Translations under genes and position numbers: made by a program
Shown here: positions 1 through 37,262 of the stretch, in pieces
Numbering within the stretch: the first letter of the stretch is position 1
Layout: every line of letters begins with the position of its first letter
Source of the DNA: Betaproteobacteria bacterium
Lineage (GTDB): Bacteria > Pseudomonadota > Gammaproteobacteria > Burkholderiales > Usitatibacteraceae
Assembly: GCA_019449455.1 (NCBI GenBank)
Contig: JAGRPO010000084.1
Location: 1-37,262, forward strand
Direction of reading: 5' to 3'
Length of the DNA: 37,262 nucleotides
Notes under the pieces: generated by a model
Told to the model about the DNA's origin: nothing
The model's database searches: none
What the model saw: the letters and a program-made list of their open reading frames with translations, nothing else

Positions 1-13
1 ACGCGAGTCCCCC

Positions 14-490
14 GTGAACCACCCTTCGCTGCTGCTCTTCGCCGCCGTCCTTGCCGCCGGCTGCGGCTCGATGTCCCCGGCCGACCACGCCGGACATGCC
101 GGCCACGATGCCCCCGCCGACGACGGCCGGCAGGCCGTCGACTTCCCGGAGCCCCTGCGCACGCACACGCTCGCCAACATGCGCGACCACCTGCTCGCTC
201 TCCAGGAAATCCAGCAGGCGCTCGCGGACGGCGCCTACGACCGCGCGGCGGAACTGTCGGAGAAGCGCCTCGGCATGACCTCGCTCGCGGCGCACGGCGC
301 GCACGACGTGGCGAAATTCATGCCGGAAGGGATGCAGTCGATCGGCAGCGAGATGCACCGGTCGGCGAGCCGGTTCGCGGTGGAAGCGGCGAACGCCGGC
401 GCAACGGGCAACGTGAAGCCCGCGCTGGCGGCGCTGGCTCGCGTCACGCGGCAGTGCGTGGCCTGCCACGCGAGCTTCCGGATGAAATGA
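14..490 (+). CDS. Cytochrome c'-type lipoprotein (C-terminal CXXCH)
   Basis: Predicted 158-residue exported haem protein. The N-terminus is a short hydrophobic signal ending in a lipobox-like LAAGC (Cys17), so it is probably a lipoprotein anchored on the periplasmic side. A His/Asp-rich linker (about residues 24-40) follows, then a helical body. A single haem-binding CVACH lies at residues 148-152, ten residues from the end. A C-terminal CXXCH after a roughly 100-residue helical domain is the layout of the cytochrome c'/c556 four-helix family. The start is GTG at 14, only 13 bases from the window edge, so the upstream context is unseen. No electron-transfer partner is next to it. Possible roles are small-molecule (NO) binding or electron transfer, and neither can be chosen from sequence. 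The family call is fairly firm and the function is open. Confidence 0.75.
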   Translation: MNHPSLLLFAAVLAAGCGSMSPADHAGHAGHDAPADDGRQAVDFPEPLRTHTLANMRDHLLALQEIQQALADGAYDRAAELSEKRLGMTSLAAHGAHDVAKFMPEGMQSIGSEMHRSASRFAVEAANAGATGNVKPALAALARVTRQCVACHASFRMK

Positions 491-515
491 AAACGGGCGG
501 CAACGCCGCCCGTTT
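491..515. terminator. Bidirectional intrinsic terminator
   Basis: A perfect 11-bp stem (491-501 with 505-515) and 3-base loop AAC. The outer bases are AAA on one side and TTT on the other, so the hairpin has a T-run in either direction. It begins immediately after the cytochrome stop codon and faces the 3' end of metK, so it probably ends both convergent transcripts. Confidence 0.85.
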
Positions 516-550
516 CGTCCACGCCCCCACCCGAAGGAAGGGGAAGGGCC

Positions 551-1768
551 TCAATCCGCCGTCGCGGCTGCCTTCCTCGCGTCGCCCTTGAGGCCGGCGG
601 CCTCGCGAAGGAACTTCGCCTTGTCCGTGGCTTCCCAGGTGAATTCGGGCTCCTCGCGGCCGAAGTGGCCGTAGGCCGCCGTCTTCTGGTAGATGGGGCG
701 CAGGAGATCGAGCATGGTGACGATGCCCTTCGGGCGCAGGTCGAAGTGCTCCATCACGAGCTTGGCGATCTTCTCGTCGGGAATGACGCCCGTGCCTTCG
801 GTGTAGATCGTCACGTTCATCGGCTTGGCCACGCCGATGGCGTAGGCGACCTGCACCTGGCACTGGCGCGCGAGCCCCGCCGCGACGATGTTCTTCGCCA
901 CGTAGCGTGCCGCGTAGGCCGCGGACCGGTCGACCTTGGACGGGTCCTTTCCCGAGAACGCGCCGCCGCCGTGCGGGCAGGCCCCGCCGTAGGTGTCGAC
1001 GATGATCTTGCGGCCCGTGAGGCCGCAGTCGCCCTGCGGGCCGCCGATGACGAAGCGGCCGGTCGGGTTGATGAGGTACTTGGTCTCGGCGGTGAGCCAT
1101 TCCTTCGGGAGCACGGGCTTGATGATCTCCTCGCGCACGGCCTCGTAGAACTGGTCCGTCATCGTGTGGCCCAGGCTGTACTCGGGCGCATGCTGGGTGG
1201 AGAGCACCACCGTGTCGATGCTGTGCGGCTTGCCGTCGACGTAGCGCATCGTGACCTGGCTCTTGGCGTCGGGGCGCAGGAACGGCATGCGGCCGTCCTT
1301 GCGCAGCTGGGCCTGGCGCTCCACGAGCCGGTGCGCGAAGTAGATCGGCGCGGGCATGAGAACCGGCGTCTCGTCGCAGGCATAGCCGAACATGAGGCCC
1401 TGGTCGCCGGCGCCGGTATTCAGGTGGTCGTCGCTCGCGTGGTCGACGCCCTGGGCGATGTCGTTGCTCTGCTTGTCGTAGCAGACCATGACGGCGCAGC
1501 CCTTGTAGTCGATGCCGTAGTCGGTGTTGTCGTAGCCGATGCGCTTGATCGTGTCGCGCGCCACCTGGATGTAGTCGACGTGCGCGTTGGTCGTGATTTC
1601 GCCGGCCATGACCACGAGGCCCGTGTTGCAGAGCGTCTCGGCCGCGACTCGCGAGCGCGGGTCCTGGGCTAGAATGGCGTCGAGAACGGCATCGGAGATC
1701 TGGTCCGCCACCTTGTCCGGGTGGCCTTCGGAAACCGATTCCGAAGTGAAAAGGTAGTTCGATTTCAT
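551..1768 (-). CDS. metK: S-adenosylmethionine synthetase
   Basis: Makes S-adenosylmethionine from methionine and ATP in the cytoplasm. The 405-residue product shows the family landmarks in order: the N-terminal GHPDK segment (residues 15-19), the GAGDQG nucleotide/Mg motif near residue 119, and the glycine-rich GGGAFSGKD loop near residue 267. The length is slightly above the roughly 384 residues of the E. coli enzyme, mainly through an Ala/Lys-rich C-terminal tail. ATG is at 1768. Upstream on the same strand lies an extended -10 candidate. The gene is divergent from the acyltransferase pair, an arrangement common in betaproteobacteria. Nothing odd is visible in the catalytic regions. Confidence 0.97.
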
Positions 1769-1801
1769 CGGGTTCGCCCCACAGTCGCAGTTGAACTCGG
1801 C

Positions 1802-1810
1802 ATTTTAGCA
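1802..1810 (-). promoter_or_regulatory. Extended -10 promoter element for metK
   Basis: Read on the minus strand this is TGCTAAAAT, an extended -10 match, 33 bases upstream of the metK start. No convincing -35 is visible, which is compatible with an extended -10 promoter. Confidence 0.45.
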
Positions 1811-1849
1811 AATCTTCCGCCCTCGCCGCCTGCCGCGGGCGGCCTCGCC

Positions 1850-2734
1850 TTGAGACTCCTCCTCCGGTTCCTCGCCTGGCTGGACCTTCCCGCGAACCAC
1901 CGCCTGGGTGCGATCGCGGGACGCCTCGTCTACTTCCTGTCGCCGCGCTACCGCCTGCGGGCCCTGGAAAACCTGCGCAATGCCGGGATCGCCCCCGACG
2001 CCACGGCGCTCGCCCGGCTTGCCCGCGAGAACGCCGCCGGGATCGGGCGTGGCGCGGCGGAGCTTGCCTGGGCCCTCTACCGCCCCGTGGAGGAGGTCGC
2101 GGGGCTGGTCAAGGAGCTCGACGGGTGGGAGGCGGTCGAGCGCCTTCGCGCCCAGGGCCGCCCGCTCATCTTCGTGACGCCGCACCTGGGCGGCTACGAC
2201 ATCGCCGGGCGCTATCTCTGGTCGCGCCTGCCGATCCTGGCGATGTACCGGCCGCACAAGCTCGGCTGGCTGGACGAGGTGATCCGTGAGGGGCGCAACC
2301 GCGGCGCCGCGCCGGACGGCAGCAACGTGGCTCCCGCCACCATGGCGGGCGTCCGCATGCTCCTGCGGCACCTGCGCAAGGGCGGCTGCACCGTCATCCT
2401 TCCCGACCAGGTGCCGGGCGAAGGCGAGGGCGAGTGGGTCGGCTTCTTCGGCCGCCCCGCCTACACCATGACGCTCACCGGCCGCTTGCAGGAGGCGTCG
2501 GGCGCCGCGCTCGTCTTCTGCTTCGCCGAGCGCCTGGCCGACGGGCGGGGATTCCGGCTCCACCTGCGCGTGCGGGAGGAGCCGCTGCCGGCGGACCGGG
2601 CCGCCGCGGCTCGCGCCGTGAACGAGGGCGTCGAGGCGCTCATCCGCCTGGCGCCGGCCCAGTATCTCTGGGGCTACAACCGTTACAAGAGGCCGGCCGG
2701 CGCACCGCCGGCACCGGGCGCGTTGCGATGGTGA
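1850..2734 (+). CDS. Lysophospholipid (lipid A) acyltransferase, LpxL/HtrB family, copy 1
   Basis: Predicted 294-residue inner-membrane acyltransferase adding a secondary acyl chain to lipid A precursors. The N-terminus is a hydrophobic anchor (RLLLRFLAWL). The catalytic HX4D motif is intact (HLGGYD, in VTPHLGGYDIAG), followed by FGRPAYTM, and the C-terminus has the family's QYLWGYNRYK block. The start is uncertain: the frame is open back to 1721, but that would overlap metK, so I chose TTG at 1850, which gives a family-like N-terminus. It overlaps the second acyltransferase by 7 bases, so the two are co-translated. Which acyl position or chain length each adds cannot be told from sequence. 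Confidence 0.88.
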   Translation: MRLLLRFLAWLDLPANHRLGAIAGRLVYFLSPRYRLRALENLRNAGIAPDATALARLARENAAGIGRGAAELAWALYRPVEEVAGLVKELDGWEAVERLRAQGRPLIFVTPHLGGYDIAGRYLWSRLPILAMYRPHKLGWLDEVIREGRNRGAAPDGSNVAPATMAGVRMLLRHLRKGGCTVILPDQVPGEGEGEWVGFFGRPAYTMTLTGRLQEASGAALVFCFAERLADGRGFRLHLRVREEPLPADRAAAARAVNEGVEALIRLAPAQYLWGYNRYKRPAGAPPAPGALRW

Positions 2735-3615
2735 TCCTGCGCCGGCTCGGCTCCTGGCTTGCGGTGGCCCTCCTGTGGCTGCTGCACTGGCTTCCCACCC
2801 CGGCGCTGGGGGTCCTCGGCCGCGCCCTGGGAAGGCTCCTCTACCGCTTCGGCCGGGGACGCGTCACGGACACGAACCTCGCGCTGTGCTTCCCCGGGAT
2901 GCCCGAGGACGAGCGCAGGGCCCTCGGGAAGCGCCACTTCGAGGCCCTCGGGCGCAACGCGATCGAGATGAGCGTCATGTGGTTCGGAAGCGACAGGCGC
3001 GTGCTGGACCTCGTCTCCATCAGCGGCCGCGAGCACCTCGACCGCCTGCGCGGCAAGCCCGTCATCCTCCTCGTGCCGCACTTCATCGGGCTCAACATGG
3101 GCGGGGCGCGCATCGCCCACGACTACCCCGGCTCGGGGAGCATCTACAGCCGCCAGAAGAACCCGGTCCTCGACCGGCTCTTCCTCGGCGGCAGGATGCG
3201 TTTCGGGGATCCCATCCTGCTTTCCCGGCAGGACGGGATGCGCGCCATCGTGAAGACGCTTCGAGAGGGCCGGCTCCTCTATTTCCTGCCCGACATGGAT
3301 TTCGGCCCGCGCGACGCGATCTTCGTCCCGTTCTTCGGGGTGCCGGCCGCCACGGTCACCGCGCTTCCGCGCCTGGCGCAGCTCGGGCGCGCGACGGTGG
3401 TGCCCGCCATCGCGCGCCAGCTCGAGCGCGGCTACGAGATGGCCGTCTATCCGCCCTGGGAGGATTACCCCAGCGGCGACGTCGACGCGGACGTGCGCCG
3501 GATGAACGCGTTCATCGAGGATCGCGTGCGCGAGATCCCGGAGCAGTACTTCTGGGCCCACAAGCGGTTCAAGACGCGGCCCCCGGGGGAACCCTCGCCG
3601 TACCGGCGCAAGTAG
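2728..3615 (+). CDS. Lysophospholipid (lipid A) acyltransferase, LpxL/HtrB family, copy 2
   Basis: A 295-residue paralogue of the preceding gene, starting at ATG 2728 inside its 3' end. It has an N-terminal hydrophobic anchor (about residues 5-30), then the LVPHFIGLN segment in the catalytic position, a DMDFGPRDAIFVPFFG block and a C-terminal QYFWAHKRFK block. These place it firmly in the LpxL/LpxM acyltransferase family. One key residue departs from the family: the HX4(D/E) motif reads HX4N (codon AAC). That could mean reduced activity, a shifted acid residue or a sequence error. It would act at the inner membrane on the same pathway as copy 1. No clear terminator lies between its end and the convergent methyltransferase gene, 72 bases away. 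Confidence 0.88.
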   Translation: MVILRRLGSWLAVALLWLLHWLPTPALGVLGRALGRLLYRFGRGRVTDTNLALCFPGMPEDERRALGKRHFEALGRNAIEMSVMWFGSDRRVLDLVSISGREHLDRLRGKPVILLVPHFIGLNMGGARIAHDYPGSGSIYSRQKNPVLDRLFLGGRMRFGDPILLSRQDGMRAIVKTLREGRLLYFLPDMDFGPRDAIFVPFFGVPAATVTALPRLAQLGRATVVPAIARQLERGYEMAVYPPWEDYPSGDVDADVRRMNAFIEDRVREIPEQYFWAHKRFKTRPPGEPSPYRRK

Positions 3616-3687
3616 GCGGCGTCCGGCCGGAGGAGGCACGGGTCGTCGTGCGGCATGGGCGCGCCCCCGTGGCGAGCATCCGGCGGC

Positions 3688-4914
3688 TCACGCCGCGTCT
3701 TCCGGTCTCTGGTAGGGGTGGTCGCCGGCGAGAAAGTCCACCAGCATCCCGTCGTGCTCGATGAGGATGCGCGCGGCCGCGATGCCCTCGCGGCGGATCT
3801 CGCGCACGATGTCGGCCGCGCGCCACTGCGGCGGCACGACGAGCGTGCGCACGGGGTGCTCCTTGAGCCAGTCGCGGAAGCGTATCTCCTGCCCCGTTCC
3901 CGGCACGAAGGTGCCCGCCTTCGAGCGGTCGGAGTCGACCACGACGGGGAAGCGCTGCGCATCGCAGCCGTACCGGTTCATGAATGCCGCCGACTTTCCG
4001 GTGCCGCCCCAGATCGCCACGCCGCCCGGATCGGCGGCGAGCTCGCGAAGCGCGCGCCCGATCGTCTCCCGCGAGCGCCGCGTCGCCTCGAGGTAGTCGC
4101 GGCTCTGCCGGGCGACCTCCAGGTGCGCGGCCGGCGCGCGAAGCGTGGCGAAGGCGGCCACCACCTCGCTGTCGTACGCGTGCTCCAGCGACTCGACGCG
4201 CGCGCCGCTCGCCTCGAGCATCGCGGTGAACGAGCGCGTCGTGAACTGCGAGCTGTGCTCGTAGTACAGGTCCACCGTCCTTCGCGTGCGCGAAAGCCGG
4301 TCCACGCACGGCACTTCGAGGTAGGCGAGGAGATCCCGCCCGCTCTCGGCCGCCCCGAACGCGATCGCCTGCAGGAACGCGACCGGGCTCTCGAGGTGCT
4401 CGAGGATGTGGCGCGCGACGACGATGTCGGGGGAGAGCTCGGCCACGTGCGCGCCGGGCACGAAGAGCTCCGCCCGGAGCTCCACGTCGCCGTGGATGCC
4501 GCACGCCCCGTGCGGGTCGAAGCCGACGTAGCGTCCCCCCGGACGCCGCGAGGCGAGCCCGGCGAGGAAGCTCGCGTCCCCGTGCCCGATCTCGACCACG
4601 ACCGGCCGCGCGGGAACGCGCGCGAGGACGCGCTCCTGCAGCGACCGGATGAACTCGGACCAGGCCGTGGCGCGGTTGAACATCAGGTTCGGCTTGGTCG
4701 AGTAGGGAACGTTGGCGTAGTCGAAGGCCGCGTTGAAGACGTGGGTGCAGCGCACGCACTGCACGAAGTCCAGCCGGTGGCGGGGAAGCGCCCCGGCCTG
4801 GGATGCCGATTCGGGCCAGGCGATGGTGGCGAGCGGCTGCTCGCCGCCGTCGAAGAACGGCACCGCCACGTGGTGGCCGCAGGCGGGACACGTGCGCAAT
4901 CTCGCGTCGGTCAT
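3688..4914 (-). CDS. Zinc-binding SAM-dependent sugar C-methyltransferase-like protein
   Basis: A 408-residue protein with three parts. The N-terminal zinc-binding region has two Cys pairs (C9/C12 and C53/C56, the latter in CVRCTHVF). A class I methyltransferase core carries the SAM motif VEIGHGDASFL near residue 100. The C-terminal part contains AIWGGTGKSAAF and a VVVDSDRSKAGTFVPG segment. This three-part layout is that of the TylC3/NovO-type C-methyltransferases that act on nucleotide-linked sugars, though many members have unknown substrates. ATG at 4914 overlaps the stop of the upstream glycosyltransferase gene (ATGA), so the two are translationally coupled and probably work on the same glycan or glycosylated product. 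The family is confident and the substrate unknown. Confidence 0.8.
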   Translation of the reverse strand: MTDARLRTCPACGHHVAVPFFDGGEQPLATIAWPESASQAGALPRHRLDFVQCVRCTHVFNAAFDYANVPYSTKPNLMFNRATAWSEFIRSLQERVLARVPARPVVVEIGHGDASFLAGLASRRPGGRYVGFDPHGACGIHGDVELRAELFVPGAHVAELSPDIVVARHILEHLESPVAFLQAIAFGAAESGRDLLAYLEVPCVDRLSRTRRTVDLYYEHSSQFTTRSFTAMLEASGARVESLEHAYDSEVVAAFATLRAPAAHLEVARQSRDYLEATRRSRETIGRALRELAADPGGVAIWGGTGKSAAFMNRYGCDAQRFPVVVDSDRSKAGTFVPGTGQEIRFRDWLKEHPVRTLVVPPQWRAADIVREIRREGIAAARILIEHDGMLVDFLAGDHPYQRPEDAA

Positions 4915-7442
4915 GCCGCCTGCCTCTCCAGCGCCTCGTCGAAAGCGCGCTCGAGGAAAGCCTCCATCTCGCGCAAGGCCAGCTCGTCGTCGAAGAGGGC
5001 GGGAGAGCGCTCGCGGACGCGCCGGCGCATCTCCTCCCGGAATGTCCCGTCGTTCGCAAGGCGCACGGCGAGCGAGACGTATTCCTGCGGCGTTGCGGCC
5101 ACGAGGTCCTCGAAGCCCATCTGCCGGTAGCAGCCGAGGGTCACCCGGCCGCGCATGAACGGCCCCGGCATCGTGACCACGGGCACGCCGAGGCCAAGCG
5201 CCTCGTAGGTCGAGTTCCCGCCCCCGAAGTGCGCGGGGTCGATCACCGCGTCCGCGCTCGCGAGAAGGTCGAAGAATTCCGCCTCGGGCATGAACGGCAG
5301 GAACCGCACGCGATCGATGCTCTCCGGGAACGCGCGCCGCAATCTCAGCGACAGCGACTCGTTCCATCCGGCGTGCGCGGACGACACGAGCGCGAGGTGG
5401 CCCGCGGGATCGGCCTCGAGGATCGCGCCCAGGGTCGCGTCGAAGGCGGGATGGAACTTGAAGAGGCTCTGCGGGCATGCGTAGAGCTTCGCCCCCGCGG
5501 GCAGCGCGAGCCTCGCCCGCACGCCCGTCGCGGGGGCCGGACCCGGCCTCGCGTAGCAGGTCGGAAGGCGGCCGAGACGTTCCAGCCGCTCGCCGTAATG
5601 GGCCTGGGCTCCCTCCGGCTCGAGCAGCCCGCTCGACACGAAGTAGTCGATGGACGCGAGGCCGGTCGTGTCCGGGTGGCCCCAGCCGGTCACCTGGACC
5701 GGGGCCAGCCGCGCGAACGCGAGGAAGTAGGAAAAGGGATGCATGCCGATGTCGGGATAGAAGAGGACGTCGAGCTCCGCGCCGGCGACCGCGCGGCGCG
5801 CGTCGTCGAGGCGCGCGGGAAGGGCGACCACCTTGTCCGCGGCGGCGTCGATCGCGGCGCGCACCGCGTCGCGCCTGTCGAGGGAATGGAGCACCACGAC
5901 CTCGAATCGCCGGCGATCGAGTCCCGCCACGAACCCGCGATAGAGCTTGCCGATGGTGTGGTTGTGAAGGAAGGCCGACAGGAACCCCACGCGAAGACGC
6001 CGCCCGGCCCGCGGCCGGGGCACCGACCCGGGCGCCTGCCACGCAAGCGCCGGGTGCAGCGCGAGATGCATGCGGGCGATGGCACGCTGCAGGTCCAGGT
6101 CCGGCTCCCCGTGGTAGGCGAGGTAGAACCCCGTCAGCCCGATGCGGCGCGCCGGGTCGTCGAGCGCGAGGCCGCTTTCGGCGAGCCGCCCGACGCGAAG
6201 GGCGAGCTCATCGCGGACGGCGGCGATGGCCTGGGTCGAGGGCGCGACCACGGGCACCGCCAGCGCCCGAAGGACCTGCCAGCGAGCCTCCTCCGGCGCC
6301 AGCCGGATGGCCTCGTCGAATCGCTCGAGCGCCTGCGCGTGCCGGCCGCCTTCGGCCAGCAACCCCGCGGCCATGCCCTGGACGGTCGCATCGCCGGGCG
6401 CGAGCCGGGCCGCCTCGAGCGCAAGCCCCAGCGACTCCTCGTGCCGCTTCTGGAGCGTGAGCGACCCGCAGAGGTTCACCATCGCGCGCACCTGCGCGGG
6501 ATCCCTGCGCAGCACGTCGCGCAGGACGGACTCGGCTTCCCCCGCCCGCGCGAGCTCGTTCAGCGCGGCCGCGCGCGTGAGTGCGGCCTCGACGAGCCCG
6601 GGCGAGAGCGAGAGCGCCCTGCGCTCCGCCTCCTCGCATGCCTCGACGCGGCCGAGCTCGAGCAGCGCGCAGCCGAGGTTGTGCCACGCGGGTGCGAGCG
6701 ATGCGTCGATCTCGGTCGCGCGACGAAACGACGCCTCCGCGTCGACGACCCGCCTCATCGCGAGCAGCGCGGTTCCGCGGTTGTTGTGGGCGCCCGCGTC
6801 GGCGGGCTGCGCGGCGATCACGGCGTCGAAATTCGCGACGGCCTCCGCGTGACGCCCCATGCGGAAGAGGGTGTCGCCGAGGAGCGCGAGGATCCCCGGA
6901 TGCCCGGGCGCGCGCTGCAGCGCCCCGGCGAAGCGCGACCGCGCCTCTTCGAGCCGCCCGAGGGCGAGGGCCGCGTGGCCGCCGACCATCCACATCGGCA
7001 GGAACTGCGGAAGGCGCGCGAGCGTCTCCTCGGCGAGCCGCCAGGCGTCCTCGAACCGCCTCGCCGCCAAGAGCGCCATGCCCAGGTTCCCGGCCGCTTC
7101 CGCGTAACCCGGGTTCGCGTCCAGCGCCGCCCGGTAGGCGGAGATCGCCTCGTCGCGGCGGCCGAGGGCCTGGCAGGCCGCGCCCCGGCTGTTCAGGGCG
7201 AAGGCATCCCCGGGCGCCTCGCGCAGCAGTCCGTCCACGAACGCGAGCGCGAGCTCCGGCTGCCCGCGCTGCAGGGCGACGAGCGCGACGAGGTGGCGTG
7301 CGTCCGGATTCGCCGGCACGCGTGCCAGCAGGTCGCGGGCGGCCTTCTCTGCCGCGTCGAGACGGCCAGACTCGAAGTGCTGGATCGCGCTCTTCAGGGA
7401 AGCCGCGTCGTGCGCGGAAAGGGCAGCTGGGGAAGCCGGCAT
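4911..7442 (-). CDS. TPR-repeat O-GlcNAc-transferase-like (GT41/SPINDLY) glycosyltransferase
   Basis: An 843-residue cytoplasmic protein. Roughly residues 10-390 are consecutive 34-residue tetratricopeptide repeats, recognisable by recurring Ala/Leu-rich helices with phrases such as [20 protein letters not shown] and [23 protein letters not shown]41-type catalytic region follows, with [34 protein letters not shown], a [12 protein letters not shown] segment and the sugar-nucleotide-binding [18 protein letters not shown]. Bacterial relatives glycosylate proteins or act in cell-surface glycan synthesis. I chose ATG 7442 over an in-frame ATG at 7499 because the longer form adds a non-conserved basic leader. 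It is coupled to the methyltransferase downstream. The acceptor is unknown, and no flagellin or adhesin gene is in view. Confidence 0.83.
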
Positions 7443-7523
7443 GGGAAGCGTGTGCGGGAGTGACCGGCAATGGTAGTCCACGCGAGCGCAATTTCCCAAG
7501 GGCCGGGGAGCGCGCGGGCCCGA

Positions 7524-7532
7524 TGCTAGAAT
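7524..7532 (+). promoter_or_regulatory. Extended -10 element upstream of dapF
   Basis: TGCTAGAAT on the plus strand, an extended -10 match, with the hexamer at 7527-7532. It ends 5 bases before the GTG at 7538, so transcription would begin at or next to the coding start. No good -35 was seen. Confidence 0.45.
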
Positions 7533-7537
7533 GCGCC

Positions 7538-8422
7538 GTGCGATTGCGCTTCTCCAAGATGCACGGCCAGGGCAACGATTTCGTCGTCATCGACGGCGTG
7601 CGCCAGGCGATCGCCCTCACGCCCTCGCAGGTGCGCGCCATCGCCGACCGGCACTTCGGGGTCGGCTGCGACCAGCTCCTGCTCGTGGAGCCGGCGCGCG
7701 AGCCCGGCAACGACTTCCGCTACCGCATCTGGAACGCCGACGGGGGCGAGGTCGAGCAATGCGGAAACGGCGCGCGCTGCTTCGCCCGGTTCGTGCGCGA
7801 CCAAGGCCTCACCGAAAAGGACGAGCTTCGCGTCGAGACCGCGCGCGGGGTCATACGCCCGCGGATCGAACCCGGCGGGCGCGTCACCGTCGATATGGGG
7901 CCGCCGCGTTTCGCGCCTGCGGACATTCCGTTCTTGGCGCCGGCGCAGCGCCCGACCTACGAGCTCGAAGTGGGAGGCCGCCGCATCGAGGTGAGCGTGC
8001 TCTCCATGGGCAACCCGCACGCCGTGCAGGTGGTGGCCGACGTCGACTCGGCGCCCGTCTCGACCCAGGGCCCGCTCATCGAGAATCACCCGGCCTTTCC
8101 GAACCGCGTCAACGCGGGCTACCTGCAAGTGCTCGCAAGGGATCACGTCCGGCTGCGGGTCTGGGAGCGCGGCGCCGGCGAGACGCTCGCCTGCGGCACC
8201 GGCGCGTGCGCCGCAGTCGTGGCGGGCATCCGGCGCGGGCTTCTCGACCGGAGCGTGCGCGTCACGACGCGCGGCGGAGACCTCGCGATCCGCTGGGAAG
8301 GCGAGGCGCCGGACATGACGCCCCCGTTCGCTCCCGTTATGATGACGGGCGATGCCGTGCGCGTCTTCGAGAGCGAGATGGAGCTCCCGGCGCCCGGCCC
8401 CCTGGAGAGCCCCCCTTGCTGA
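7538..8422 (+). CDS. dapF: Diaminopimelate epimerase
   Basis: Converts LL- to meso-diaminopimelate for lysine and peptidoglycan synthesis. The product, 294 residues from this start, has the N-terminal [12 protein letters not shown] block and both catalytic cysteine regions: the first in the EQCGNGARC segment and the second in [10 protein letters not shown]. The start is ambiguous. ATG 7523 overlaps the -10 element, TTG 7544 aligns with the E. coli start, and GTG 7538 gives the [10 protein letters not shown] form usual in betaproteobacteria, so I chose GTG. The gene overlaps the DUF484 gene by 7 bases. dapF-DUF484-xerC is a conserved proteobacterial order. Confidence 0.95.
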
Positions 8423-9093
8423 CCCCCGAACAAGTCGCCGATTTCCTCCGCCAGAACCCCGGCTTCTTCGAGCAGAACGTCGACCTGCTGGTCAACATCC
8501 AGATTCCCCACCCCCATGGCGGGCGCGCGGTGTCGATCGGCGAGCGCCAGCTTGTCGCCGTGCGCGAGAAGACCCGCCTCCTCGAGGACAAGCTGCGCGA
8601 GCTCATCGGCTTCGGCGAGGAGAACGACGCGGTCTCGGAAAAGGTCCACCGGCTGGCCTGCCGCCTGCTGCAGGCCACCGGGCTCGAGGGCGCCCTCGAC
8701 ACCGCCTATCTCGACCTGCTGGACCACTTCGCGGTCCCGCACGTCGCCGTGCGCCTGTGGAACGTCGCCGAGCTCGATCCCGAGACCAGGGAATTCGGGG
8801 AGGTCGCCGCGGAGACGCGGGAGTTCGTCGCGCAGATGTCGGCGCCTTATTGCGGCAACCACGCGGTCTACGAAAGCCAGGCCTGGTTCGGCGAGGCCGC
8901 CGCGCACCTGAAGTCCTTCGCGCTCGTGGCCCTGCGCCACGGCGAGCACTGCTTCGGCGTGCTGGCCCTCGCCTCCGAGGACGCGCAGCGCTTCTACCCC
9001 GAGATGGGCACGCTCTACCTCACGCGCATCGGCGAGCTCCTCGCCGGCGCGCTGTGGCGCCACCTGACTCCCGTCCGTGAGACCGCCGGCTAG
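8416..9093 (+). CDS. DUF484 family protein (GAF-like)
   Basis: A 225-residue cytoplasmic protein of the DUF484 family, a GAF-like fold with a helical N-terminal region. The N-terminus ([20 protein letters not shown]) is the hallmark of the family, followed by a predicted helix or coiled coil with [16 protein letters not shown] and a GAF-like domain containing [20 protein letters not shown] near the C-terminus. The start is TTG at 8416, just inside the dapF 3' end, giving the expected family N-terminus. It overlaps xerC by 17 bases. The biochemical role of this family is not established. Its constant place between dapF and xerC suggests only co-expression. Confidence 0.88.
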
Positions 9094-9967
9094 CGCGCTC
9101 GCGCGCTACCTCGATTTCCTCCGGCACGAGCGGCGCCTGGCCGCCCACACCCTCGAGGCCTATTCCCGGGACGGAGCGCTGCTGGAGGCGCTGGCGGCCG
9201 GGCGCGGGCCGGGCGATCTGGGCGCGACGGACATCCGCCGCTTCGTCGCGGCGCTGCACGGCAAGGGGCTGTCGCCGCGCACGCTCGCGCGGCTGCTGTC
9301 GTCGTGGCGCGGCTTCTTCGACTGGCTGGTGCGCCGCCGCGAGCTGGACTCCAATCCATGCAAGGGCATCCGGGCGCCGCGCGCCGCGCGCACGCTGCCC
9401 GAGGCGCTCTCCCCGGACGACGCCTCGCGACTCGTGGCCCTCGCCGACGACTCGGACACCGGCATCCGGGACCGCGCGCTGTTCGAGCTGGCCTACTCCT
9501 GCGGATTGCGCGTCTCCGAGCTCACCGGTCTCGACCTGGGCGCGGTCGACGCGGTTTCCGGCGAGGTGCGCGTCACGGGCAAGGGCTCGAAGACGCGCAT
9601 CGTCCCGGTGGGCGCCTCCGCGCTCGAGGCGCTGGCGCGCTGGCTCCCCGTACGCGAGCGCCTCGCGCCGCCGGGGGAGAGGGCGCTCTTCCTCGGCCGC
9701 ACCGGCAAGCGACTCACGCCGCGCGAAGTCCAGCGCCGCATCAAGACGCGCGCCGCCGCCGCGGGGCTGGACGTCGACGTCCACCCGCACATGCTGCGCC
9801 ACTCGTTCGCCTCGCACGTGCTGCAGTCCTCGGGCGACCTGCGCGCCGTGCAGGAAATGCTCGGCCACGCGAGCATCGCCTCGACCCAGGTCTACACGCA
9901 CCTCGACTTCCAGCACCTGGCGAAGGTGTACGACGCAGCGCATCCGAGGGCCAGGCGCAAGGGGTGA
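9077..9967 (+). CDS. xerC: Tyrosine recombinase XerC
   Basis: A 296-residue site-specific recombinase that, with XerD, resolves chromosome dimers at dif during division. It has an N-terminal SAM-like core-binding domain (about residues 5-90) and a catalytic domain carrying the family's R-K-H-R-H-Y residues: Arg in CGLRVSEL, Lys in GKGSKTR, His/Arg in HMLRHSFASH, His in LGHASIAST and the nucleophile Tyr in QVYTHLD. The start is GTG at 9077, overlapping DUF484. Assignment to XerC rather than XerD or an integrase rests on the dapF-DUF484-xerC context and the absence of mobile-element neighbours. Confidence 0.93.
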   Translation: MRPPASALARYLDFLRHERRLAAHTLEAYSRDGALLEALAAGRGPGDLGATDIRRFVAALHGKGLSPRTLARLLSSWRGFFDWLVRRRELDSNPCKGIRAPRAARTLPEALSPDDASRLVALADDSDTGIRDRALFELAYSCGLRVSELTGLDLGAVDAVSGEVRVTGKGSKTRIVPVGASALEALARWLPVRERLAPPGERALFLGRTGKRLTPREVQRRIKTRAAAAGLDVDVHPHMLRHSFASHVLQSSGDLRAVQEMLGHASIASTQVYTHLDFQHLAKVYDAAHPRARRKG

Positions 9968-9983
9968 CGGCCGCGCAACCGAA

Positions 9984-10013
9984 TTGCATCTGCATCGCGC
10001 CGCGACCTAGAAT
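9984..10013 (+). promoter_or_regulatory. Promoter of the Fur-family regulator; possible leaderless mRNA
   Basis: TTGCAT (9984-9989), an 18-base spacer and TAGAAT (10008-10013). The -10 ends only 6 bases before the ATG at 10020, the spacing expected if transcription starts on the A of the start codon. No recognisable Zur or Fur palindrome was found in the 52-base gap after xerC. Confidence 0.5.
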
Positions 10014-10019
10014 CCGGCC

Positions 10020-10460
10020 ATGAGCAAACCCCGATCGCGCCATTACGCGCTCGTGCCCGCCGCCCAGGGCCGGATCCGCGCCGCCGGGCAGCGGCTGACC
10101 GCCCCGCGCGCCGCCGTCCTCGCCGTGCTCCTCGGCTCGGATTCGGCGCTCACCCACCACGAGGTGGAGGACGTCCTTCGCTCGGGGCCCGGCGTCGACC
10201 GGGTGACCGTCTACCGCGTGCTCGACTGGCTGGTCTCGCTCGGGCTCGCGCACCGCATCCCGGGCGAGGACCGCACCTGGCGTTTCCGCGCCAACCGCGG
10301 CGCCTCGCACGGCCCGCACGCGCACTTCACGTGCTCGAGGTGCGGCAGGACCGTCTGCCTGGACTCGGTGCGCGTGCCGCCGAGCGTGAAGCTGCCCAGG
10401 GGGTTCCAGACGCAGAAGGTCGAGCTCACCGTTCAGGGCCTGTGCGCGGCATGCCACTGA
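10020..10460 (+). CDS. Fur/Zur-family metal-responsive transcriptional repressor
   Basis: A 146-residue DNA-binding regulator. Residues about 15-85 form the winged-helix domain (QRLTAPRAAVLAVLL, then VDRVTVYRVLDWLVSLGLAHRI). The dimerisation and metal domain has the HGPHAHFTCSRCG segment with its CXXC, and a second CXXC at the very C-terminus (CAACH), giving a structural zinc site. Family members use Fe, Zn, Mn or peroxide as signals. Zur is favoured because the next two genes are COG0523 GTPases and the following ABC/DUF3299 genes belong to zinc-starvation operons in other proteobacteria. It leads a run of co-directional genes and would be expected to repress it when zinc is sufficient. The subtype is an inference. 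Confidence 0.82.
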   Translation: MSKPRSRHYALVPAAQGRIRAAGQRLTAPRAAVLAVLLGSDSALTHHEVEDVLRSGPGVDRVTVYRVLDWLVSLGLAHRIPGEDRTWRFRANRGASHGPHAHFTCSRCGRTVCLDSVRVPPSVKLPRGFQTQKVELTVQGLCAACH

Positions 10461-10491
10461 CCGCGCCGATCCGCGTCCGGCCGCCCTCCCG

Positions 10492-11514
10492 ATGACCGCG
10501 ACCTCCGTCACGCCGGTGACGCTGCTCACCGGCTTTCTCGGCAGCGGCAAGACGACGCTCCTCAACCGCCTGCTCGCGCATCCCGCGGCCGGCGACTGCG
10601 CCGTGATCGTGAACGAGTTCGGGCCGATCGCCATCGACCACGCGCTCGTGCGGACGGCCTCGGAGAACGTGGTGCTCCTGCCGAGCGGCTGCGTGTGCTG
10701 CCAGGTGGCGGGTGACCTCGTGCAGGCCATGCGCGACCTCTACTTCAAGCGGGCCGCCGGCGAGATCCCCGCGTTCCGGCGCGCGATCGTCGAGACGACC
10801 GGCCTCGCCGATCCCTCGCCCCTCGTGCGCACGCTCATCGAGCTGCCGCTGGTCGCCGCGCGCTATTCGCTTTCCGGCATCGTGACGACCGTGGACGGCC
10901 AGCACGGCATGGCGAGTCTCGACCGCCACCCGGAGGCCGTGAAGCAGGCCGCGGTGGCCGACCGGCTCGTGATCACCAAGGCGGACCTGGCGCCGGCAGG
11001 TGAGCTCGACGCCCTGGAGGCGCGGCTCGCGGCGCTCAACCCCGGCGCCCCGCGCCTGCGCAGCAGCCGCGGGGACGCGGACCCCGAGCGCCTGCTCGAC
11101 ACCGGCCTCCATCGGGGAGCCGGTCGCATCGCGGAGGCGGGATCCTGGCTCAATGCCGGCGCCTACCGCCGCGTGGGGGCCCCGATGCCCGCCGCCCACG
11201 ACCCGCGCGTGAGCGCCTTCGCCTGGTACGCCGGGCGCCCCGTCGACTGGCCGGCCTTCGAGGACGCTCTCGCAACCCTCCTCGAGATCGCGGGCGAGCG
11301 GATCCTGCGCCTGAAGGGCCTCGTCAACGTCGCCGGCGAGCCCGGCCCGGTCGCCGTGCACGCGGTCCAGCACACCCTCTACCCCCCCGCGCGCCTGCCG
11401 GCCTGGCCCGACGCCGACCGCCGCACCCGCCTCGTTTTCATCGTCCGCGACCTTGAAGAATCGTTCGTCGCCCAGACATTGGATTCTTTCGTCCTGGCTT
11501 CCGCCGAGAGGTAA
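10492..11514 (+). CDS. COG0523 (CobW/G3E-family) GTPase, putative metallochaperone 1
   Basis: A 340-residue GTPase with a P-loop at residues 14-22 (GFLGSGKTT), the COG0523 metal-binding GCVCCQV motif, an ETTGLADPSP switch segment, the guanine-specificity TKAD and a C-terminal CobW_C domain ending near FIVRDLEE. COG0523 proteins insert or deliver metals. Zur-controlled members such as ZigA/ZagA act in zinc allocation, while others serve cobalamin or nitrile hydratase. Placement 31 bases after a Fur/Zur regulator and 3 bases before a second COG0523 gene favours zinc. It has no obvious His-rich stretch, unlike its neighbour. The exact client is unknown. Confidence 0.86.
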   Translation: MTATSVTPVTLLTGFLGSGKTTLLNRLLAHPAAGDCAVIVNEFGPIAIDHALVRTASENVVLLPSGCVCCQVAGDLVQAMRDLYFKRAAGEIPAFRRAIVETTGLADPSPLVRTLIELPLVAARYSLSGIVTTVDGQHGMASLDRHPEAVKQAAVADRLVITKADLAPAGELDALEARLAALNPGAPRLRSSRGDADPERLLDTGLHRGAGRIAEAGSWLNAGAYRRVGAPMPAAHDPRVSAFAWYAGRPVDWPAFEDALATLLEIAGERILRLKGLVNVAGEPGPVAVHAVQHTLYPPARLPAWPDADRRTRLVFIVRDLEESFVAQTLDSFVLASAER

Positions 11515-11517
11515 CGA

Positions 11518-12513
11518 ATGGCCGCCGTCCCGAACCCCGACAAGGACCTCATCCCCGTCACGATCCTCACCGGATTCCTGGGCGCCGGGAAGACCACCCT
11601 CCTCAACCGCATCCTCACCGAGCAGCACGGCGAGAAGATCGCGGTGATCGAGAACGAGTTCGGCGAGACGGGGGTGGACAACGAGATCCTCGTGGAGGAC
11701 CGCGAGGAGACCATCGTCGAGATGAACAACGGCTGCCTGTGCTGCACCGTGCGCGGCGACCTGGTGCGCATCCTGGGCGATCTCGGCGAGAAGCGCAGGC
11801 AGGGCAAGCTGCGGTTCGACCGCGTGGTGATCGAGACCACGGGGCTCGCCAACCCGGGCCCGGTGGCGCAGACGTTCTTCATGGACGAGGGCATCCACGG
11901 CGAGTACCTGCTCGATGCCGTCATCACGGTCGTCGACGCGAAGCACGGCCAGCGGCAGCTCGACCTGCACGACGAGGCGCGCGCCCAGGTGGGATTCGCC
12001 GACCGCATCCTCCTGTCGAAGACGGATCTCGTCGCGGAGCCCGAAGTCGCCGACCTCATGGCGCGGCTGCGCGACATGAACCCGCGCGCCCACCAGAAGA
12101 AGGTCCATTTCGGCGAGACGGACATCCGCGAGATACTCGACATCCGCGGCTTCAACCTCAATGCCGCGCTGGAGATCGACCCGGGGTTCCTCACCGAGGG
12201 GCACCACCACCACGACGACGACGTGACGAGCTTCGTGTGGAAGGACCCGCGCCCCCTCCACATGGAGAAGATCGAGACCTTCCTGTCGCTCATGGTCCAG
12301 AACTACGGCGAGGACCTGCTGCGCTACAAGGGGGTCCTCAACATCCAGGGCGACCCGCGGCGGATGATCTTCCAGGGCGTGCACATGCTGATGGGCGGCA
12401 CGCCGGGCAAGCCCTGGGCGCCCGGCGAGACGCGGGAGAGCGTGATGGTGTTCATCGGACGCCGGATCCCGCGCCGCCTCTTCGAGGAAGGCCTCGCGTA
12501 CTGCGTGGCGTGA
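11518..12513 (+). CDS. COG0523 (CobW/G3E-family) GTPase, putative metallochaperone 2 with His-rich loop
   Basis: A 331-residue paralogue of the preceding gene, starting 3 bases after its stop. P-loop GFLGAGKTT, metal motif GCLCCTV, nucleotide-specificity SKTD, and a His/Asp-rich loop with GHHHHDDDV (around residue 227) between the GTPase and CobW_C domains. This loop is typical of zinc- or nickel-binding COG0523 members. The C-terminal domain ends with [10 protein letters not shown]. It resembles the YjiA/ZigA subgroups more than copy 1. The two copies differ clearly in sequence, so they are diverged paralogues with probably different clients or affinities rather than a recent duplication. 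Confidence 0.88.
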
Positions 12514-12527
12514 GCGCGGCCGGCCCC

Positions 12528-13154
12528 ATGCTCGAGATCCGCGGCCTTCGCCACGACTACGCCGGGCGCACCGTGCTCTCGGTGCCGGCCTGGGAAGTCG
12601 CCCACGGCGACGCGTGCCTCGTCCTGGGCCCCTCCGGAAGCGGCAAGACCACCCTTCTCAACGTGATCGCGGGGCTCGCCACGCCCACCGCGGGATCGGT
12701 GCGCGTGGCCGGCGAGGAGGTGACGCGCCTGCCGCCCGCGCAGCGCGACGCCTTCCGGGCACGGCGGATCGGGCTCGTGCTGCAGACGCTGCACCTCATC
12801 GGCGTGGTCTCGGTGCGCGAGAATCTCCGGCTGGCGCAGCGCCTGGCGGGCCGCCAGGTCGACGACGCCCGCATCGACGAGGTGCTGGCGGGCCTGGGGA
12901 TCGCGAAGCTCGCCGGCGCCCGGGCGGGCGAGATCTCCGTGGGCGAGGCGCAGCGGGTGGCCGTCGCGCGGGCGGTCGTCAACCGTCCTTCGCTCATCCT
13001 CGCCGACGAGCCGACCTCGGCGCTCGACGACGCCAACTGCGCGAAGGCGCTCGCCCTCCTCCTCGAGCACGCGGCGGCTTGCGGCGCGACGCTCCTCGTG
13101 GCGACCCACGACAACCGCATACGCGAGCGCTTCGCCAGGAGGCTCGAGCTGTGA
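12528..13154 (+). CDS. ABC transporter ATP-binding protein (LolD/MacB-like)
   Basis: A 208-residue ATPase with Walker A GPSGSGKTT, a Q-loop region (VLQTLHLIGVVSVREN), Walker B LILADEPTSALD and a switch His in LLVATHDNR. It is of the type that pairs with FtsX-like permeases (type VII, MacB/LolCDE-like), which use ATP for mechanotransmission rather than classical import. The signature motif is unusual: ISVGEAQR instead of (L/V)SGGEQQR. ATG 12528 is chosen, and an in-frame GTG at 12510 overlapping the previous stop is an alternative. It overlaps the permease by 4 bases (GTGA). A Zur-controlled operon of similar content (PA4063-PA4066, as I recall) is known in Pseudomonas aeruginosa. Confidence 0.88.
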   Translation: MLEIRGLRHDYAGRTVLSVPAWEVAHGDACLVLGPSGSGKTTLLNVIAGLATPTAGSVRVAGEEVTRLPPAQRDAFRARRIGLVLQTLHLIGVVSVRENLRLAQRLAGRQVDDARIDEVLAGLGIAKLAGARAGEISVGEAQRVAVARAVVNRPSLILADEPTSALDDANCAKALALLLEHAAACGATLLVATHDNRIRERFARRLEL

Positions 13155-14323
13155 GGATCGCCCGCCTCGCCTTCGCCTACCTCGCCAGCCGGCCGCTCCT
13201 CACGGCGCTCAACGCGTCGATGCTCGCGCTCGGCGTGGCCACGATCGCCTTCCTCCTCCTCGTCACCCACCAGGCCGAGGAGCGCCTGACGCGCGACGCG
13301 AAGCCCGTCGACCTCGTGATCGGCGCAAAGGGAAGCCCGGTGCAGCTCATCCTGTCCACGGTCTTCCATGCCGACATTCCCACCGGCAACATCGGCGTCG
13401 AGGAGGCCCGGGCGGCCGTCGCGAACCCGATGGTCGCCTCCGCCACGCCGGTGGCGCTCGGGGATTCGTTCCGCGGCCACCGCATCGTCGGGACCGACGC
13501 CTCGTTCCTCGACCTGTACGGCGCGAAGCTCGCGCGCGGCGCGCTCTTCGCGGACGAGATGCAGGCCGTGATCGGCTCGGAGGTGGCGCGCCGGCACGGC
13601 CTCGCGGTGGGGGCGACGATCACCGGCTCGCACGGGCTCGCGCAGGCGGGTCCGGCCCATGACGAGCATCCGTATGTCGTGAGCGGCCTGCTCGCCCCGA
13701 CCGGCACGGTGATCGACCGGCTCGTCGTCACGTCCGTCGAAAGCGTCTGGCACGTCCACGAGCACCATCCCGCCGCGCGCCCCGAGATCACGGCACTCCT
13801 CGTCCGCTACTCCACGCCGCTTGCCGCGGCGATGCTCCCGCGCTCGATCAACGCGACCACCGCGATGCAGGCCGCCTCCCCGGCCTACGAAAGCGCGCGC
13901 CTGCTCGACCTGATCGGCGTCGGCGTCGACACGCTGCAGTGGTTCGCGATCGTCCTCATGGCGAGCGCGGCGCTGTCGCTCTTCATCGCGCTCACGTCCG
14001 CGCTGCAGGAGCGGCGCTACGACCTCGCCCTGCTGAGGACCCTCGGCGCGAGCCCCGCCTCGCTCGCCGCGCTCACGCTCGCCGAGGGCGTGACGCTCCT
14101 CGTGACGGGCGTTATACTTGGCTTGGCTCTCGGGCACGGCGCGGCGCACGCGCTGGGGCTGCGGCTCGCCGGCGCCGGTTCCTGGCCGATCACGGGGCTC
14201 ACGTGGGCGCCGGGAGAGGCGGTGCTGGCAGTCGCCGTCCTCGCCATCGGGGCGCTCACCTGCCTGGTGCCTGCGATCCAGGCCTACTTCAGCGATCCCG
14301 CGAGCCTCCTCGCAAAACGGTAA
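13151..14323 (+). CDS. ABC transporter permease, FtsX/MacB-like
   Basis: A 390-residue membrane protein with the FtsX-family layout. One N-terminal transmembrane segment (about residues 18-38) is followed by a large periplasmic MacB_PCD-like domain (about 40-265) and three C-terminal segments. The last three follow TLQWFAIVLMASAAL, the TLAEGVTLLVTGVIL region and the AVLAVAVLAIGALTCL region. The intracellular coupling segment ERRYDLALLRTLGAS is typical of the family. GTG 13151 overlaps the ATPase stop, so the two subunits are co-translated. It lacks the classical solute-binding partner of an importer, so any direct zinc import role is unproven. Export or envelope-protein handling is equally likely. 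Confidence 0.87.
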   Translation: MRIARLAFAYLASRPLLTALNASMLALGVATIAFLLLVTHQAEERLTRDAKPVDLVIGAKGSPVQLILSTVFHADIPTGNIGVEEARAAVANPMVASATPVALGDSFRGHRIVGTDASFLDLYGAKLARGALFADEMQAVIGSEVARRHGLAVGATITGSHGLAQAGPAHDEHPYVVSGLLAPTGTVIDRLVVTSVESVWHVHEHHPAARPEITALLVRYSTPLAAAMLPRSINATTAMQAASPAYESARLLDLIGVGVDTLQWFAIVLMASAALSLFIALTSALQERRYDLALLRTLGASPASLAALTLAEGVTLLVTGVILGLALGHGAAHALGLRLAGAGSWPITGLTWAPGEAVLAVAVLAIGALTCLVPAIQAYFSDPASLLAKR

Positions 14324-14334
14324 GGTAACCATCC

Positions 14335-14835
14335 ATGGCCCACTTCGGATCCGCTCGCCGCGCCATCATCGGCCTGCTCGCCGCGCTCGCCGCCGGCGGC
14401 GCCGCCGCGCTGCAGCCGCAGGACCCCGCAAAGGCCCCGGCGCAGGGCGGATTCTGGATCGGCGCCGATCCCGCGCCGGCCGGCACGATCGCCTGGCAGC
14501 TCCTCCAATCCACGAAGACGGTGCAGAAGGCGGACAAGAAATTCGGTCCCGTCTTCCCGAAGGAAGTGAAGGACCTGGACAAGCAGCAGGTGAAGCTGTA
14601 CGGGTTCATGATGCCTCTCGACCAGGCGAAGAAGCAGAAGCGCTTCCTCCTCTCCGCCTTCCCCCCTCATTGCTCGTTCTGCCTCACCGGGGGGCCGGAG
14701 TCCCTGGTCGAGGTGCTCGCCGACGTGCCGATCGACTTCACCTTCGAGCCCATCGTCGTGGCGGGCCGGATGGCGGTGCTCGACAACGACGTCGTCTACT
14801 ACCGCCTCACGAGCGCGACTCCCGCGAAGCCCTGA
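14335..14835 (+). CDS. DUF3299 exported protein of the Zur-type ABC operon
   Basis: A 166-residue protein with a signal peptide (about residues 8-26, ending AAA), so it is periplasmic. The mature part carries the DUF3299 pattern: VKLYGFMMPLDQAKKQKRFL, then a Cys pair in FPPHCSFCLTGGPES and the closing GRMAVLDNDVVYYRLT. The function of DUF3299 is not established. In other proteobacteria it is encoded with LolD/FtsX-like genes and sometimes with a His-rich DUF2796 protein, in zinc-limitation operons. No DUF2796 gene is visible here. The CXXC-like Cys pair could bind metal or do thiol chemistry, which is inference. It begins 11 bases after the permease. Confidence 0.8.
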   Translation: MAHFGSARRAIIGLLAALAAGGAAALQPQDPAKAPAQGGFWIGADPAPAGTIAWQLLQSTKTVQKADKKFGPVFPKEVKDLDKQQVKLYGFMMPLDQAKKQKRFLLSAFPPHCSFCLTGGPESLVEVLADVPIDFTFEPIVVAGRMAVLDNDVVYYRLTSATPAKP

Positions 14836-14849
14836 GGAGCCCAGCAACC

Positions 14850-15950
14850 GTGGCTTCCCCCGCCGCCGGCACTCCCTCGGTTGGAACGCCCCGCTCCGCC
14901 CCGCGGGCCGCGGGGCGCGTCGGCAGCGAGGAGTACCACTCCACGCCGCTGCCACCGGCGCAGGAGGCCGCCGTGCTCTATGCCGGGAACCTCCCGGCGC
15001 CGGCGGAAGCGATCCTCAAGTCCCTGACGAAGGATCCCGCGAGCCGCTCGAACAAGCAGCCCTGGCTCATGCTGTTCGACCTTTTCGAAGCCACCCAGAA
15101 CCGGGCCGAGTACGAGGCCCTTTCCCTGCTCTACACCGTGCGTTTCGAGCAGTCGCCGCCCGCCTGGGCCGGCGGTGCCGAGTCCGCCTCGGACCCCCGG
15201 CGCGCCCAGAGCCGCGAGCGCAAGGACTTCTTCGCCCTCAAGCCCAACGCCATGGGCGAGCTCTCGCCGGAAATCGAGAAGTTCGTGGCCTTCGCGGAGT
15301 CGATGGGAACGGTGCGGCTCGACCTGGGCAAGATCGCCTCGATCACGGCCTCGGAAGCCGCGCTCTTCGCCGCCGCGCTCAAGCGCCTGCGCCGCGCGAA
15401 GCTGCCGATGTGGTTCAACAACGCGGAGTCGCTCGAGCAGGTGCTGCGCGCCGCGCTGAACGAGCGCGCCTCGGAGATCACGCGCAGCTTCTGGCTGCTC
15501 CTCTTCGAGATCTTCGTGCTCCAGGGCAAGATGGATCCCTTCGAGGAGCTCGGGCTCGAGTACGCGGTCGCCTTCGAGATGTCGCCTCCCATCTGGGAGG
15601 TGTACGTGAACACGGTGACGGCCACCGCGTCGCGCACGGCCGCCGCGCCCGTCCCGGCCGCGGGCCCGGAAGCCGGCTTCTCCCTGAAGGGCGTGATCTC
15701 CACCGCGAGCCAGAACCAGTTCGCCGACCTCGCCGCCCACGCGGCTTCCGGCGCGGAGATCGTCGTGGACATGGGCAAGGTGCTCCGCATCGACTTCGCC
15801 GCCGGCGCCCAGTTCTTCGAGGTCGTGAAGGCGATCCAGCTCGCCGGCAAGCGGGTAATCCTGTCGAATCTTTCGGAATTGAACGCGGCGCTGCTGGAAG
15901 CGTTCGGGTTCAATCGCCACGCGATCCTCATCCGCCGCAAGGCGAACTAG
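14850..15950 (+). CDS. STAS-domain protein with duplicated helical/STAS modules
   Basis: A 366-residue soluble protein starting at GTG 14850, with GAGGAG at 14834-14839 as ribosome-binding site. After a Pro/Ala-rich leader it reads as two copies of one module. A helical segment ([20 protein letters not shown]..., about residues 70-105, and [20 protein letters not shown]..., about 213-250, both ending FE-SPP-W) is each followed by a STAS-like domain. The first STAS domain contains [19 protein letters not shown] and the second [24 protein letters not shown] domains are anti-sigma-antagonist or regulatory binding modules. No kinase or sigma gene is nearby. The gene sits 7 bases before hslV, a neighbourhood I have seen in betaproteobacteria, so co-expression with the protease is likely. 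The role is unknown. Confidence 0.8.
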
Positions 15951-15957
15951 GCCCGCC

Positions 15958-16497
15958 ATGACCGGCGAAACCTTCCACGGCACGACCATCGTCTGCGTGC
16001 GACGAGGCAGCCAGGTCGCCATGGGCGGAGACGGCCAGGTGACCCTGGGAAACGTCGTCCTCAAGGCATCGGCCCGCAAGGTGCGCCGGCTCTACAACGA
16101 CCGCATCCTCGCCGGTTTCGCGGGCGCCACGGCCGACGCGTTCACCCTGTTCGAGCGCTTCGAGGCGAAGCTCGAGAAGCACCAGGGCAACCTGCTTCGC
16201 TCGGCGGTCGAGCTGGCCAAGGACTGGCGCACCGACCGGATGCTTCGCCGGCTCGAGGCGATGCTGGCCGTGGCCGACCGCGAGGCGTCCCTCCTCATCA
16301 CCGGCAACGGCGACGTGCTCGAGCCCGAGCACGGCATCGTCGCGATGGGAAGCGGCGGCTCCTACGCGCAGGCCGCGGCCATCGCCCTCCTCGGGCACAC
16401 CGACCTCCCGGCGGCCGACATCGTGAAGCGCTCCCTCGAGATCGCGGGCGACATCTGCATCTACACGAACCAGAACCACGTGATCGAGACGCTCTGA
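15958..16497 (+). CDS. hslV: ATP-dependent protease subunit HslV
   Basis: A 179-residue threonine peptidase that forms the proteolytic core of the HslVU (ClpQY) complex. The N-terminus reads [12 protein letters not shown]. Cleavage after Gly8 would expose Thr9 as the catalytic N-terminal nucleophile. Other family blocks are [19 protein letters not shown] and a [11 protein letters not shown] segment. Length matches the family (about 175). It is followed after 17 bases by hslU. No dedicated heat-shock promoter was identified in the 7-base gap upstream, so transcription probably comes from further up the run. Confidence 0.97.
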
Positions 16498-16514
16498 GCG
16501 GCGGGCCGCCCCCC

Positions 16515-17864
16515 ATGAACGCCTCCCCCGCCGCGCCCGCCCCGCCGACCTCCCCGATGATGACGCCGCAGGAGATCGTCCACGAGCTCGACAAGCACAT
16601 CGTCGGGCAGGACGCGGCCAAGAAGGCGGTGGCGATCGCGCTGCGCAACCGGTGGCGCCGCTCGCAGGTGCCGGAGCCGCTGCGCGGCGAGATCACGCCC
16701 AAGAACATCCTGATGATCGGGCCCACCGGCGTCGGCAAGACGGAGATCGCGCGGCGCCTGGCGCGCCTCGCGAACGCCCCCTTCGTGAAGGTCGAGGCGA
16801 CGAAGTTCACCGAGGTGGGCTACGTGGGCCGCGACGTGGACACCATCATCCGCGACCTTGCCGAGATGGCGGTGAAATCGACCCGCGAGCAGGAGATGCA
16901 GAAGGTCCGGCCGCGCGCCGAGGACGCCGCCGAGGAAAGGATCCTCGATGCCCTGCTGCCCGGCGTGCCGGCGTCCGAGGGCCAGGAGGCGGGCTCGACG
17001 CGGCAGCGCTTCCGCAAGATGCTGCGCGAGGGCAAGCTCGACGACAAGGAGATCGAGATCGACGTCGCCCAGGGCGCGGGGTCGATGGAGATCATGGCCC
17101 CGCCGGGCATGGAGGACCTCACCCAGCAGCTCCAGGGGATGTTCGCGAACCTGGGCGGCGCCCGCCGCAGGACGCGCAAGCTCGACATCCGCGAGGCGTT
17201 GCGCCTCGTCACCGACGAGGAAGCCGGCAAGCTCGTGAACGAGGAGGAGATCCGCCTCAAGGCGATGCGCGCGGTGGAGCAGAACGGGATCGTGTTCCTG
17301 GACGAGATCGACAAGATCGCCAGCCGCGGGGAGTTCGGCGGCGCCGACGTCTCCCGGCAGGGCGTGCAGCGCGACCTGCTGCCGCTCGTCGAGGGCACGG
17401 CGGTCACGACCAAGTACGGCATGGTGCGCACCGACCACATCCTCTTCATCGCGAGCGGCGCCTTCCACCTCGCGAGGCCCTCCGACCTCATCCCGGAGCT
17501 GCAGGGCCGGCTGCCCATCCGGGTGGAGCTCTCGAGCCTCTCGGTGGAGGACTTCGAGCGCATCCTCACGGCCACCGACGCGTGCCTCACGCGGCAGTAC
17601 GAGGCGCTCCTCGCCACCGAGGAAGTCGCGCTGTCGTTCACGCCGGAGGCCGTGCGCCGCATCGCGGAGATCGCCTACTCGGTGAACGAGCGGACGGAGA
17701 ACATCGGCGCGCGGCGCCTGCACACGGTGATGGAAAAGCTCCTCGAGGAGATCTCCTTCGACGCCGGCCGGGGCGCCCGCGAAGCCAGGATCGACGCGGC
17801 CTACGTCGACTCGCGGCTGGCCGCCCTCGCGAAGAGCGAGGACCTGTCGCGCTACGTGCTCTAG
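16515..17864 (+). CDS. hslU: ATP-dependent protease ATPase subunit HslU
   Basis: A 449-residue AAA+ unfoldase that feeds substrates to HslV. It has the N-terminal [21 protein letters not shown] block, Walker [10 protein letters not shown], the pore motif in GYVGRDVD, an inserted I domain (about residues 110-240), Walker [10 protein letters not shown], sensor residues around [14 protein letters not shown] and the C-terminal LSRYVL tail that docks into HslV. The length fits the family (about 443). ATG 16515 adds about 14 Ala/Pro-rich residues before the usual MTPQEIV start, so ATG 16557 or 16560 is an equally good start. It is the last gene of the plus-strand run. Confidence 0.97.
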
Positions 17865-17884
17865 CGCGGCAAGCTTCGGTCACC

Positions 17885-17909
17885 CCGGGGCTACCGCCCG
17901 TAACCCCGG
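17885..17909 (+). terminator. Possible terminator hairpin after hslU
   Basis: A 9-bp stem with one mismatch (CCGGGGCTA with TAACCCCGG) and 7-base loop, located 20 bases after the hslU stop. It has no T-run, so intrinsic termination is uncertain. Confidence 0.3.
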
Positions 17910-17939
17910 ACTCCTTCGCCCGGATTCACAATCGCCGTC

Positions 17940-18788
17940 ATGAAACGCGTCCTCGCCGCGATCGCCGCCACGCTGGCCGGCTGCGCCTCCATGCCCGAGT
18001 CCTCTAGCCTACCCGACGCGCCCGCGTCCCTCGCCGCCGCCGAATCCGCCTTCGCCGCGCAGTCGGTCCGCGAAGGCATGCGCGCCGCATTCCTCGCCTG
18101 GCTGGCGCCCGAGGCCACGCTCTACCGCGGCGGGCCGGTCAACGGGCCCGCCGTCATTGCCGCGAATCCGGACCCGCCCATCGTCCTCGACTGGCGCCCC
18201 GCCTTTGTGGAAGTCGCGGCCTCCGGGGAGCTGGGACTGTCGACCGGGCCGTGGACGGTCACGAGCCGCCGGGACCCCGTCGCCGCGCCGCGCCACGGCC
18301 AGTTCGTGTCCGTGTGGAAGCGCGCTCGCGGTGGCCCGTGGCGCGTCCTCGTCGACCTGGGCATCTCGCATCCCGGCGCTCACCTCGCCGACGCTCCCCT
18401 GCTGGCGCGCGAGACCCCGGCACGGGATCCTGACCCGTCCGCGACCATCGGGCGCGCCGAGGCGCAGTTCGCCAGTCGCGCCGCGACGTCCGGCGATGCG
18501 GACGCCTACGCGGCGTGGACGTCGCCCTCCGTTCGCCTGTATCGCGATGGGCAAGCCCCATTCCTCGGCCGCCCGGCAGCCCTCGGCTCGCCGGCGGCGC
18601 GCGACGCACGCACCGCATGGACCGTCGAGGCGCACGAAACCAGCGCGTCCGGCGACTTCGGCTACGCGATCGGCCGGTACGGCCCGACGGGCAGCGCGAC
18701 GGCCGGCCACTACCTGCGCGTCTGGCGAAGGGAAGCGGACGGCTGGCGCATCGCGCTCGACGTCGTGAACGCCCTCCCGCAGCGGTAG
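17940..18788 (+). CDS. Lipoprotein with two tandem NTF2-like (SnoaL/DUF4440-type) domains
   Basis: A 282-residue protein with a short signal ending in the lipobox LAGC (Cys15), predicted to be a membrane-anchored lipoprotein. Two similar halves follow. Each opens with an AE(S/A)xFA helix, has a TLYR/RLYR block and a G(E/D)(L/F)G(L/Y) strand, and closes with (S/R)VW(K/R)R...W(R)(V/I)xxD, which is the strand pattern of DUF4440/SnoaL-like cone-shaped domains. These domains bind small ligands or act as enzymes in very diverse settings. No catalytic residues could be assigned, so the function is unknown. It is convergent with the bufferin operon, with 41 bases between stops, and is not obviously part of either neighbour. 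Confidence 0.65.
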   Translation: MKRVLAAIAATLAGCASMPESSSLPDAPASLAAAESAFAAQSVREGMRAAFLAWLAPEATLYRGGPVNGPAVIAANPDPPIVLDWRPAFVEVAASGELGLSTGPWTVTSRRDPVAAPRHGQFVSVWKRARGGPWRVLVDLGISHPGAHLADAPLLARETPARDPDPSATIGRAEAQFASRAATSGDADAYAAWTSPSVRLYRDGQAPFLGRPAALGSPAARDARTAWTVEAHETSASGDFGYAIGRYGPTGSATAGHYLRVWRREADGWRIALDVVNALPQR

Positions 18789-18829
18789 GTCACGGGCCCG
18801 AAACCGAGGCCGGAGCAGCGCGGCGTCGC

Positions 18830-19609
18830 TCAGGCCGGCACGCGATCGCCGGTGGAGAAGCCGCAAAGCATGCCGTGCAAGGCGAGCCGCTGGAGCATCG
18901 GGGTGAAATCCCATGCATCCGTGATGCCGGCGGCTTCCTCGAGCGCGAGGCCGCGCGCCACGGCGTCGACGAACGCCGCTTCCGGCGGCGCCAGGCGGGC
19001 AAGCAGCACGCGTTGCGCCTCGCGCCAGACGAGAACATCGTCGGCTCCATCCTCGCGATCGGGCGTCCCGTCGCGGTCCGGCTGGTTCGCTTCCCAGATG
19101 GAGAGCACCGGCCAGGCCGAGCGCACCAGGCGAACCGACGGATGCAGGAGCAACCGCAGGCCCGGCTGTTCGCCTTCAGGCACGCGCGAGAGCGCGGCGA
19201 AATCCATCCCGGGCGCATCCGCGGCGGCGAGCGATTCGTGCCAGGCCCATTCCAGCCTCGCGACGTCGGCGAGCCATGGCATCGCCGCCGCATGCGGATA
19301 CGCGGCGAGAAACGCCGCGAATGTCGCGCCGTAGCGGTTGAGGTCCGCGCCGCCCGGTGGGCATGCCTCCCCGTAGCGCAGCGCCGCCTCGTCGAAGAAC
19401 CCGTCGCCCACGAGCCGCGCCACGACCGGAAAAGCGGCACGCAGCGCGCGACGGCGGTTGGCGAGGATCGCGTTGCGGTAGATGGCCAGCCTGCGCAGCC
19501 CGGCGCCGGCATCGCCCGCGAGGTGCCGCGCGAACCCCGCGCCGTCCTCCCCCAGGACGGCGGCGGCGAACTGCGCCTGGAGCCGGGCGAGCCCTTCCGT
19601 GACCGTCAT
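18830..19609 (-). CDS. bufC: DUF2063 / HvfC-BufC family partner of the MNIO oxidase
   Basis: A 259-residue cytoplasmic protein. The N-terminal half is the DUF2063 (HvfC/BufC) domain, recognised by LRRLAIYRNAILANRRRALRAAFPVVARLVGDGFFDEAALRYGE and the following LADVARLEWAWHES block. The C-terminal half (from about residue 170) contains ANQPD and a helical tail ending GMLCGF. In described systems this protein associates with the DUF692 oxidase and binds the precursor leader, aiding modification. ATG 19609 overlaps the bufB stop (ATGA), so the two are translationally coupled. It is the last gene of the three-gene unit, and no DoxX-type bufD follows. Confidence 0.88.
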   Translation of the reverse strand: MTVTEGLARLQAQFAAAVLGEDGAGFARHLAGDAGAGLRRLAIYRNAILANRRRALRAAFPVVARLVGDGFFDEAALRYGEACPPGGADLNRYGATFAAFLAAYPHAAAMPWLADVARLEWAWHESLAAADAPGMDFAALSRVPEGEQPGLRLLLHPSVRLVRSAWPVLSIWEANQPDRDGTPDREDGADDVLVWREAQRVLLARLAPPEAAFVDAVARGLALEEAAGITDAWDFTPMLQRLALHGMLCGFSTGDRVPA

Positions 19610-20472
19610 GCCGCGGCCTTGCGGGAAGCCCGCTCGATGCTCGAGGCCAGGATCGCGTCGGCTTTCGCCGCCTCGGCGAGCAGGACGGCGAGTTCGGGAA
19701 TGTCGACGTCCCATTCGACGAGCGTGGGCACGGCTCCCAGGCGCGCGATCGCCTTCTCGAAGAGAGCCCAGACTTCGGGGAAGACGGGGGCGCCATGCGT
19801 GTCGACGAGGCCGTCGGCGGTCACCTCGCCGCCCGCGAGGTGGATCTCGCCCACCGTCGACGGATCGAGGGCGTCGATGAACCGCATCGCGTCGGTTCCG
19901 TGGTTCACCGAATTGATCCACGCATTGTTCACGTCGAGGAGCACCCCGCAACCGGTGCGACGGGCCACCTCGGCGACGAATTCGCCCTCGGGAATCGTGG
20001 AGGACGCGTAGCGGACGTACGCGCAGACGTTCTCGACCAGGATCTTGCGCCCGAGGCGTTCCTGCACCGAGGCGACCCGGTCGCACACATGGGCGAGCAC
20101 CTCCTCCGAATACGGCAGCGGCAGCAGCTCGCTCAGGTGCTCGCCGCCGATGCTCGACCAGCAGAGGTGCTCGGAAACCAGGGCCGGCTCGATGCGCCCG
20201 GCGAGCCGCGCCAGGCGCGCCAGGTGCTCGCGATCGATGGGGTCCGCCGAGCCCAGGGAGAGCCCCACCCCGTGGAGGCTCACCGCATGGTCCGCGCGGA
20301 AGCGCTCGAGCCAGGCGAGCGAAGGACCGCCGTCCGCGAAGTAGTTCTCGCTGTGGACTTCCAGGAACGAAAGCGCGGGCCGGCTGCGCGCCAGGGCCTC
20401 GAAGTGCGCGGTGCGCAGCCCGATCCCTGCCTTCCGCGGGTCCGGCGCGCGGGGCGGGAAACGCGCGGTCAC
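19606..20472 (-). CDS. bufB: MNIO (DUF692) multinuclear iron-dependent oxidase for RiPP modification
   Basis: A 288-residue TIM-barrel-type oxidase of the DUF692/MNIO family. Candidate metal or catalytic residues lie in conserved blocks: FLEVHSENYF (40-45), LHGVGLSLG (His67), SEHLCW (Glu101, His102), LVENVC (Glu147, Asn148), LDVNNAWIN (Asp180, Asn182, Asn183), IHLAGGE (His211), DTHGAPV (Asp224, His226) and VEWD (Glu253, Asp255). Known relatives (BufB, HvfB, MbnB, TglH) use an iron cluster and oxygen to remodel cysteines. BufB/HvfB make 5-thiooxazoles in DUF2282 precursors. It begins 12 bases after bufA and overlaps bufC. The family is certain, and the exact product chemistry is inferred from the DUF2282 precursor beside it. 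Confidence 0.93.
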   Translation of the reverse strand: MTARFPPRAPDPRKAGIGLRTAHFEALARSRPALSFLEVHSENYFADGGPSLAWLERFRADHAVSLHGVGLSLGSADPIDREHLARLARLAGRIEPALVSEHLCWSSIGGEHLSELLPLPYSEEVLAHVCDRVASVQERLGRKILVENVCAYVRYASSTIPEGEFVAEVARRTGCGVLLDVNNAWINSVNHGTDAMRFIDALDPSTVGEIHLAGGEVTADGLVDTHGAPVFPEVWALFEKAIARLGAVPTLVEWDVDIPELAVLLAEAAKADAILASSIERASRKAAA

Positions 20473-20484
20473 GGCAGGTCGCGG

Positions 20485-20763
20485 CTACTTGCCGCGAGGG
20501 GGATTCAGCTTGCCGCCCATCTTCGTGCACGTGCCCTTGGCGACGTATTTCCATTCGTCGGGCGCGTTGTCCTTCCTGGCGAGGCCCGCGCAGGCGTGCG
20601 TGGCGGTGCCGCAGTCGTTCTGGCCCGCCTTGGCGATGCCGTAGCACTTCTCCTTGCCGGCCGCCGGCTCTCCTTCGGCGGCGTTCGAGACCGCGACCTG
20701 GCCCAGGCCGATCGCGACCACGCCGGCCAGCGCCGAGCGGATGAGCGCTCGTTTCGGGTTCAT
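20485..20763 (-). CDS. bufA: Bufferin-type RiPP precursor (DUF2282)
   Basis: A 92-residue exported precursor. A basic start and hydrophobic segment (residues 1-29, ending SNAA) form a Sec-type signal peptide. The mature part carries four cysteines in the DUF2282 pattern: [15 protein letters not shown] (Cys40, Cys51), THACAG (Cys58) and GTCTKMGG (Cys79). In described bufferins/oxazolins (BufA1, HvfA), cysteines of this pattern are converted by the MNIO enzyme to thiooxazole or disulfide-linked forms that sequester copper in the periplasm. ATG 20763 is preceded by a strong AAAGGAGA ribosome-binding site (20769-20776), fitting an abundant small product. It heads the operon and is divergent from hsp20. 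Metal specificity here is inferred. Confidence 0.9.
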
Positions 20764-20852
20764 GGAAGTCTCCTTTGCGGGTGGGGGACGCGCGCGGCCG
20801 CTGGGGCCCCGGCAGGCGAGGAATGATACACCGGGGATCGGCCGGGCCAGCC

Positions 20853-20880
20853 CTTGAAATCCCCGCCGACGGCCAAAACT
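20853..20880 (+). promoter_or_regulatory. Possible sigma-32 promoter for hsp20
   Basis: CTTGAA (20853-20858), a 14-base spacer and CCAAAACT (20873-20880). The -35 matches the heat-shock consensus core well and the -10 only partly (about 5 of 7 informative positions against CCCCATNT). It sits 80 bases before the hsp20 ATG, in the 197-base divergent gap shared with bufA. Confidence 0.35.
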
Positions 20881-20914
20881 TGGAGTCATCGGGCGCCGAA
20901 CGCGCCCCCGTGGT

Positions 20915-20932
20915 CCCGGCCCCGAGGCCGGG
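20915..20932 (+). promoter_or_regulatory. GC-rich hairpin in the hsp20 5' untranslated region
   Basis: A perfect 7-bp stem (CCCGGCC with GGCCGGG) and 4-base loop CCGA, ending 18 bases before the GGAG ribosome-binding site at 20951-20954. It does not itself cover the Shine-Dalgarno sequence, so a thermosensor role is only a possibility. Confidence 0.35.
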
Positions 20933-20960
20933 GTTTCGAACCTAGCCCCTGGAGGCAAGA

Positions 20961-21386
20961 ATGAACCCGCTGCTGCGCTATGAACCCCTGTCCGGCCGCC
21001 TCGACGGCCTTTTCAACGACTTTCTCCGCCCGGCCCTCGTCTGGGAGGGCGGCTCCGAGCCCGCGCCCATCCGCGTCGACGTGAAGGAGACGCCCGCCGC
21101 CTACACCGTCCACGCGGAAATCGCGGGCGTGAAGAAGGAGGACATCCGTGTCGAGATCGAGGGCAACGAGGTCCTGATCAGCGCCGAGGTGAAACGCGAG
21201 AGCGAGAAGAAGGAGGGCGAAAGGGTGCTGCGCACCGAGCGCTTCTTCGGCAAGACCGCGCGTCGCTTCGCGCTGCCGCAGGAAATCGACGAGTCCAAGG
21301 CCGAGGCGAAGTACGCCGACGGCGTGCTCGAGCTCACGCTGCCCAAGAAGGCGGCGGTGGCCGGCCGTCGCGTCGCCATCCAGTAA
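20961..21386 (+). CDS. Small heat-shock protein Hsp20 family
   Basis: A 141-residue ATP-independent chaperone that holds unfolding proteins. After a 40-residue variable N-terminus, the alpha-crystallin domain runs from about residue 38 ([27 protein letters not shown]...) through [30 protein letters not shown] and [13 protein letters not shown] to the short C-terminal extension. It looks like the class commonly called Hsp20/IbpA-like in betaproteobacteria. A GGAG ribosome-binding site sits 6 bases before the ATG. It is a single-gene unit: a divergent gap with bufA upstream and a strong terminator downstream. Confidence 0.93.
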
Positions 21387-21402
21387 CGCGCGTTCCCTCA
21401 CC

Positions 21403-21438
21403 GGGGCTCCGGAGGCCTTGCCTCCCGGGCCCCTTTTT
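21403..21438 (+). terminator. Intrinsic terminator of hsp20
   Basis: A 13-bp stem with one mismatch and one G-T pair (21403-21415 with 21421-21433), 5-base loop CCTTG, and a run of five T at 21434-21438. It lies 17 bases after the hsp20 stop and separates it from argB. Confidence 0.88.
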
Positions 21439-21456
21439 ACTTGCGGGGGCGCCGCC

Positions 21457-21462
21457 TACAAT
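21457..21462 (+). promoter_or_regulatory. -10 element of the argB promoter
   Basis: TACAAT, one base from the sigma-70 -10 consensus, 42 bases before the argB ATG and just after the hsp20 terminator. No -35 with proper spacing is clear, because the T-run of the terminator lies where it should be. Confidence 0.4.
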
Positions 21463-21504
21463 AGCGGCCACCTCCCTCTCTCCCCTCCCGAGCCGCGCTC
21501 CCCC

Positions 21505-22413
21505 ATGCCCCCCAAGCTCTCCTCCGTGCAGAAGGCCGAAGTGCTCGTCGAAGCACTGCCCTACATCCAGCGCTTCTACGACAAGACGATCGTGATCAAG
21601 TACGGCGGCAACGCGATGACCGACGTCGCGCTGCAGGAGGATTTCGCCGAGGACATCGTGCTGCTCAAGCTCATCGGCATGAACCCGGTCGTCGTGCACG
21701 GCGCCGGCCCGCAGATCGGCGCGCTCCTGCAGAAGCTGGGCAAGCAGAGCGAGTTCATCCAGGGCATGCGCGTCACGGACGAGGAGACCCTCGACGTGGT
21801 GGAGATGGTGCTGGGCGGCCTCATCAACCAGGAGATCGTCACGCTCATCAACAAGGCCGGCGGCAAGGCGGTCGGGCTGACCGGCAAGGACGGCCACTTC
21901 ATCCACGCGCGCAAGCTCAAGGTGGCGAGCAAGGAGGACAAGAAGAAGAAGATCGACGTCGGCCTCGTGGGCGAGGTCGTGCGCATCGACCCGGAGATCA
22001 TCCAGCTCCTCGACCAGCGCGACTTCATCCCGGTGATCGCGCCCATCGGGGCCGACGACAAGGGCACCGCCTACAACATCAACGCCGACATCGCGGCCGG
22101 CAAGCTTGCCGTCACGCTCCAGGCCGAGAAGCTGATCCTGCTCACCAACACCACCGGCGTGCTCGACAAGGCCGGCAAGGTGATCACGGGGCTCAATGCG
22201 AAGAAGGTGAAGGAGATGATCGACGAGGGCACCATCTCGGGCGGGATGCTGCCCAAGGTGGAGTGCGCGCTCGACGCGGTGAAGAACGGCGTGAAGACGG
22301 CGCACATCATCGACGGGCGCGTCTCGCACGCCCTCCTGCTGGAAGTCCTCACGGCCGAGGGCGTCGGCACCCTCATCCGCGGCGCGTCGGCCAACCGGGC
22401 CGACCACCGCTAG
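21505..22413 (+). CDS. argB: Acetylglutamate kinase
   Basis: Phosphorylates N-acetylglutamate, the second step of the cyclic arginine pathway. The 302-residue product shows the amino-acid-kinase fold markers: an N-terminal [10 protein letters not shown] (Lys/Gly loop), [18 protein letters not shown], a Lys-rich stretch around residue 145 (KEDKKKKID), the [12 protein letters not shown] substrate block and [13 protein letters not shown]. The N-terminal helix before residue 25 resembles the arginine-sensitive hexameric enzymes, so feedback inhibition by arginine is plausible but not proven. It is a monocistronic gene between a terminator and the convergent clsB, whose stop is only 16 bases away. 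Confidence 0.96.
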
Positions 22414-22429
22414 GGGGAAGGCCCGCCCC

Positions 22430-23587
22430 TCAGGACCATCGCCGGCCGATGCCGGCGATGCCCATCGCGAGCCGCGCGTAGCCGTAGGCGAGCCACCCCG
22501 CGACGCGCCCGGCCCATGGCCGGCGCTTCCACAGCAGGCGCGGCACCGCCCGCGCGCCGTGGTGGATCTCGTGGTCGATGGAGCCGCGAACCTCCTTCGC
22601 GAAGGACTCGCTGAAGACGGCCACGTTGGCCTCGCGCGCGAGGAACAGGCTGAAGGGGTCGAGGTTGGAAGAGCCCACCGTGGCCCAGCGCCCGTCGACG
22701 ACCGCGGCCTTCGCGTGCAGCTCGCTGCGCCCGTACTCGTAGATCTCGATGCCGTGGTCGAGCAGCGCCCCGTAGAGGGCGCGGCTCGCGCGCTGGAAGA
22801 GCCGGTGGTCCGACCAGCCCTGCACGACGATCGCGACGCGCACGCCGCGTGCCGCCGCCTCCATGAGCGCGTGGCGCATGCGCCATCCGGGCATGAAGTA
22901 GGCGCAGGCGATCAGGATCTCGCGGCGCGCGGACCGGATGCCCTCCAGGTACATCGCCTCGATGTCGTGGCGATGGCCGAGGTTGTCCCGGTAGACGAAG
23001 GCGGCCGTCGTATCCCCGGCGGCGCGGGGGTGCGCCGCGGGAGGCAGGAACCCCGGTTGGCGATCCTTGCGCGAGAGCGCGGCCACGAGCCACCAGAGGC
23101 GGTGCACCACGGGGTAGATCTCCGCGAGCAGCGGCCCTTCCACGCGCACGGCGTAGTCGTAGCGGGGCGCGTCGCTGGCGTGGCCGGAGAGGTCGTCCAC
23201 GATGTTGATGCCGCCCACGAAGCCCACGCGTGCGTCGACGAGCGCGATCTTTCGGTGCAGGCGCCGCAGGCGGCTTCGCCGAAAGGACGGCAATCCCCGC
23301 TCGGGACGGAAGCGTTGCACGACCACGCCCGCCAGGCGCAGGTCGACGATGAACTCCGGCGCCAGCTCGCGGGAGCCGAACCCGTCGATCATCAGCCGCA
23401 CCTTCACGTCCCGTCGCGCCGCGCGCTTGAGGGCCTCGCCCACCGCGCGCCCGACGGCGTCGTCGGCGAAGATGTAGGTCTCGAGGCGAACGTCGTAGGA
23501 TGCCGCGTCGATGGCGGCCACGAGGGCCGGGAAGAATTCGGCGCCGTTGCGCAGGAGCGTCACGCGATTGCCGGCGACGAGCCTCAT
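22430..23587 (-). CDS. clsB: Cardiolipin synthase ClsB-type phospholipase D-family protein
   Basis: A 385-residue membrane-associated enzyme of the phospholipase D superfamily. The two HKD motifs are intact: HRKIALVD (about residues 115-122) followed by GFVGGINI, and HAKAAVVDGRWATVGSSNLDPFS (from about residue 300). Both active-site halves are therefore present. The N-terminal NRVTLLRNGAEFFPALVAAID and the size of about 400 residues without N-terminal transmembrane segments match ClsB rather than ClsA. It would make cardiolipin or related phospholipids at the inner membrane. It is the last gene of the fmdB-aspS operon, 19 bases after the endonuclease-family gene. The usual E. coli partner order (clsB next to ybhP, an EEP-family gene) is preserved. 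Confidence 0.92.
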   Translation of the reverse strand: MRLVAGNRVTLLRNGAEFFPALVAAIDAASYDVRLETYIFADDAVGRAVGEALKRAARRDVKVRLMIDGFGSRELAPEFIVDLRLAGVVVQRFRPERGLPSFRRSRLRRLHRKIALVDARVGFVGGINIVDDLSGHASDAPRYDYAVRVEGPLLAEIYPVVHRLWWLVAALSRKDRQPGFLPPAAHPRAAGDTTAAFVYRDNLGHRHDIEAMYLEGIRSARREILIACAYFMPGWRMRHALMEAAARGVRVAIVVQGWSDHRLFQRASRALYGALLDHGIEIYEYGRSELHAKAAVVDGRWATVGSSNLDPFSLFLAREANVAVFSESFAKEVRGSIDHEIHHGARAVPRLLWKRRPWAGRVAGWLAYGYARLAMGIAGIGRRWS

Positions 23588-23606
23588 GGAAGCCCTGCGG
23601 ACCGGC

Positions 23607-24365
23607 TCAGCGCGACAGTCTCGCGGCGAGCGCCGCGTGGTCGGACAGGCGGGCCCAAGGCCCTCCGGAGAGGCGCTGCGCTCCGTCCACCTTCAGGTCG
23701 CGCACGTAGATGCGATCCAGCGCAAGGAGCGGCAGGCCCGCGGGAAAGCTCCTCGCGTGCCGGCCGAGGGACCCCTGGAACACTTCCGCGAGGCCCAGCT
23801 CGCGCTCGAGCATCGCGGTCGCCGTCCCCCGCCAGTCGTTGAAATCGCCCGCGACCACGAGGGGGGCGCCGGCCGGGACGGACTCGCGGATGCGCTCGCA
23901 CAGCCATTCGAGCTGGAAGCGGCGGCTCCTCGCCCACAGGCCCAGGTGGACGTTGATGCAATGCAGGGGCACCCTCCACCCCGGCACCGCCATCTCGCAA
24001 TGCAGGAGCCCGCGGCACTCCAGCGTGTGGTGCGAAATGTCGATGTTCTCGGATTTCACGATCGGGTAGCGGCTCACGATCGCGTTGCCGTGGTGGCCGT
24101 CGAGGTACGTGGCGTTCTGGCCGTAAGCGGAGTGTTCCCCTTCCTGCGCCAGGAATTCATGCTGGGACGCCTCGGGCCAGGAGACGTGGCGGCGCGAATG
24201 GCGGTGGTGGGCCCCCTGCACTTCCTGCAGGAAGACCACGTCCGGCGCGAGGGAGTGAAGCCGCTCGCGGATCTCGTGCACGACCAGGCGGCGGTTGAGC
24301 GCCGAGAAGCCCTTGTGGATGTTGTACGTGACGACGGTGAGGGCCGGGTCGGTTCCAGGATTCAT
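23607..24365 (-). CDS. Endonuclease/exonuclease/phosphatase (EEP) family protein
   Basis: A 252-residue protein with the EEP-fold markers: VVTYNIHKGFSALNRR at the N-terminus, VVFLQEVQG (catalytic Glu), HGNAIVSRYP, LHCINVHLGL, VAGDFNDW (Asp/Asn pair) and the closing LSDHAALAAR (Asp-His). These support a divalent-metal hydrolase. The family covers nucleases, sphingomyelinases and phosphatases, so the substrate is unknown. Its neighbour clsB and the E. coli ybhP-clsB pair suggest a link with phospholipid metabolism. ATG 24365 overlaps the nudB stop (ATGA), giving translational coupling. No signal peptide is seen. Confidence 0.85.
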   Translation of the reverse strand: MNPGTDPALTVVTYNIHKGFSALNRRLVVHEIRERLHSLAPDVVFLQEVQGAHHRHSRRHVSWPEASQHEFLAQEGEHSAYGQNATYLDGHHGNAIVSRYPIVKSENIDISHHTLECRGLLHCEMAVPGWRVPLHCINVHLGLWARSRRFQLEWLCERIRESVPAGAPLVVAGDFNDWRGTATAMLERELGLAEVFQGSLGRHARSFPAGLPLLALDRIYVRDLKVDGAQRLSGGPWARLSDHAALAARLSR

Positions 24366-24835
24366 GGCGCGGATCGTGCGGCGGCGATGGCTGCATCCTT
24401 CTCGGGAAGCATGAGTATGGCCTGACGGTTGCTCCAGGAAAACACCTCTTCGGCCGCCTCCCGCCACGGCAGCCAGCGCAAGCGCAGGTGCTCGTCCGGA
24501 GCGAGGGTCACGTCGACCCGTTCCGGCACGCGCAACCCGAACACATGCTCCGTATTGTGCGTGACGCCCGGCGCGTAGCGATGGCGCCAGATCGCGAAGA
24601 TCTCGTAGACGTTGCACACGTGCCAGTCGTCCAGCTCGTGGCGCGTCGCGTCGATCCCCGTCTCCTCCCGGACCTCGCGGACGGCGGTCTCGACGAAGGT
24701 CTCGCCCGGGTCCTGGCTGCCGGTGACGCCCTGCCAGAATCCCGGGCGGTCGGCGCGCTCGATCAGCAGGACGTCGAGCCCGGCCGTGTAGACCACGACG
24801 AGCGTCGAGACCGGGATCTTGAAGCGCTTCCCCAA
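24362..24835 (-). CDS. nudB: Dihydroneopterin triphosphate diphosphatase (Nudix)
   Basis: A 157-residue Nudix hydrolase that removes pyrophosphate from dihydroneopterin triphosphate in folate synthesis. The Nudix box is complete: GSQDPGETFVETAVREVREETGI, written here as one motif from about residue 39 (G-x5-E-x7-REVREETG-I). The N-terminal KIPVSTLVVVYTAGLDVLLIERAD and the WRHRYAPGVTHNTEHVFGL block are typical of NudB rather than other Nudix enzymes. It overlaps the downstream endonuclease-family gene and starts 4 bases after the isoaspartyl peptidase stop. The usual betaproteobacterial location after aspS is kept, except for the extra gene between them. Confidence 0.92.
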   Translation of the reverse strand: MGKRFKIPVSTLVVVYTAGLDVLLIERADRPGFWQGVTGSQDPGETFVETAVREVREETGIDATRHELDDWHVCNVYEIFAIWRHRYAPGVTHNTEHVFGLRVPERVDVTLAPDEHLRLRWLPWREAAEEVFSWSNRQAILMLPEKDAAIAAARSAP

Positions 24836-24839
24836 GCGG

Positions 24840-25763
24840 TCACACCCGCATGCGCGAGACCACGGCGCCGTTCCCCGAGAAGAAGGCGTGCGGCATGTCC
24901 CTCGTGCGATGCATGGCGACGGGCGTGCCGTCGCGGTCGACCGCGATGAGCCCCACGTCCGCGTCGAAGTCCTCGCCCAGCTGGCCGAGAACGGCCGCCA
25001 GGGCTTCCGTGAGGCTCGCTCCGCGCTCGACGCGCTCCGCGACCGCGCGCGTGGCGAGCGAGCGCAGGACGAACTCGCCGGTGCCCGTCGCCGAAGCGGC
25101 GACGTGCCGCGAGGCGTAGTTGCCCGCCCCGGGGACGGGGGAATCGCCCACCCGCCCCACCATCTTGAGCGTCACGCCGCCCGTGGAGGTCGCGGCGGCG
25201 AGAACCCCGCTCGCGTCGACGGCGGCCGCGCCGACGGTCCCGCCCGCGTACTCGGGGTGGTCCTTGAGGAAGCGGCGCATCTTGAGCGCGTGCTCGCCCA
25301 GGACCTCGTCGATGCGATTCCTCTTGTCGAACCAGTCGGCGCGCCGCTCGGGCGTGACCGGGTCGTGGTCCGGGAACCCCATGACGCGCGCGAAACGCTG
25401 CGCGCCGTCCCCGGTGAGCATGACGTGGTCGGTCTCCTCCATGACCTTGCGCGCCACGAGGACGGGGTTCTTCACGCGCTGGAGCCCGGACACCGCGCCC
25501 ACGCGCGACTCGCGGCTCTCCATCACGCACGCGTCCATCTCGCAGAACCCGTCGAAGTTGAGGACCGCGCCAGTGCCCGCGTTGTAGATGGGGTTGTCCT
25601 CGAGCATTGCGACTGTCGCGCAAACGGCATCGAGCGCACGTCCTCCGCCGGCGAGGATCGCCCTCCCGGCCTCCACCGCGGCGCGCAGGCCCTCGGTCGC
25701 GTCGTCGTCGGAGCCGGGGCGCCACCTGCCGGCGCCGCCGTGGGCGATGAGGGCGACGGTCAC
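24840..25763 (-). CDS. iaaA: Isoaspartyl peptidase / L-asparaginase (Ntn hydrolase)
   Basis: A 307-residue plant-type asparaginase. N-terminal [12 protein letters not shown], a [23 protein letters not shown] block, the self-cleavage site with the nucleophile Thr in [13 protein letters not shown], then [29 protein letters not shown], which lines the active site. It would mature by autocleavage into two subunits and hydrolyse isoaspartyl dipeptides and asparagine, helping peptide and protein repair turnover. The start is GTG 25763, overlapping the aspS stop (GTGA). Insertion between aspS and nudB is a variation on the common gene order that I know. The function is predicted from strong motif conservation. 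Confidence 0.92.
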
Positions 25764-27592
25764 GGCTTGTCCTTCCCCTCGGCCCGGTCCTCTGCCGGGG
25801 CGGCCGGGGACGAAGGCGCTTGCGTCGAACTGCGGAGCCGGATGTGCAGGTCCCGCAGCTGCCTTTCGGGCACCGCGCTCGGCGCCTCCACCATAAGGTC
25901 CTGCCCGCGCTGCGTCTTCGGGAAGGCGATCACGTCACGGATCTGGTCGACGCCCGCCATCATGGCCACCATCCGGTCGAAGCCGAACGCGATGCCGCCG
26001 TGCGGGGGCGCGCCATAGGAGAGCGCATCGAGCAGGAAGCCGAACTTGGCGCGCGCGTCCTCGTCCGAGATGCCGAGCGTCCTGAACTGCTTCGCCTGCA
26101 CCTCGGCGCGGTGGATCCGCACCGATCCGCCGCCGATCTCCCAGCCGTTCAGCGCGATGTCGTAGGCCTTGGCCAGGACCTTGCCGGGATCGGTGTCCAT
26201 GAGCGCCACGTGCTCGTCCTTCGGGCTCGTGAACGGGTGATGCGCCGCGAGCCAGCGCTTGCCGTCCTCGTCGTATTCGTAGGCGGGGAAGTCGACGACC
26301 CAGAGCGGGCGCCACCCGGCTTCGGCGTGTCCCTTCTCGTGGCCCAGCTTCACGCGCAGCGCCCCCATCGCGTCGTTCACCACCTTGCGGCGGTCCGCGC
26401 CGAAGAAGATCACGTCGCCGTTCTGGGCGCCGGTGCGCTCGAGGATCGCCGCGAGCTCGGCGGGCTTGAAGAACTTCACGACGGGCGACTGCAGCCCCTC
26501 CTCGTTCGGCTTCGTGCGGTCGTTCACGCGGATGTAGGCGAGGCCCTTGGCGCCGTAGATGGCCACGAAGGGGGCGAGGTCGTCGAGCTCCTTCCTCGTG
26601 AAGGCGGCGTTGCCGCCGGGAACGCGAAGCGCGGCCACCCGGCCGTCGGGAAGCTCCGCGGCCTGCCGGAAGACCTTGAAGTCCACGCCCTTCATGAGGT
26701 CGGTGAGCTCGGTGAGCTCGAGCTTCACGCGAAGGTCCGGCTTGTCGCTGCCGAACCTCGCCATCGCCTCGGCGTAGGCGAGCCGCGGGAACGGGGGAAG
26801 GTCCACGTCGAGCACGCGCTTGAAGACGTGGCGCACCAGCCCTTCCATGATGTCCTGGATCTCGCGCTCGGACAGGAACGAAGTCTCGATGTCGATCTGC
26901 GTGAATTCCGGCTGCCTGTCGGCGCGAAGGTCCTCGTCGCGGAAGCACTTCACGATCTGGTAGTAGCGGTCGTAGCCGGCGATCATCAGCAGCTGCTTGA
27001 AGAGCTGCGGCGACTGCGGGAGCGCGTAGAACTGGCCGGCGTGGATGCGCGAGGGCACCAGGAACTCGCGCGCGCCCTCCGGCGTGGACTTGTAGAGGAC
27101 GGGCGTCTCGACGTCGATGAACCCGTTGTCGTCGAGGTACTCGCGCACGGCCTTCGCCGTGCGATGGCGCATCTTCAGCGCCTTCTGCATCGGCTCGCGG
27201 CGCAGGTCGAGGTAGCGGTAGCGAAGGCGAACCTCCTCGGAGAGCGTCTCGTCGTCCATCATGAACGGGGGCGTGGCCGCCGGATTCAGGATCTCGAGCT
27301 CGTGGGCGAGCACCTCGATCTCGCCGCTGCGCAGCCCGGGGTTCACCGTGCCCTCCGGGCGCCGGCGCACGATGCCCGTCACGCGCAGCACGAATTCGTT
27401 CCGCACGCGGTCGGCGGTGGCAAAGGTCTCCTTCCGGTCGGGGTCGCTCACCACCTGCACCAGCCCCTCGCGGTCGCGAAGGTCGATGAAGATGACGCCC
27501 CCGTGGTCGCGGCGGCGGTGCGCCCAGCCGAAGAGGGTCACGGTTTGCCCGAGGAATCGGGTGTCGGTCAGTCCGCAGTATTCGGTTCGCAT
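25760..27592 (-). CDS. aspS: Aspartyl-tRNA synthetase
   Basis: A 610-residue class II synthetase. It has an N-terminal OB-fold anticodon-binding domain ([21 protein letters not shown]), motif 2 with [18 protein letters not shown], a bacterial GAD insertion (about residues 300-420) and the motif 3 block [15 protein letters not shown] near residue 550. The length is the normal bacterial type. ATG 27592 is used. The frame is open to 27664, but the extra residues are not family-like. Whether it is discriminating, or also charges tRNA-Asn with GatCAB, cannot be told. Two GC-rich hairpins precede it in the gap after DUF502. Confidence 0.97.
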
Positions 27593-27604
27593 GTTCTCTC
27601 TGGA

Positions 27605-27655
27605 GCCCCGCTCGGCGGGGCGATTCGATTCGTCGCTCCCGCGGTGCCGCGGGAG
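27605..27655 (-). promoter_or_regulatory. Two adjacent hairpins in the aspS leader
   Basis: Two perfect inverted repeats in the 115-base gap between DUF502 and aspS: GCCCCGC-TCG-GCGGGGC at 27605-27621 and CTCCCGCG-GTGC-CGCGGGAG at 27636-27655. They are separated by a 14-base AT-richer spacer, the nearest is 12 bases upstream of the aspS start, and neither has a T-run. They may be an RNA-stabilising or attenuator-like structure, a REP-like element or a weak terminator. Function is inferred only. Confidence 0.4.
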
Positions 27656-27707
27656 GCCAGCCAACTCGCGCCTTCGGGTGTCTCCGGCGTCGCCTTGGAG
27701 CCGCCGC

Positions 27708-28388
27708 CTACGTTTTCGGCGACGGCACCGGATTGGGGTCGGTCCCGGAGTCCGGACTCTCGGGCCGTGTCCCCGGGCGCGGCGGCTCGGCCACGCCCAT
27801 GGAGATGATGTACTTGAGCGCCTGGTCGACGCTCATCTGGAGCTCGATCGTGTCGGATCGCGGCACGATGAGAAAGAACCCCGCCGTGATGTTGGGCGTG
27901 GTGGGAACGAACACGGAAACCTGCTCGTGGCCGAGGTGATCCGTGACTTCGTGCTCGGGCGTGCCGGTGACGAGCGCGACCGTCCACGCGCCCGCGTGGG
28001 GATAGCGGACGAGGACCGCGCGCCGGAACGCCTTTCCGTCGGGCGAGAACAGGGTGTCGCTGATCTGCTTCACGCCCCCGTAGATCGAGCGGACGATCGG
28101 GATGCGGCCGAGGATCGACTCCCAGAAGGCGAGCAGGCGCTTGCCGAAGAAGTTGGCCGCGACCGCGCCGGTGACGAGCAGGATCGCGAGCGTCAGCACC
28201 GCGCCCAGGCCGGGCAGGTGGAAGCCCAGCACGGCGTCGCTGCGGTAGCGGGACGGGACGATGAGCAGCGACTGGTCCATGAGCTCGACCAGCAGCGCGA
28301 GGACCCAGAAGGTGATTCCGAGCGGGATCCACACGAGGAGGCCCGCGATGAGGTAGCGCCTTAGCGTGGCCATCATTCGCGTGCGCAT
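27708..28388 (-). CDS. DUF502 family inner-membrane protein
   Basis: A 226-residue membrane protein with two transmembrane segments near the N-terminus (about residues 12-38 and 58-82) and a larger soluble C-terminal part. It shows the DUF502 pattern: [71 protein letters not shown] and a closing [10 protein letters not shown]. The biochemical role is not known. It lies between fmdB and aspS, a neighbourhood that recurs in betaproteobacteria. The C-terminal 25 residues are Pro-rich and low complexity ([20 protein letters not shown]), probably disordered. Confidence 0.88.
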
Positions 28389-28419
28389 CGTTCCGTGCCG
28401 CCGGGCGGCCGGGGAGCGG

Positions 28420-28707
28420 CTAGTGGCAGGCCGGGCACGCGCCCGACCCGCAGGCGGGCGCCGCGCCCTTGCCGCCGTCCTTCGACTCCGAGCCGCCCTC
28501 CGCCTTCGCGGCGGGCTTCGCCCCGCCGCCCTTGAAGTCGGTCGCGTACCAGCCGCTGCCCTTCAGATGGAAGCCGGCGGACGTGACCATCTTCGAGAAC
28601 GTCTCCTGGCCGCACTTGGTGCAGCGGGAGCGCGGGGGGTCGCTCAGCTTCTGGAGGAATTCCTCCTGATGCCCGCAACTCGAGCAGCGGTATTCGTAAA
28701 TGGGCAT
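28420..28707 (-). CDS. FmdB-family zinc ribbon protein
   Basis: A 95-residue protein. The first 45 residues form the FmdB-type zinc ribbon: MPIYEYRCSSCGHQEEF with one CXXC and TKCG with a second. The C-terminal tail is Gly/Lys/Ala-rich with two Cys pairs near the end (PACGSGACPACH), which could add a metal site. FmdB-family proteins are widespread regulators or nucleic-acid-associated proteins of uncertain function. It heads the operon with DUF502, aspS and the following genes. An extended -10 lies about 28 bases upstream of its ATG, in the only AT-rich stretch of this part of the window. Confidence 0.87.
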   Translation of the reverse strand: MPIYEYRCSSCGHQEEFLQKLSDPPRSRCTKCGQETFSKMVTSAGFHLKGSGWYATDFKGGGAKPAAKAEGGSESKDGGKGAAPACGSGACPACH

Positions 28708-28734
28708 GATCGCCTCGAATTCGGAAAAATAACC

Positions 28735-28743
28735 ATTTTAACA
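28735..28743 (-). promoter_or_regulatory. Extended -10 promoter element of the fmdB-aspS operon
   Basis: On the minus strand TGTTAAAAT, an extended -10 match, in the AT-rich stretch between fmdB and the upstream MFS gene. No -35 was required or clearly seen. It is likely the main promoter of the long operon down to clsB. Confidence 0.5.
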
Positions 28744-28780
28744 CAAGCACTTGCCTCACCGCACGCCACCAGGCGGCCAA

Positions 28781-29947
28781 TCAGCCGTCGTGGCGACGGC
28801 GCCGGGCGACGGTGCCTGCCCCCACCAGGCACAGGGACATCGCCCAGAAGACCGGACCCATGCCCAGCGCGGTGCCGACGCCGCCGAACAGAAGCGGCAG
28901 GAAAGTGTGGCTCATGTTCATCACGGTGGTGCGCACGCCCAGCGCCTCCCCGAGGCGACCCGCGGGCGTGTGGCGCTGGATGAGCGACATCATGCTTGGC
29001 TGCGAGGCGCCGAGACCCAGCCCGAGGAGGAAGGCGATCGACGCGATGAGCGGCACGGTCTGCACGAGGGGGAAGAGCGCGTACGCCACGCACGCGACGA
29101 AGAGCGTGACGCTCACGAGACGCCATTCCGGCAGCCGGCGCGCGAACCACGGGAGCACCATGCGCACCACGAAGGTCGCGGCCGCGAAGGATCCCAGGAT
29201 GCCCCCGATCGTGGAGGCCGAAAGGCCGATGGACGTCCCGTAGATGGGCATCACGAAGTAGAAGAGGTCCCAGGCCATGGCGAGTATCCCGGTCACGACG
29301 AAGACGCGCCTCAACTCGCGATCGCCGACCAGGTCCTTCAGCCGCCCGCCCGGCGCAGACCCGGCGTGGGGGCGCGGGATGCGGGGCTTCGCGAACGCGA
29401 TGGCGAGCGCGGGCGCGAGCGCGGACACGGCGAGGAAGGCAAAGGCGGCCCGGTGCCCGACGATGTCGATGGCGAGTCCCGACGTGGTGGGCCCCAGGAA
29501 GCCCGAGATGGAGAAGCCGAGGGCGAGCCAGCTGTAATTGACGGCGCGATCCTCCGGCCCGCTGATCGCGGCCACCGCATTCTGCACGGCGATGTGGAAC
29601 ACCATGAACGCGAGACCGATCACCACGCAGGCGACGTAGAGGGCCGGGAGGCCCGGCGCGAACGCAGGCAACGATACGCCCCCCGCGAGCACCGCGGACG
29701 ACCACAGGAGCGGCGTCTTCGTGCCCACGCGGTCGATCATCCGCCCGGCGCTCACCGACAGGACCATCGGCAGGACGGAATAGAGCGAGATGAGCGCGCC
29801 GACGACGAGCGGGCTCGACTGAAGGCTCAGCGCGTAGAGCGAGACGGTGACGCGGCTGCCGTTGAACGCGGTGTGCGCGAAGACCGTGAGCACCACGAGG
29901 AAGGCGAGCCGGACGGGCCGCCCTCCGGCAGCGGAATCGGCGGTCAA
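28781..29947 (-). CDS. MFS transporter (unknown substrate), htpX operon
   Basis: A 388-residue membrane transporter with about 12 hydrophobic segments. The MFS signature [14 protein letters not shown] (cytoplasmic loop 2-3 type) is at about residues 60-73, and a helical repeat follows in the second half ([31 protein letters not shown]). The start is TTG at 29947, overlapping the htpX stop (TTGA), chosen because it gives a normal first transmembrane segment with no N-terminal extension. The frame is open further back, but inside htpX. A drug/metabolite efflux-type MFS role is likely, and the substrate cannot be assigned. It is coupled to htpX, which is not a usual operon partner as far as I know. 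Confidence 0.8.
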
Positions 29948-30813
29948 CCTCGCGACTCGAGGGCGGCGATGCGCGCCTCGATGGGCGGGTGGGTGGAGAA
30001 CAGCGCCATGAAGCCGGGCTTGTCGGAGATTCCCGACGACTGGAAGGCCTTCGGGAGCTCTCCGGGCTCGAGCCCGCCCAGGCGGCGCAGCGCCGACACC
30101 ATGGGCCGGGGCGTGCCCATGAAGTTCGCCGCGCCCGCATCCGCCCGGAACTCCCGCTGCCGGGAGAACCACGCGACGATGACGGAAGCGAGGATGCCGA
30201 ACACGATCTCGCAGACGACGACGGTGACGTAGTAGCCGGGTCCAACCCCGCGCTCGGTCCGGAAGACCGACTTGTCGACGAGGTAGCCCACCACGCGCGC
30301 GAGGAAGACGACGAAGGTGTTCACCACGCCCTGGATGAGCGTGAGCGTGACCATGTCGCCGTTGGCCACGTGCGCCACCTCGTGGGCGAGGACCGCCTCG
30401 ACTTCCTCCTTCGTCATGGAGTGGAGCAGGCCGGTGGAGACGGCGACCAGCGAGGAGTCGCGGAACGCGCCCGTGGCGAAGGCATTGGGCTCGCCGTCGT
30501 AGACCGCGACCTCCGGCATGCCGATGCCGGCCTTTTCCGACAGGCGGCGAACGGCGCCCACGAGCCACTGCTCGTCCGCGCTTTGCGGCGTATCGATCAC
30601 CTGCGCGCCCGTGGACCACTTGGCCATGGGCTTCGACATGAGGAGCGAGATGAACGACCCGGCGAAGCCCACCACCCCGGAGAAGATCACGAGCATCCCG
30701 ACGTTCAGCCCGTCGGCGGCGAGGAACCGGTTCACGCCGAGCAGGTTGAGCGTGACCGAAAGCACCAGCATCACCGCGAGATTGGTGACGAGGAACAGAA
30801 CGATGCGTTTCAT
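29944..30813 (-). CDS. htpX: Membrane zinc metalloprotease HtpX
   Basis: A 289-residue inner-membrane protease for quality control of misfolded membrane proteins. It has two N-terminal transmembrane segments (about residues 5-22 and 36-58), the zinc motif HEVAH near residue 144, further transmembrane segments in the 155-225 range and a third ligand region with [14 protein letters not shown]. The closing [13 protein letters not shown] block is the family C-terminus. The length matches HtpX (about 290). A TAGAAT -10 candidate lies 33 bases upstream. Confidence 0.95.
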
Positions 30814-30846
30814 GGCGGCGTCCCTTGCAATCGCGATGGGAAGTTC

Positions 30847-30852
30847 ATTCTA
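30847..30852 (-). promoter_or_regulatory. -10 element of the htpX promoter
   Basis: TAGAAT on the minus strand, 33 bases before the htpX ATG. This hexamer also precedes dapF and the Fur-family gene. No clear -35 is seen. It lies in the short gap between ssb and htpX. Confidence 0.4.
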
Positions 30853-30864
30853 CCGGCACCCCCG

Positions 30865-30887
30865 GCGGCCTCGGGGATCGAGGCCGC
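30865..30887 (-). terminator. Hairpin just after ssb
   Basis: A perfect 9-bp GC-rich stem (30865-30873 with 30879-30887) with a 5-base loop, starting 1 base beyond the ssb stop. There is no T-run, so it is a possible rather than certain terminator. It separates ssb from the htpX promoter. Confidence 0.35.
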
Positions 30888-30888
30888 G

Positions 30889-31356
30889 CTAGAAGGGAAT
30901 GTCGTCCTCGAAATCGTCGAACTTGGAACCAGCGGGCTTGGCCGCCGCCGGCTTGCCGGCGGGACGGGTGGCGCCTTCGCGCTCGCCGCCCGGCTCGCGT
31001 TCCCGGTCGCCCCCGCCCATTCCCTGGCGCGAGCCCAGCATCTGCATGCGGTCGGCGATGATCTCGGTCGTGTACTTGTCCTGGCCGTCCTTGTCCTGCC
31101 ACTTGCGCGTCTGCAGCCGCCCCTCGACGTAGACCTGGCTGCCCTTCTTGAGGTACTCGCCCGCGATCTCGGCGAGCTTGCCGAAGAAAGCGACGCGGTG
31201 CCACTCCGTCTTCTCCTGCTTCTCGCCGTTCTTGTCCTTCCACGATTCGGTGGTCGCGATCGACACGTTGGTGACGGCGCCGCCGTCGGGCATGTAGCGC
31301 GTCTCGGGATCGCGGCCGAGATTGCCGATGAGGATGACTTTGTTGACGGATGCCAT
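30889..31356 (-). CDS. ssb: Single-stranded DNA-binding protein
   Basis: A 155-residue protein. The N-terminal 110 residues are the OB-fold ([56 protein letters not shown]), followed by a Gly/Arg/Lys-rich linker (about 110-140) and the acidic C-terminal tip FEDDIPF that recruits replication and repair partners. The length is slightly below E. coli SSB (178) through a shorter linker. It is the downstream partner of an MFS gene, 15 bases apart, with a GGAG ribosome-binding site. This sits next to divergent uvrA, the usual betaproteobacterial arrangement. Confidence 0.96.
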
Positions 31357-31371
31357 GGTTTTCTCCGGGGG

Positions 31372-32571
31372 TCAGGGGTTGGAGGCTTGCGGCTCGTTGG
31401 GCTCTTGCGGTTCGAATTCGCGGGCGGACGGCTCGCCCATCGGCCAGGCGACCGCGAGCCAAACGGCCGCGAACGCGATGCACGTGGCGAGGACGGCGAC
31501 CGGGCCGAAATGCTGGGCGATGGCGCCGCCGGCCGCGCCACCGACAAAGGTACCGAGGAACTGCACGCTCGAATAGACGCCGGAGGCCGCCCCTTTCGCG
31601 GCGGGCGGCGCCGCCTTCGACACCAGCGCGGGCAGCTTGGCTTCTAGAACGTTGAAGGCGGCGAAAAAGATGACGAGGCCCGCGGCGAGCGCCCACAACC
31701 GGTCGGAAGCCGCGGCAAGGACGCAAAGGCCTGCGGCGATCACGGCGACCGAGCCGAGGAAGACGGCCCTCTCGTGGCGGGCGATCCGGCGGACCGCCAC
31801 GAACGGGAGCATGAGGAGGAACCCGGCGCCGACGGCACCCAGGTAGACGTTCCAGTGAGAGCCGGCCGGCAGGCCCGACCGGACGAGCGCCTGGGGCACC
31901 ACCACGAAGAGCGCCATGAGGACCGCGTGCAGCGCGAAGATCCCGACGTTCAGCCGCGCGAGCTCCGGGTCCCGCAGGAGGACGGCGAGGGGGATGCCTG
32001 CGGGGTGCTTTTCGTGCACCGGCACGGGGACCACCCACGCCACCACGGCCATCGCCGCCACGGCGAGCACTCCGGTGAGGGCGAAGATTCCCGGCACGCC
32101 GACCGCGTTCTTCAGGAAGGGCGCCGCCACGAACGACAGGGCGAAGGACAGGCCGATGGTCGAGCCGATGATCGCCATCGATTTCGTCCGCTGGCTGGGG
32201 CGCGTGAGGTCCCCCGCCATCGCGATGGCCACGCCGGAAATGGCCCCCGCGCCCTGGATCGTCCGGCCGAGGATCACCGCCCAGGGCGACTCGGCCAGCG
32301 CGCAGATGGCGCTGCCCGCCGCGAAGACGATGAGCCCGGCCATCATCACGGGCTTGCGGCCGAGGCGGTCGGAGGCCCATCCGAACGGGATCTGCAGGAT
32401 GGCCTGGGTGAGGCCGTACGCGCCGAGGGCGATGCCGACGAGCGTGAGGTTCCAGCCCGGCAGCCTCTCGGCGTAGAGGGCGAACACGGGCAGGATGATG
32501 AACATCCCGAAGAGGCGCAGTCCGAAGATCGAGGCGAGCGAAAAGCTCGCCCGGAGCTCCCGGGCGCTCAT
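31372..32571 (-). CDS. MFS transporter upstream of ssb (YajR-like family)
   Basis: A 399-residue membrane transporter with about 12 hydrophobic segments. The MFS loop motif reads [14 protein letters not shown] (about residues 66-79). The start ATG 32571 is preferred over an in-frame GTG at 32592. The C-terminal tail is short, acidic and Pro-rich ([16 protein letters not shown]) rather than a YajR-type domain, so the family assignment beyond MFS is tentative. Substrate is unknown. It is encoded 15 bases upstream of ssb, apparently co-transcribed, and divergent from uvrA. This uvrA-MFS-ssb neighbourhood is common in betaproteobacteria. Confidence 0.85.
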
Positions 32572-32709
32572 GCGGGCCGGAGATGGGGCCACAGGGGGGA
32601 TTCGAACGGGAAAGAACGCTCAGGTATATTAGCAGATTGCCCTTCCGGCCCGGCTTCGGCGCCGGGGGCGCCAGACGTCACCAGGAAACCTCGATACCTT
32701 CTTCCGGGC
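32572..32709. promoter_or_regulatory. Divergent promoter region of the MFS/ssb genes and uvrA
   Basis: A 138-base gap. On the plus strand TTCGAA (32601-32606), an 18-base spacer and TATATT (32625-32630) form a plausible uvrA promoter. A 6-bp stem (32649-32654 with 32661-32666) follows in the leader. The minus-strand promoter is unclear. There is no CTG trinucleotide on the plus strand of the gap, so a LexA box (CTG-N10-CAG) is absent here. Confidence 0.4.
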
Positions 32710-35549
<2,840 letters not shown>

Positions 35550-35553
<4 letters not shown>

Positions 35554-36824
35554 CCGACCCCCGCGAGCTGCTCGTCGGCAGTTTCCGCGCGGCGCTTGCC
35601 GCGGCCGACCCGCTCGCGATCGTGCCTGCGCACCTTCCGGCACCGCCGGCGGGACGAACGCTCGTCGTCGGCGCCGGCAAGGCCGCGGCCGCGATGGCCG
35701 CTGCGGTCGAATCGGCCTGGCCCGCACGTGCGTCCCTAGAGGGGCTGGTGATCACCCGCTACGGCCACGGGGTGCCCACGAAGCGCATCCGCGTGGTCGA
35801 AGCCGGGCACCCGGTACCCGACGAGGCAGGCGAGGACGCGGCGAAGGAGATTCTCGCGCGCGCCTCGGCGCTCGGCGGGGACGACCTGCTTCTCGTCCTC
35901 GTGTCGGGCGGAGGCTCGAGCCTGCTCTCGCTGCCGGTGGACGGGATCGCGATGGCCGACCTCAAGGCGGTCACGCGCGACCTCCTCGCGAGCGGCGCGC
36001 CGATCCAGGACATGAACACCGTCCGCAAGCACGTCTCCGCCATCCAGGGGGGGCGCCTCGCCCTGGCGACACGCGCGCAAGTGCTCGCTCTGGTGATCTC
36101 GGACGTGACGGGGGACGATCCCACGCACATCGCCTCGGGACCCTGCTCCCCCGACCCGACCACCTATCGCGACGCGATCGACATCCTTTCGCGCTTCGAC
36201 GTGACGGCGCCCGCGTCGATTTCGTCGCACCTGGCCCGGGGCGCGGCCGGGGCGATCCCTGAAACGCCCAAGCCGGGGGACCAGCGATTCACCCGCGTCG
36301 AGACTCGCGTCATCGCGACCGCGCACGCGAGCCTCACGATGGCCGCGGCCTACATGCAGCAGCGCGGGATCGCGCCGCTGGTGCTGGGCGACAGCGTCAC
36401 AGGGGAGTCGAGCGAGGTCGCGAAGGTCTATGCCGCGCTCGCGCGCCAGGTCCGCCGGCACGCCCATCCGATGAAGCCCCCGGTCGCGCTCATTTCCGGC
36501 GGCGAAACGACGGTGACGCTGCGCGGGAAGGGTCGCGGGGGCCGGTGCACCGAGTTCCTGCTGTCGCTTGCGGTTTCCCTCGAGGGCCTCGCGCACACAT
36601 GGGCGCTCGCATGCGATACCGACGGCATCGACGGCAGCGAGGACAATGCCGGGGCGATCCTCACGCCCGACGCGCTCGAGCGCGCGCTCTCTCTCGGGCT
36701 CGCGCCCAGGGCGATGCTCGCGGGCAATGACGGCTACGGATTCTTTTCCGCGCTCGGGGACCTCGTGGTAACCGGCCCGACACGCACGAACGTGAACGAC
36801 TACCGCGTGATCCTGGTGCGGTAG
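35550..36824 (+). CDS. Glycerate 2-kinase, MOFRL (DUF4147) family
   Basis: A 424-residue soluble kinase that phosphorylates glycerate to 2-phosphoglycerate. N-terminal [14 protein letters not shown], then [65 protein letters not shown] and, in the MOFRL domain, [14 protein letters not shown]...[14 protein letters not shown] and the [14 protein letters not shown] segment. These are the family's catalytic and substrate blocks. It likely belongs to the glyoxylate/serine or hydroxypyruvate route. GTG 35550 overlaps the uvrA stop (GTGA), an unusual DNA-repair/central-metabolism pairing that probably reflects only gene packing. Confidence 0.92.
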
Positions 36825-37262
36825 ATGCAACCCCAGTCGATCGCGAGTCCACGTCCGGCCGCGCCGCTCTCGCGCCGCGTCGCGGACCTTGCGCTCGTCG
36901 CGCTGTCGCTCGCCGTCGCCGTTGCCGCAGCGCGCTTCACGTGGCAGCCTGGCCTCGCCTCGCTCCACGACGACAGCGTGAGTTACCTCGTCATGGCGCA
37001 AGCCTTCTCGCCCTTCCAGTCCACGAGCGCGGCCGTGGCGGCCGCGTGGCCGAACGAGAAATATCCGCCCTTCTTTCCGCTCCTGCTCGCCCTGTCGGGC
37101 GGCGCATTCGACTGGAGGCTTGCGCACGCGCTGGTGGCGGCGTGCTTCGCCGCGAGCGTGTTCGCCGTGGGATATTACGCCCGGCTCGTCATCGGTACGG
37201 CGGGGATCGCAGCGGCTGCCGCAACCGCATACGCGCTGATGCCAGGCTCGTGGCTGCTCGTG
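36825..37262 (+). CDS. GT-C type membrane glycosyltransferase (ArnT/PMT-like), partial
   Basis: A partial gene running off the window end, starting with ATG directly after the kinase stop and open for 146 codons. It opens with a Pro/Ala-rich leader, then a first transmembrane segment (about residues 23-36). A loop with LHDDSVSYLVMAQAF carries the Asp-rich motif of GT-C enzymes, and a following YPPFFPLLLALSGG block is typical of GT39/ArnT/DUF2029-type proteins. Another hydrophobic stretch lies near residues 100-120. Such enzymes transfer sugars from polyprenyl-phosphate donors at the inner membrane. The true length, fold completeness and substrate are unseen. Confidence 0.7.
   Translation, partial: MQPQSIASPRPAAPLSRRVADLALVALSLAVAVAAARFTWQPGLASLHDDSVSYLVMAQAFSPFQSTSAAVAAAWPNEKYPPFFPLLLALSGGAFDWRLAHALVAACFAASVFAVGYYARLVIGTAGIAAAAATAYALMPGSWLLV

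Follow-up and report, generated by a model that had tools for sequence, protein, structure and literature searches.

Described bufferin systems and the operon in the window

According to the available text of PMC12452194, Buf1 bufferins are encoded in the order bufA-bufB-bufC, with optional genes for a sigma factor, NrsF and DoxX, and may occur in several copies per genome. More than 24,000 MNIO-PME1 loci have been counted (PMC13097082, available text). Among the closest described systems are two Caulobacter operons, CC3254-CC3257 and CC2907-CC2905, with genes for DUF2282, DUF692 and DUF2063 proteins; in the excerpts of PMC3511200, one of them lies beside sigF-nrsF and includes a DoxX gene, and the other is described as three genes only. 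The oxazolin system hvfABC of Haemophilus influenzae also unites an MNIO and a DUF2063 partner; its precursor has a signal peptide, as the one in the window may have too. In the methanobactin system MbnABC, an MNIO enzyme likewise acts on cysteines, but its partner is MbnC, whereas that found here is a DUF2063 protein. As stated in the accessible part of PMC12452194, bufferin precursors carry Sec signals, whereas methanobactin precursors do not.

The window, i.e., the whole analyzed stretch of 37,262 nucleotides, originates from a probably uncultured betaproteobacterium. Frames and translations place bufA, bufB and bufC in this order on its minus strand, at 20763-18830 (Table 1). The bufA stop codon is separated from the GTG start of bufB by a gap of 12 nt, while the end of bufB and the start of bufC have an ATGA in common (19609-19606). 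Both the three consecutive genes and this overlap had been proposed in the initial annotation, and the coordinates and frames bear them out. Gene content and order are the same as in the two Caulobacter operons (PMC3511200, excerpts), and the precursor, the MNIO and the PME type 1 partner are as in the Buf1 bufferins and captophorins (DUF2282 group). The only difference found from the Buf1 family is that the cluster in the window lacks DoxX. This gene has been listed among the core genes of such clusters, although not as one present in every cluster (PMC12452194, available text), and Caulobacter CC2907-CC2905 is described without it as well (PMC3511200, excerpts), so DoxX does not appear to be required. 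Judged by its sequence, bufABC is a standard Buf1 bufferin operon belonging to a known, widespread family with thousands of members.

Table 1. Positions of the bufferin operon and its flanking features in the window
Feature	Position	Strand	Description
bufA	20485-20763	-	Buf1/DUF2282 bufferin precursor, 92 aa, Cys40/51/58/79
bufB	19606-20472	-	MNIO (DUF692) bufferin maturase, 288 aa, GTG start
bufC	18830-19609	-	DUF2063 + RRE-type partner protein (PME type 1), 259 aa
AAAGGAG	20770-20776	-	Ribosome-binding-site-like, from sequence; bufA ATG 6 nt downstream
TATCATT	20822-20828	-	Putative -10 element of the bufA promoter; conserved in 6/6 aligned genomes
Hsp20 gene	20961-21386	+	Pfam profile search; between bufA and argB
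argB	21418-22413 (frame)	+	Beyond the Hsp20 gene, bufA side
DUF4440 gene	17940-18788	+	Pfam profile search; bufC side; lipoprotein-like start by eye

Family membership, conservation and predicted maturation

Pfam profile searches placed all three gene products above the cut-offs of the families named for them in the initial annotation. The 92-residue BufA matches DUF2282 (PF10048; E-value, 4.5e-23; 81.4 bits; cut-off, 22.4) over profile positions 1-52 of 53, and BufB, which had been called a complete MNIO, covers positions 2-262 of 263 of PF05114 (E-value, 8.4e-102; 340.4 bits; cut-off, 25). The match of BufC to DUF2063 (PF09836; E-value, 8.3e-22; 77.7 bits; cut-off, 27.2) spans residues 10-101. 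With the NCBIfam models, BufB scores 358.9 bits against NF050167 (MNIO_BufB, "MNIO family bufferin maturase"; cut-off, 310). BufA and BufC stay below the BufA2 (31.4 vs. 60) and HvfC (41.1 vs. 142) cut-offs, so that only bufB receives an NCBIfam equivalog name. BufB, in turn, is below the cut-offs for HvfB (230.7 vs. 360) and MbnB (55 vs. 325). When aligned to solved MNIO structures, it matches 3BWW (E-value, 4.8e-38), the DUF692 chain of 8hci (2.6e-14) and MbnB (1.5e-7 and weaker).

The precursor of the hvfABC system, HvfA, has EGKCG repeats and forms a group separate from DUF2282 (PMC13097082, available text), whereas BufA has no such repeat. The precursor type and the NCBIfam cut-offs thus speak against an oxazolin identity, and the MbnB cut-off together with the precursor type against a methanobactin one; both were rejected. 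Accordingly, of the bufABC/hvfABC arrangement suggested in the initial annotation, the Buf1-type bufABC part stands on the sequence tests and the fold of BufC, while the likeness to hvfABC is loose.

Searches with the BufC sequence against solved structures retrieved no partner protein (three unrelated weak matches with the single query, none with the profile query), and its likeness to MNIO partners of solved structure was found by fold comparison only. The AlphaFold2 model of BufC, built from 42 sequences (pLDDT, 93.9; pTM, 0.90), has three PDB matches with E-values of at most 0.001, namely, 8hi7_A and 8hci_A (TglHI complex) and 3dee (NGO1945). The similarity is moderate (TM-score, 0.51-0.68; rmsd, 5.2-8.7; identity, 10-16%). 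As chain A of 8hi7 and 8hci is not the DUF692 chain, it was taken as TglI. In the available text of PMC12452194, NGO1945, with its DUF2063 and RRE-type domains, is presented as typical of MNIO partners, and TglI is the partner of TglH. Thus, in this confident model, the part of BufC outside the Pfam match is predicted to fold like known MNIO partners.

For comparison with related loci, 364 relatives of bufB were confirmed in one scan of genome contigs, and the best 80 were kept (L008-L087). Together with the window and the second copy from its own genome, these gave an MNIO alignment of 82 sequences; the precursor alignment (n = 80) took in 78 loci besides the window and the second copy. The four cysteines reported by the initial annotation in DUF2282 spacing are indeed those of the family: Cys51, Cys58 and Cys79 are each kept in 80/80 precursors and Cys40 in 79/80, where the exception is a fragment that lies at the end of a contig. 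Inspected by eye, the N-terminus of BufA is signal-like, with KR followed by a hydrophobic run and SNA-A. Far from the metal ligands of the enzyme being lost, 13 ligand-type His, Asp, Glu and Asn residues (H67, H102, E147, N148, D180, N182, N183, E209, H211, D224, H226, E253 and D255) are invariant in all 82 MNIOs. The DUF2282 match of BufA and these residues decide two of the refuting conditions named in the initial annotation in favor of its reading. By spacing and by alignment to 3BWW, D224/H226 and D255 appear to lie in motifs that match mutated positions of HvfB and FonB, a mapping of our own; the remaining invariant residues are presumably iron ligands. The HvfB variants N175A, D242A and H244A were inactive (PMC13419390, available text), and with FonB D249A the peptide stayed unmodified (PMC13097082, available text).

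Among these best 80 of the 364 relatives, every locus has the start of bufC no more than 300 nt from bufB, and bufA ends no more than 400 nt before bufB in 62. The DUF2282 gene of the other 18 is found downstream in 13 and elsewhere in three, and none lies within the sequence stretch examined in two. Several variants were also observed. In two genomes of the host's family, G017 and G018, the DUF2282 precursors (L108 from 1342 and L109 from 1387) carry additional residues after the Trp and ahead of the last Cys; their profile match ends at position 42 of 53, and an MNIO gene then follows. In nine genomes of the same family (G008, G010, G011, G015, G016 and G021-G024), pairs of DUF2282 genes lie ~285-410 bp apart, and tandem bufferin precursors have already been described (PMC12452194, available text). 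Lower-scoring MNIOs (196-210 bits) occur beside the usual ones (319-382 bits) in five members of this family, G001 (C210), G010 (C312), G011 (C5), G019 (C1) and G021 (C202).

Taken as a whole, the operon is very probably a complete Buf1 (DUF2282) bufferin operon whose modified, exported peptide binds surplus periplasmic copper. Modification, export, copper binding and stress protection would proceed by analogy with published bufferins and captophorins. BufA would be synthesized with a Sec signal peptide, and a cytoplasmic BufB-BufC complex (iron oxidase and RRE partner) would oxidize the central Cys51 and Cys58 to 5-thiooxazoles. Cys40 and Cys79 would later form a disulphide, and the exported peptide would sequester surplus copper in the periplasm. 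CC3254 of Caulobacter is, we presume, the published bufferin 1. MNIO chemistry is diverse (Table 1 of PMC12452194, available text), and BufB might place a modification other than 5-thiooxazole on BufA. This is highly improbable, given that bufB scores above the bufferin maturase cut-off and that the MNIO-DUF2063 pairs tested in the accessible part of PMC13097082 make 5-thiooxazole, the product also assigned to Caulobacter bufferin 1.

Chromosomal site, neighboring genes and the second operon

The DUF4440 gene on the bufC side of the operon is followed by hslU and hslV; the names argB, hslU and hslV in the window are presumed from the sequence rather than from a family search. The gene neighborhood was compared across L008-L035. 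All five of the closest relatives (L008-L012) carry the DUF4440 gene, hslU and hslV after bufC, and argB precedes bufA in all four whose contigs reach that far. Five of seven congeners keep a window-type operon at a single chromosomal location. The Hsp20 gene between bufA and argB is absent from the four close relatives that reach argB. In the more distant L013 (60% identity), an Hsp20 gene lies ~1.1 kb before tandem bufA genes and a DUF4440 gene follows bufC; therefore, an Hsp20 neighbor also occurs outside the window and may have a long history. Among the best 80 of the 364 relatives, the closest are labeled as Betaproteobacteria or Burkholderiales MAGs and one as Lysobacter, and these labels are the basis for the class assigned to the host. 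A plasmid search with BufB gave 352 matching records, all below 60% identity, and the plasmid collection searched thus contains no sign of recent mobility.

The role assigned to the operon in periplasmic copper buffering comes from the literature, and no copper gene was seen adjoining the operon. At positions 10020-12513, the window has a Fur-family gene and, after it, two genes of the CobW type (10492-11514 and 11518-12513), perhaps a zinc-homeostasis cluster. It could be taken to suggest that the operon is a genuine bufferin-type one that physiologically serves another metal instead of, or besides, copper (e.g., zinc, cadmium, chromate or mercury), the "besides" case of which overlaps with the copper-binding reading preferred here. 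Other metals are also indicated by the response to dichromate and cadmium of Caulobacter sigma-F, which controls two DUF2282-DUF692-DUF2063 operons (PMC3511200, excerpts), and by MerC fusions, which point to other metals for some bufferins (PMC12452194, available text). However, the Fur/CobW genes are 6-9 kb away, past hslVU, and the dichromate and cadmium sensitivity of Caulobacter lacking CC2906, CC3255 or both was not raised according to the excerpts of PMC3511200. Since copper sequestration is, moreover, the described role of bufferins (PMC12452194, available text), we consider a different or additional metal unlikely.

In the genome from which the window derives (3.48 Mb in 341 contigs, 99% complete), each of the MNIO, DUF2282 and DUF2063 families has two matches. 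The second Buf1 set is located on contig C301 (G000; L088, 4774-8050), where it is oriented divergently to genes encoding an ECF sigma factor and NrsF. With 51% identity between the two BufB proteins, the two sets do not stem from a recent duplication. The single DoxX gene of the genome is on contig C134; contig C301 ends within or just after bufC, and a DoxX gene adjacent to the second set could be missed.

In seven of the eight genomes of the genus, NrsF is on the same contig as DUF2282 and MNIO genes; the Pfam check for a sigma-factor gene beside NrsF covered the own genome. The window-type set is present in 6/8, five of the eight genomes being the sources of L008-L012. G007 (88% complete) has the NrsF-linked set only, and G003 (98% complete) has no match to MNIO or DUF2282, which indicates that the system is dispensable. 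With a second set of all three genes in the genome, its BufB 51% identical, the window operon could be a redundant, poorly expressed or decaying paralogue, the work being done by the sigma-F-linked operon on C301. We consider this very unlikely, since the three frames are intact with invariant key residues, and the operon is retained in six of the eight genomes, sits at a shared location in the window and five relatives, and has a conserved upstream element.

Upstream elements and control of the two operons

A GTAACC-N16-CGAAMT element is located upstream of the NrsF-linked bufA in 7/7 genomes of the genus. The own copy reads GTAACC-N16-CGAACT, and this is its single match in the whole own genome, with a spacing of 15-18 allowed. 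As the pattern was derived from the C301 site, the informative part is that it has no match elsewhere in the genome. This sigma-F-type motif comes from the second operon of the seven genus genomes rather than from the published Caulobacter letters. Both Caulobacter operons are sigma-F-dependent (PMC3511200, excerpts), whereas the element is found here at the NrsF-linked operon only.

Within 140 nt upstream of bufA in the window and in its five orthologues, the motif is absent, and the best matches are no better than those in most shuffles. The best one among window-type operons, in L010 (and its repeat L112), has three mismatches, a level reached by 12-14% of shuffles; the best one upstream of bufA in the window has six. 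With up to three mismatches and a spacing of 16, the window contains 19 matches (15.6 expected), none of which lies between bufA and the Hsp20 gene. No regulator gene is adjacent to the operon in the window.

The longest invariant run upstream of the bufA start codon is TATCATT, identical in 6/6 distinct aligned genomes (the window and L008-L012) and beginning 52-65 nt ahead of that codon. The relatives read TGC-TATCATT, resembling an extended -10 element, while the TG spacing differs in the window. TATCATT is present once in the window (0.19 expected) and in 18 of 100 shuffles; as the five relatives are close, it is suggestive of a promoter element, but is no proof. A scan of 18700-21100 found no sigma-70 promoter (0.1 expected), no -35 element and no terminator (1.3 expected). 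The repeat search of 18700-21000 returned nothing beyond stretches of 14-28 nt that were paired or present in two copies, with 70-93% likeness; these were not set against chance.

The window operon is apparently outside the control of the sigma-F-type factor whose gene adjoins the other operon. Given the different upstream elements, this lineage appears to possess two bufferin operons, one of the sigma-F type and one controlled separately, and the operon in the window may supply basal rather than stress-induced buffering. A more far-reaching proposal, which we put forward tentatively and rate at somewhat less than an even chance, is that the genus splits its bufferin production. One operon would be under the sigma-F/NrsF-type system, and the other, fixed between argB and hslVU, would be uncoupled from it and have its own conserved promoter, for constitutive or differently triggered buffering, possibly of another metal. 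This apparent split in control is the sole unusual feature of the system; no novelty is claimed for it, as the literature search was not aimed at it.

The bufABC operon is one more well-formed member of a large family already in print, and by itself leaves the understanding of bufferins unchanged. The comparison suggests that both common arrangements of the family, one next to a sigma-factor gene and one without it, can be present in the same genome and differ visibly in their upstream elements. On a small scale, this makes it possible to test how bacteria might share out basal and induced metal buffering.
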